Positions 1 through 42,686 of a stretch of DNA of 42,686 nt are shown in pieces. Origin of the DNA: an uncultured Clostridia bacterium (GTDB lineage Bacteria; Bacillota; Clostridia; Christensenellales; UBA1242); contig CANREZ010000009.1 of NCBI GenBank assembly GCA_947629745.1, forward strand, positions 1 through 42,686. The letters are read 5' to 3'. Numbering within the stretch: position 1 is the stretch's first letter; each line of letters opens with the position of its first letter. The notes beneath the pieces are model-generated. The model made no database searches. It was not told where the DNA came from and saw only the letters and a program-made list of their open reading frames with translations. The position numbers were made by a program, and so were the translations under genes.

Positions 1-820
1 TTGTGCTGACATCTAGTAACTTTGCTATATCCTCAATACTGCTGCAATTTGGCGTATGCACCATATGGATATGAGATAGCTCAAGTGTCGATGGTTCGTT
101 TGGATTTACTTTTGCCTCAGCTTTTTCCACATTTGCTGCGTATCCGCACGCATCACACACAACTATCTCGTCTTCACCAGAGGCGGATTTTGCCATCATC
201 TCTTGACTGCCTGATCCTCCCATAGTGCCGTTATCTGCAAGGACTGGGACGACATCTAGGCCAAGCCTATCAAATATCCTAAAGTAACTATCCCTTATCA
301 TATCATAGGTTTCATCAAGGGATTTGGTATCTGTATGGAAAGAATATGCGTCTTTCATTTCAAATTCCCTAGCACGAATGAGTCCAAATCTTGGCCTCAC
401 CTCGTCACGGAATTTTGTCCCTATCTGATACAGTGCCACTGGGAGTTGCTTGTAACTAGATACCATATCACGCACCACCATGGTGAATACTTCCTCATGA
501 GTTGGTGCCAGACATTGGCCTTTTCCGTTCCTATTGGTCAGTCTATACATATCGTCGCCAAATTTCTTTAGCCTTGTGCCATACACTTCTTCATTTAGTA
601 GCTTTGGCATAGATACTTCTAGTAGTCCAATATTGTCCAATTCTTCTCGCACAATTTGCTCGATATTAGCTAGCACCTTTTTGCCTAATGGCATATATAC
701 ATAACTACCCATTCCAAAGCGTTTGATATACGATGCACGTACTAACAATTTGTGTGAAACAAGTTCAGCATCATTTGGGTCTTCCCTGAGAGTCTTAAAC
801 ATCATCCTACTTAGTCTCAT
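1..820 (-). CDS. proS: Prolyl-tRNA synthetase, N-terminal part (3' end off window)
   Basis: Charges tRNA-Pro with proline in the cytoplasm. The 273 visible residues contain the class II catalytic core: the start MRLSRMMFKTLRE, the region around GQCLAPTHEE (about 101-110) and motif 2 around FRDEVRPRFGLIRAREFEMKDA (split here as FRDEVRPRFG and LIRAREFEMKDA, about 137-158). The beginning of the bacterial-type insertion (editing) domain follows, with SGSQEM and a CDAC pair. The anticodon-binding end lies beyond base 1. The ATG at 820 is preceded by AGGAGG at about 831-836, inside the end of xseB, so the two genes overlap by 14 bases and are probably translated in concert. Translation of the minus strand was done by hand. 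No T-box leader is present because the gene is internal to an operon. Confidence 0.96.
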   Translation of the reverse strand, partial: MRLSRMMFKTLREDPNDAELVSHKLLVRASYIKRFGMGSYVYMPLGKKVLANIEQIVREELDNIGLLEVSMPKLLNEEVYGTRLKKFGDDMYRLTNRNGKGQCLAPTHEEVFTMVVRDMVSSYKQLPVALYQIGTKFRDEVRPRFGLIRAREFEMKDAYSFHTDTKSLDETYDMIRDSYFRIFDRLGLDVVPVLADNGTMGGSGSQEMMAKSASGEDEIVVCDACGYAANVEKAEAKVNPNEPSTLELSHIHMVHTPNCSSIEDIAKLLDVST

Positions 821-1040
821 TGCCTATATCCTCCTTTGAGGTAATTTGCTCACAAAATGCGTCCATATCGCGTTTTATCACAGTAATCTTGGACTTTGTG
901 TTCTCTAACTCCACTAATATCTCTCTGGATAACTTCGTGCCCTCTTCAAATAATTTCATGCTGTCTGCAATTGACAACTTGTTATCCGAAATCTTTTCCT
1001 CTATTTCCTCTAATTTTGATATCTTCTCATCTATTGTCAT
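807..1040 (-). CDS. xseB: Exodeoxyribonuclease VII small subunit
   Basis: Small helical subunit (77 residues, usual size for the family) of exonuclease VII, which trims single-stranded DNA in both directions together with XseA. The sequence is highly charged and helix-forming, with the family pattern of an early KLEEIEEKI segment followed by LSIADSMKLFEEGTKLSREI. The start codon overlaps the stop of xseA in an ATGA, and AAGGAG lies eight bases upstream. Its 3' end overlaps the start of proS by 14 bases. Placement after xseA is the classical arrangement and makes the assignment firm despite the short length. Confidence 0.93.
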   Translation of the reverse strand: MTIDEKISKLEEIEEKISDNKLSIADSMKLFEEGTKLSREILVELENTKSKITVIKRDMDAFCEQITSKEDIGNETK

Positions 1041-2221
1041 AATCTCTTCTCCTTAGCTACACCTACTATCTTCCCATCAACGAATTCTACTGTAAAATCT
1101 TGCCCCACAGATATATCGCGTGCGCGCGTTACTATCTTGCCATCGATATATACCTTGGAATATCCAAGGTTTGCGAATTTACTAGGATCAAATGACTTAA
1201 TGTGCTCACCTATCCTCTCTACCATAAGAGTTGCTCGCTCCAAGTTTTGTAGCGCATTAGAATACAATATCTTGTAGGTACTATTTAGTCTCATTCTGAT
1301 ATTGCTAAGCGTAAAATCTACATGTCTTAATATATTATCCTCTAGATTTGTAACATCCCTTGTAGTATCGCTCATCCTACTAGTTAATGTATCTAACATA
1401 TAGTTGTAACTCGATATTGCAAAGTCTTCTAGATCACTTTTTAGCCAAGCAATAGTCTCAGCAGCTACACTAGGTGTCGGCACTCTAAGGTCCGCTGCAA
1501 AGTCACAAATGGTAAAATCTGTCTCATGACCAACTGCACTGATTATAGGTAGATTACACCCATGTACAGCACGTGCCACAACCTCGGTATTGAAAGGTTG
1601 CAGATCTTCTAAGCTACCACCACCTCGGGCCACTATCACGCAGTCCACAGTCTTTGCTTTGCTAAAATACTCTATTCCACTTGCTATTTCGTTCTCAGCG
1701 CCAATACCTTGCACTTTCACCGGATACAGCACAATATCTATAGTATCATTGCGCCTAGTAGTCACATTGATTATATCTTGTATCACTGCGCCTTGCGCAC
1801 TGGTGACTACCCCTACGCGCCTAATGAACTTTGGAATAGGTCGCTTGCTTGCTTCATCGAATAGCCCTTCAGCCTCAAGTTTCGCTTTTAGTGCAAGGAA
1901 CTGCTCATATAGATATCCCTTGCCAAATGGTGCGATGTGGCTGACGTTAAAATTGAATCTCCCACCCTTGGTGTAATAATTTGGTGAACCCTTCACTAGC
2001 ACTCTATCGCCAATCTTAAAGTCCGCAGTGCTATCTAGTCCAAACATCACACATGGCAGCATGCTAGCATCGTCTTTTAGGACAAAATACGCTGCATTGC
2101 CGCTGATATTGAAACTGCTAATCTCACCAAGTATCACAATGCCATGGAGTAATTGTTCGTTGTCAAAAATATTCTTGACGTATTTATTGAAGTCGCTGAC
2201 TGATATATATTCCTGACTCAT
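1037..2221 (-). CDS. xseA: Exodeoxyribonuclease VII large subunit
   Basis: Catalytic subunit of exonuclease VII (394 residues, somewhat shorter than the roughly 450 of E. coli and B. subtilis). An N-terminal OB-fold (about 1-100; it begins SVSDFNKYVKNIF) binds single-stranded DNA. The catalytic domain carries the family signature VARGGGSLEDLQPFN followed by AVGHETDFT and LRVPTPSVAAE. A helical C-terminal part that would bind XseB follows. The ATG overlaps the nusB stop codon as TAATG, and the 3' end overlaps xseB as ATGA. In B. subtilis folD lies between nusB and xseA; here it is absent. Confidence 0.97.
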   Translation of the reverse strand: MSQEYISVSDFNKYVKNIFDNEQLLHGIVILGEISSFNISGNAAYFVLKDDASMLPCVMFGLDSTADFKIGDRVLVKGSPNYYTKGGRFNFNVSHIAPFGKGYLYEQFLALKAKLEAEGLFDEASKRPIPKFIRRVGVVTSAQGAVIQDIINVTTRRNDTIDIVLYPVKVQGIGAENEIASGIEYFSKAKTVDCVIVARGGGSLEDLQPFNTEVVARAVHGCNLPIISAVGHETDFTICDFAADLRVPTPSVAAETIAWLKSDLEDFAISSYNYMLDTLTSRMSDTTRDVTNLEDNILRHVDFTLSNIRMRLNSTYKILYSNALQNLERATLMVERIGEHIKSFDPSKFANLGYSKVYIDGKIVTRARDISVGQDFTVEFVDGKIVGVAKEKRL

Positions 2222-2616
2222 TACTTGTCCTTTATGATACTAGCAAGCACTCCATTGCAAAAAGCCGAACTTTTAGCGGTAGAATACTTCTTGCATAGCT
2301 TCACTGCTTCGTTAACAATTATCTTCTCGTCTAGGTCACTATATAATAATTCGTATGTGGCAACCATGAGTATTGCAAGGTCCACTCTATATATCCTATC
2401 TAGGCTATATCCCTTAGTATTTGAAGATATCTTCGACAGTATCTCATCTTTCTTCTCTATAATCCCAGTATAGGTATCTCTCACATACTCAGTGTCGGGG
2501 GCATTCATATCGGAATCTTTCACGAATTCTTCGAAACTTACGCTATCCGAAGGCCCATGAAAAAGGTCTTCAAAAACAAATTTGAATACTTTATCTCGTG
2601 CTTCTATCCTACTCAT
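2221..2616 (-). CDS. nusB: Transcription antitermination factor NusB
   Basis: All-helical NusB-fold protein (131 residues) that, with NusE/S10, binds boxA in rRNA leaders and helps antitermination. The family start MSRIEARDKVFKFVFEDLF is visible, as is the C-terminal pattern IIVNEAVKLCKKYSTAKSSAFCNGVL typical of NusB (given here as IIVNEAVKLCKKYST plus SAFCNGVL). I chose the ATG at 2616 because AGGAGG lies at 2620-2625; an in-frame upstream extension of six residues has no better signal. A terminator-like hairpin ends only about ten bases before this ribosome binding site, so nusB has no obvious promoter of its own and should depend on readthrough from yqhY. Confidence 0.95.
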   Translation of the reverse strand: MSRIEARDKVFKFVFEDLFHGPSDSVSFEEFVKDSDMNAPDTEYVRDTYTGIIEKKDEILSKISSNTKGYSLDRIYRVDLAILMVATYELLYSDLDEKIIVNEAVKLCKKYSTAKSSAFCNGVLASIIKDK

Positions 2617-2634
2617 GATTCCTCCTATATACAA

Positions 2635-2676
2635 TAAAAAACTAATATTAGCAGTAATTTACTTGCTAATATTAGT
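2635..2676 (-). terminator. Intrinsic terminator between yqhY and nusB
   Basis: Perfect 13-bp inverted repeat, ACTAATATTAGCA at 2641-2653 and its complement at 2664-2676, with a 10-base loop, followed on the minus strand by a run of five T. It overlaps the yqhY stop codon. The stem is AT-rich, so it may be weak. There is no room for a promoter between it and the nusB ribosome binding site, which suggests partial termination rather than an operon boundary. Confidence 0.7.
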
Positions 2677-3043
2677 CTTCCTGTCCATCTTTTTCAAATT
2701 CTACGCCCTCGACATGGACATTGATCCTACTCACTTCCACATCAATCATTGTAGACAGACTATTCTTTACATTCTCCTGTACGCGATAAGCAACTTCGGA
2801 AATATTACTATCGAAATACACGTTGATGTAGATATCTATATTTAGTTTGCCATCAATATTGGTGATCCTCACGCCGTCTTTAAAACTACCAGTGAGTTTC
2901 GCTGCGACGTTGGATAGTTTGCTTGCAAGGCTAGCAACACCTGCGATCTCACGTGTCGCAAGACCCACCACGGAAAAGATGATGTCATTGTCTATCGTGG
3001 TATCTCCACTCTCTGGTCGGACGCCATTATCATAATATTTCAT
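2672..3043 (-). CDS. yqhY: Asp23/Gls24 family protein (YqhY-like)
   Basis: Small cytoplasmic Asp23/Gls24-domain protein, 123 residues. The domain is visible as IIFSVVGLATREIAGVASL, then GVRITNIDGKLNIDIYINV and the final VSRINVHVEGVEF strand. In Bacillus yqhY sits between accBC and nusB and has been linked to acetyl-CoA carboxylase activity. Here the accB and accC genes are missing but the spoIIIAH-yqhY-nusB order is kept. The start was set at the ATG at 3043, seven bases after a GGGGGA ribosome binding site; a TTG five codons upstream is less likely. A good promoter lies immediately upstream, so this gene probably opens a transcription unit. Confidence 0.88.
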   Translation of the reverse strand: MKYYDNGVRPESGDTTIDNDIIFSVVGLATREIAGVASLASKLSNVAAKLTGSFKDGVRITNIDGKLNIDIYINVYFDSNISEVAYRVQENVKNSLSTMIDVEVSRINVHVEGVEFEKDGQED

Positions 3044-3070
3044 TGCATTATCCCCCAAAATATCACAATA

Positions 3071-3099
3071 AGTATAGCATATGCCATAGATATTTGCAA
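3071..3099 (-). promoter_or_regulatory. Vegetative promoter for yqhY-nusB-xseAB-proS
   Basis: Minus-strand TTGCAA (3094-3099), a 17-base spacer, then TATACT (3071-3076), with an extended -10 TGC just before it. The predicted transcription start is near 3064, about 20 bases before the yqhY ATG. Four of six and five of six consensus matches, ideal spacing and the right place make it a credible sigma-A type promoter. It would separate the housekeeping genes from the upstream sporulation operon. Confidence 0.65.
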
Positions 3100-3137
3100 T
3101 TATTCTTTTGGGATTTAGGATATATTTATGCTAAGGA

Positions 3138-3620
3138 TTATTTCATGCAAGTGACTTCCATATTATCTAGCACGTAGTCACTATTACCCTCTACTATATC
3201 CATGATCTTGTCGATATCTTCTTGAACAGCATCACGATTTAATTTTATTACCACGTTAATAGAGTTTGCACTGGAGATGATGATGCAGTCATCAAAGCCT
3301 TGGGATGTGATGAGTGTCTCAAGTTGTAATTCCATATTCATTCTAGCAAATATCTCATCCTTCTTTGCCTGTGCATTGGCCCTTGTCTCTTCACTTGCAT
3401 TCATGTCGTTGATGATAGCATCGAGTTCGGCCATCTGCTCAGTGCGTGTGAGCTTCCTATTCTCTCTATAATTATTGAATACATTTTGAGTTGTGACTGT
3501 ATTGGTCTCAACTACACTTTCGGTTGCTTTGCGATTTAGGACAAGATTTAGCACACCTGTCACTACTAATAGCAAACAAAAACTAGCTACAATTATAATT
3601 TTCTTTTTCTTGGATAACAT
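3138..3620 (-). CDS. spoIIIAH: Stage III sporulation protein AH
   Basis: Mother-cell component of the SpoIIIA-SpoIIQ channel (feeding tube) that joins mother cell and forespore. 160 residues: a basic start (MLSKKKK), one membrane helix at about 8-28, a charged helical linker with RTEQMAELDAIINDMN, and a C-terminal ring-building (RBM) domain with the family pattern LETLITSQGFDDCIIISSAN and NVVIKLNRDAV. It is shorter than the roughly 218 residues of B. subtilis. The ATG at 3620 has GGAGG at the right distance; a TTG eight codons upstream is rejected. It is the last gene of the operon, and I see no clear terminator after it. Confidence 0.95.
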   Translation of the reverse strand: MLSKKKKIIIVASFCLLLVVTGVLNLVLNRKATESVVETNTVTTQNVFNNYRENRKLTRTEQMAELDAIINDMNASEETRANAQAKKDEIFARMNMELQLETLITSQGFDDCIIISSANSINVVIKLNRDAVQEDIDKIMDIVEGNSDYVLDNMEVTCMK

Positions 3621-3630
3621 AATTTTCCTC

Positions 3631-4221
3631 CTATATTCCTTCAAAAATTTCTATTTGGTTACTACTTATATTAAGAAGTGCTGATGTCGCAGATATTAGT
3701 TGCATACGCACGACTAAGTCTGATGCCCCGCTGGAGACTACTATCACTCCTGTCACCTCAGGTAATTTCTCATATAGCACGTATAGGTCATTATTCTTTA
3801 CCACAGGCTTCGACTCTACATTTTTGTCAGTCACATTACTACCGTCTTTGTTTGTAGTCGAGGTCTCCTCAGTCGTGCTATTGGTGGCAATGACTTTCTC
3901 AGGGCCCTGGGTGATAGTCAGCATGACATGGACTTTTCCTGCACCCTTGATATTAGATAGGATGTTTGTGAGTTTATCCTCCAGGCGTTTTACATATTCC
4001 TCACTATCTAGCATTTCAACGCTTGCAGTCGTCTTACTTTTTGCCCCGCTTGGCATCACAAGCAGGACTACTCCAACGATTACTAATAATATTAAGGGTA
4101 TCAGGATCTTCTTATTCGTTAGATATGTCCGCCAGACACTATTTGGCTTGTCCCTAGTCTTGGGCACTCCTTCCCTGCTACAAGATAGATCAGATATGTC
4201 ATAGGTGCGCATCTGTCCCAT
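3631..4221 (-). CDS. spoIIIAG: Stage III sporulation protein AG
   Basis: Ring-forming subunit of the SpoIIIA channel. About 196 residues: a cytoplasmic N-terminus, one membrane helix (about residues 40-58, LIPLILLVIVGVVLLVM) and an extracytoplasmic ring-building domain with GAGKVHVMLTI and PEVTGVIVVSSGASD, both typical of SpoIIIAG, interrupted by a polar Thr/Asn-rich stretch that in other SpoIIIAG forms the beta-ring insertion. The start is uncertain. An AGGAGG lies 14 bases before the ATG at 4221 but only two bases before a TTG at 4233; I favour the ATG. The stop is ten bases before the spoIIIAH start. Confidence 0.94.
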   Translation of the reverse strand: MGQMRTYDISDLSCSREGVPKTRDKPNSVWRTYLTNKKILIPLILLVIVGVVLLVMPSGAKSKTTASVEMLDSEEYVKRLEDKLTNILSNIKGAGKVHVMLTITQGPEKVIATNSTTEETSTTNKDGSNVTDKNVESKPVVKNNDLYVLYEKLPEVTGVIVVSSGASDLVVRMQLISATSALLNISSNQIEIFEGI

Positions 4222-4251
4222 CAGTGTGTACAATCCCTCCTTTTTATAACC

Positions 4252-4280
4252 TAATATGTTATATGCGGACTAATATATCA
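4252..4280 (-). promoter_or_regulatory. Possible sigma-G type promoter before spoIIIAG
   Basis: The gap between spoIIIAF and spoIIIAG contains minus-strand CATATTA (4252-4258), which fits the sigma-G -10 pattern CATNHTA. The possible -35 TGATA (4276-4280) 17 bases upstream is a poor match. In B. subtilis an internal forespore promoter is reported before spoIIIAG, so the location is suggestive. The 6-bp inverted repeat TATAAC/GTTATA overlaps the -10. Confidence 0.25.
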
Positions 4281-4281
4281 T

Positions 4282-4479
4282 TTATGATAAGGAAAATTCA
4301 AAAAATTGTCTTAAATTGATGTTATCTGTCAAACCCGCAAGTGGACATAGTATCACATATAGCAAAAGCAGTGCAAAGACACTCCTAATCACCGCATTTG
4401 TTCCGCCCTCGGGCAATATCTGGTCGAGCATTACTTCTAGGAAAACTATTCCTATGATAGATAATATGTATCCTGCCAT
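4282..4479 (-). CDS. spoIIIAF: Stage III sporulation protein AF, short form without the ring domain
   Basis: Only 65 residues: two membrane helices (about 3-22 and 31-50) joined by the family segment LDQILPEGG, then PLAGLTDNINLRQFFEFSLS and a stop. Position between spoIIIAE and spoIIIAG and the N-terminal match identify it as SpoIIIAF. The B. subtilis protein is about 206 residues, and its soluble C-terminal ring-building domain is absent here. A simple frameshift does not explain this, because only 48-60 bases separate the stop from spoIIIAG, too few to hold the missing domain. The ribosome binding site GGGAGGG precedes the ATG closely. It is either a genuine reduced form or the result of a clean deletion. 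Confidence 0.9.
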   Translation of the reverse strand: MAGYILSIIGIVFLEVMLDQILPEGGTNAVIRSVFALLLLYVILCPLAGLTDNINLRQFFEFSLS

Positions 4480-4491
4480 ATTCCCTCCCGA

Positions 4492-5679
4492 TTACAAAAT
4501 ATTGCCCGTGGCAAGCACAAGTGATAATGTGAGTATATACATGAATGCAACACCTAGTATTAGCACTATTGGATAAGATAACACCTTGGCGCAAGATGAT
4601 GTGAAATTGGATATCTCACTAGAGCCAATAGGTTCAATCAGACTTGCCACAAACATCAGTGCAAGCCTTAGCACTACAATGGTGATAATAGGCACAAGTA
4701 TGCTAGATAGTATCAGTATTAGGCCACCTACGCCCACTGCGTTTTTGATTAGCACACTCCCCATCACGACGTAGTCAAATCCATCCGCAAGGTATCCTCC
4801 AATTAGTGGGATATAACTCTTCATAGCAAATTTTGTAGCCTTGAAGCTAATATTATCGTACTTGTTAGCAGCAATGCCTTGCACCACTAATACGCCTGAG
4901 AATATGGTGAAGCAAAACCCTATAATATATTTGAACGCGGATGAGATAAAGTCCACAAACTTTGTTATCTTCACCCTATTTGACATATTGCCTATCACGG
5001 TAAAAACGAATGCGAGTATGAATAGTGGCAAGAGTATGCGTGTGAATATCATGGAAGTAGTCGACGTCAGCACGGCCACAATTGGGCTATATATGGATAC
5101 ACTGACCGCACTGCCAACACCTACTAGTAGGGTCATTAGGATTGGCATCAAGGCCTCTATCTGATTATTCATGCTAGTGAGTATTTCCCGCGTCACATCT
5201 ATTACGTTAAAGAACACACTGGATATCACAATGATCACAGCACTGTAACAGGCGAATTTTATAGTGGAGCTAACTCCTTCACTACCTTTTGGCCGAAACG
5301 ACCCCACAATGACCGACAATGCTGCAATTGCCACAATGATTAGCATGATAGGAATGACACCCTTTATGTTGCCAAATATTAGAGATATGATGCACGAGAA
5401 AATGTTATCAAAGTTTAGCTCAAAGTCACCATTTATCAGTCCCTTTACCTTTTGCCCAAAACTAAGGTCACCAAATAAATTTGCCCTCTCGTCAAGACCA
5501 GATACTATGTCATCCAGTGTGCCAAAGTCCACATCACTTAGCGTGTCATCAATGCTGTCTTCTAATTCCTCACGCACTTCATCTTCGGTTGCAGCAAATA
5601 CCGCAGTTACATTCATAGTAATTGGCACAAATAATATGGCGGCCAAACATATTAGAATGATACAACACTTTCCTCTCAT
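4492..5679 (-). CDS. spoIIIAE: Stage III sporulation protein AE
   Basis: Polytopic mother-cell membrane protein of the SpoIIIA complex, 395 residues, matching the usual length of about 399. A cleavable-looking signal sequence (about 1-29, ending TAVFA) is followed by an acidic helical region (DEVREELEDSIDDTLSDV) and then about eight hydrophobic segments from residue 80 to the end. The start overlaps the stop of spoIIIAD as ATGA, and its 3' end lies 12 bases before spoIIIAF. Family members are thought to form the membrane platform beneath the AG ring; I infer the same role here from synteny and topology. Confidence 0.96.
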   Translation of the reverse strand: MRGKCCIILICLAAILFVPITMNVTAVFAATEDEVREELEDSIDDTLSDVDFGTLDDIVSGLDERANLFGDLSFGQKVKGLINGDFELNFDNIFSCIISLIFGNIKGVIPIMLIIVAIAALSVIVGSFRPKGSEGVSSTIKFACYSAVIIVISSVFFNVIDVTREILTSMNNQIEALMPILMTLLVGVGSAVSVSIYSPIVAVLTSTTSMIFTRILLPLFILAFVFTVIGNMSNRVKITKFVDFISSAFKYIIGFCFTIFSGVLVVQGIAANKYDNISFKATKFAMKSYIPLIGGYLADGFDYVVMGSVLIKNAVGVGGLILILSSILVPIITIVVLRLALMFVASLIEPIGSSEISNFTSSCAKVLSYPIVLILGVAFMYILTLSLVLATGNIL

Positions 5680-6059
5680 AATATCCCCACAATTATCTCA
5701 AATAGTGAAGTGATAATTGGCAAGGACATAAGGAGTATTAGCACTTTGCCACCTAATGTTAATTTATCCCCAATACTACTATTGCCGGTGTCGTTACATA
5801 TCCCTACTCCAAATTCTACTAAATACCCCACACCTATTATTTTGAATATAATCTCAAAGAGTTCGGAGTTTATCCCAGTCCTATCTATTATCTCGTTGAT
5901 TGTGACAAATATTGGAGTGAATGATGATAGGATATATATCACCATAATAATAGCGCCGACTAGCAGTATATAGAGGCTAAATTCGGGCTTTATTTGGCGC
6001 ATAAGAAGGGTCGCAATACACACTATTATAGCTATTCCTATTAGCCTAGTTATATCCAT
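5676..6059 (-). CDS. spoIIIAD: Stage III sporulation protein AD
   Basis: 127-residue membrane protein of the SpoIIIA complex (usual length about 130). It begins MDITRLIGIAIIVCIATLLMRQ, reported here as MDITRLIGIAII then CIATLLMRQIKPEFS, the conserved amino end of the family, and has four hydrophobic segments with a central EIIDRTGINSELFEIIFK helix and GVGYLVEFGVGICNDTG. It follows spoIIIAC by nine bases and overlaps spoIIIAE by four. Confidence 0.95.
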   Translation of the reverse strand: MDITRLIGIAIIVCIATLLMRQIKPEFSLYILLVGAIIMVIYILSSFTPIFVTINEIIDRTGINSELFEIIFKIIGVGYLVEFGVGICNDTGNSSIGDKLTLGGKVLILLMSLPIITSLFEIIVGIL

Positions 6060-6068
6060 ACTATCCTC

Positions 6069-6266
6069 CTAATATAGTGCAAACATACTCCGGATCGTTT
6101 CAAACAAGTTCCCCACTAAATCAAGCACCATGAATAGCACAATGATTATCCCTGCAAGGGTCGAAAATGTCGCTATCTCATCCTTGCCCGCTTGCTTTAA
6201 TACTTGTCCTATCACGGCGGTTAGAAGTCCTATTCCTGCGATCTTTATGATTACATCAATTCCCAA
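6069..6266 (-). CDS. spoIIIAC: Stage III sporulation protein AC
   Basis: 65-residue membrane protein with two hydrophobic helices (about 5-24 and 31-52) separated by LKQAGKDEIATF, the conserved loop of the SpoIIIAC family. It is homologous to the first half of SpoIIIAD and belongs to the SpoIIIA channel complex. Length matches the usual 66-68 residues. It has nine-base gaps on each side within the operon. Confidence 0.95.
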   Translation of the reverse strand: MGIDVIIKIAGIGLLTAVIGQVLKQAGKDEIATFSTLAGIIIVLFMVLDLVGNLFETIRSMFALY

Positions 6267-6275
6267 AATGTCCTC

Positions 6276-6731
6276 CTAAATGAAAAGTATTATTAGTAGC
6301 AGTGCAAGTATTATAGATAACTTAAATGATAGTGTGCCGTATTTGTCATATCTTGCCTTGCATGACTTTGAAATATTTTCTATTTCATCACGCATATTTG
6401 TGATACTTGCTTGTTCCCCAATTATATCCATAGTGCCAAGGCCCTGGACAAAATCATAGACCATATTCCTCTCATTATCTTTTAGATAAAAATTGCGAAT
6501 ATGGGATAAATTCATCGCATCCATTATATCTCTCTCGCACTTTAGATCTCCTAGATGTTTATCAAAAAAGATTGATAGCTTGTCCTTCCGAAAATCCAAG
6601 TTTTGGAGCAAGCGATTACAGAGCATTTTTAGGTCATCAAAGTATGCTATGCGATAAGCAAAATATGCCTTTATTTGGTAACCTATGTACACTATGCATA
6701 GTACTAAGATGGCTAGCATTATTATCCGCAT
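6276..6731 (-). CDS. spoIIIAB: Stage III sporulation protein AB
   Basis: 151 residues (usual 170). An N-terminal membrane helix (about 3-20), a cytoplasmic helical domain and a C-terminal membrane helix (about 132-150) resemble GspF-type platform proteins of type II secretion, the known family comparison. The segment LKMLCNRLLQNLDFRKDKLS and the central GLGTMDIIGEQASI region fit the family. It starts five bases after spoIIIAA. It probably works as the membrane partner of the SpoIIIAA ATPase; this is inference from the family. Confidence 0.92.
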   Translation of the reverse strand: MRIIMLAILVLCIVYIGYQIKAYFAYRIAYFDDLKMLCNRLLQNLDFRKDKLSIFFDKHLGDLKCERDIMDAMNLSHIRNFYLKDNERNMVYDFVQGLGTMDIIGEQASITNMRDEIENISKSCKARYDKYGTLSFKLSIILALLLIILFI

Positions 6732-6736
6732 AATAC

Positions 6737-7660
6737 TTACATCCCCGAGGTGTATAGCAGTGCAAAATTTTTGTCATATATACCCTCTATCATCCCGACG
6801 TGTCCTCTATTAGATAGGACTATGTATCTATCAAACATATTGCCATTTATGATATCTCGAAACTTTGGTTTGCTACGAAGGTCGGCTATGTCCTTGGCAT
6901 GAATAGTAGCTATCACCTTTACCCCACAAGTAAGGGCGTGGATTAAGTACTCTATATCGGTATCAAGATTTAGCTCATCACACGCGATGACATCCGGCCT
7001 CATACTCCTAATACCTGCATTAAACGCATAACCTTTTGTGCAATTCATATACACATCGCAGTACTCACCAATCTTTAGATAATCCACTCCCTCGTCATAG
7101 CCTGTTATCTCACATCTCTCGTCTGCTACTAAGATATTTAGTCCCCTCTCGTGCAAACATATTTGTGAGATAATATCCCTAAGCATAGTCGTTTTCCCTG
7201 CCCCCGGTGGAGATATGATTAGAGTATTCTGGCACACTCCATTTCGCACAATATAGTTGTAAGCCGCAAGACTGCAATTCTTCACTGCATGTGGGATGCG
7301 TATATTTAGCGATGTGATATTCTTGATAGTAACGACCTTATTTTCATCCCTTACTATCTGCCCACATACTCCAATTCGTATTCCCCCTGCAATTGTAAGA
7401 TATCCATTCACTATCTGGTCATTTACAGCGTATAGAGAGCTATCACTAGCACTCTTTAGGATATAATCTATGTGGCTAGTGCGTGCAACTAGTGCGTCTG
7501 CCCTATCCATAGTGACACCGTTAGATGAAAGATACATATTCTTGCCGTCATACATAATTACAATAGGCTTGTCCACACGCACTCTTATCTCATTTAGTTT
7601 CTTAATAGATAGTCCATCTATAGCGGTTAATATATCATAAGGCAATATCTTAGTTAACAT
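6737..7660 (-). CDS. spoIIIAA: Stage III sporulation protein AA, ATPase
   Basis: Secretion-type ATPase that energises the SpoIIIA channel in the mother cell. 307 residues, the normal size. The Walker A motif SPPGAGKTT is at about 150-158, followed by ADERCEITGY and the Walker B-like VIACDELNLDTD; the AGGIRIGVCG segment upstream is characteristic of the family. It is the first gene of the operon, and its ATG at 7660 is preceded by AGGAGAAG. The order AA-AB-AC-AD-AE-AF-AG-AH is complete and canonical, which shows that this organism, or a recent ancestor, sporulates. Confidence 0.97.
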   Translation of the reverse strand: MLTKILPYDILTAIDGLSIKKLNEIRVRVDKPIVIMYDGKNMYLSSNGVTMDRADALVARTSHIDYILKSASDSSLYAVNDQIVNGYLTIAGGIRIGVCGQIVRDENKVVTIKNITSLNIRIPHAVKNCSLAAYNYIVRNGVCQNTLIISPPGAGKTTMLRDIISQICLHERGLNILVADERCEITGYDEGVDYLKIGEYCDVYMNCTKGYAFNAGIRSMRPDVIACDELNLDTDIEYLIHALTCGVKVIATIHAKDIADLRSKPKFRDIINGNMFDRYIVLSNRGHVGMIEGIYDKNFALLYTSGM

Positions 7661-7677
7661 AATTCTTCTCCTATCCT

Positions 7678-7706
7678 AAGATATGGCACGAGCCTTTACT
7701 TCATGC
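7678..7706 (-). promoter_or_regulatory. Possible sigma-E promoter of the spoIIIA operon
   Basis: Minus-strand GCATGAA (7700-7706), a 14-base spacer and CATATCTT (7678-7685) resemble the mother-cell sigma-E pattern (a GCATATT-like -35 and CATACA-like -10), with six of eight matches in the -10 but a weak -35. It lies just upstream of the spoIIIAA ribosome binding site, where B. subtilis has its sigma-E promoter. Confidence 0.3.
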
Positions 7707-7724
7707 AGGAATATCCGATAGCAT

Positions 7725-7754
7725 AAAAAAATGACTGATCACATCAGTCATTTT
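7725..7754 (-). terminator. Intrinsic terminator after the endonuclease IV-like gene
   Basis: Perfect 11-bp stem (AAAATGACTGA at 7728-7738 with its complement at 7744-7754) and a five-base loop, followed on the minus strand by seven T. It sits 74 bases after the gene end and closes the rimP-nusA-infB-truB unit ahead of the spoIIIA operon. Confidence 0.85.
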
Positions 7755-7827
7755 GTATCATTATATTTTCTTTTTTTACAAGTTTTTTTAATTTTTCGCA
7801 AAAGTTACAATTGCTACTGCCTGCACT

Positions 7828-8697
7828 TTATTTCTTCCCTAACTTTGATAGATAAATATCCTGCATCTGTTTAGCGTCCATAGATTGCGTTCCACGGCTC
7901 TCACTGATAATTACAGGATAGATATCGTTCTCTACAAGAAATGTGGCGTACGGCTCAAAATTAGGCCCGTATGTGGTATCCTCGTTAGTCAAGTGCTTTA
8001 CCTCACCCTTTGCATTGTACTCAATGTGGGAGAAATGCACATGAGGATGATTGGCACGCCACTTACCTAACTTTGATAGGCAATAATCATATATCACCTT
8101 GTAATCAGCAGGAGTCTTCAATCCTCCCTGCATCACGCAATTGATATGGCCGAAGTCAAATGTTGGCATGAATCTATCCGATATAGTGCATAGGTCTATG
8201 ATCTCGGTGTATGAGCCAATCTGTGAGTACTTCCCCATAGTCTCTAGACATATCCACATATCATCTAGACCTTCCTCATGTATTATCTCATCCAATCTAG
8301 CAAGCCTAGTGCGCACTAGCGCTAGTGCTTCATCCCTAGTAGCCTTGCCTTGCGTTGCCGTATGCACGACTAGTCTCGTCCCTCCCATAAGTTTCAACAT
8401 CTTTAGACTTGAGATTATGTATCCAAAGGATTTCTCCGCCATTTCATCAGATGGATTAGCTAGATTGATATAATATGGCGCATGAGCAGTTATCTCGATA
8501 TTGTATTTCTTGGCTTCCTGCCCAATCTCTATTGCTAATTTCTCAGATAAGTTGACACCTTTTGTGAAATTGTATTCATAGGCAGATAGTCCCATATCTG
8601 CGATGTATTTTGGCGCATCGATTGAGTGTTTGAAGCCTTTTTCATAAAACGCTTCGTCATTGCCACTCGGACCGAATCTTGCTATATCGTCATTCAC
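7828..8697 (-). CDS. Endonuclease IV-like TIM-barrel protein (AP endonuclease family 2)
   Basis: 289-residue TIM-barrel protein of the AP endonuclease 2 / xylose isomerase-like superfamily. Candidate metal ligands sit where endonuclease IV has them: H72 (TAHAPYY), H112 (LVVHTA), E152 (CLETMG), D181 and H184 (TFDFGH), H221/H224 (VHFSHIEY) and E266 (ISESRG). Endonuclease IV cleaves DNA at abasic sites, and many Clostridia carry this shorter variant annotated as deoxyribonuclease IV. The true substrate cannot be settled here. The start is a GTG that shares one base with the truB stop, seven bases after AGGAGG. In many Firmicutes ribF and rpsO follow truB; here this gene does instead. Confidence 0.8.
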   Translation of the reverse strand: MNDDIARFGPSGNDEAFYEKGFKHSIDAPKYIADMGLSAYEYNFTKGVNLSEKLAIEIGQEAKKYNIEITAHAPYYINLANPSDEMAEKSFGYIISSLKMLKLMGGTRLVVHTATQGKATRDEALALVRTRLARLDEIIHEEGLDDMWICLETMGKYSQIGSYTEIIDLCTISDRFMPTFDFGHINCVMQGGLKTPADYKVIYDYCLSKLGKWRANHPHVHFSHIEYNAKGEVKHLTNEDTTYGPNFEPYATFLVENDIYPVIISESRGTQSMDAKQMQDIYLSKLGKK

Positions 8698-9551
8698 TAC
8701 TCTACCTCCTCATATAGATTGGTTAGGATATTTAGTAGACCATGGTCTATCCTTCCTACGCCATATAATTTATTTCCTGCTGTATACACGAAATTAAACT
8801 TCTTCCCTGTATCTAAGTACTTTATTTTCTTGCCGACTAGGACGTCTTTTGTCTCGGCTTCACTTAGGATTATCTTCCCAAACTCTGGGAATACTTGGTC
8901 CACCGGTATTATGCAATCAGTAGATATATCCTCTATTTTTGTAGCACTGTCTATATTAAATATGCCGGACTTGGTTCTAACGAGCTTAGTCATAGTGGCA
9001 AAGGTATTTAGGCTGTAGCTTAGGTCCCTTGCAATGCTCCTAATATACGTGCCACTGCCACAATTGATTTTCACGCGAAGTACACTATCTTTGTAGCTAA
9101 GGACATCAATGCTATGTATCACTACTTGATTTGGAGTAAGTGTCACATCCATATTTTGTCGAGCTAGGTCGTATGCGCGCTTGCCTGATACGTGCTTGGC
9201 ACTAAATTTCGGTGGCAATTGATTGATTGTCCCAATCTGTGAAGGCAATGCTCGCTCTATATCCTCTAGCGTTGGGATATTAGCTGAAGTATGTATCACA
9301 CTTCCTGCCCTATCTAGAGTATCTGTCTCGTAGCCAAAAGTAAATTCCGCGACATAGACTTTTTCCTTATCATTCATGTAGTCAAACATTCTACACGCTT
9401 TGCCACAAGCAATGACTAGCACTCCGGATGCGAGTGGGTCAAGTGTCCCCATATGACCACATCTATTAATATGCAGCATATGTTTTACTCGGGATACCAC
9501 TTGGGCGCTTGACATTCCCTCGGGTTTTAGGACATTAATCAGACCAACCAT
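8697..9551 (-). CDS. truB: tRNA pseudouridine(55) synthase
   Basis: Makes pseudouridine 55 in the T-loop of tRNAs. 284 residues from the ATG at 9551 (usual about 300). The start MVGLINVLKPEGMSS is the family amino end, and the catalytic motif GHMGTLDPLASGVL places the catalytic aspartate at about residue 38. The C-terminus is compatible with a small PUA-like domain. The chosen ATG has GAGGG before it and overlaps nrnA by 17 bases; a longer in-frame extension lies entirely within nrnA and is rejected. The truB-nrnA-rbfA-infB cluster is conserved. Confidence 0.96.
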   Translation of the reverse strand: MVGLINVLKPEGMSSAQVVSRVKHMLHINRCGHMGTLDPLASGVLVIACGKACRMFDYMNDKEKVYVAEFTFGYETDTLDRAGSVIHTSANIPTLEDIERALPSQIGTINQLPPKFSAKHVSGKRAYDLARQNMDVTLTPNQVVIHSIDVLSYKDSVLRVKINCGSGTYIRSIARDLSYSLNTFATMTKLVRTKSGIFNIDSATKIEDISTDCIIPVDQVFPEFGKIILSEAETKDVLVGKKIKYLDTGKKFNFVYTAGNKLYGVGRIDHGLLNILTNLYEEVE

Positions 9552-10503
9552 ACACCCTCTTGCATGCCTCAATAATCTTAGATCGTACAGTATTTGCACC
9601 ACCATATAGTCTAGCCCCAGATGAAGCAGGATGTCCGCCGCCGCCAAATGTTGCGGCTAGTTTGCTCACATCCACTCCAGTTGCACTCCTAAAAGATATG
9701 ACGTAATAATTTGGCTTCTCCTCACTCATCATACATGACACATCTGTGCCCTCAATTGCAGTGATCGTATTGACAAATCCTGCTGTATCGGAATTATCTA
9801 CATTGAATTTTTCGAAGTCTCCTTGAGTGACATATGCAATGGCTAGCTTGCCACCAAGATATGTGTCAAAACGCGATAGACACTTCCTAAATAGGTCAAA
9901 TTGTCCACGAGTCCTGTATCTAAACATCCAATAATTGACGCATTCTATATCCGCGCCAAAGGATGCCAACTCTCCCACTATCCTATATGTATCTGGTGTG
10001 ATGCTGCCATATATTAGACAACCTGTATCCCCTGCAATCCCAAGATAAATACTTGTAGCTATATCAGGTGATATATCCTTATTTAACTCCTTGATATAAT
10101 CATACACTAGTTCACAAGTGGACGATATTAGATGTACATCCTCATATTTTGCATACGGTTCTTCGGTTGGATGATGGTCAATTCTCGCAGTGATATCTGC
10201 CGACTTAAATATAGCACTCGCATATCCTAGCCTATTTAGTGTAGCACAATCCAGACTGCACGCAAGGTCGTATTTCTTGCCCTTGCTGTCTTTTAAGATT
10301 TTCTTTGAAGATGGGACCATCTTGTGGAATTTTTCTGGAATCGGGCTATCACAATACATATCCACGTTTTTGCCAAGACTAATTAGTGCTAGATACATAG
10401 CACACATTGAGCCTATAGCATCTGCATCTGGCCTTATATGACAAAAGAGTGCAATATTATTTGCACCTCTTAGTCTATCTAGAATATCTCTATCTATATT
10501 CAT
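9535..10503 (-). CDS. nrnA: Bifunctional oligoribonuclease / PAP phosphatase NrnA
   Basis: DHH/DHHA1 phosphoesterase, 322 residues, that degrades short RNA oligonucleotides and converts 3'-phosphoadenosine 5'-phosphate to AMP. Visible motifs are RPDADAIGS (24-32), a DCATLNR segment (about 85-91), DHHPTEEP (109-116, the DHH triad) and the C-terminal DHHA1 motif GGGGHPASSGARL (about 286-298). The start overlaps the rbfA stop as TAATG, and the end overlaps truB. Its place between rbfA and truB is the usual one in Firmicutes. Confidence 0.96.
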   Translation of the reverse strand: MNIDRDILDRLRGANNIALFCHIRPDADAIGSMCAMYLALISLGKNVDMYCDSPIPEKFHKMVPSSKKILKDSKGKKYDLACSLDCATLNRLGYASAIFKSADITARIDHHPTEEPYAKYEDVHLISSTCELVYDYIKELNKDISPDIATSIYLGIAGDTGCLIYGSITPDTYRIVGELASFGADIECVNYWMFRYRTRGQFDLFRKCLSRFDTYLGGKLAIAYVTQGDFEKFNVDNSDTAGFVNTITAIEGTDVSCMMSEEKPNYYVISFRSATGVDVSKLAATFGGGGHPASSGARLYGGANTVRSKIIEACKRVYGWSD

Positions 10504-10871
10504 TATTTATTTCCTTTTATTTTATTTAAAAGTTCGTTCACTTCGTTCGCATACTGCTGGCCACGGTCGAGTTCGAATTGTAGATATGGCATCTTTTGTA
10601 AGTCAACTGCCTCACACACTTTCTGCCTAATATATCCTGCTGAATGCAAGATATTATTGAATATCTCCTCCTCGGCTTTCTCGTCCTTGTTGCCATAAGC
10701 AAATATACTTAGTTTCACATTAGCATATTCTAGGTTATTTGTAGTATCCACATCAGTCACGGAGATGAATCCTTGGATCTTCGGATTTTGGAGTTCGTAT
10801 GTGATGACCTTAGTTATTTCTTCTTTTAGAAGTTCATTGATCTTTTGCATTCTCTGATTTTTCTTTCTCAT
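10503..10871 (-). CDS. rbfA: 30S ribosome-binding factor A
   Basis: Assembly factor of the 30S subunit with a single KH-like fold; it acts on 16S rRNA late in maturation. 122 residues, usual size. The family patterns KINELLKEEITKVITYELQNP, given as INELLKEEITKVI and ELQNPKIQGFISVTDV, and YANVKLSIFAYG are clear, with LQKMPYLQFELDRG near the end. It begins two bases after infB and its stop overlaps the nrnA start. Confidence 0.96.
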   Translation of the reverse strand: MRKKNQRMQKINELLKEEITKVITYELQNPKIQGFISVTDVDTTNNLEYANVKLSIFAYGNKDEKAEEEIFNNILHSAGYIRQKVCEAVDLQKMPYLQFELDRGQQYANEVNELLNKIKGNK

Positions 10872-10873
10872 GC

Positions 10874-13318
10874 TTACCTCTTCACTTCTACTAACTCAAA
10901 TATCTCTAAGATATCTCCCACCATGACTTCGTCAAAATCTTTTAACTTGATACCACACTCGAATCCTGCAGCCACTTTCTTTGCCTGTTCCTTGCCTTGC
11001 TGCAATGACTCGATGTCGCAAGTATTAATTAACTTGCCACCACGCATGATTCTGGCCTTGGACGTCCTCTTCACCTCGCCATCTTGCACGTAACTTCCTG
11101 CAATGACACCAACGCTAGAAATTTTGAATAGTTGGCGTACTTCCACATGTCCAATGACTACTTCGTCATACTTTGGTGTTAGCATCTTATTGATTGCCTC
11201 GCTGACGAAATCCACTACCTCGTAGATAATCTTGTAGAACTTAATCTCAACTCCACTAGACTCGGCCAATTGCTTTGCCTTAGGGTCAGGTTTTACATTA
11301 AAGCCAATCACAACTGCCCCACTTGCGTTTGCCATGATGATATCACTCTCGTTGATAGCACCGACTCCTGCGCGGATCACATTGACCTTGACTTCCTCAT
11401 TCTTTAGTGCAGATAGTGTCTCAGATAGAGCCTCACTACTGCCCTGCACATCAGCTTTGATTAACACGTTGTAATTCTTTAGCACTTGCTCTTGTGGAGT
11501 AGATAGGAAGTCCTCTAGTGACTGGGTAGCACCTGAGCCACCTACTTTCTCATTCTTCAGTTTATTGATACGCTCATCTACTAATTCCTTAGCAAATTTC
11601 TCGTCAACTGCGTAGCAAGTATCTCCTGCATTAGGAAGTGTAGTTAGTCCAAGCACGGATACAGCCATGCTAGGCCCTGCGGATTTTAAGTTCTCACCTT
11701 GATAATTGATAAGTCCTCTCACTCTGCCACTAGCAGTGCCGCAGACGATGAAATCTCCGATCTTTAGTGTGCCGATCTTCACAATGATTGTTGCCATGAT
11801 TCCACGGCCTTTGTCAACTCTGCTCTCAAGCACTGTTCCCATAGCAGGAGCATTGATTGCGGTCTTTAGCTCGTTCATCTCAGCCACAAGAGTGATAGTG
11901 TCTAATAATTTGTCAACTCCCTCACCAGTTTTTGCAGAAATTGGCACAAATATGGTGTCTCCACCCCATTCCTCGCTGACCAAGTCGTAGTCTGCCAGTT
12001 GCGTCTTAATTTTCTCTATATTCACACCTGGTTTATCTATCTTATTCACTGCCACAATGCATGGCACTTTTGCTTCCTTGATGTACTTCACTGCCTCAAT
12101 TGTCTGTGGCATGACTCCATCATCACCTGCAACTATCAGTATTGCAATATCTGTCACCTGTGCTCCACGTTGACGCATTGCAGAGAATGCTGCGTGTCCT
12201 GGGGTGTCGATGAATGTGATCTGCTTGCCACGAACGGTGATAGAATATGCTCCGATGTGTTGGGTAATGCCACCTGCCTCACCCATAGCAATATTTGTCT
12301 TCTTGATATAGTCAAGCAGTGACGTCTTGCCGTGGTCGACGTGGCCCATCACAGTCACAATTGGTGCACGTGTGTCAACTAGTGGGATGTCTTCAAACAT
12401 CTTAGCTACTTTCACCTCATTGGTATCTGCTATATCGCGACTTAGTTTGATGCCAAATTCACTAGCAACGAGTTCGGCTGTGTCAAAGTCAATTGGTGAA
12501 TTGATATTTAACATCATCCCAAGTAACATAAATTTCTTGATAATCTCAGATACTGGTTTGCCGATCTTCTCGGAGAGTATCTTTACAGTTAGATTCTCAG
12601 TCGTTATAGTAGCACTAGTCAGTGGAGCAGCTACCTTTGCCTCAAAAGTCTTTGCTTTCTTCTTAGGAGATCTAATTCTTCCCATATGGATGATGCCATC
12701 ATCCTCCATCTCCTCATCGTCGAATGACACGAGGTCAAAACGGAATTTGTCCACTTTGTTTGATCTCTTGCTGTCATAATCATCACGACTCGTATGTTTG
12801 TCGTCAAATGATTTCTTCGACTTCTTATTAGCAAAACTCCTATTATCCTTGGTTACAAAAGTATCAGGAATATCACTGATGTGTGCCCCACGATTGGATG
12901 TAGTGCGTGATGAAGGAGACTTATTCTGCCCGTCAAATGGCTTCTTACCATCCTTTTGCCACCTTGGTGCTTGATCCTTCCTATCTCCACGTGCCATAGG
13001 CTTGCCTGCATCACGATTGTTCCTATTATCCGGCGTGCCGCGTGAAGGTCTACTTGCATTATTGTTATTGAAGACTACAGTCTTTACAGCAGGAGTTTGT
13101 GCGGCTGCATTATTAGTCTGCTTGGTCTCAACCTTTGCAGGTTTTGGTTGAACTTTTGGCCTAGATGCTTTTACGGTCTTGCAAAAATCTTCTAGCAATT
13201 TCTTGGAATCTCTCCCAATACCTGCTAGAACATATAGTTCCTTTTCCTGCATGATACGGCTCAACGCTTTTAGATTGTCAAAAGTGATGCTCGTCTGCTT
13301 TTCGTTCTTGTTTTCCAA
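10874..13318 (-). CDS. infB: Translation initiation factor IF-2
   Basis: GTPase that brings initiator tRNA to the 30S subunit. 814 residues. A long low-complexity N-terminal region (about 50-200) is rich in Lys, Arg, Asn and Asp. An IF2_N helical domain follows (about 240-292, [18 protein letters not shown]), then the G domain with G1 GHVDHGKT (about 325-332), G3 DTPGH and G4 NKID, and domains II-IV ([13 protein letters not shown]). The start is a TTG, eight bases after AGGAG; no in-frame ATG lies close enough to compete. Upstream genes ylxQ, rnpM and nusA give the classical nusA-infB operon. Confidence 0.97.
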
Positions 13319-13333
13319 TAGTTTTTCTCCTAT

Positions 13334-13618
13334 TTATTTCAAAATATTTTCAATGGAATGGGCTAGATTTGGCTCTTTTATTCCTACCGCATATGTCTTG
13401 CCCGATCCAAATATAATACTAAGATTTTCTACCTCGTATATAGGAATATTTTTCATATTTGCGATACTCTTTAGCTTCTCGCGATTTCCCTTGGACATCT
13501 CGAGACTACATAAGATTAAGCAAATTTTCTTATTCTGTGTGATATTATCCAATCCATACACCACGCATCCTGCTTTCCTTGCAAGATTGATGTATGAGAT
13601 AAATTTACTTTCATTCAT
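13334..13618 (-). CDS. ylxQ: L7Ae-family ribosomal protein-like YlxQ
   Basis: 94-residue RNA-binding protein of the L7Ae/L30e family. It shows INLARKAGCVVYGLDNITQN near the start (family pattern LARKAG plus G) and a hydrophobic strand LILCSLEMSKG. YlxQ is a kink-turn binding protein of unclear physiological role in Firmicutes. It overlaps rnpM by a few bases. An ATG at 13618 and a GTG just before it are both acceptable starts after AGAGG. Confidence 0.87.
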   Translation of the reverse strand: MNESKFISYINLARKAGCVVYGLDNITQNKKICLILCSLEMSKGNREKLKSIANMKNIPIYEVENLSIIFGSGKTYAVGIKEPNLAHSIENILK

Positions 13619-13862
13619 CACACTTATCCTCTAATTCCCTAAAAAATTCTTCGTCTAGAGTTACTTTTAAGCCTCGCTCTATTGCGTGAGACTTTTTGCA
13701 AGATAGTATGCACTCACGCTTCCTACATAGATATATCGATCTGCCCTGTGTGTGACTATCTACAAGCTTTGCTTTCCCATTATCTTTTACTATTCGCAGG
13801 AGTTGGTCTTGATGAAATCTTTTCCTGCATCCCACACACATTCTGGTCGGAATATATGTCAT
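13611..13862 (-). CDS. rnpM: RNase P modulator RnpM (YlxR)
   Basis: 83-residue YlxR-family protein. It begins with the signature MTYIPTRMCVGCRKRFHQDQ, carries LLRIVKD and RSIYLCRKRECI, and ends in a basic helix. Family members bind RNase P RNA and have also been proposed as nucleoid-linked regulators. It sits in its normal position between nusA and ylxQ, eight bases after nusA. Confidence 0.93.
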   Translation of the reverse strand: MTYIPTRMCVGCRKRFHQDQLLRIVKDNGKAKLVDSHTQGRSIYLCRKRECILSCKKSHAIERGLKVTLDEEFFRELEDKCDE

Positions 13863-13870
13863 ATCCCCTC

Positions 13871-15001
13871 CTACTCATCTAGATCATCAAATGTACTATC
13901 CATTGTGAATAGATCGTCAAAGCCCTCAGGTTTTTCTACTTCCTCTTTTGGCTCATCAAACTTTGGCATAGCACTCTCGGCTTTTAGATCAATCTTCCAA
14001 TCAGTGAGGCGGACAGCTAGACGCACATTGTGTCCATTCTTGCCAATAGCAAGTGACAACTTGTTGTCAGGCACGACCACGATGCTAGTCTTGTCAATTG
14101 GGTTTAACTCCACTCTAGATACTGGTGCTGGACTCATAGCACGTGTTATATACACTGCTGGGTCATCACTCCACTCGATGACATCAATCTTTTCGCCACC
14201 GACTTCATTTATCACTTCATTGATCCTAACACCGCGGTTGCCAATGCATGCACCTACTGCGTCAAGATTTGGGTCATTGCTACTTACTGCCACTTTGGTC
14301 CTAAGTCCTGCTTCCCTCACAATGGACTTTATCTCAACAGTGCCATTAGCAATCTCTGGGATCTCTAGTTCAAGCAATTTCTTCACTAATCCCACATTTG
14401 TCCTAGACAATTGGACATATGGCATATCATAGCCATCTCTTACTGTACGCACATATACTTTTAGTCTAGTATTTGGCAGATATGCCTCGCCTGGGATCTG
14501 GTCACGAGGACTTATCACTCCCTCGATTTGGCCCAAGCCCATATCACAGTATACGTTGCCGGAATCAGTACGCTTCACAACCACTGTCATGAGTGCATTT
14601 TGCTTGTCAGATACCTCAGCATACATTGATCCACGCTCAGCATCACGGAGTCTCTGCATGATCACTTGCTTTGCGGTCTGGGCTGCGATCCTGCCAAAGG
14701 ACTTAGGATTCTCCTCATGCATCACAAGGTCGCCTACTTTGTAACTCTTCTTGATAGTCTTTGCCTCAGCTAGGCTCATTTCCTTATCTGGGTCCTTCAC
14801 CTCATCGACAACTGTCTTGTATGAGTAGACCTTGATAGTATGCCTATCAGGATTTAGCCTAACCTCAGCGTTCTTTGCCTCCCCAATATGTTTCTTGTAT
14901 GCACTAGTGAGGGCGGATTGTAGAGCTTTTATCAAAAACTCCTTGTCTATTCCGCGTGCTGCAAGTTCGTCTAATGCTTGGAAAAAATCTTTATTAACCA
15001 T
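13871..15001 (-). CDS. nusA: Transcription termination/antitermination factor NusA
   Basis: RNA polymerase-binding factor that promotes pausing and modulates termination. 376 residues, as in B. subtilis (371), without the extra C-terminal repeats of E. coli. Domains in order: an N-terminal RNAP-binding domain (about 1-125; FFQALDELAARGIDKEFLI), S1 domain (about 133-200), KH1 with VGACIGNRGVRINEV and KH2 with SLAIGKNGHNVRLAVRLT, then an acidic tail. It is co-transcribed with rimP (21-base gap). A terminator in the rimP leader offers a route for autoregulation. Confidence 0.97.
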   Translation of the reverse strand: MVNKDFFQALDELAARGIDKEFLIKALQSALTSAYKKHIGEAKNAEVRLNPDRHTIKVYSYKTVVDEVKDPDKEMSLAEAKTIKKSYKVGDLVMHEENPKSFGRIAAQTAKQVIMQRLRDAERGSMYAEVSDKQNALMTVVVKRTDSGNVYCDMGLGQIEGVISPRDQIPGEAYLPNTRLKVYVRTVRDGYDMPYVQLSRTNVGLVKKLLELEIPEIANGTVEIKSIVREAGLRTKVAVSSNDPNLDAVGACIGNRGVRINEVINEVGGEKIDVIEWSDDPAVYITRAMSPAPVSRVELNPIDKTSIVVVPDNKLSLAIGKNGHNVRLAVRLTDWKIDLKAESAMPKFDEPKEEVEKPEGFDDLFTMDSTFDDLDE

Positions 15002-15022
15002 TATCTTTAATCTCCTAATTTT

Positions 15023-15490
15023 TTAAAATTTTATCACTGGTTCTACGAGCGCTATATCTGCTCTATTTATCTTCACTTCACCCGAATCTTTTGAAATGCA
15101 AATGTCTTTGTCCGAATATGACTTTAGTACACCGCAATATTCCTTGCACTTATTCTTATCGGGAGCGTAAAGCTTCACACGGACTTCCGACCCAATATTG
15201 CGCTTGAAATCACGGTCGACCTTTAGCGGTCGATCAAGTCCACAGGACATGACATCCAAGTGATATGATGCCCCACCGGTCGGATCCAATTTGTCTAGCG
15301 GCTCATCCAGGAGCCTTGCTACCTTCTCGCATGCATCGAGGTCCACTCCACCATCACGGTCAATAGTCACCACTAAGTGATATCCGTCAGGTCTCTTCTC
15401 GTATTCTAGGTCCACTAGATCTACGCCGATGCTAGTACATGCTTGCTTTACTAGATCCATACAAGCAGTCACAACTACTTTGCTACTCAT
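15023..15490 (-). CDS. rimP: Ribosome maturation factor RimP
   Basis: 30S subunit assembly factor. 155 residues with the two-domain RimP layout: an N-terminal alpha/beta domain (VDLVDLEYEKRPDGYHLVVTID, given as VDLEYEKRPDG and LVVTIDRDGGVDLDACEKVA) with the family pattern YHLDVMSCGLDRPLK in the middle, and a C-terminal SH3-like domain. The ATG at 15490 follows GGAGG; an ATG further upstream lacks a signal. It starts a new transcription unit and heads the nusA-infB operon. Confidence 0.94.
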   Translation of the reverse strand: MSSKVVVTACMDLVKQACTSIGVDLVDLEYEKRPDGYHLVVTIDRDGGVDLDACEKVARLLDEPLDKLDPTGGASYHLDVMSCGLDRPLKVDRDFKRNIGSEVRVKLYAPDKNKCKEYCGVLKSYSDKDICISKDSGEVKINRADIALVEPVIKF

Positions 15491-15505
15491 ATTACCTCCT
15501 ATAAT

Positions 15506-15541
15506 CAAAAACTAAGAGTGGGAGGCCTTCCCACTCTTAGT
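15506..15541 (-). terminator. Strong intrinsic terminator in the rimP-nusA leader
   Basis: Perfect 13-bp stem (ACTAAGAGTGGGA at 15511-15523 with 15529-15541), five-base loop GGCCT, then five T on the minus strand. It ends about six bases before the rimP ribosome binding site. It closes the frr-to-polC unit, and because a promoter lies just upstream at 15562-15590 it is also inside the rimP leader, where it could act as an attenuator. Confidence 0.85.
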
Positions 15542-15561
15542 AAAATAATCTAGTCAATATA

Positions 15562-15590
15562 AATATATCAAAGTATTACTTAAAAATCAA
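15562..15590 (-). promoter_or_regulatory. Candidate promoter of the rimP-nusA-infB operon
   Basis: Minus-strand TTGATT (15585-15590), 17-base spacer, TATATT (15562-15567). The predicted start near 15555 gives a leader of about 65 bases that contains the terminator at 15506-15541. An imperfect inverted repeat (AGTAT...TACTT with AAGTA-ATACT) spans the -35 and spacer and may bind a regulator. Confidence 0.5.
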
Positions 15591-15630
15591 GTAAAATACT
15601 CAAAATATTAACTTATTTATTAAAATTTAT

Positions 15631-17193
15631 CTAAATTTCAAGATGATCAGCTAATTTGATCAGCACATCGGCTGTAGCAATGGTGTCAAATAGTGCTCGG
15701 TGAGCGTTGTCCAGTGTCACACCTAATTTCTCTGCAATAGTTATGAGCTTGTAGTTCCTAGCACCCACTACATTCGCACGCGCTAAGTTGAATACATCAA
15801 CCGACTTGTTACTTAGTTCGTATCTACACTTCTTGCAAACACGTCTAAGGAACTTGTCATCAAAATTTGTGTTATTGTATCCCGCTATTATGCAACCATT
15901 GACAAAGCGCATAAAATCGGGCAAAACTTTTTCTATCGGCAGTTTATCCGCGACCATTTCGTTTGTGATATTATTCACTTTAGTCACTTCTTCTGGGATC
16001 GCTTTTCCTGGATTGATAAGTGTTGAAAAAGTCTCCGAAATTCTGCCACTATGTACCTTCACCGCACCTATCTCTATTATATTATCCACATCTGGATTTA
16101 GTCCTGTAGTCTCCAAGTCATACACCACTATGTCGTTATTTGCAAGTACTGGGCTTACGCTCGGTGTCTCGAATATATTGAATAGATCAGCTTGTTGCTT
16201 ATTCTCATATGGTTCAGGTTTCACGAATAAATATTTATCTCTTATCTCGTGATAACCACTCTCCTCTTCTCTTTCGATCTTAGTCGGTTTACACAAAGAT
16301 ATGTCGTGTACCTTGACACAATAATTACCCCTATAGATATCAAGTACACCTAGCACTGCTACTGTCATGCCATCTTTTAGTGCAGGCAGTTTCTTCTCAT
16401 TACTCTTAGTCTCAAATATTGAGCAGTGAATGTATCCTGTATCATCATTTAGGCTAAATGTGTAAAATTTCTTTTCGCCCTTCTCGCCTTTTTCATCTTT
16501 CTTTGGTTTAAAGGAACGCACCGCAAGGTAAGATATTTTGCCGCAAAGTAGCACCTTTTCCATATTCTCGTCTATACAGTTGATAGCAAGAGCGGCACCT
16601 GTTATCTTATTGCCAACTAAAGTCTTCACATCGTCTAGATGATAATATTGCTTATCATCACCCATGCTATCATCATCCATGAGTTCTTCTTGAATTTTAA
16701 TAGATGAATCGGATAGTAGTTTCGGGTCAACACGAAGGATTATATCGAAGTCACCAAAGAATATCTTATCTAGTTCAGATACTAGGTTTGTCACAAAATT
16801 TCGCTCATTTAGATATTTGATATACGCATCTGATGAGTAGAGAGTAATAGTCGCATGATGATTTACTACATCTATATCTATCCAGTTATTAGATAGTGTG
16901 GCAAAGAATGCAGTGAAATTATTTTGAAGATACTTTGTCACAAAATTTTTGATGACATCAGAGTCAAAATACGACTTCTTGATCACAAGCTTAATCTCAA
17001 TCTTTGGGTCATCGACGTATTCTCGGGTTATCTCGTAGAGCTTATTTTTCATATCCACAGTGAATAGGAAATCTTCGGGATAGACCATCACGACTTCGAG
17101 TGTATTTAATTTATCATTAAAAGTAGCGCGCACAAACTTACAACGCTTGTATGCATCACTTCGTTTATTCACAAAATCAAAATATTCTTCCAT
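15631..17193 (-). CDS. PolC-like protein reduced to N-terminal, OB and 3'-5' exonuclease domains
   Basis: 520 residues in the position where Firmicutes carry the replicative polymerase gene polC (after rseP, before rimP). It starts like PolC: N-terminal domains (about 1-205), an OB-fold (about 212-303), then a DEDDh exonuclease (about 353-520) with intact catalytic residues D359 and E361 (YDLETTG), D445 (NNTNFD), H498 and D503 (NAHRALFD). Full PolC is about 1,430 residues with the exonuclease inserted in a PHP domain and the polymerase behind it. Here neither PHP half nor polymerase is present, and the stop follows directly after the exonuclease fold. The next 120 bases hold a promoter and terminator, not remnants. 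No good ribosome binding site precedes the ATG; coupling to the rseP stop 16 bases upstream is likely. Polymerase activity is not predicted; proofreading or repair exonuclease activity is. Confidence 0.85.
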   Translation of the reverse strand: MEEYFDFVNKRSDAYKRCKFVRATFNDKLNTLEVVMVYPEDFLFTVDMKNKLYEITREYVDDPKIEIKLVIKKSYFDSDVIKNFVTKYLQNNFTAFFATLSNNWIDIDVVNHHATITLYSSDAYIKYLNERNFVTNLVSELDKIFFGDFDIILRVDPKLLSDSSIKIQEELMDDDSMGDDKQYYHLDDVKTLVGNKITGAALAINCIDENMEKVLLCGKISYLAVRSFKPKKDEKGEKGEKKFYTFSLNDDTGYIHCSIFETKSNEKKLPALKDGMTVAVLGVLDIYRGNYCVKVHDISLCKPTKIEREEESGYHEIRDKYLFVKPEPYENKQQADLFNIFETPSVSPVLANNDIVVYDLETTGLNPDVDNIIEIGAVKVHSGRISETFSTLINPGKAIPEEVTKVNNITNEMVADKLPIEKVLPDFMRFVNGCIIAGYNNTNFDDKFLRRVCKKCRYELSNKSVDVFNLARANVVGARNYKLITIAEKLGVTLDNAHRALFDTIATADVLIKLADHLEI

Positions 17194-17208
17194 TAGTAAA
17201 TCTTAAAT

Positions 17209-18252
17209 TCATCTCCTTAATAGATGTATCAAATCCACCACTATCACAAAAGCAAATAGTATGAATAACCCTATCGTGTGGACGTATCCTTCGACCTTGC
17301 GGCTTACTGGTTTGCCACGAATCCACTCTATTAGCACGAAGACCATTCTAGCCCCATCTAGGGACGGGAATGGGAGAAGATTGAATGTGGCAAGGTTCAC
17401 CCCAATTAGCACGAATAATTGCACTAACATTGCAGGAGAGATAGCCACCACTTGGGCTATTGCGTCAATTGTGGTAATAGGCCCGCCAACGGCCGAAATG
17501 CCCAGTCTGCCTGTAATGAGTGACCATAGTATCTCAAGGCAATCATAAGCGATCCTACCCGAATATGGCACGGCATGGAGTAGTGCCCCACCAAAGCCAT
17601 AGGTAATAGCCTTGGACTGGAAACCTATTTCATATGTCTTTGACCCCGGCTCGGTCTCAACTTTCCTCACTACAACATCCACATACTGCCCGTCACGCTC
17701 CACACCTAGGTGGATATCTGTATCCACTGGACAATTGGATACTAGGTAACTCATATTGAATACTGCCGTCACATCGTGACCATCGACAGATTTTATGATA
17801 TCGCCCTCACATAGCTCCATATTGTAATCATTAGGTTTGATTGCTGTGACAACTCGAGTGCCAGGGCCCGAGATCATAAGGGCAGCAACAGCTACTATGC
17901 AAGCGGACAAAAAGTTGAAAAATGCGCCCATAAATAAGACTATTAGTCTCTTCCATGGGGCTTGATTATTGAATGCTCCTGGAGAGGAATTGCCATCCTC
18001 ATCTTCTCCCTCAAACGCGCAATATCCGCCAAGTGGGATTAGGCGAATGGAAAATTTCTCACCGTTCTTCTTAGTCTTAGAGAAAATTGCTTTGCCGAAG
18101 CCCACGCTAAATTCGTTAATCTTGAACTTCAACAATTTCCCTGCGGTGTAATGACCGAATTCGTGGATCATTATCATCACAAGCAAAAGGGCAATGGCTA
18201 TGAGTATATATCCCGTAGTCGATAGCACTTGCAACCAATTAATATTACCCAT
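17209..18252 (-). CDS. rseP: RIP metalloprotease RseP / site-2 protease
   Basis: Intramembrane zinc metalloprotease that cuts anti-sigma factors and signal-peptide remnants. 347 residues. The active-site HEFGH (residues 30-34) is in the first membrane helix, a PDZ domain occupies about 120-200 (GDIIKSVDGHDV), and the second active-site motif LLPFPSLDGARM lies near 290-302, followed by the final membrane helices. It has a good ribosome binding site (AAAGGAGGG). Usual neighbours dxr (upstream) and ispG (downstream) are missing. Confidence 0.96.
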   Translation of the reverse strand: MGNINWLQVLSTTGYILIAIALLLVMIMIHEFGHYTAGKLLKFKINEFSVGFGKAIFSKTKKNGEKFSIRLIPLGGYCAFEGEDEDGNSSPGAFNNQAPWKRLIVLFMGAFFNFLSACIVAVAALMISGPGTRVVTAIKPNDYNMELCEGDIIKSVDGHDVTAVFNMSYLVSNCPVDTDIHLGVERDGQYVDVVVRKVETEPGSKTYEIGFQSKAITYGFGGALLHAVPYSGRIAYDCLEILWSLITGRLGISAVGGPITTIDAIAQVVAISPAMLVQLFVLIGVNLATFNLLPFPSLDGARMVFVLIEWIRGKPVSRKVEGYVHTIGLFILFAFVIVVDLIHLLRR

Positions 18253-18270
18253 AACTATTACCCTCCTTTA

Positions 18271-19209
18271 TTAGATTATGAAAAATGTAAAACCAAATAT
18301 GATAAGTGCGACGAATATTAGTCCGTCTACCCTATCCATTATTCCTCCATGTCCCGGAAGTAATGTGCCATAATCCTTGATACGTGCACAACGCTTGACG
18401 AAACTAGCGAGTATATCCCCTACTTGGTCCATAATAGACCCAACCACTCCTATTAACATGAAATGCCAATAACCAAAGTTTAGAGTACTCATCATATCGA
18501 CAAATCCTGATTGTGTCATAAATATTAAAAATACCAAGGAACTAGCAAATATTCCACCAAATAATCCACCTATTGCACCCGAGATAGTCTTGTTTGGACT
18601 AATCCTAGGACAAAGTTTTGGTCCATGGAATATTGACCCTACTAACATTGCAAATGTATCTGTGAGCATAGCAATGGCAAATGTCAGTGCTAGTGCTGCC
18701 CACTCTATCATGCCGGTCTCAATCATTGGTGAATAGTTGAAACTGGACAAACGATTGATTAGAAATAATACTACAAATAAAGCCCCCGGATACAACATTA
18801 TGACGAATGTATATAGTGACTTGTCTAGGCAAAACCTAGCATAAGACTTCGTATATGCATACTTTGTCATCTGTGCACGAGTATTCTTCACACAAATTGC
18901 AGGGATCACTCCTGCTAAAATCGTCAGTAGTAATAATACTCCCAGTATGATTAGTGCGGTCCAGAGCAAATTTAGTTTAAAAAATATTGCAAGGCTAATG
19001 CCAAGATACGCACATGGGATAAAAAGTGGTGCAACTGTGATATTGCAATACTTCTTCATCCTCTCAAATGTCCTTGTCATCTCGACCACCGCAACCACTG
19101 CGACTGCACCTATGAATGCGTCAAAAATGTACGGCGTGAGTAATCTTGATACAAATGCTGTCGCGACAAGTAATACGATAATTGCACCTGTATAAACTCT
19201 TGTTTTCAT
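18271..19209 (-). CDS. cdsA: Phosphatidate cytidylyltransferase
   Basis: Integral membrane enzyme making CDP-diacylglycerol from phosphatidate and CTP. 312 residues with about eight hydrophobic segments. The C-terminal family signature is complete: SFVKRCARIKDYG followed by LPGHGGIMDRVDGL. It starts one base after uppS, with a weak ribosome binding site (GAGAG), so coupled translation is likely. Somewhat longer than the B. subtilis enzyme (269) because of the loop around residues 105-140. Confidence 0.95.
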   Translation of the reverse strand: MKTRVYTGAIIVLLVATAFVSRLLTPYIFDAFIGAVAVVAVVEMTRTFERMKKYCNITVAPLFIPCAYLGISLAIFFKLNLLWTALIILGVLLLLTILAGVIPAICVKNTRAQMTKYAYTKSYARFCLDKSLYTFVIMLYPGALFVVLFLINRLSSFNYSPMIETGMIEWAALALTFAIAMLTDTFAMLVGSIFHGPKLCPRISPNKTISGAIGGLFGGIFASSLVFLIFMTQSGFVDMMSTLNFGYWHFMLIGVVGSIMDQVGDILASFVKRCARIKDYGTLLPGHGGIMDRVDGLIFVALIIFGFTFFII

Positions 19210-19210
19210 C

Positions 19211-19918
19211 CTAACTCTCTTTTATTGCCCCAAACCTGCGATTTCGCCTGCTATATTCGAGCAATGCCTTATCTAATTGTTTATTATTAAAATCTGGCCA
19301 CATACATTTTGCGAAATACAATTCCGCATATGCCACTTGCCAGAGCATGAAATTGGATATCCTAATCTCTCCACTAGTCCTAATCAAAAAGTCTAGTGGT
19401 GGAAGATTACCGGTATACATCAAGCGATCTAAGCTCTCCTCTGTCACTACCTTTCCTTCCTTTACAGCCTCATTACAAGCACGCACAATCTCAGCACGCC
19501 CTCCATAGTTTATGGCAAGGTTTAGAATATGCTTGGTATTTCCTTCTGACCGACTAACAGCACGGGTTATGCTCTCCTGGACGTCACTTGGAAGACGTGT
19601 TATATCCCCCATAACACGAAGGCGTACACCCATACTCACCAAGTCATCAAATTCGGTCTCAAAGTTATCCCTAAACAAGGAGAATAAATAGTTCACTTCG
19701 TCCTTTGGTCTATTCCAATTCTCAGTCGAAAAACAAAATACACTTATGCAATAAATTCCTTTACTAAAAGCATACTTCGTAGTCTTTATTAACCTTTTTA
19801 ATCCTGCTTTGTGTCCCATAGTGCGTGGCAAGCCTCGGCGTTTTGCCCACCTGCCATTACCGTCTATGATAAAAGCCATATGCTTTGGTAAATCAATTTC
19901 ATAAGCATTATTTCGCAT
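19211..19918 (-). CDS. uppS: Isoprenyl (undecaprenyl) diphosphate synthase
   Basis: Cis-prenyltransferase that elongates farnesyl diphosphate to the C55 lipid carrier for cell wall synthesis. 235 residues. It shows HMAFIIDGNGRWAKRRGLPR with catalytic D19, then GHKAGLKRL, and the C-terminal LIRTSGEIRISNFMLWQ and YAELYF. It overlaps the frr stop as TAATG. Typically the motif reads RTSGE-R-SNF-LWQ, as here. Confidence 0.96.
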   Translation of the reverse strand: MRNNAYEIDLPKHMAFIIDGNGRWAKRRGLPRTMGHKAGLKRLIKTTKYAFSKGIYCISVFCFSTENWNRPKDEVNYLFSLFRDNFETEFDDLVSMGVRLRVMGDITRLPSDVQESITRAVSRSEGNTKHILNLAINYGGRAEIVRACNEAVKEGKVVTEESLDRLMYTGNLPPLDFLIRTSGEIRISNFMLWQVAYAELYFAKCMWPDFNNKQLDKALLEYSRRNRRFGAIKES

Positions 19919-20484
19919 TACAACTCCATTAAGTCCTTGGTCTTATCCGACTCCATTTTATCTATCTCGGAAGTATAAGAATCTAGTATCTTTTGCACTT
20001 CTTTTTCTAGGCTCGATAATTCATCCTCAGATAGTGAACCGTCCTTCTTCATATCACGGAATTCCTCCAAGATATCGCGCCTTGCGTTCCTGCAAGTCAC
20101 CTTGTAATTCTCAGATATCCTAGATACTTCCTTGCATAGTTCGCGGCGTCTCTCCTCATTCATTGGAGGGAATACTAGTCGGATGACCTTGCCATCTTCG
20201 CTAGGAGACAGACCTAGATTTGCCTCATTAATTGCCTTTAGTACGTTCTTTAGCTGAGATATATCCCAGACAGATACAGTGAGCATCCTAGCATCGGCAA
20301 TATTGATACTAGCCATCTGATTGATAGGTGTCTTCTCGCCATAATAATCCACATATACCCTATCTAGCACATGAGGATTAGCACGTCCTGCACGAATCTG
20401 GGAATACTCATTCCTAAGACCGGACAGCACTTTTTCTAATTTTTCCTTGTACTCATCAAGGAAAAGATCTACTTCTTCGTTCAT
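19918..20484 (-). CDS. frr: Ribosome recycling factor
   Basis: Releases ribosomes after termination together with EF-G. 188 residues, normal length. Motifs are LRNEYSQIRAGRANPHVLD, YYGEKTPINQMASI and FPPMNEERRREL, with the final helix bundle. I set the start at the ATG at 20484, with AGGAG upstream; a longer frame from 20571 would run into the tsf terminator. pyrH, which normally precedes frr, is not here, and frr has its own promoter. Confidence 0.96.
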   Translation of the reverse strand: MNEEVDLFLDEYKEKLEKVLSGLRNEYSQIRAGRANPHVLDRVYVDYYGEKTPINQMASINIADARMLTVSVWDISQLKNVLKAINEANLGLSPSEDGKVIRLVFPPMNEERRRELCKEVSRISENYKVTCRNARRDILEEFRDMKKDGSLSEDELSSLEKEVQKILDSYTSEIDKMESDKTKDLMEL

Positions 20485-20506
20485 ACACACTCCTAATAAT
20501 AAATAT

Positions 20507-20535
20507 ATGATACATAAAATACGTTCTTTTGGCAA
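20507..20535 (-). promoter_or_regulatory. Promoter of frr-uppS-cdsA-rseP-polC-like operon
   Basis: Minus-strand TTGCCA (20530-20535), 17-base spacer, TATCAT (20507-20512): five of six matches in both boxes with ideal spacing. It lies between the tsf terminator and the frr ribosome binding site; predicted start near 20500. Confidence 0.65.
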
Positions 20536-20557
20536 ATATTCTAGCCCATAGTACATG

Positions 20558-20586
20558 AAAAAAGTAGACACTTTTGTCTACTTTTT
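20558..20586 (-). terminator. Intrinsic terminator after rpsB-tsf
   Basis: Perfect 12-bp stem (AAAAAGTAGACA at 20559-20570 with 20575-20586) and a four-base loop, followed on the minus strand by six T. It is eight bases after the tsf stop. Confidence 0.88.
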
Positions 20587-20593
20587 ATCAATT

Positions 20594-21244
20594 TTATTTC
20601 AAATTTGCTTGCTTTGCAACTTCAGCTGCGAAGTCGTCTTGTCTCTTCTCCAGTCCCTCGCCCATTTCATAACGAGTAAATCTCCTGATGGACAATTTCT
20701 CACCAATGACCAAGGTGTACTCTGTGAGCAATTGGCTAATGGTCTTGTCTGGATCTTTAACGAAGTCTTGATCGAGTAGGACATAATCCTTGTAGAATTT
20801 CTCAAGTCTACCCTCGACCATACGCTCGATTATCTTCTCTGGCTTGCCCTCGTTTAGTGCTTGTTGCCTTAGGATCTCTTTCTCATGATCGATCTCCGAT
20901 TGTGGCACTTCGCTACGAGATACATACTTTGGATTACTTGCAGCAATTTGGAGTGCAATATCCTTGCATAGTTCATTAAATTTCTCACCACGAGATGCAA
21001 AGTCGGTCTCGCAATTGACCTCGAGCAATACTCCGATCTTGCCACCCATGTGGATGTAGGAGACAACTAGTCCCTCGGCTGCAATCCTGTCTTGCTTCTT
21101 AGCAGCAGCTGCAATACCCTTTTCTCTTAACCACTCATATGCCTTCTCAGCATCACCATTTGTTGCAGTGAGTGCACGTTTGCAATCCATCATACCTGCA
21201 TTTGTGCGCTTCCTTAGTGCAACAATATCACTTGTTGTAAACAT
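20594..21244 (-). CDS. tsf: Elongation factor Ts
   Basis: Nucleotide exchange factor for EF-Tu. 216 residues, the short form found in many Clostridia (E. coli has 283). The N-terminal UBA-like module [20 protein letters not shown] is complete, and [14 protein letters not shown] is the core motif. It follows rpsB by 19 bases in the classical pair and is closed by a strong terminator. Confidence 0.96.
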
Positions 21245-21263
21245 AATATCTACCTACCTAAAA

Positions 21264-22082
21264 TTATTCTTCTATCTTTGATTCTGCATCTGCATTTGCG
21301 CTTGACTCTTCAGCCTTTGGTGCCTCGGCTACTACTTCAGCTTCAGCGTCCCCTACTTGTGGCATGACCACTTGGCCATCGTCACCGATAGTTAGCACTA
21401 CGCCCTCTTTTGCCTCGATTACAGCATTTGCCATAGCTGTGGTAATGAGACTGATAGCGCGGATTGCATCGTCGTTACCTGGGATGACATAATCAGCCAT
21501 ATCAGGATCACAATTGGTGTCAAGCAATGCTACGACTGGGATGCCCAGTGCCTTTGCTTCCTTCACTGCGATGTGCTCTTTCTTAGTATCGACTACGAAT
21601 AGCACGCCTGGTAGTTTGGTCATCTCACGGATACCGCCTAGATTCTTCTCTAGTTTGTTACGCTCAGCAACAAGTCCTGCGACTTCCTTCTTTGGTAACA
21701 AATTGAATTCTCCAAGGGCTTCCATTTGGTCGATCTTGTTTAGTCTATCGATCCTAGACCTAATGGTCTTAAAGTTAGTGAGCGTGCCACCTAGCCAACG
21801 GCTATTGATGTAGTACATTCCACATCTCTTTGCCTCGTTTGCGATAGCCTCTTGTGCTTGCTTCTTCGTGCCAACGAATAGGACAGTCTTGCCCTCTTTT
21901 ACGCTATCACGTACGAATTCGTATGCCTTGTCGATTAGGCCTACAGTTGTCTCCAGATTGATGATATGTATATCGTTCCTGGATGTAAAGATATACTTGG
22001 ACATCTTAGGATTCCACTTGCGGGTCTGATGACCAAAGTGTACTCCTGCTTCCAAAAGTTGTTTCATAGAAATTACAGACAT
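21264..22082 (-). CDS. rpsB: 30S ribosomal protein S2
   Basis: 272 residues. The start [19 protein letters not shown] is the standard S2 amino end, followed by [12 protein letters not shown], the central coiled-coil region and [12 protein letters not shown]. The last 40 residues form an acidic Ala/Glu-rich tail beyond the conserved domain. The ribosome binding site AGGGAGG is seven bases before the ATG. It is the first gene of rpsB-tsf and has a leader of more than 100 bases. Confidence 0.97.
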
Positions 22083-22129
22083 TATTTTTCCTCCCTTTGT
22101 TTTTTATCCTCCCCACATCTTTAAAGCTC

Positions 22130-22160
22130 GCGTATCCAACCATATAGGCAACCGGATCGC
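22130..22160 (-). promoter_or_regulatory. Hairpin in the rpsB leader
   Basis: In the roughly 120-base untranslated leader of rpsB, GCGATCC (22154-22160) can pair with GGATACGC (22130-22137) with one bulged base. An alternative pairing CCATAT/ATATGG overlaps it. Leader structures that bind the encoded protein are common for ribosomal protein genes; here this is only a candidate. Confidence 0.3.
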
Positions 22161-22206
22161 AATGGATATGGGTGTGTAATTTTTTTGAACAATTGATATT
22201 AACATA

Positions 22207-22212
22207 ATTATA
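22207..22212 (-). promoter_or_regulatory. Candidate -10 element of the rpsB-tsf promoter
   Basis: A perfect TATAAT on the minus strand, just after the upstream terminator. The -35 at 17 bases (TGCAAA) is poor. An alternative pair, TTGATT with TAATAT 17 bases downstream, overlaps it. The -10 and position are convincing; the -35 is not settled. Confidence 0.45.
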
Positions 22213-22235
22213 TATTAAAATCAAGTCTTTTTGCA

Positions 22236-22263
22236 TAAAAAATGCCTGCAAAATATACAGGCA
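22236..22263 (-). terminator. Intrinsic terminator after yrzB
   Basis: TGCCTG (22243-22248) pairs with CAGGCA (22258-22263), a GC-rich 6-bp stem with a 9-base loop, followed on the minus strand by six T. It is 11 bases after the yrzB stop. Confidence 0.75.
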
Positions 22264-22274
22264 CCAAATATTCA

Positions 22275-22595
22275 CTATTTCTTAGATTCTTCTTCCCCAA
22301 GCAGAGCCTCGAATTTGTCAAACACTTTGTTGATAACATCTTCATTCTGCTCAGTGATAAGACATGTCTCATCTCCGATATCGACGAACGCAAATACCCA
22401 TACTTCTTCTGGGTCATCTACATCAGTAGGATGCAATATTGCATACAATTCATCATCAAGTGGGATCACTGCTATCTGATCGAATATCTGTGGATCTCCA
22501 TTTTCATCAAACAATGTAACTGGGGCACTGTCATCAGGGTCCAAAATCTGTGCAATTGGGTCTAACTCCAATATTTCTTTCTTCTTCTTTGCCAT
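22275..22595 (-). CDS. DUF1292 family protein (YrzB-like)
   Basis: 106-residue acidic protein with a basic start (MAKKKKE). The DUF1292 pattern is visible as VTLFDENGDPQIFDQIAVI, then DDELYAILHPTD and VWVFAFVDIGDET. Function is unknown in the family. In Bacillus the homologue yrzB directly follows ruvX (yrrK), as here. The ATG at 22595 has AAAGGAG before it; a longer frame overlapping ruvX is rejected. Confidence 0.88.
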   Translation of the reverse strand: MAKKKKEILELDPIAQILDPDDSAPVTLFDENGDPQIFDQIAVIPLDDELYAILHPTDVDDPEEVWVFAFVDIGDETCLITEQNEDVINKVFDKFEALLGEEESKK

Positions 22596-22599
22596 AAAT

Positions 22600-23028
22600 C
22601 TAACTCCTTTCACTATCTAAATAATTTTGTAGAATGATAGTAGCCGCCAGTCGGTCGATCACTTTCTTTCGCTTGGCACGTGTGACATCAAAATTGAGTA
22701 ATATCTCCTCTGCTGACACGGATGTGAGTCGCTCGTCAATGAATTTGACTGGCACATCGATAGCCTTAATTAACTTGTCCGCAAAACTCCGTACCATCCC
22801 GCATAGTTCACTCTCGGTCCCATCCATATTGAGTGGGAGTCCGAATACTACTAGGCCGACATTCCTATCACGGATGATATTCACCAAGTGCTCAATATCC
22901 GTCTTCTCATCAACCCGAGTGTATGTTTCAAGTGAATTTGCGAGAAACCTAGACAGGTCACTGATCGCAAGACCAATTCTCACACTGCCATAGTCTACGC
23001 CAAGTACTCTAAAAAGTCTATCACTCAT
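22600..23028 (-). CDS. ruvX: Holliday junction resolvase-like RuvX (YqgF)
   Basis: RNase H-fold nuclease, 142 residues, implicated in 16S rRNA 5'-end maturation and earlier proposed as a Holliday junction resolvase. Motifs: LGVDYGSVRIGLAISD (acidic residue of the active site), VVFGLPLNMDGTES, FIDERLTSVSAEEIL and the final DRLAATIILQNYL. Only the ATG at 23028 gives a sensible start, but no ribosome binding site precedes it. A strong promoter ends six bases upstream, so the transcript is probably leaderless. Confidence 0.92.
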   Translation of the reverse strand: MSDRLFRVLGVDYGSVRIGLAISDLSRFLANSLETYTRVDEKTDIEHLVNIIRDRNVGLVVFGLPLNMDGTESELCGMVRSFADKLIKAIDVPVKFIDERLTSVSAEEILLNFDVTRAKRKKVIDRLAATIILQNYLDSERS

Positions 23029-23034
23029 ATAAAA

Positions 23035-23063
23035 AATATACCATAGTTTGTCGAAAGTGTAAA
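23035..23063 (-). promoter_or_regulatory. Promoter of ruvX giving a leaderless transcript
   Basis: Minus-strand TTTACA (23058-23063), 17-base spacer, TATATT (23035-23040) with an extended -10 TGG. Only six bases separate the -10 from the ruvX ATG, so transcription should begin at or within a base or two of the start codon. Confidence 0.7.
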
Positions 23064-23064
23064 A

Positions 23065-23093
23065 CAAAAATAGAGGTATATCCCCTATTTTTA
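23065..23093. terminator. Terminator hairpin between the small membrane gene and ruvX
   Basis: AAAAATAG (23066-23073) pairs with CTATTTTT (23085-23092), extended by GG/CC across one mismatch, loop of five. T-rich tracts flank it on both strands, so it could work in either direction. It lies just after the stop of the 45-residue gene. Confidence 0.6.
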
Positions 23094-23098
23094 TCTAA

Positions 23099-23236
23099 TT
23101 ATTTTAATTTTTCTAATTGCTTCTTGACTGCTTTTTTGCTCTTTTGGGCTATTTTCTTTGCCTCATCGTTGGTAGTAACTAATGTCGCCCCTACGATAAA
23201 ACCTAGTACCATGCCTATAATTAGTGCATCTTTCAT
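23099..23236 (-). CDS. Small single-span membrane protein (YtxH-like)
   Basis: 45-residue protein. A hydrophobic segment with glycine spacing (LIIGMVLGFIVGATL, about residues 5-19) is followed by a lysine-rich helix ending KKQLEKLK. This resembles the short YtxH/general stress membrane proteins, though family membership is tentative at this length. AGGAGG lies eight bases before the ATG, supporting expression. The leader can fold so as to cover that ribosome binding site. It follows iscU and ends just before a terminator. Confidence 0.7.
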   Translation of the reverse strand: MKDALIIGMVLGFIVGATLVTTNDEAKKIAQKSKKAVKKQLEKLK

Positions 23237-23239
23237 TAT

Positions 23240-23297
23240 GTAATCCTCCTAATTTACCTTAGTTTTTGTAAATATTAGGTAGATATACTAGGATTAC
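23240..23297 (-). promoter_or_regulatory. Leader structure covering the ribosome binding site of the small membrane gene
   Basis: Two nested pairings on the minus strand: GTAATCC (23291-23297) with GGATTAC (23240-23246), and CCTAAT-AT-TTAC (23268-23279) with GTAAATTAGG (23248-23257). The 3' arms contain the AGGAGG at 23245-23250. If formed, the structure would hide the ribosome binding site. Confidence 0.4.
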
Positions 23298-23318
23298 AAA
23301 ACTTCCAATGTTTTACAA

Positions 23319-23912
23319 TTATGCCTTAGATGCTTTCTTCTTACTATCATCCTTAACTGTAGATTTCTCTGCATCTTTTGATTTAGCACCAAGTTTAGAT
23401 GCTAAGCGTGCAGTCTTTGCCATAATATCCGGCTTTGCAGCACTCTTGCTTGCTCTCTCTTCAGATTTTTCCAGTTTCTTTACAGTCTTTTTGTCAGATA
23501 ATTTATCTGAAATATTCTTAAACTTCCTCTTTGTAGCACGTGCCTTTCTCTTCTTGTAGTCCTCTACTGCGGCCTCGATTGCTTCCTTTGCTAGCATACT
23601 GCAGTGGATCTTTTGAGCTGGCAAGTCGCCTAGTTCCTTGATAATTGCTTTATTGTCTAGCTTTAGTGCCTCAGTCACAGGTTTGCCTATTATCATATCG
23701 ATAGCAATAGAACTAGATGCAATGGCTGCTGTGCAACCAAACGTCTGGAACTTTGCGTCCTCGATAATGCCATCGTCGTTTATCTTTAGATAAATTTTCA
23801 TTATATCACCACAAACAACGTTGCCGACTTGACCAATAGCATTAGCGCCTTTTAATTCGCCTACGTGCTTTGGATTCTTGAATATTTCCATCACTTTTTC
23901 TGTGTAAATCAT
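23319..23912 (-). CDS. iscU: Fe-S cluster scaffold IscU with a lysine-rich C-terminal tail
   Basis: IscU/NifU-N scaffold on which IscS-derived sulfur and iron are assembled into clusters. Residues 1-120 form the scaffold with the three conserved cysteines C34 (VVCGD, with D36), C60 (FGCTAA) and C104 (IHCSML). Residues 121-197 are an extra tail very rich in Lys, Ala and Ser, like a histone H1 tail, which scaffold proteins normally lack. The start overlaps the iscS stop as TAATG. There is no NifU C-terminal domain with a CXXC. Confidence 0.92.
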   Translation of the reverse strand: MIYTEKVMEIFKNPKHVGELKGANAIGQVGNVVCGDIMKIYLKINDDGIIEDAKFQTFGCTAAIASSSIAIDMIIGKPVTEALKLDNKAIIKELGDLPAQKIHCSMLAKEAIEAAVEDYKKRKARATKRKFKNISDKLSDKKTVKKLEKSEERASKSAAKPDIMAKTARLASKLGAKSKDAEKSTVKDDSKKKASKA

Positions 23913-25099
23913 TATTTCCTCCTACCCTTCTTGGTCAGTGGCGACATTGCTCTAAGATCAGCCACGATCAATTTTAGTTTCTCAATAGTGTAATCTATAT
24001 CCTCATGCGTAATAGTGTGGTCAAAACTAAATCTCACAGCACCATTTATCTGCTCTGGGCTAAGACCCATAGCTTTTAGGACATGAGATTTTGCAAGTGA
24101 CCCACTAGCACAAGCACTTCCTGTGGACACAGCTATTCCCTCGAGGTCTAGCCTCATAAGAATGCTCTCACCCTCGATGTAATCGAATGAAACGTTTACA
24201 ATATTTGGCACTTTTTGGCTAAGATTGCCATTGATGTGAATATCCGGTATCTCATAGGTCAATTTCTTGATAAAATAACTAGATATTTCCTTTAGTTGTT
24301 TCACATTTTTATCGAGATTTGCAATATTTATCTCCATTGCTTTTCCGAATCCCACTACAGCTGGGACATTGGTTGTGCCACCCCTACGGTTAAATTCCTG
24401 CTCACCACCAAAAATTAACCTGCTAATAGGTGTGCTCTTTCGCACATAAAGTGCGCCAATTCCCTTTGGTCCGTGGATCTTGTGGCTGGACATAGATAGT
24501 GCATCTATACACATCTGATTCACATCTATATGCAGCACTCCCATTGCTTGCACGGCATCAACGTGGAAGTAGCATGGATATTGCTTCAACAATTCACCAA
24601 TTGCACGGATATTTTGGATAGTTCCCACTTCGTTGTTGACAGCCATGATGGATACAAGTATAGTATCCGATCTTAGTTCATGCAGTAGGTCACCCATATT
24701 CACTAGTCCAGTCTCATCTACAGGCAAATAACTCACCTCGAAACCAGCCTTCTCTAGGTCCTTTGCGGTCTCAAGTATAGAATGATGCTCGATGGAGCTC
24801 ACTATAATGTGTTTGCCTTTCCTCTCATTGGCTAGTGCAATGCCACGGATTGCCCAGTTATTAGCCTCTGTGCCGCCTGATGTGAAGTATATTTCGCTGG
24901 ATTTTGCCCCAATAGCATCTGCAATAATATCCCTTGCATGGTCCACTCCACGAGATGCATTCCTGCCGAATGCGTGCAGACTATTTGCGTTGCCATAGTT
25001 GGTGCTAAAATATGGAATCATTTCATTTAACACTTCACTCGACATCATGGTAGTTGCTGCGTTGTCTAGGTATACAGTCTTTTCGGTCTTTTCGTTCAT
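23912..25099 (-). CDS. iscS: Cysteine desulfurase IscS/NifS
   Basis: PLP enzyme that takes sulfur from cysteine for Fe-S clusters and tRNA thiolation. 395 residues. PLP-binding region: YLDNAATT at the start, HVDAVQ, and the PLP lysine K207 in [10 protein letters not shown]; the active-site cysteine C330 lies in GSACASGS. It begins two bases after iscR and overlaps iscU. In B. subtilis the same locus holds cymR-yrvO-mnmA; mnmA is absent here and iscU is present instead. Confidence 0.96.
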
Positions 25100-25101
25100 A
25101 T

Positions 25102-25494
25102 TTACTCCTTTAACATATCATTTAGGGTCATATCATCTAGTACCCCATTGATTTTTGTATAGATTAGTGTGAATATATCTTTGTGTGGGCAATTAGCCGC
25201 AGTGCACGTGCCATCGACACATTTTGATGTGAAGATGCCATTCTCTAGACACCTTAGTATCTGGCCAATCGTGATATTTACTGCTGGTCGGGACAACTTG
25301 TATCCTCCATTGTTTCCTCTAGTGGATACTACAAGGTCCGCACGTTTTAGTTTCGCCATCAGTTTCTCCAGATAATCCTCGGATGTACCAATGAGCCTTG
25401 ATAATTGATTAATAGTCACGTAGTTTTCGCCCCCAAGCTTTGCCACATAATACATCGCTTGCAGACCATATCTACCCTTTGAAGATATTTTCAT
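25102..25494 (-). CDS. iscR: Rrf2-family Fe-S responsive repressor IscR
   Basis: 130-residue Rrf2-family transcription regulator. The N-terminal winged helix ([37 protein letters not shown], shown in part as [13 protein letters not shown]) and the wing [11 protein letters not shown] are clear. Three cysteines C92, C97 and C102 (with C82 nearby) match the cluster ligands of IscR, which distinguishes it from the cysteine-metabolism regulator CymR. The ATG at 25494 has AGGTGAT before it. A CCGAC/GTCGG palindrome upstream of its promoter suggests autoregulation and control of iscS and iscU. Confidence 0.92.
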
Positions 25495-25510
25495 ACAATC
25501 ACCTAGACTT

Positions 25511-25539
25511 ATATTATCACCAAAAAAATTCCTAGTCAA
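25511..25539 (-). promoter_or_regulatory. Promoter of iscR-iscS-iscU
   Basis: Minus-strand TTGACT (25534-25539), 17-base spacer, TAATAT (25511-25516). The -35 matches five of six. The predicted start is near 25504, ten bases before the iscR ATG. Confidence 0.55.
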
Positions 25540-25545
25540 TACAAT

Positions 25546-25564
25546 TCCGACCAATTTAGTCGGA
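25546..25564. promoter_or_regulatory. Candidate IscR operator
   Basis: Inverted repeat TCCGAC-N7-GTCGGA, perfect in both 6-base arms, ending seven bases upstream of the iscR -35. It is a GC-rich island in otherwise very AT-rich DNA. Position and symmetry suit an Rrf2-family dimer. Confidence 0.5.
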
Positions 25565-25703
25565 TTTGTGAAAATTTTACAAAAATATCTCTTCCATATT
25601 TTATAATTTTGCCTAACATTAACAATAAATTTTCCTATAAAATTAGCAACATAAACACTCCGTATTTTGGAAATTCTCCCAAATAATTAGTGCTATGCAA
25701 AAT

Positions 25704-25732
25704 AAAAAATGACCCAATTTTTGGCCATTTTT
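25704..25732. terminator. Terminator-like hairpin downstream of trxA
   Basis: AAAAATGACC (25705-25714) pairs with GGCCATTTTT (25723-25732) with one A-C mismatch and an eight-base loop. On the minus strand six T follow. It lies about 205 bases after the trxA stop and probably ends the comM-to-trxA unit or a small RNA. Confidence 0.5.
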
Positions 25733-25843
25733 ATAAGTTACTATGATTTCCATCTAAATATTATGTTTAGATTCTCTAATGCAAATATTTTCTATTTTTA
25801 GATAGATATTTGATATATTATTTTTTAATGAAAAAAGTTTTTA

Positions 25844-25919
25844 GCTATACTACTCTATTTTGCTGTATATAAAGAGTATTGTAGTTTTGTGTAAATCTGT
25901 ACTCTACACAAGTTATAGC
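25844..25919 (-). ncRNA. Possible three-way-junction RNA element in the trxA 3' region
   Basis: Three perfect 6-bp helices nest in 76 bases: P1 GCTATA/TATAGC (25914-25919 with 25844-25849), P2 TGTGTA/TACACA (25905-25910 with 25888-25893) and P3 TACTCT/AGAGTA (25873-25878 with 25851-25856). Junction strands are three, nine and one bases. It begins 18 bases after the trxA stop. It is not a tRNA: no T-loop GTTC and stems of six. The strand is assumed from trxA. AT-rich sequence makes chance pairing possible. Confidence 0.25.
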
Positions 25920-25937
25920 CTCTATGTATGCAAGGAG

Positions 25938-26255
25938 TTATTTGTACTGCTCTACAATTTCTAGCAAATCCTCTTTTGACCTAAAACCTACTATCTTTTC
26001 CATCTCGATGCCGTCTTTAAATAGTATCATAGTGGGCACGGACATAATAGCAAATTCCTTGGATAAGTCCTCGTTTTCGTCGATATCCACCTTGTATATC
26101 TCAAAGTCTTTGCTAGATTTCTTAATATCTTCTAGCACTTTTCCCATCATTTTGCATGGCATGCACCATGTAGCGAAAAAGTCCACTAGCACAAGTCCTG
26201 TGCTACTGACCACTTTCTCTTCAAAATTACTCGAATTAATATGCTCTATATTCAT
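25938..26255 (-). CDS. trxA: Thioredoxin with a WCMPC active site
   Basis: 105-residue cytoplasmic thioredoxin fold. VDFFATWCMPCKMMGKVL carries the redox pair C31 and C34 (WCMPC), and the cis-proline loop reads MSVPTMILFKDG. Classical thioredoxin has WCGPC; Met in place of Gly is unusual and may alter redox potential or partners. It begins 15 bases after tcdA with GGAGAA as ribosome binding site. No thioredoxin reductase gene is nearby. Confidence 0.92.
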   Translation of the reverse strand: MNIEHINSSNFEEKVVSSTGLVLVDFFATWCMPCKMMGKVLEDIKKSSKDFEIYKVDIDENEDLSKEFAIMSVPTMILFKDGIEMEKIVGFRSKEDLLEIVEQYK

Positions 26256-26270
26256 ATGTTTCTCCTAAAA

Positions 26271-26963
26271 TTATTTTTTCCTAAAAACATTTAATAATTC
26301 ATTTATCACATATCCTGCAAGCACACTTCCGCACGCCATTGGGTGATAACAGATGCTGCCAATAGTGTTTGTGGCCTTAGCCATTGCTGGAGTAGTCGCA
26401 CATACCACATTGCACTCCTCTACACCTGCTCGCCTTAGCTCGTGTCTAATCTTGCGTGCTAATGGGTCGTATGAGGTATCAAATATATCCATCACGACGT
26501 ATTGTGGCACGCCATATCTATTCCCTGCTCCCATACTGGAAATTACTGGAATATTGTGGGCCTTGCAGTACTTAATTATTCCAATTTTGCCCGGCACATC
26601 GTCTATCGCATCTATGCAGTAATCATATTCTCTATCAAAGAATTTTTCACTATCAGCTGGTGTATATTTTTTGCAAATAGCGCACACAGAAATGCTCTCA
26701 TTGATAGTTGCAATACGCTTTGCCATCACATCTACTTTTGCTTGTCCAATGGTGTCAGCTGTGGCTATTATCTGGCGATTTATATTGCTAACGCTCACTA
26801 CGTCATTGTCCACCAGTGTGATATGCCCTACTCCACATCTAGCAAGTATTTCGGCTACATATCCACCAACTCCACCTACTCCAAAGAGTATTACGCTTGC
26901 GCCCATCAGCTTATCTATATCGTCCCCTACAAGGATCCTACATCGGGATAAAATGTCTTCCAT
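26271..26963 (-). CDS. tcdA: tRNA threonylcarbamoyladenosine dehydratase (YgdL/YrvM-like)
   Basis: E1-like ATP-dependent enzyme, 230 residues, that cyclises t6A37 to ct6A in tRNA. It starts DILSRCRILVGDDIDKL, followed by the nucleotide-binding GVGGVGGYVAEILARCGVG and the NINRQ motif. YDYCIDAIDDVPGK and the C-terminal SICYHPMACGSVLAGYVI fit TcdA. In B. subtilis the homologue yrvM also follows hisS-aspS, which supports this over other ThiF-type enzymes such as MoeB. It starts nine bases after aspS with GGGGAAG. Confidence 0.9.
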   Translation of the reverse strand: MEDILSRCRILVGDDIDKLMGASVILFGVGGVGGYVAEILARCGVGHITLVDNDVVSVSNINRQIIATADTIGQAKVDVMAKRIATINESISVCAICKKYTPADSEKFFDREYDYCIDAIDDVPGKIGIIKYCKAHNIPVISSMGAGNRYGVPQYVVMDIFDTSYDPLARKIRHELRRAGVEECNVVCATTPAMAKATNTIGSICYHPMACGSVLAGYVINELLNVFRKK

Positions 26964-26971
26964 ATCTTCCC

Positions 26972-28261
26972 CTATGGATTTAGTCTATTTGGTCCACGGA
27001 ATAGGAATGTAGCATCTTTGATAGAACTTAGTCCCAATAATTTTGCTGTGAACCTAGCAAGGCCAATTGCATATCCGCCGTGTGGTGGACATCCGTATCT
27101 GAAAAATTCGATATAACTATCCATATGCGCTGGGTCTATGCCTTTCTCGGATATTTGCTTGCTAAGCACATCTGGTCTATGTTCACGTTGCGCACCGCTA
27201 GTGATCTCTTGGTCTTTCCATAGCAAGTCATAACTCTTGCTGTATGCTGGATTATCCTCGTGCTTCATAGTGTAGAATGCACGTGACTCGGTAGGATAAT
27301 CGGTGATGAATACAAATTCGCACCCGTACTTTTCCATCACATATTTGCATATGAGACGCTCCGACTCAGTATCCATATCCATTTTCTTCTCTAGTCCAAA
27401 ATTGTCATGAAGGATATTTTGCACTTCGTCGAATGTCAGTCTAGGGAAAGCCATACTAGGCACTACTACGTCTACACCAAATGTTTCCTTGATAGCTTGT
27501 CCATATTTCTTACTCACGCGCTCTAGCGTGTATTTGATGATATCTTCTTCCATATCCATCACATCGTGGTGACTATCAATATAACTCATCTCAATATCAA
27601 AGGACATAAATTCGGTAGCGTGTCTCGATGTGAACGACTGCTCTGCCCTATAGCATGGGCCTATCTCAAATACTTTCTCAAATCCTGCAGCCATAGCCAT
27701 CTGCTTGTACAATTGTGGTGACTGAGTCAAAAATGCCGGACTGCCAAAGTAATCTGTCTTGAATACTTCGGCTCCACCCTCGGTGGATTGTGCACTAATC
27801 TTTGGCGTATGTATCTCGATGAATCCATGAGATGTGGTATATTCCCTCATGGCCATTTCCATATCGGTCATTATCTCAAAAATTAGCCTATTCTTGTCAT
27901 CCCTTAGGTCTATCCAGCGATAGTCCATCTTTAGATCCGGACTTGCGTCCTTGGTAATAGGGAGCGCATTTGACACACTTAGTACTGTAATATCTGTAGG
28001 TATTAGCTCCTTGCCACCCATCTTGACATACTCGGAATTATGAGCAACACCCTCGACAGATATCACGCTATTTACTATCACACCGGCTAATTTCTCTACA
28101 ATGTGAGGTAATTTCTCTTTCTCGATAGTGACTTGGATTTTGCCAGTCTTATCTTTGATAACTAAGAATATCATACTCTTCTTATCACGGAGATTTTCTA
28201 TCCAGCCACTGATCTTTACTGGTACTTCACATTCGATATCATTTATCATCGTTCTTTTCAT
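26972..28261 (-). CDS. aspS: Aspartyl-tRNA synthetase, archaeal-like short type
   Basis: Class IIb synthetase, 429 residues. An N-terminal OB anticodon-binding domain (about 1-105; KISGWIENLRDKKSMIFLVI in part) is followed directly by the catalytic core with PKISAQSTEGGAEVFKTDYF, FLTQSPQLYKQMAM and C-terminal YAIGLARFTAKLLG then LFRGPNRL. Typical bacterial AspRS is about 590 residues with a GAD insertion domain, absent here. The layout is that of archaeal AspRS, also present in some Clostridia. Many such enzymes are non-discriminating and charge tRNA-Asn with Asp as well; I cannot decide that from the sequence. The start overlaps the hisS stop as TAATG. Confidence 0.92.
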   Translation of the reverse strand: MKRTMINDIECEVPVKISGWIENLRDKKSMIFLVIKDKTGKIQVTIEKEKLPHIVEKLAGVIVNSVISVEGVAHNSEYVKMGGKELIPTDITVLSVSNALPITKDASPDLKMDYRWIDLRDDKNRLIFEIMTDMEMAMREYTTSHGFIEIHTPKISAQSTEGGAEVFKTDYFGSPAFLTQSPQLYKQMAMAAGFEKVFEIGPCYRAEQSFTSRHATEFMSFDIEMSYIDSHHDVMDMEEDIIKYTLERVSKKYGQAIKETFGVDVVVPSMAFPRLTFDEVQNILHDNFGLEKKMDMDTESERLICKYVMEKYGCEFVFITDYPTESRAFYTMKHEDNPAYSKSYDLLWKDQEITSGAQREHRPDVLSKQISEKGIDPAHMDSYIEFFRYGCPPHGGYAIGLARFTAKLLGLSSIKDATFLFRGPNRLNP

Positions 28262-29493
28262 TAGATTTTTAACTCCTCGATCTTACATTTCGTGCTCTTG
28301 CCACTTGACATATCCTTTAGCGAGAGCAATCCACTATTTAGTTCATCCTCGCCATAAGTGATGACATACTTTGCCCCAATCTTGTCGGCGTATTTGAATT
28401 GCGATTTTAGTGACCTTGATAGGATATCATAGTCTACGCTATAGCCCCTCTCTCTTAGGTTCCTCACTAAATCTAGAGTATTTGCAGCGTCAACCATACT
28501 TGCCACATAGATATCTACCTTTTCGTTATCCTCGATAGTGATATTCTTCTGTGCCAAATATCCAAGTAGTCTCTCAATACCTATTCCAAAGCCAATGACT
28601 GGGCAATCCTTGCCACCGAGCTCTCCAACTAAATTATTATATCTGCCACCAGCTCCTAGTGCATTCTGGCCTAGTGTGACATCTTCGTCTACGAATTCAA
28701 AGACTAAGTTTGTGTAATAGTCAATGCCACGCACGAGCCTTGAAGATAACTTGTACTTTACCCCAGATTTGTCAAGGAGCGCTAATGTCTCATCCAGTTT
28801 TGCCTTACATTCATCGCATAGATAATCTGTAATCACTGGAGCATTCTTCGTTATCTCCTTGCAGATATCTACCTTGCAATCAAGTATCCTTAGCACATTA
28901 GTCTCATATCTACGTTTGCAGTCCTCACACATCTCCCCTATATGAGATTTGTAATACTCGCGTAGTGCATCTATATATGCTGGTCTACAATTCTTACATC
29001 CTAGACTATTTAATAACACAGTAGGTGTCACGCCAAAGTTACTATAAAAGTCCATGGCAATACTCAGTGCCTCTACATCCGACACTGCGGTGTTTGCCCC
29101 ATATATCTCTACGCCAAATTGGTGATGCTCACGGAGTCTGCCTGCTTGTGGTCTCTCATATCTAAAGCATGGAGTAATGTAGTACATCTTCAGTGGCAAT
29201 GCATCTGCATATAGACTATTCTCTATCACGGCACGTGCCACTCCGGCTGTCCCCTCAGGTTTTAGTGTAATAGATCTATCGGATCTATCCTTGAAGGTAT
29301 ACATCTCCTTGCTTACTATATCACTGCCCTCACCTACACCTCTAATGAACAACTCGGTATGCTCGAATGTAGGTGTCATAATCTCTTTTAGATTGTATTT
29401 CCTAGCTAGTTTTCGTGCCACGTCGTATACCTTGTGCCACTTGTAACTATCCTTTGGCAGTATGTCCTTAGTTCCCTTTGGAATGTTTATCAT
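28261..29493 (-). CDS. hisS: Histidyl-tRNA synthetase
   Basis: Class II synthetase, 410 residues. It begins MINIPKGTKDILPKDSYKW, has motif 2 RYERPQAGRLREHHQFG, the His-binding LVRGIDYYTNLVFEF and motif 3 around GFGIGIERLLGYL, then a C-terminal anticodon domain. A cysteine-rich insert (CKNC, CEDC, CDEC pairs, about 170-240) looks like the zinc-binding insert seen in some bacterial HisRS. It starts eight bases after hslU with GGGGAT and is coupled to aspS. Confidence 0.96.
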   Translation of the reverse strand: MINIPKGTKDILPKDSYKWHKVYDVARKLARKYNLKEIMTPTFEHTELFIRGVGEGSDIVSKEMYTFKDRSDRSITLKPEGTAGVARAVIENSLYADALPLKMYYITPCFRYERPQAGRLREHHQFGVEIYGANTAVSDVEALSIAMDFYSNFGVTPTVLLNSLGCKNCRPAYIDALREYYKSHIGEMCEDCKRRYETNVLRILDCKVDICKEITKNAPVITDYLCDECKAKLDETLALLDKSGVKYKLSSRLVRGIDYYTNLVFEFVDEDVTLGQNALGAGGRYNNLVGELGGKDCPVIGFGIGIERLLGYLAQKNITIEDNEKVDIYVASMVDAANTLDLVRNLRERGYSVDYDILSRSLKSQFKYADKIGAKYVITYGEDELNSGLLSLKDMSSGKSTKCKIEELKI

Positions 29494-29501
29494 AATATCC
29501 C

Positions 29502-30839
29502 CTAAATAATATATTTCTTATAATCATTCTTGCTGATCTTATCTGCAAATATTTTCTCTACATATGGCTTGTCTATCACGATATCTATATCCGGATTATC
29601 GTTGCCGGCATTGTATGAGATATCTTCTAGCAATATCTCTATCACACTATGGAGACGCCTTGCTCCTATATTCTCACCGCTCTCATTCTCCATCTCAGCA
29701 ATATTAGCTAGCATCCTTAGTGCCTCATCGGTATATGTCAGATGAATCTTGTCCACCTCAAGTAATTTTGCATATTGCATAGGTAGCGCGTTCTTTGTCT
29801 CAGTGAGTATCCTATAATAGTCGTCACTAGTTAGGCTATTTAGTTCCACTCGGATTGGGAAGCGACCTTGCAATTCTGGTATCATATCTTCCACTGGATG
29901 CAAATGGAATGCTCCTGCTGCGATAAATAGTATGTGGTCAGTCTTCACATTGCCATATTTGGTCTTCACTGTGCTGCCTTCGACGATTGGCAGGATATCT
30001 CTCTGCACGCCCTCACGGCTCACATCAGGCCCTCTGCCACCTTCACCGCCGGATATAATCTTGTCTATCTCATCGATGAATATGATGCCATCTTGCTCTA
30101 CACGGCGTATGATTTCATCATTTAGTCTATCGCGGTCGATGAGTTTGTTGCTCTCCTCATCGCGAAGCATTACTCTTGCCTTCTCTACCGTAGTCTTCTT
30201 AGTACTCTTGTGACCGTCAAATAACTGGCCTAGACCTGCGAATGCTTCCATTCCCATATCTCCACCATCTGGCATATTGCCTAGTGGAATTGCGCCTATT
30301 ACTTGGCCCATAGGATTTGACTTGATCCTAATCTCCACTTCTTCGTTATCTATTTTGCCAGACATGATATCTGTCCGTATCATATCCTTTAGCTCATCAA
30401 GGAGCATGGATGGTTCTTTTTCCTTGTATTTTGGTAGCAATACATCAACTAATTTGTCTACTGCAATTTTGTCAGCCTTGTCATACACTGACTTATTGAA
30501 TTCGTCTGTCACTAACCTAGAACAAGCATCGGCAAGGTCACGCACCATGCTCTCACAATCTCGGCCTACGTATCCCACCTCAGTAAACTTGGTAGCCTCG
30601 ACTTTCACAAAAGGTGCACCGACTAACCTGGCAAGACGTCTTGCAATCTCAGTCTTTCCAACACCTGTTGGACCTTTCATGATAATATTCTTTGGAGTTA
30701 TCTCTTCCTTTAATTCGTCAGATAATTGTTCTCTGCGATACCTATTCCTAAGTGCTATTGCTACAGCTTTCTTAGCGTCTTGTTGACCGATGATATATTT
30801 ATCTAGTTCGGTCACAATATGCTTTGGAGAATAATTCAT
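29502..30839 (-). CDS. hslU: HslU (ClpY) ATPase subunit of HslVU protease
   Basis: AAA+ unfoldase that feeds proteins to HslV. 445 residues from the ATG at 30839, chosen because GGAGGAA precedes it and it overlaps the hslV stop as TAATG. It starts SPKHIVTELDKYIIGQQDAK; Walker A is GPTGVGKT (about 56-63) and Walker B IIFIDEIDK; the I domain lies between. Sensor 2 reads GARRLH, and the C-terminal tail ending NDYKKYII is the peptide that docks in HslV. Confidence 0.97.
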   Translation of the reverse strand: MNYSPKHIVTELDKYIIGQQDAKKAVAIALRNRYRREQLSDELKEEITPKNIIMKGPTGVGKTEIARRLARLVGAPFVKVEATKFTEVGYVGRDCESMVRDLADACSRLVTDEFNKSVYDKADKIAVDKLVDVLLPKYKEKEPSMLLDELKDMIRTDIMSGKIDNEEVEIRIKSNPMGQVIGAIPLGNMPDGGDMGMEAFAGLGQLFDGHKSTKKTTVEKARVMLRDEESNKLIDRDRLNDEIIRRVEQDGIIFIDEIDKIISGGEGGRGPDVSREGVQRDILPIVEGSTVKTKYGNVKTDHILFIAAGAFHLHPVEDMIPELQGRFPIRVELNSLTSDDYYRILTETKNALPMQYAKLLEVDKIHLTYTDEALRMLANIAEMENESGENIGARRLHSVIEILLEDISYNAGNDNPDIDIVIDKPYVEKIFADKISKNDYKKYII

Positions 30840-31369
30840 TATAGTTCCTCCACAATGTAATTTGAATTGGTGTATATGCACATCTCACTTGCTATCTCCA
30901 TAGCCTTGTGGCAAATGGTGGCAGCATCCATATCGGTGTTCCTAAGCAGTGCATTGGCTGCAGCGAGTGCATAGTTCCCACCACTGCCTGTAGCACACAC
31001 GTTGTCAAACTCGGTGATATCTCCCACACCAGATAATTGTAGTAGATGATCCTTGTCGGCTGCAATGATGACAGCCTCTAGTTGTCTATGATATTTATCT
31101 TCGCGGAAGTTATTCACTAGCTCCACTGCACTACGAAGTAGGTTGCCACCGTGTTTCTCTAGTATCTTCTCTAGTCTATCGCATAGAGTGATGCTATCCG
31201 AAGCTCCGCCTGCGAATCCCACTATCACCTTGCCGTCATATATGCGCCTTACCTTCCTAGCATTGCCTTTTATCACCGACTCACCCATAGTTACTTGGCC
31301 ATCACCGATGATAACAGTCTTGCCACCGCGCTTGACTGCAAGTATTGTAGTTGCTCTCAATTGTTCCAT
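30839..31369 (-). CDS. hslV: HslV (ClpQ) peptidase subunit
   Basis: Proteasome-like threonine peptidase, 176 residues. RATTILAVKRGGKTVIIGDGQ is the N-terminal active region and FAGGASDS follows the first helix. The catalytic threonine (T7 of TT) is not next to the initiator Met: six residues MEQLRA precede it, so either processing or an unusual N-terminus must be assumed, as with CodW of B. subtilis, which has a similar short extension. Ribosome binding site AAGGAG. Usual neighbour xerC is missing, and codY is not after hslU. Confidence 0.95.
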   Translation of the reverse strand: MEQLRATTILAVKRGGKTVIIGDGQVTMGESVIKGNARKVRRIYDGKVIVGFAGGASDSITLCDRLEKILEKHGGNLLRSAVELVNNFREDKYHRQLEAVIIAADKDHLLQLSGVGDITEFDNVCATGSGGNYALAAANALLRNTDMDAATICHKAMEIASEMCIYTNSNYIVEEL

Positions 31370-31401
31370 AATTGCTCCTTGAAGTTAAAATAATTTTTGT
31401 C

Positions 31402-32730
31402 TCACTTAAAGTTTATTATATCATAATATTTTTCTTTTGATAATAGTTTTAGCGTATTTATTGCACGCTCGGCTAGCATTTTGTTCTTTTCTTTCTTGTC
31501 CCTTGGTGTATTCTCCATGCTCGGCACTATCCCCCAATTGCTATTCATTGGCTGGAAATTCTCCGCCTCAGCGCTAGAGATGAAATGTGCAAGTGCGCCT
31601 ATCATAGTGACATCGCTTAGATCCACCATAGGCAGACCTCTAGTATATGCCACAATATTTAATGCGGCAAGTAATCCACTCGAGATACTCTCAACATATC
31701 CCTCAACGCCAGATAATTGTCCTGCGATAAACAAATTAGGATAATCCCTACACTGATAGTATTCGTTAATAACCTTTGGCGCATTGATATAATTATTCTT
31801 GTGCATAACGCCGTACCTTAGGAATTCTGCATTCTTTAGTGCGGGAATCATGGAGAAAACTCTCTTCTGCTCAGGGAAAGTGAGATTGGTCTGGAATCCC
31901 ACGATATTGTATAAATTGTTTGTATTGCTCTCCTTCCTCAGTTGCACTACGGCGTAATACTTCTGCCCAGTCACAGGATGCCAGATACCCTTTGGCTTCA
32001 TAGGTCCATATCTTAAGCTATCCACACCGCGCTTTGCAAGAGTCTCCACTGGCATACATCCCTCGAATACTTCTCCCTCAAAATCATGGAGCTTTACAGT
32101 CTTGGCATGAATTAGCGCATCGTAGAATGCTAGATACTCATCGCGCTCCAGTGGACAATTGATATAATCTCCTGTCCCCTTGCCATATCTATCAGCTACA
32201 AAGCATTTGCCCTGATCTAGGCTATCTGCATCAATTATTGGGGCTACTGCATCAAAAAAGTACAATGTGCCACTGCTAAATAATTTCTCTATACTTTTGC
32301 ACAAACTAGCACTTGTCAATGGCCCAGTGGCGATAATTGTAGGAATGCTCGGGTCAATCTCGGTGAATTCCTCTTTGTGAATAGTAAGATTAGGAAATTC
32401 TAGTAATCTTGCTGTCACCGTGCTTGCAAATATATCTCTATCCACCGCAAGTGCGCCACCTGATGGCACACGACACTCATCTGCCACCTTGATGAGCAAA
32501 CTATCTAGCATTCGCAATTCTTCCTTTAATAGTCCACAAGCGTTGGTTATCTCATTGCTCTTTAGCGAATTGCTACACACGAGTTCAGCAAAGTCATCCC
32601 GTACTTGGACAGGATTCTTTAATCTATTCTTGCACTCATATAGATCTACGTGATAACCCCTCTTTAAAAGTTGATAGCAGGCCTCACTCCCCGCAAGACC
32701 TGCTCCAATCACTCTAATTGTTTGACTCAT
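31402..32730 (-). CDS. trmFO: Folate-dependent tRNA (m5U54) methyltransferase TrmFO
   Basis: FAD- and methylenetetrahydrofolate-dependent enzyme that makes m5U54 in tRNA. 442 residues from the ATG at 32730. The dinucleotide fold IRVIGAGLAGSEACYQLL is at the start, with YECKNRLKNPVQ and the family stretch LVCSNSLKSNEITNACGLL (in part), and later QLSGVEGYVESISSGLLAALN. The ATG overlaps the topA end by 17 bases; a longer in-frame start inside topA is rejected. Order dprA-topA-trmFO-hslVU is classical. Confidence 0.95.
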   Translation of the reverse strand: MSQTIRVIGAGLAGSEACYQLLKRGYHVDLYECKNRLKNPVQVRDDFAELVCSNSLKSNEITNACGLLKEELRMLDSLLIKVADECRVPSGGALAVDRDIFASTVTARLLEFPNLTIHKEEFTEIDPSIPTIIATGPLTSASLCKSIEKLFSSGTLYFFDAVAPIIDADSLDQGKCFVADRYGKGTGDYINCPLERDEYLAFYDALIHAKTVKLHDFEGEVFEGCMPVETLAKRGVDSLRYGPMKPKGIWHPVTGQKYYAVVQLRKESNTNNLYNIVGFQTNLTFPEQKRVFSMIPALKNAEFLRYGVMHKNNYINAPKVINEYYQCRDYPNLFIAGQLSGVEGYVESISSGLLAALNIVAYTRGLPMVDLSDVTMIGALAHFISSAEAENFQPMNSNWGIVPSMENTPRDKKEKNKMLAERAINTLKLLSKEKYYDIINFK

Positions 32731-34819
32731 CTTTACTCTCTGTATAAGTGTAGTCGCAAGTCTTTGAGGCACACTTGTACCTCCACTTGCCGGCAACCTT
32801 TTTCTTAGTCAAATATGTTTTACACTTTGGACAACGTTTGTCCGTTGGCATATCCCAGGATATGAAATCACATTTTGGATAATTGGAACATCCATAGAAT
32901 GTGTTACCCTTCTTGCCATGTTTTTCTACCACATTTCCGCCACATTTTGGGCATTTTGCTACTACCTTGTCTAGGCTTAAAATATTCTTGCATATTGGAT
33001 AATTGGAACAAGCAATGAATTCTCCATATTTGCCCGATCTTATCACCATTGGACTGCCACATTTATCACAAATCTTGTCCGTTGGTTTTGGCGCAATTTT
33101 GAGTTTCGTGCTATCTTTGTCGGCTACTTGTAGTAGTTTCTCAAAATCTCCGTAGAAATGCTCTATCACCTCGTGCCAATCCTCACCCTTGTCTGCTATA
33201 TCGTCTAGTCTATCCTCCATACTAGCGGTGAACTTGGCATCAACAATATTTAGGAAATACTTCTCTAGCATCTCAATCACACTGATTCCAAGTGGAGTTG
33301 GGACAAGCTCTTTCCCTTGCTTCTCGGTATACTTACGTTTTGCAATGAGCTCTACAGTAGGGCCAGTAGTTGCTGGACGGCCTATCCCTAGACTCTCCAT
33401 CGCATCAACTAGTGTACCATCGGTGTACCTACTAGGAGCTTTGGTGAATTTCTGTGCTGGGGTCAAAAACTTCTTCTCTAGTGTCTCCCCCTCGGTTAGT
33501 GCTGGTATCTTCACATTAGCGGATTCATCATCAGATGCCTCTGCCACCTTCTTTTTCTTGCCATCATTATAAATCTTCTGGAAACCATCAAATATAGGTG
33601 TCCTGCCACTTGCGTGCAAGGTGTAGTCCCCACATGACATATCTACTAGCACACTAGAATACGTGCTATCTGCCATCTGTGAGGCAATGAATTTGTCAAA
33701 TATCATCTTGTAAAGTCTGTATAGATCAGGACTTAGCTTGTCACGTACCTTGTCTGGAGTGATCTCTATATGCACTGGCCTTATTGCCTCGTGCGCGTCT
33801 TGAGCTGACTTCTTGGTCTTAAATACATTTGGCTTCGGTGGCAGATAATCCTGCCCATATGTGCTAGAAATGTACTTCCTAGCGCTAGCAATAGCCTCTG
33901 GTGCTATACGTACAGAGTCAGTACGGATATAGGTAATGAGTGCCACTTTGCCTTGGCCTAGATCCACACCTTCATACAGGGTCTGCGCTGCGGCAGATAC
34001 CCTTGGGATGGACATACCAAGCTTGGTAGTAGCATCTTGTTGCATACTAGATGTGATATATGGTGGAGTTGGATGAGTGTGGCCTATAGTATTCTTGATA
34101 CTATCCACAACTACTGGAGATGATTTTATGGCACTTAGTACTTCGTCCATCTCCTCTTTATTCGACACAGTAATTTTCTTGCCCTTGTATTTGGTGAGCA
34201 TTGCACCAAATGTCTCGTCTGAGCCTTGCTTGCTAAGTTTACAGGAAAGCGTCCAATACTCTTGTGGGACGAATGCTTGTATCTCTCGCTCTCTATCTAC
34301 AACGAGTTTCAAAGTCGCGGATTGCACACGGCCGGCCGACAGTTTCGGCTGAATCTTCCTACAGAGAATTGGTGATAATTTGTAACCAACTAGTCTATCC
34401 AGCACGCGTCTTGCCTGCTGGGCATTGATTAGATTTAGGTCAAGAGTTCTAATATTCTTGATACCTTCTTCCACAGCGGACTTCGTGATCTCATTGAATG
34501 TGACACGCACCTTAGCATCCTGTGGGATACCAAGTAAGTATGCTACGTGCCAAGCAATAGCCTCCCCCTCTCGGTCAGGGTCGGTTGCGATGAATACTTT
34601 GTCTGCCTTGGAGTATTTCTTCTTTAATGCCTCAACTATATCCTTTTTGTCGGGCATGACGACATATTGTGGTTCAAAATGATGTGCCACGTCGACAGCC
34701 AAGGTCTTTGCTGGCAAATCTCTGATATGACCAAAAGTAGGAAACACCTCATAGTCTTTCCCTAAAAATTTCTTTATAGTGTCTACTTTTCCTTTACTTT
34801 CAATTATAACTAACTGCAT
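32714..34819 (-). CDS. topA: DNA topoisomerase I
   Basis: Type IA topoisomerase that relaxes negative supercoils. 701 residues. The TOPRIM domain opens LVIIESKGKVDTIKKFLG and includes DPDREGEAIAWH (about 80-91). The catalytic tyrosine is Y297 in LITYIRTDSVR. Three C-terminal four-cysteine zinc ribbons follow (starting CDKCGSP, CPKCGGN and CPKCKTY). The first motif has SKGK where many TopA have SPAK. Ribosome binding site GGGGGAT. It overlaps trmFO. Confidence 0.97.
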   Translation of the reverse strand: MQLVIIESKGKVDTIKKFLGKDYEVFPTFGHIRDLPAKTLAVDVAHHFEPQYVVMPDKKDIVEALKKKYSKADKVFIATDPDREGEAIAWHVAYLLGIPQDAKVRVTFNEITKSAVEEGIKNIRTLDLNLINAQQARRVLDRLVGYKLSPILCRKIQPKLSAGRVQSATLKLVVDREREIQAFVPQEYWTLSCKLSKQGSDETFGAMLTKYKGKKITVSNKEEMDEVLSAIKSSPVVVDSIKNTIGHTHPTPPYITSSMQQDATTKLGMSIPRVSAAAQTLYEGVDLGQGKVALITYIRTDSVRIAPEAIASARKYISSTYGQDYLPPKPNVFKTKKSAQDAHEAIRPVHIEITPDKVRDKLSPDLYRLYKMIFDKFIASQMADSTYSSVLVDMSCGDYTLHASGRTPIFDGFQKIYNDGKKKKVAEASDDESANVKIPALTEGETLEKKFLTPAQKFTKAPSRYTDGTLVDAMESLGIGRPATTGPTVELIAKRKYTEKQGKELVPTPLGISVIEMLEKYFLNIVDAKFTASMEDRLDDIADKGEDWHEVIEHFYGDFEKLLQVADKDSTKLKIAPKPTDKICDKCGSPMVIRSGKYGEFIACSNYPICKNILSLDKVVAKCPKCGGNVVEKHGKKGNTFYGCSNYPKCDFISWDMPTDKRCPKCKTYLTKKKVAGKWRYKCASKTCDYTYTESKDESNN

Positions 34820-34829
34820 TTATCCCCCA

Positions 34830-35924
34830 TCATTTCGAGTATATATTATTGCCTAAAGACTTGATATATCCCTTTAATTCCAGCCTCATTAGTTGTGTCA
34901 TAAGGTCTTTTGGCTCTAGGCCGGATTTTTGTGCTATCTCGTTTATATGTACATCATCTTGTCCGATTATGTCAAGTATATTTTGCTCAACGATGGATAG
35001 TTGTTCTACATTTTTTGTAACCCCGCCAGATGCTACTGGCCCATCACCGTATGCTTCTAGTATATCCACTGGGTCTAGCACCATAGCACCCTGCAGTGAG
35101 TGGATAATCTCGTTGCAACCTGCACTGTAAATATCCGTGATTCTGCCCGGCACTACGAATAGATCTCTGCCGTATTCTAGGGCGTATTTCTTAGTATGCA
35201 TAGATCCACTCTTTAGTGTTGCCTCAGTGATTAGCACACCTCGTGACAATCCTGCAATAATCCTATTCCTGATTGGGAATTGATAAGCCTTTGGCTCGCA
35301 GCCAGGCTTGTATTCACTGACAAGCAATCCACCAGACTCCACTATGCGCTTGGCAAGTAGTGTGTTGGTGGCAGGATATATCACATTTATCCCGCTAGCA
35401 AATACCGCAATGGTCTTGCCACCATTATCAAGTGTTACTGTGTGCGCCACTGAGTCCACTCCATCAGCAAGTCCTGATACTATGGTGTATCCAGCACGAG
35501 ACAGGGTCTCAACGAACTTGGTCGTAACATCCCTGCCGTATCTAGTTATTCTCCTAGTGCCGACGACTGCAATACATTTTGAGGTAAGCAGGTCAATATC
35601 TCCCCTACAATACAGCATAATTGGTGGATTGTCCACATCAGCCAGTGTTGATGGATATTTGTCTGAATACATATTGATTAGCACAATATCGCTACCTAGG
35701 ATATTCTTGTACATATTATCCACTGCGCCACTTCTTACCATATCTAAGAAAGATGATGCAAGATCCTGTCCAAGTATTTTATTTATCTTTGGAATAAACT
35801 TCTCAATATCTAGGTCATCTACGTGAGGATAAAAAAGGTCAAGGAGCAATCTCTGCTTCTTGTAACCTATCTCATCCATATATGTACATAGTAAACACAA
35901 TTTGTCTAGTGTATATTTGCTCAT
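34830..35924 (-). CDS. dprA: DNA processing protein DprA (Smf)
   Basis: Binds incoming single-stranded DNA and loads RecA during transformation. 364 residues from the ATG at 35924, one base after the comM stop. The Rossmann-like core shows CIAVVGTRRITRYG, SGLADGVDSVAH, FASGINVIYP and YQFPIRNRIIAGLSRG, and a C-terminal winged helix (about 300-364; QNILDIIGQDDVHINEIAQK) is present. The ribosome binding site is weak, so coupling to comM is likely. Confidence 0.95.
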   Translation of the reverse strand: MSKYTLDKLCLLCTYMDEIGYKKQRLLLDLFYPHVDDLDIEKFIPKINKILGQDLASSFLDMVRSGAVDNMYKNILGSDIVLINMYSDKYPSTLADVDNPPIMLYCRGDIDLLTSKCIAVVGTRRITRYGRDVTTKFVETLSRAGYTIVSGLADGVDSVAHTVTLDNGGKTIAVFASGINVIYPATNTLLAKRIVESGGLLVSEYKPGCEPKAYQFPIRNRIIAGLSRGVLITEATLKSGSMHTKKYALEYGRDLFVVPGRITDIYSAGCNEIIHSLQGAMVLDPVDILEAYGDGPVASGGVTKNVEQLSIVEQNILDIIGQDDVHINEIAQKSGLEPKDLMTQLMRLELKGYIKSLGNNIYSK

Positions 35925-35925
35925 A

Positions 35926-37461
35926 CTAAATGTTCCAATATTTGTTGTCAAGTGTCCTATATGATAATGCCTCTACGATGTGATTCTCACTGATATTCTC
36001 AGCACCATCGAGGTCAGCAATGGTCCTTGCCACTTTTAGCACACGTGTATACGCACGTGCGGATAAATGTAATAGGTCAAATGCTTTCTTCATCAGCTCT
36101 TGGCTAGGCTTGTCTATCACACAATGTTTCCTAAATAATGCGTCAGTCAATTGGGCATTGCAATTTATCTTCGTGCCCTTGTACCTATCGCGTTGGATCT
36201 GTCTTGCGCGCTTCACACGTTCCTTGATAGATGCACTGGATTCAGCTAGGTCAGTAGCGTTTAGGTCATAATATGACACACTATCCACCTCTACTTGGAT
36301 ATCTATCCTATCCATCAGAGGTCCGGACAATTTCTTTAAATATGCATGTATAGCCTGTGGAGTGCATTTACATTCCTTGTCGTGACTACCAAAGTTCCCA
36401 CAAGGACATGGGTTCATACTAGCAATCAGGCTAAATCTAGATGGATATGTGATGGAAATAGCGTTCCTTGCAATAGTCACTTTGCCATCCTCAAGTGGTT
36501 GTCTTAGTGACTCTAGAGTCTCTCGTTTGTACTCAGGTAATTCATCTAGGAATAACACACCGTTATGGGCAAGACATATCTCACCCGGCCTTGCCTTGGC
36601 ACCACCACCTATCATAGCAATCTTCGTGGTCGTGTGATGTGGGTCACGGAATGGCCTGCGTGTAATAATACCTTCATTTAGGTCTAGTGTGCCTGCCACG
36701 CTATGCACCTTGGTTACCTCTAGTGATTCCTCGAATGTTAGGTCTGGAAGTATCGATGGATAGCACTTAGCAAGCATGGTCTTACCACTGCCAGGAGGAC
36801 CGACCATTATCACATTGTGACCGCCCGCTGCGGCTATCTCAAGTGCGCGCTTTGCCTTCACTTGTCCCATGACATATTTGAAGTCATGGTCATATTCTAT
36901 ATTGTTTGCGATAGTATCATAATCTTTGATAGCAATTGGCTCTAAGCGGAGCTCTCCTTTTAGGAAATTCACGGCCTCAGTGAGGCTAGCTACAGTATAT
37001 ACATTGATATTTTGGATATAACTTGCTTCCTTTTCGTTAGCCTTTGGGATAATAAAATTCTTGTACCCTGCATCTTTTGCAGAAATTAAGATCGGGAGTA
37101 ATCCCTTTATCCTACTGACGTTACCGTCTAGAGTTAGCTCACCAAGGATAATGTAATTGCTAAGGGTCGGAGCATCTAATTGCTTGGTCGACCTAAGCAA
37201 GCTAAGTGCTATTGGCAAGTCATATATAGGGCTATCTTTCTTCATATCAGCAGGTGCTAAATTGCACGTAATGCTATTCATTGTGAAAATATATCCACTA
37301 TTCTTTATCGCGCCACGCACGCGCTCTTTGCTCTCCTTGATTGCAGTGCTTGCGAGTCCCACGATGTCAAACTTTGGCAAACCATTGTTCACATCAATTT
37401 CAATTTTTATCTCAAAACCCGTAAGACCCTCTAATCCAAAACTTCGTGAAATTGATAACAT
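35926..37461 (-). CDS. comM: ComM/YifB-type Mg-chelatase-like AAA ATPase
   Basis: 511 residues. An N-terminal Lon-like ChlI domain (about 20-140; FDIVGLASTAIKESKERVR) is followed by the AAA core with Walker A GPPGSGKT (221-228) and Walker B-like LFLDELPEY. A cysteine cluster (CPCGNFG and CKC) precedes the C-terminal domain with RAYTRVLKVARTIADL. ComM is a hexameric branch-migration helicase used in natural transformation. First gene of a unit with dprA and topA. Confidence 0.93.
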   Translation of the reverse strand: MLSISRSFGLEGLTGFEIKIEIDVNNGLPKFDIVGLASTAIKESKERVRGAIKNSGYIFTMNSITCNLAPADMKKDSPIYDLPIALSLLRSTKQLDAPTLSNYIILGELTLDGNVSRIKGLLPILISAKDAGYKNFIIPKANEKEASYIQNINVYTVASLTEAVNFLKGELRLEPIAIKDYDTIANNIEYDHDFKYVMGQVKAKRALEIAAAGGHNVIMVGPPGSGKTMLAKCYPSILPDLTFEESLEVTKVHSVAGTLDLNEGIITRRPFRDPHHTTTKIAMIGGGAKARPGEICLAHNGVLFLDELPEYKRETLESLRQPLEDGKVTIARNAISITYPSRFSLIASMNPCPCGNFGSHDKECKCTPQAIHAYLKKLSGPLMDRIDIQVEVDSVSYYDLNATDLAESSASIKERVKRARQIQRDRYKGTKINCNAQLTDALFRKHCVIDKPSQELMKKAFDLLHLSARAYTRVLKVARTIADLDGAENISENHIVEALSYRTLDNKYWNI

Positions 37462-37492
37462 ATCACATACCTTCCTCTTCTGTTATATTAAA

Positions 37493-37526
37493 ATTATAAA
37501 ACTAAATATAAATTGCTTGCAAGCAA
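37493..37526 (-). promoter_or_regulatory. Promoter of comM-dprA-topA with overlapping palindrome
   Basis: Minus-strand TTGCAA (37517-37522), 18-base spacer, perfect TATAAT (37493-37498). A perfect 14-base palindrome, TTGCTTGCAAGCAA (37513-37526), covers the -35 and is a natural candidate for a repressor site. Confidence 0.55.
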
Positions 37527-37579
37527 ATTTTGCCTCTCAAACAAAATTTATCAAACAAATGTTTTGTATCTTAACAAAT

Positions 37580-37605
37580 AAAAAATCGCCACTTGGCGAT
37601 TTTTT
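37580..37605 (-). terminator. Intrinsic terminator after rplS
   Basis: Perfect 11-bp stem (AAAAAATCGCC at 37580-37590 with 37595-37605), loop ACTT, six T following on the minus strand. Three bases after the rplS stop. Confidence 0.92.
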
Positions 37606-37608
37606 AAA

Positions 37609-37953
37609 CTATTGTTGTTTCTCAGCAATACGTGCGCTCTTTCCTGAACGTTTACGCAAATAATACAATTTTGCACGACGCACACGACCACGCTTTACTA
37701 CCTCGATCTTGCTAATCCTTGGGCTGTGAAGTAAGAATGTCTTCTCTACTCCGACACCATAGGAAATACGCCTCACAGTGAACGTCTCACGCACGCTGCT
37801 ATGACGCTTTGCAATAACTGTACCCTCGAATGTCTGGATCCTCTCGTTAGATCCCTCCACAATACGGATGTGGACTCTGACAGTATCACCGACATTGAAC
37901 TGTGCTACAGATTCCTTCTCTCCCTCGTTCTCAATAGTATCGATTATATTCAT
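37609..37953 (-). CDS. rplS: 50S ribosomal protein L19
   Basis: 114 residues (B. subtilis 115). Motifs: [46 protein letters not shown] and the basic end [18 protein letters not shown]. It has GGAGGT before the ATG at 37953. Normally it follows trmD directly; here rbgA, rnhB and yraN intervene and it is an independent unit with its own promoter, leader hairpin and terminator. Confidence 0.97.
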
Positions 37954-37981
37954 GACTACCTCCAAAATATTCGTAAATTTA

Positions 37982-38016
37982 TATGTTCAATGTGGCAAAT
38001 ACCATAGCGGAACATA
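37982..38016 (-). promoter_or_regulatory. Hairpin in the rplS leader
   Basis: TATGTTC (38010-38016 read on minus) pairs perfectly with GAACATA (37982-37988), with an inner TATGG/CCACA helix containing one bulge. It occupies the roughly 70-base leader between promoter and ribosome binding site. L19 leader structures are known in Firmicutes; whether this is one needs a covariance model. Confidence 0.4.
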
Positions 38017-38030
38017 CTAGTCACGCATAA

Positions 38031-38059
38031 ATATTATCACATAATTTCACATATTTCAA
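38031..38059 (-). promoter_or_regulatory. Candidate promoter of rplS
   Basis: Minus-strand TTGAAA (38054-38059), 17-base spacer, TAATAT (38031-38036). The GTGATAATAT context is shared with the iscR promoter. The predicted start near 38024 leaves a leader of about 70 bases. Confidence 0.45.
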
Positions 38060-38096
38060 GTGATTTCGCAAACTTTTAAAAATATTTATATTATAT

Positions 38097-38435
38097 CTAA
38101 AATGCCTCACGAATCAGGTTGCACCCCTCATCGTCTACCTCTAGCACATCAAACTCAATCTTCTTATTGAACAAATTGTGTGATGAGATATATAGCTCAC
38201 TTGTGCGCTTGATATGCTCTATTTTCTCAGGCGTGATTGATTCTCTAGGCAAGCCATATTTATTTGATAGCCTATACTTAACCTCGATGAAGCACACTAC
38301 TCCGTGATACTTGGCAATGACGTCTATCTCACCTAGCCTTGTAGAATAATTTTGCTCTAAGATCTTGAATTTATTTTTCTTTAGATACTCTACTGCGATT
38401 GCCTCGCCAATCTGACCAATTAACCTCGTATTCAT
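38097..38435 (-). CDS. YraN/UPF0102 endonuclease-like protein
   Basis: 112 residues with the Holliday-junction-nuclease-like fold: IGEAIAVEYLKKNKFKILEQN then LGEIDVIAKYHGVVCFIEVKYR, where E, D and the EVK triad are the putative active site. Biological role unresolved in the family. The start overlaps the rnhB stop as TAATG, the normal rnhB-yraN pair. Confidence 0.92.
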   Translation of the reverse strand: MNTRLIGQIGEAIAVEYLKKNKFKILEQNYSTRLGEIDVIAKYHGVVCFIEVKYRLSNKYGLPRESITPEKIEHIKRTSELYISSHNLFNKKIEFDVLEVDDEGCNLIREAF

Positions 38436-39055
38436 TATTTTTCACCCAAAATATTTTTTAGGAACGACATCCTATGCATTTTACTTGGTCCATACTTTTT
38501 GACAGCAAGTATGTGGTCTTTTGTCCCATAACCCTTGTTTTGTGCCAAATTGTACCCTTCGTACTCATCTGCAATACTTCGGATATATCGGTCACGGGTG
38601 ACCTTGGCGATAATGGATGCACACGCTATAGCGTAGCTCGTAGCATCACCTTTTATGATAGAATGTGTATTTGGTCTATCTATCTTTACTGCGTCAATTA
38701 ATATGATGTCAGGCCTAGTGTGCATACTATCTATACACTCACACATACCCTGCTTTGTGGCATTCAATATGTTTATCCTATCAATGGTCTCGTTGTCTAT
38801 CATGACTGCATGATACTCTATGGCTGAATCTATGATCTTCTCATATAGATCCTCTCTCTTTGCCTCAGATAATTTCTTGCTATCATTCACGCCATCGATA
38901 TAACTATTCTTTGGCATGATAGCTATCGCTACACACACCGGTCCAAATAGTGGACCACGTCCTGCCTCATCAATTCCTGCAACAAGGCCGTATCCCATAG
39001 CTCGGTCGAAGTCATACAGCACTCGGGTATCCAATTTACTTCTTTTGCTTTTCAA
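38435..39055 (-). CDS. rnhB: Ribonuclease HII
   Basis: Cleaves RNA in RNA-DNA hybrids and removes ribonucleotides from DNA. 206 residues. The core starts GLVAGIDEAGRGPLFGPV with catalytic D29 and E30, and continues with LIDAVKI and GDATSYAIACASIIAKVTRD. The exact start is uncertain: the frame opens with a TTG at 39055, inside the rbgA end and with a poorly spaced AGGA; later TTG and GTG codons at 39034 and 39022 are alternatives. No in-frame ATG precedes the core. Confidence 0.93.
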   Translation of the reverse strand: MKSKRSKLDTRVLYDFDRAMGYGLVAGIDEAGRGPLFGPVCVAIAIMPKNSYIDGVNDSKKLSEAKREDLYEKIIDSAIEYHAVMIDNETIDRINILNATKQGMCECIDSMHTRPDIILIDAVKIDRPNTHSIIKGDATSYAIACASIIAKVTRDRYIRSIADEYEGYNLAQNKGYGTKDHILAVKKYGPSKMHRMSFLKNILGEK

Positions 39056-39926
39056 TCCTATCTACCTTCTTTAACTTTGGTATATCATGCACAGTCTCAA
39101 GCGTTATTTTGCCCAAATAACCTTTTCTAAAATCCGTGATAAGAGAGGCTGCACCTTTGTCATAGTCCAGTTCTCCTCCACGCAGTTTATGACCACGGCT
39201 TAGGCAAATTTTTTCTAATTTCTCAAGCGTCGTAGTTGATTTTTCTATATCACAACCGTATCTATCACGCAGGATGTCTGGTGATATCTTATCTAGTTCC
39301 TCTATAAAGTCCAGTGACAGGCTCGGGATATCCAGCACCTCGTCGCGTATTGAGCCAATGTATGCCAAATGATGCGCAACGAGATTATTGTTGAATGCCG
39401 GCCACAGCGTGCCTGGAGTATCCATCACCTCTACACCTGACTCGATCCTCACCCATTGTTTGCCACGCGTGACTCCTGCAATATTGCCGGTGATAGCACG
39501 TGCCTTGCCGCACAAGTTATTGATAAGTGTGGACTTGCCACAATTTGGCACACCCACTACCATGAACCTAAGTGTCACCTTGATATTCTTCTTCGCGTAC
39601 TTCTCTATCTTCTTTGCAAGTAATTGTCTTACCACTGTCATAATAATTTTGCTAGAACCAGATGCTGTAGAATTGATAGTAACGCAATAGTTATCGCGGG
39701 AGAAATATTTACGCCACTCATCGAGCTTTGCGCTATCTGCCATATCGGCCTTGGATAACACGTAGATTATAGGCTTCGACCCAATTACTTGGGACAACTT
39801 AGGATTAAGGCACGAAAAAGGTGCTCTACTATCTAACACGTAGAGTATACAATCAACTTTTTCGATATCATCAGCCATGGCTTTTAGGGCCTTATTCATG
39901 TGGCCGGGATACCATTGAATGATCAT
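39036..39926 (-). CDS. rbgA: Ribosome biogenesis GTPase RbgA (YlqF)
   Basis: Circularly permuted GTPase for late 50S assembly, 296 residues. The family start IQWYPGHMNKAL is followed by the permuted motif order: G4-type SKAD (about 58-61), then G1 GVPNCGKS (125-132), G2 region GVTRGKQW and G3 DTPG (169-172). A helical C-terminal domain follows. Ribosome binding site AAGGAGG. Sits between trmD and rnhB, as in Bacillus. Confidence 0.96.
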   Translation of the reverse strand: MIIQWYPGHMNKALKAMADDIEKVDCILYVLDSRAPFSCLNPKLSQVIGSKPIIYVLSKADMADSAKLDEWRKYFSRDNYCVTINSTASGSSKIIMTVVRQLLAKKIEKYAKKNIKVTLRFMVVGVPNCGKSTLINNLCGKARAITGNIAGVTRGKQWVRIESGVEVMDTPGTLWPAFNNNLVAHHLAYIGSIRDEVLDIPSLSLDFIEELDKISPDILRDRYGCDIEKSTTTLEKLEKICLSRGHKLRGGELDYDKGAASLITDFRKGYLGKITLETVHDIPKLKKVDRIEKQKK

Positions 39927-39927
39927 A

Positions 39928-40605
39928 CTAGTCCTCCTTCTTATTTAATAAATCGGGACGATACTTCCTAGTCTCAAGTATTCTATTTCCCTGCTTCCAT
40001 TCCTCAATCTTCTTGTGATCACCGGATAGTAGCACATCAGGGACAGATAGCCCCTTGAACGTGCGAGGGCGGGTATACTGTGGATATTCTAGCAGCCCAT
40101 TTGAGAAACTCTCGTCATCTGTACTAGTAGCACTACCAAGCACATTTGGCACATATCTAAGAATGCTATCGACCAGTGCCATTGCAGGTATTTCCCCGCC
40201 GGTCAGCACATAGTCACCAATGCTAATTTGCTCGTCAACTAATAGTGTGATGATCCTCTCATCAATGCCCTCATAGTGGCCACATACTAGCACTAAGTGG
40301 TCATATTTTGACAATTCAACTACCCTTTTCTGACACAAAACCTTACCTTTTGGAGATAAATATATCACGTGACTATTCTCATCTTTTACGCTCATTATTG
40401 CATCATATAGTGGTTGTGGGGTCATCACCATGCCATCTCCACCACTGAATGGATAGTCGTCAGTCTTCTTGTGTTTGTCAGCACTAAAATCTCGGATATT
40501 GATGATATTCATCTCGAATATTCCCTTTGCCTGTGCCCTGCCAATAATGCTAGTGTAAAGTGGTGTGAACATCTCAGGGAAAAGTGTTAGAATATCTATT
40601 CTCAT
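39928..40605 (-). CDS. trmD: tRNA (guanine37-N1)-methyltransferase
   Basis: SPOUT methyltransferase making m1G37, which prevents frameshifting. 225 residues. Motifs: ILTLFPEMFTPLYTSIIGRA, YPFSGGDGMVM, VCGHYEGIDERI and SIGDYVLTGGEIPAM (the knot region), with DDESFSNGLLEYPQYTRP (in part) near the end. It overlaps rimM as ATGA. A little shorter than the usual 240-255. Confidence 0.97.
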   Translation of the reverse strand: MRIDILTLFPEMFTPLYTSIIGRAQAKGIFEMNIINIRDFSADKHKKTDDYPFSGGDGMVMTPQPLYDAIMSVKDENSHVIYLSPKGKVLCQKRVVELSKYDHLVLVCGHYEGIDERIITLLVDEQISIGDYVLTGGEIPAMALVDSILRYVPNVLGSATSTDDESFSNGLLEYPQYTRPRTFKGLSVPDVLLSGDHKKIEEWKQGNRILETRKYRPDLLNKKED

Positions 40606-41105
40606 TCTACCCTCACATTTTGGAAATTTTCTCTATCAACTTTCATTAGTCCTTTGGTCTTATCTACACCAACCACCACACTATTTAGATATGGGAATGA
40701 GAATTCAGTGCCCGAACTATCCTTTGCCTCAATGATATATCCTGCACCATAATTGACTACATCCGTCACCTTGCCATATACCTGGTCCATATCATCTACT
40801 ATATCTAGTGATATTAGGTCGACTATGTATTGCTCATTATCATCTCTCTTGTGTGCCTCGGCTCTATCTATGAATACTTCGTCGCGCCTGAATCCCTCTG
40901 CCTCATTAGCTGTATCTATTCCCTCTAATTTTAGTAGCAAAAAGTTAGAATATGCCTGCACACTTGTGCATTTGTATTCCTTCCTTTTGATATAAACGTG
41001 TGTGATATTCAATAGATTTTGCATATCGTCGGTAAAGACTTGCACTTTTAACTTGCCGTCTATGCCATGTGGACGAGATACAAGACCAATACTAATTTTT
41101 TCCAT
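40602..41105 (-). CDS. rimM: 16S rRNA processing protein RimM
   Basis: 30S assembly factor, 167 residues. The N-terminal beta barrel opens ISIGLVSRPHGIDGKLKVQVFT, and the C-terminal PRC-barrel-like domain has YGKVTDVVNYGAGYIIEAKD and FPYLNSVV. The ATG at 41105 has no Shine-Dalgarno: the preceding bases are the T-tract of a hairpin that overlaps the khpA stop. Translation may depend on coupling or on a leader-independent mode. Confidence 0.94.
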   Translation of the reverse strand: MEKISIGLVSRPHGIDGKLKVQVFTDDMQNLLNITHVYIKRKEYKCTSVQAYSNFLLLKLEGIDTANEAEGFRRDEVFIDRAEAHKRDDNEQYIVDLISLDIVDDMDQVYGKVTDVVNYGAGYIIEAKDSSGTEFSFPYLNSVVVGVDKTKGLMKVDRENFQNVRVE

Positions 41106-41112
41106 AGAAATG

Positions 41113-41137
41113 AAAAAAGAGTAAAATTACTCTTTTT
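41113..41137 (-). terminator. Hairpin with T-tract between khpA and rimM
   Basis: Perfect 10-bp stem (AAAAAGAGTA at 41114-41123 with 41128-41137), four-base loop, six T following on the minus strand. It overlaps the khpA stop codon and ends eight bases before the rimM ATG. The stem is AT-rich, so termination may be partial. Confidence 0.6.
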
Positions 41138-41366
41138 CTCCAATTTTTACTATGTATTTCTTGTCCATCTTGTAGGTGGATGCACGAACAATACGGCGTA
41201 TAGCATCTGCTACTTTGCCGCCCTTGCCGATCACTTTGCCCATTTCTTCCTTTGGCACTGTGACCTTGATGATCATCACCTTCTCACTCTCCGGTGTCAT
41301 TGTGACACTGACCATGCTTGGGTCAGAGACGAGTTCGGACACAATGTATTTCACAAACTCTTCCAT
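41127..41366 (-). CDS. khpA: KH-domain RNA-binding protein KhpA (YlqC)
   Basis: 79-residue protein consisting of a single KH domain with the GxxG loop in GKVIGKGGKVADAIRRIVRA. KhpA works with KhpB in RNA binding and, in some Firmicutes, in cell elongation control. It starts 12 bases after rpsP with GAGG upstream. The position between rpsP and rimM is universal in Firmicutes. Confidence 0.95.
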   Translation of the reverse strand: MEEFVKYIVSELVSDPSMVSVTMTPESEKVMIIKVTVPKEEMGKVIGKGGKVADAIRRIVRASTYKMDKKYIVKIGEKE

Positions 41367-41378
41367 TTGTAACCTCTA

Positions 41379-41675
41379 CTATTTACTTTCTTTCTTCTTC
41401 TTATCGGTCTTTGGAGCAGTCTTCTTGCCTGCTTTTAGTAGTCCTTCTTTCACTAGAAGATTTCTCACAGTCTCGGTTGGTTGAGCACCGCATTTTAGCC
41501 ATTTGTTAGCCACTTCTGCGTTCAATTTTACCTCGGCTGGATTGGTCTTTGGATTGTAAGTACCTACTTGCTCGATGTACTGTCCATCGCGAGATTTCCT
41601 GCTATCAGATACAACGATACGATAGAAAGGATTCTTCTTGTCTCCTAGTCTTGTTAAACGAATTTTTACTGCCAT
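41379..41675 (-). CDS. rpsP: 30S ribosomal protein S16
   Basis: 98 residues. It begins [20 protein letters not shown], the standard S16 start, with GGAGAA upstream; a longer frame into ffh is rejected. [10 protein letters not shown] and [17 protein letters not shown] complete the fold. The last 20 residues are a Lys-rich tail. Confidence 0.97.
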
Positions 41676-41700
41676 TTTTCTTTTCTCCTTTTGTTTATAT

Positions 41701-42686
41701 TTAGAATGGGAATTTCCCAAATCCACCAAATTTTCTACTACCCAGTTGTTTCATCAACTGTCTAGATTGTTCGTATTGCTTTAGTAATTGATTGACGTCG
41801 TTAATTGTTAGACCACAACCATTTGCAATACGCTGTTTCCTACTACCCTTTATCACATCGGGATGATCTCTCTCATATGGGGTCATAGATAATATGATTG
41901 CTTTGGTATGCTCGATCTGTTTAGGATCAATCTGCCCTATGGCGTTCTTTATCTTTCCCCCACCCGGAATCATAGATAGCAGGCTGCCAAGGTCGCCCAT
42001 CTTCTTGATCTGCTCGAATTGGACTAGATAGTCCGACAGAGTAAAACTATTCTCTCTTAGTTTCTTCTCCATCTTACGCGCTTCCTCTTCGTTGATGGTC
42101 TCTTGGGCTTTTTCGATTAAAGTCAATACATCACCCATGTCGAGTATTCGTGATGCCATGCGGTCAGGATAGAATGGCTCGATATCGTCCATTTTCTCAC
42201 CAACTCCGCAAAATTTGATAGGCTTGCCTGTGATGTATTTGATGCTAAGCGCGGCCCCACCACGTGTGTCACCATCGAGTTTGGTCAGTATCACACCGGT
42301 AATTCCCACTTCTTGGTCAAAAGTCTGTGCCACAGTCACTGCGTCTTGGCCTGTCATAGCGTCGACGGTCAGCAGTATTTCATGTGGGGATACCTCGCGG
42401 ATAATTTCCTTCAACTCCTCAATTAACTCGGTCGCTATGTGCAATCTACCAGCTGTATCGATAATGACTGTGTCATAACCCTGCTTATTTGCAAGTTTGA
42501 TTGCATTCTTTGCAGTCTTTGACGGTCTATTCGTGCCCTCATCATACACTGGCACATCTACACTCTTTGCCACCACTTTCAATTGATTGATAGCAGCTGG
42601 TCTATAGATGTCGCACGCGACAAGTAGTGGACGCTTGCCCTGTTTCTTTAACATTTTAGCAAGTTTGCCACACATTGTGGTCTTTC
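41701..42686 (-). CDS. ffh: Signal recognition particle protein Ffh, C-terminal part (5' end off window)
   Basis: GTPase that targets membrane proteins to the translocon. The visible part begins inside the P-loop (K-T-T at the right edge, then [13 protein letters not shown]). [31 protein letters not shown] and [13 protein letters not shown] make up the G domain. The M domain follows from about residue 200 of the visible sequence, with MIPGGGK and [11 protein letters not shown] for 4.5S RNA binding, and ends in a glycine-rich GGFGKFPF. The NG-domain start lies outside the window. Confidence 0.97.

Follow-up and report, generated by a model that had tools for sequence, protein, structure and literature searches.

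A short PolC without polymerase at the polC locus in about half of the sampled families of one Clostridia order

Introduction

Replication in Firmicutes is described as relying on PolC plus DnaE. Bacteria in general are described as having one of three combinations of alpha subunits (PMC12926913). PolC, with solved structures from Geobacillus (3f2b), E. faecium (9qpc) and Thermotoga (2p1j), is the closest described system to the gene reported here. Both have a homologous N-terminal domain (NTD), OB domain and DEDDh exonuclease and both lie at the same locus, but the short form is without the PHP, polymerase and HhH parts and the C-terminal clamp motif of PolC, and has a new linker with a QxxLF motif. 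For the PolC NTD, binding to the clamp loader has been proposed (PMC3919608). Some PolCs of Clostridia and Negativicutes do not have the exonuclease insertion and likewise represent the modular loss of one PolC activity (PMC3919608). In short PolC the loss is the reverse, with the polymerase gone and the exonuclease kept.

A DEDDh exonuclease separate from a DnaE-type polymerase is also known from the epsilon subunit (DnaQ) of E. coli Pol III, which binds the clamp via a canonical motif adjoining its catalytic domain (PMC3642679). In contrast to epsilon, short PolC is of PolC descent, carries NTD and OB, and has its motif before the exonuclease, not after it. DnaE1-only systems with PHP and/or DnaQ proofreading (PMC12926913) likewise have one replicative C-family polymerase with an active-type PHP. 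The short-PolC clade differs from these in sitting within Clostridia that have PolC plus DnaE1 and in keeping a PolC-derived exonuclease. This combination, DnaE only with a PolC-derived exonuclease, is not described in the part of that survey considered here, and a full-text literature search, with subscription papers outside its reach, found no description of short PolC.

In this study, we analyse a short polC gene from an uncultured Clostridia bacterium, located in a stretch of 42,686 nucleotides (contig CANREZ010000009.1 of assembly GCA_947629745.1; hereafter the window), and its counterparts in related genomes.

Results

Anatomy of the short polC gene

The gene lies on the minus strand of the window in the order cdsA, rseP, short polC, rimP, nusA, ylxR, L7Ae-like gene, infB, and its reading frame opens with ATG (Table 1). 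An initial annotation had described 520 residues between rseP and rimP ending right after a DEDDh exonuclease, and the reading frame, Pfam and synteny agree with this. Pfam places an OB fold at residues 232-299 and RNase_T at 356-511 (E 3e-35). The exonuclease extends to about residue 517, 3 residues short of the stop codon, and rimP starts about 120 bp further on. PHP and polymerase are missing from the gene and from its locus, as had been claimed. The five catalytic residues named at the outset (D359, E361, D445, H498, D503) are all present and are invariant in 52 of 52 aligned relatives, a divergent set from about 13 families.

Table 1. Features of the short polC locus in the window
Feature	Coordinates	Strand	Size or evidence
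Short polC gene: NTD + OB + linker with clamp-type motif + DEDDh exonuclease	15631..17193	-	520 aa
rseP, marker upstream of polC locus	17209..18252	-	
rimP, marker downstream of polC locus	15023..15508	-	
nusA, beyond rimP	13871..15001	-	
PolC-type N-terminal domain, residues 1-160	16714..17193	-	profile match E 4e-10; pLDDT ~85
OB domain, residues 190-302	16288..16626	-	PF01336 E 8e-8; profile match; Foldseek to 3f2b
Linker of ~50 aa, residues 303-353, replacing first PHP half	16135..16287	-	predicted disordered
QADLF, clamp-binding-type pentapeptide, residues 334-338	16180..16194	-	motif conservation in 52 relatives
DEDDh exonuclease domain, residues 354-517, active site intact	15643..16134	-	
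Terminator-like hairpin between short polC and rimP, 13-bp stem, T-rich tail	15511..15541	-	consensus match only

The closest full-length protein family is PolC, of whose model the span 420-588, corresponding to the exonuclease, is matched; the best piece of the PolC model on the short gene reaches 145-164 bits as compared to a cut-off of 873 bits. The nearest solved structure is the exonuclease of Thermotoga PolC (2p1j, E 2e-31), and epsilon follows far behind (6e-8). Judged by these matches, with PolC far ahead of epsilon, the gene is not descended from the bacterial DnaQ subunit family. Retention of the PolC N-terminal and OB domains, also asserted in the initial annotation, is borne out by profile-profile comparison with full-length PolCs of the same order (N-terminal 170 aa, E 4e-10; OB region, E 6e-17). 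In an AlphaFold model the N-terminal domain forms two compact alpha-beta subdomains, the OB fold matches Geobacillus PolC 3f2b (Foldseek), and the linker, at about 303-353, is disordered; as the input consisted of three sequences, with a mean pLDDT of 58.8 and the exonuclease unfolded, the model was used for conclusions on NTD and OB only. Of the promoter plus terminator that had been placed behind the gene, the strong terminator-like hairpin, directly ahead of rimP, stands and the promoter does not: promoter-like matches around short polC are at chance level (6 found, 7.9 expected).

A clamp-type motif in the linker

In full-length PolCs of the order, the stretch from OB to exonuclease is the first PHP half of about 95 aa, at the place where the short form has its linker, and all 12 examined end in Qxx[LIF][FL] (e.g. 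QVSLF, QMSLF). The proposal that the short protein had kept a clamp-side N-terminus did not hold, for the clamp motif of the order's full-length PolC is found at the very C-terminal end and disappeared together with the polymerase. The linker of the short form carries Q-x-x-[LI]-F, with the glutamine conserved in 51 and the phenylalanine in 44 of the 52 relatives. The relaxed motif is found in 48 of 52 linkers, versus 2.6 in shuffled linkers (at most 8 in 1000 shuffles), and strict QxxLF in 34 of 52, versus 0.3 expected. Outside the motif, the linkers are 15-21% identical; among short forms, domain identity is 47% for the exonuclease, 28% for OB and 19% for the NTD. By sequence comparison, QxxLF is a new appearance in the linker that replaces the first PHP half, with the C-terminal motif of PolC lost. 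We infer from this motif that short PolC binds the clamp. Motifs of the QxxLF type are found in repair proteins too.

Polymerases of the genome

The genome containing the window amounts to 973 kb in 19 contigs and is 95% complete. Its sole C-family polymerase, encoded on contig 4, is a 1188-aa DnaE with a PHP domain of its own. Searches of this 95% complete genome with PF07733, PF02811 and full PolC models found no PolC polymerase sequence, the only matches being DnaE and one unrelated PHP protein. The PHP metal site of this DnaE is intact (HHDHEHCDH, a pattern classed as active PHP in PMC12926913) and the protein has a clamp-type motif of its own, QYSLF. The PHP active site of DnaE is intact in every member of the short-PolC clade with a fully covered site. 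The short polC gene encodes the only RNase_T-type exonuclease detected in the window genome. A full-length polC elsewhere, with the short gene a non-conserved duplicate, had been considered at the outset; none is found in the genome, and the short gene is conserved.

Distribution in the order

A search with the window protein finds a match in each of the 40 nearest relatives. Across 297 sampled genomes of the order, the matches listed include short-layout proteins of about 495-610 aa in more than 100 genomes. The short-PolC group comprises 16 families (f1, f3, f6, f8, f9, f10, f14, f15, f17, f19, f20, f21, f25, f29, f30, f32) with 191 of the 297 sampled genomes and one C-family polymerase, DnaE. 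Typically the short form there has about 500-560 aa and is located at the polC locus; sequences of members from most, though not all, of these families were inspected for the layout. The remaining 17 families (106 genomes) have PolC plus DnaE, and the protein query matches frames of about 1400-1480 aa.

Family counts of PF07733, tallied by hand, follow the same division. In the 16 short-PolC families most genomes have one match; two or none occur occasionally, and a single fragmented genome has three. Nearly all genomes of the other families have at least two and usually three (DnaE plus PolC in two pieces), with eight exceptions among the 106, several of them incomplete genomes. The split PolC offered as one alternative in the initial annotation was rejected on this account, both for the window genome (95% completeness), with its one DnaE on another contig, and for the clade, where there is mainly one DnaE-type match. 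When the sample covers the whole class, frames of about 500-600 aa with long alignments are confined to this order among the matches listed; outside the order, the matches listed are either full-length PolCs (about 1300-1500 aa) or exonuclease domains standing alone.

Two observations stand beside this pattern. A 466-aa frame in one f30 genome (L138, G053) has NTD and active-type exonuclease with no recognisable OB between them. Five genomes of f11 (G138, G153, G179, G203, G273) have two or three PF07733 matches and no exonuclease-query match; perhaps they carry the known PolC form without exonuclease insertion.

Origin of the short form

The order cdsA-rseP-(extra gene in some)-polC-rimP-nusA is common to full-length and short loci, and because the gene order is the same at both, the short gene is a polC that underwent deletion, not a newly inserted gene. 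With E. coli as root, the DnaE tree unites the DnaEs of 16 short-PolC genomes in a single clade with full support, placed among the DnaEs of the order, and further short-clade DnaEs added later fall into the same clade. The exonucleases of 59 short forms constitute one clade apart from those of full-length PolCs (support 0.79). The simplest reading of the two trees is a single loss of the polymerase.

Horizontal replacement of DnaE was rejected for the 16 genomes compared, whose DnaEs cluster with those of the order itself. The DnaE motifs DFD[IV]DF/GRGSG[AV] were dropped as a marker of a sole replicase, some DnaEs of PolC-bearing families showing such motifs. One genome of the PolC-bearing family f11 (G062) has only one detected C-family polymerase; its sole exonuclease match is RNase_T in a 307-aa frame beside CRISPR-type repeats (L254 4412-5332), which looks like a Cas2-DEDDh fusion. 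This may be a second, so far unconfirmed, loss of PolC or an assembly gap.

Later erosion of the exonuclease

In three f1 genomes the protein ends after OB (frames of 217-343 aa) and the exonuclease is gone; two of the three are without any RNase_T domain in a genome-level domain search. After rseP, these loci (L095 3077-4105, L096 2518-3453, L097 1983-2633) contain only NTD-OB, or OB plus part of the NTD, and rimP and nusA were not seen near the genes within the stretches fetched. In f20, 14 of 16 genomes checked have a protein of about 550 aa with the catalytic residues replaced (for example HNI-T instead of DEDHD, among genomes with loci fetched; L196, L206, L208-L219, L221) and the glutamine of the linker mostly kept; two genomes of its genus g116 have intact catalytic residues. 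In f17, catalytic residues and linker glutamine are both gone in nearly all members sampled (L099, L197-L199, L202, L212, L223). In f20 the linker motif is weakened; in f17 it is lost.

Many of these genomes from the two families encode a separate DEDDh exonuclease of about 190-240 aa (L224-L236), and a few genomes whose short PolC is active (G025, G028) have such small exonucleases as well. As a lead, the separate protein of about 200 aa may substitute for the dead PolC exonuclease. The NTD-OB stretch was found in 29 of 29 short-clade genomes checked, less complete in two (G155, G004); the thirtieth genome of this check was G062 from the PolC-bearing family.

Discussion

The reading that we lean towards, and consider probable, is that short PolC is a clamp-tethered accessory or proofreading subunit working in trans with DnaE. 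This corresponds to the second alternative of the initial annotation, replication by DnaE with short polC as a stand-alone proofreading-type subunit, which gains support from the genome-wide and order-wide pattern. From sequence we infer its exonuclease activity, its partnership with DnaE and the role of its NTD-OB. In the common ancestor of the clade, the PHP and polymerase parts of PolC would have been deleted at the native locus and DnaE would have taken over the entire chromosome replication. The remaining fragment of NTD, OB and exonuclease would then have gained the QxxLF of the linker, restoring the clamp attachment lost with the C-terminus of PolC. Short PolC would thereby have reached a motif arrangement like that of epsilon from another starting point. 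Where its active site is intact, the DEDDh domain would act in trans to remove misincorporated 3' ends, in the manner of E. coli epsilon, and NTD-OB would make a contact within the replisome, with the clamp loader and/or the primer-template, which outlasts exonuclease loss. Against an accessory proofreader speaks the complete PHP active site of DnaE, with which a second proofreader would not be strictly needed; the same PHP can explain the later loss of the exonuclease in places.

Proofreading cannot be the universal function of short PolC, because the DEDDh residues are gone in nearly all sampled members of f17 and f20 and the exonuclease is missing in three f1 genomes. The persistence of NTD-OB where the exonuclease is inactive or lost points to a function of this part beyond proofreading, and the contact with the clamp loader put forward for the NTD of PolC (PMC3919608) is the obvious candidate. 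More tentatively, at somewhat under even confidence, the NTD-OB of PolC may have an indispensable replisome job independent of polymerase or nuclease, and the clade may keep it as a clamp-tethered partner of DnaE while repeatedly discarding or replacing the exonuclease.

An unlikely alternative is that the protein has been freed from the replisome and trims 3' ends as a clamp-bound repair or recombination nuclease, DnaE proofreading via its own PHP. The intact PHP site in all fully covered short-clade DnaEs would suit this, as would the fact that the exonuclease can be lost. However, the NTD, the proposed clamp-loader binder, is retained, and short PolC is near-universally kept in small genomes of 0.8-1.3 Mb; both fit a core replisome role better. 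Less likely still, NTD-OB would be a scaffold that connects clamp, clamp loader and DnaE or else acts on the primer end, with the exonuclease as a dispensable passenger. Its retention in the checked short-clade genomes, including those with deleted or inactive exonuclease, agrees with such a scaffold, but an active site invariant in 52 divergent sequences of about 13 families does not, nor does an exonuclease identity far above that of NTD and OB. We give almost no credence to a PHP and polymerase part encoded elsewhere, for which no supporting evidence was found and the domain models return nothing in the 95% complete genome beyond DnaE and the unrelated PHP protein, and just as little to a decaying pseudogene or assembly artefact: a reduced genome of about 1 Mb might invite decay, but the short form recurs across relatives and is conserved in many families with clean reading frames and an invariant active site, which upholds the original view that the gene is not in recent decay and rules out a frameshift or assembly error.

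Taken together, about half of the sampled families of one Clostridia order have lost the polymerase of PolC but retain its front half, apparently converted into an epsilon-like accessory with a clamp motif of its own. The clade is a natural experiment on which parts of PolC are dispensable: polymerase first, then exonuclease, NTD-OB last. Hereby the function of the PolC NTD becomes directly testable. It is further predicted that PolC inhibitors, ibezapolstat among them, would have no target in these bacteria.
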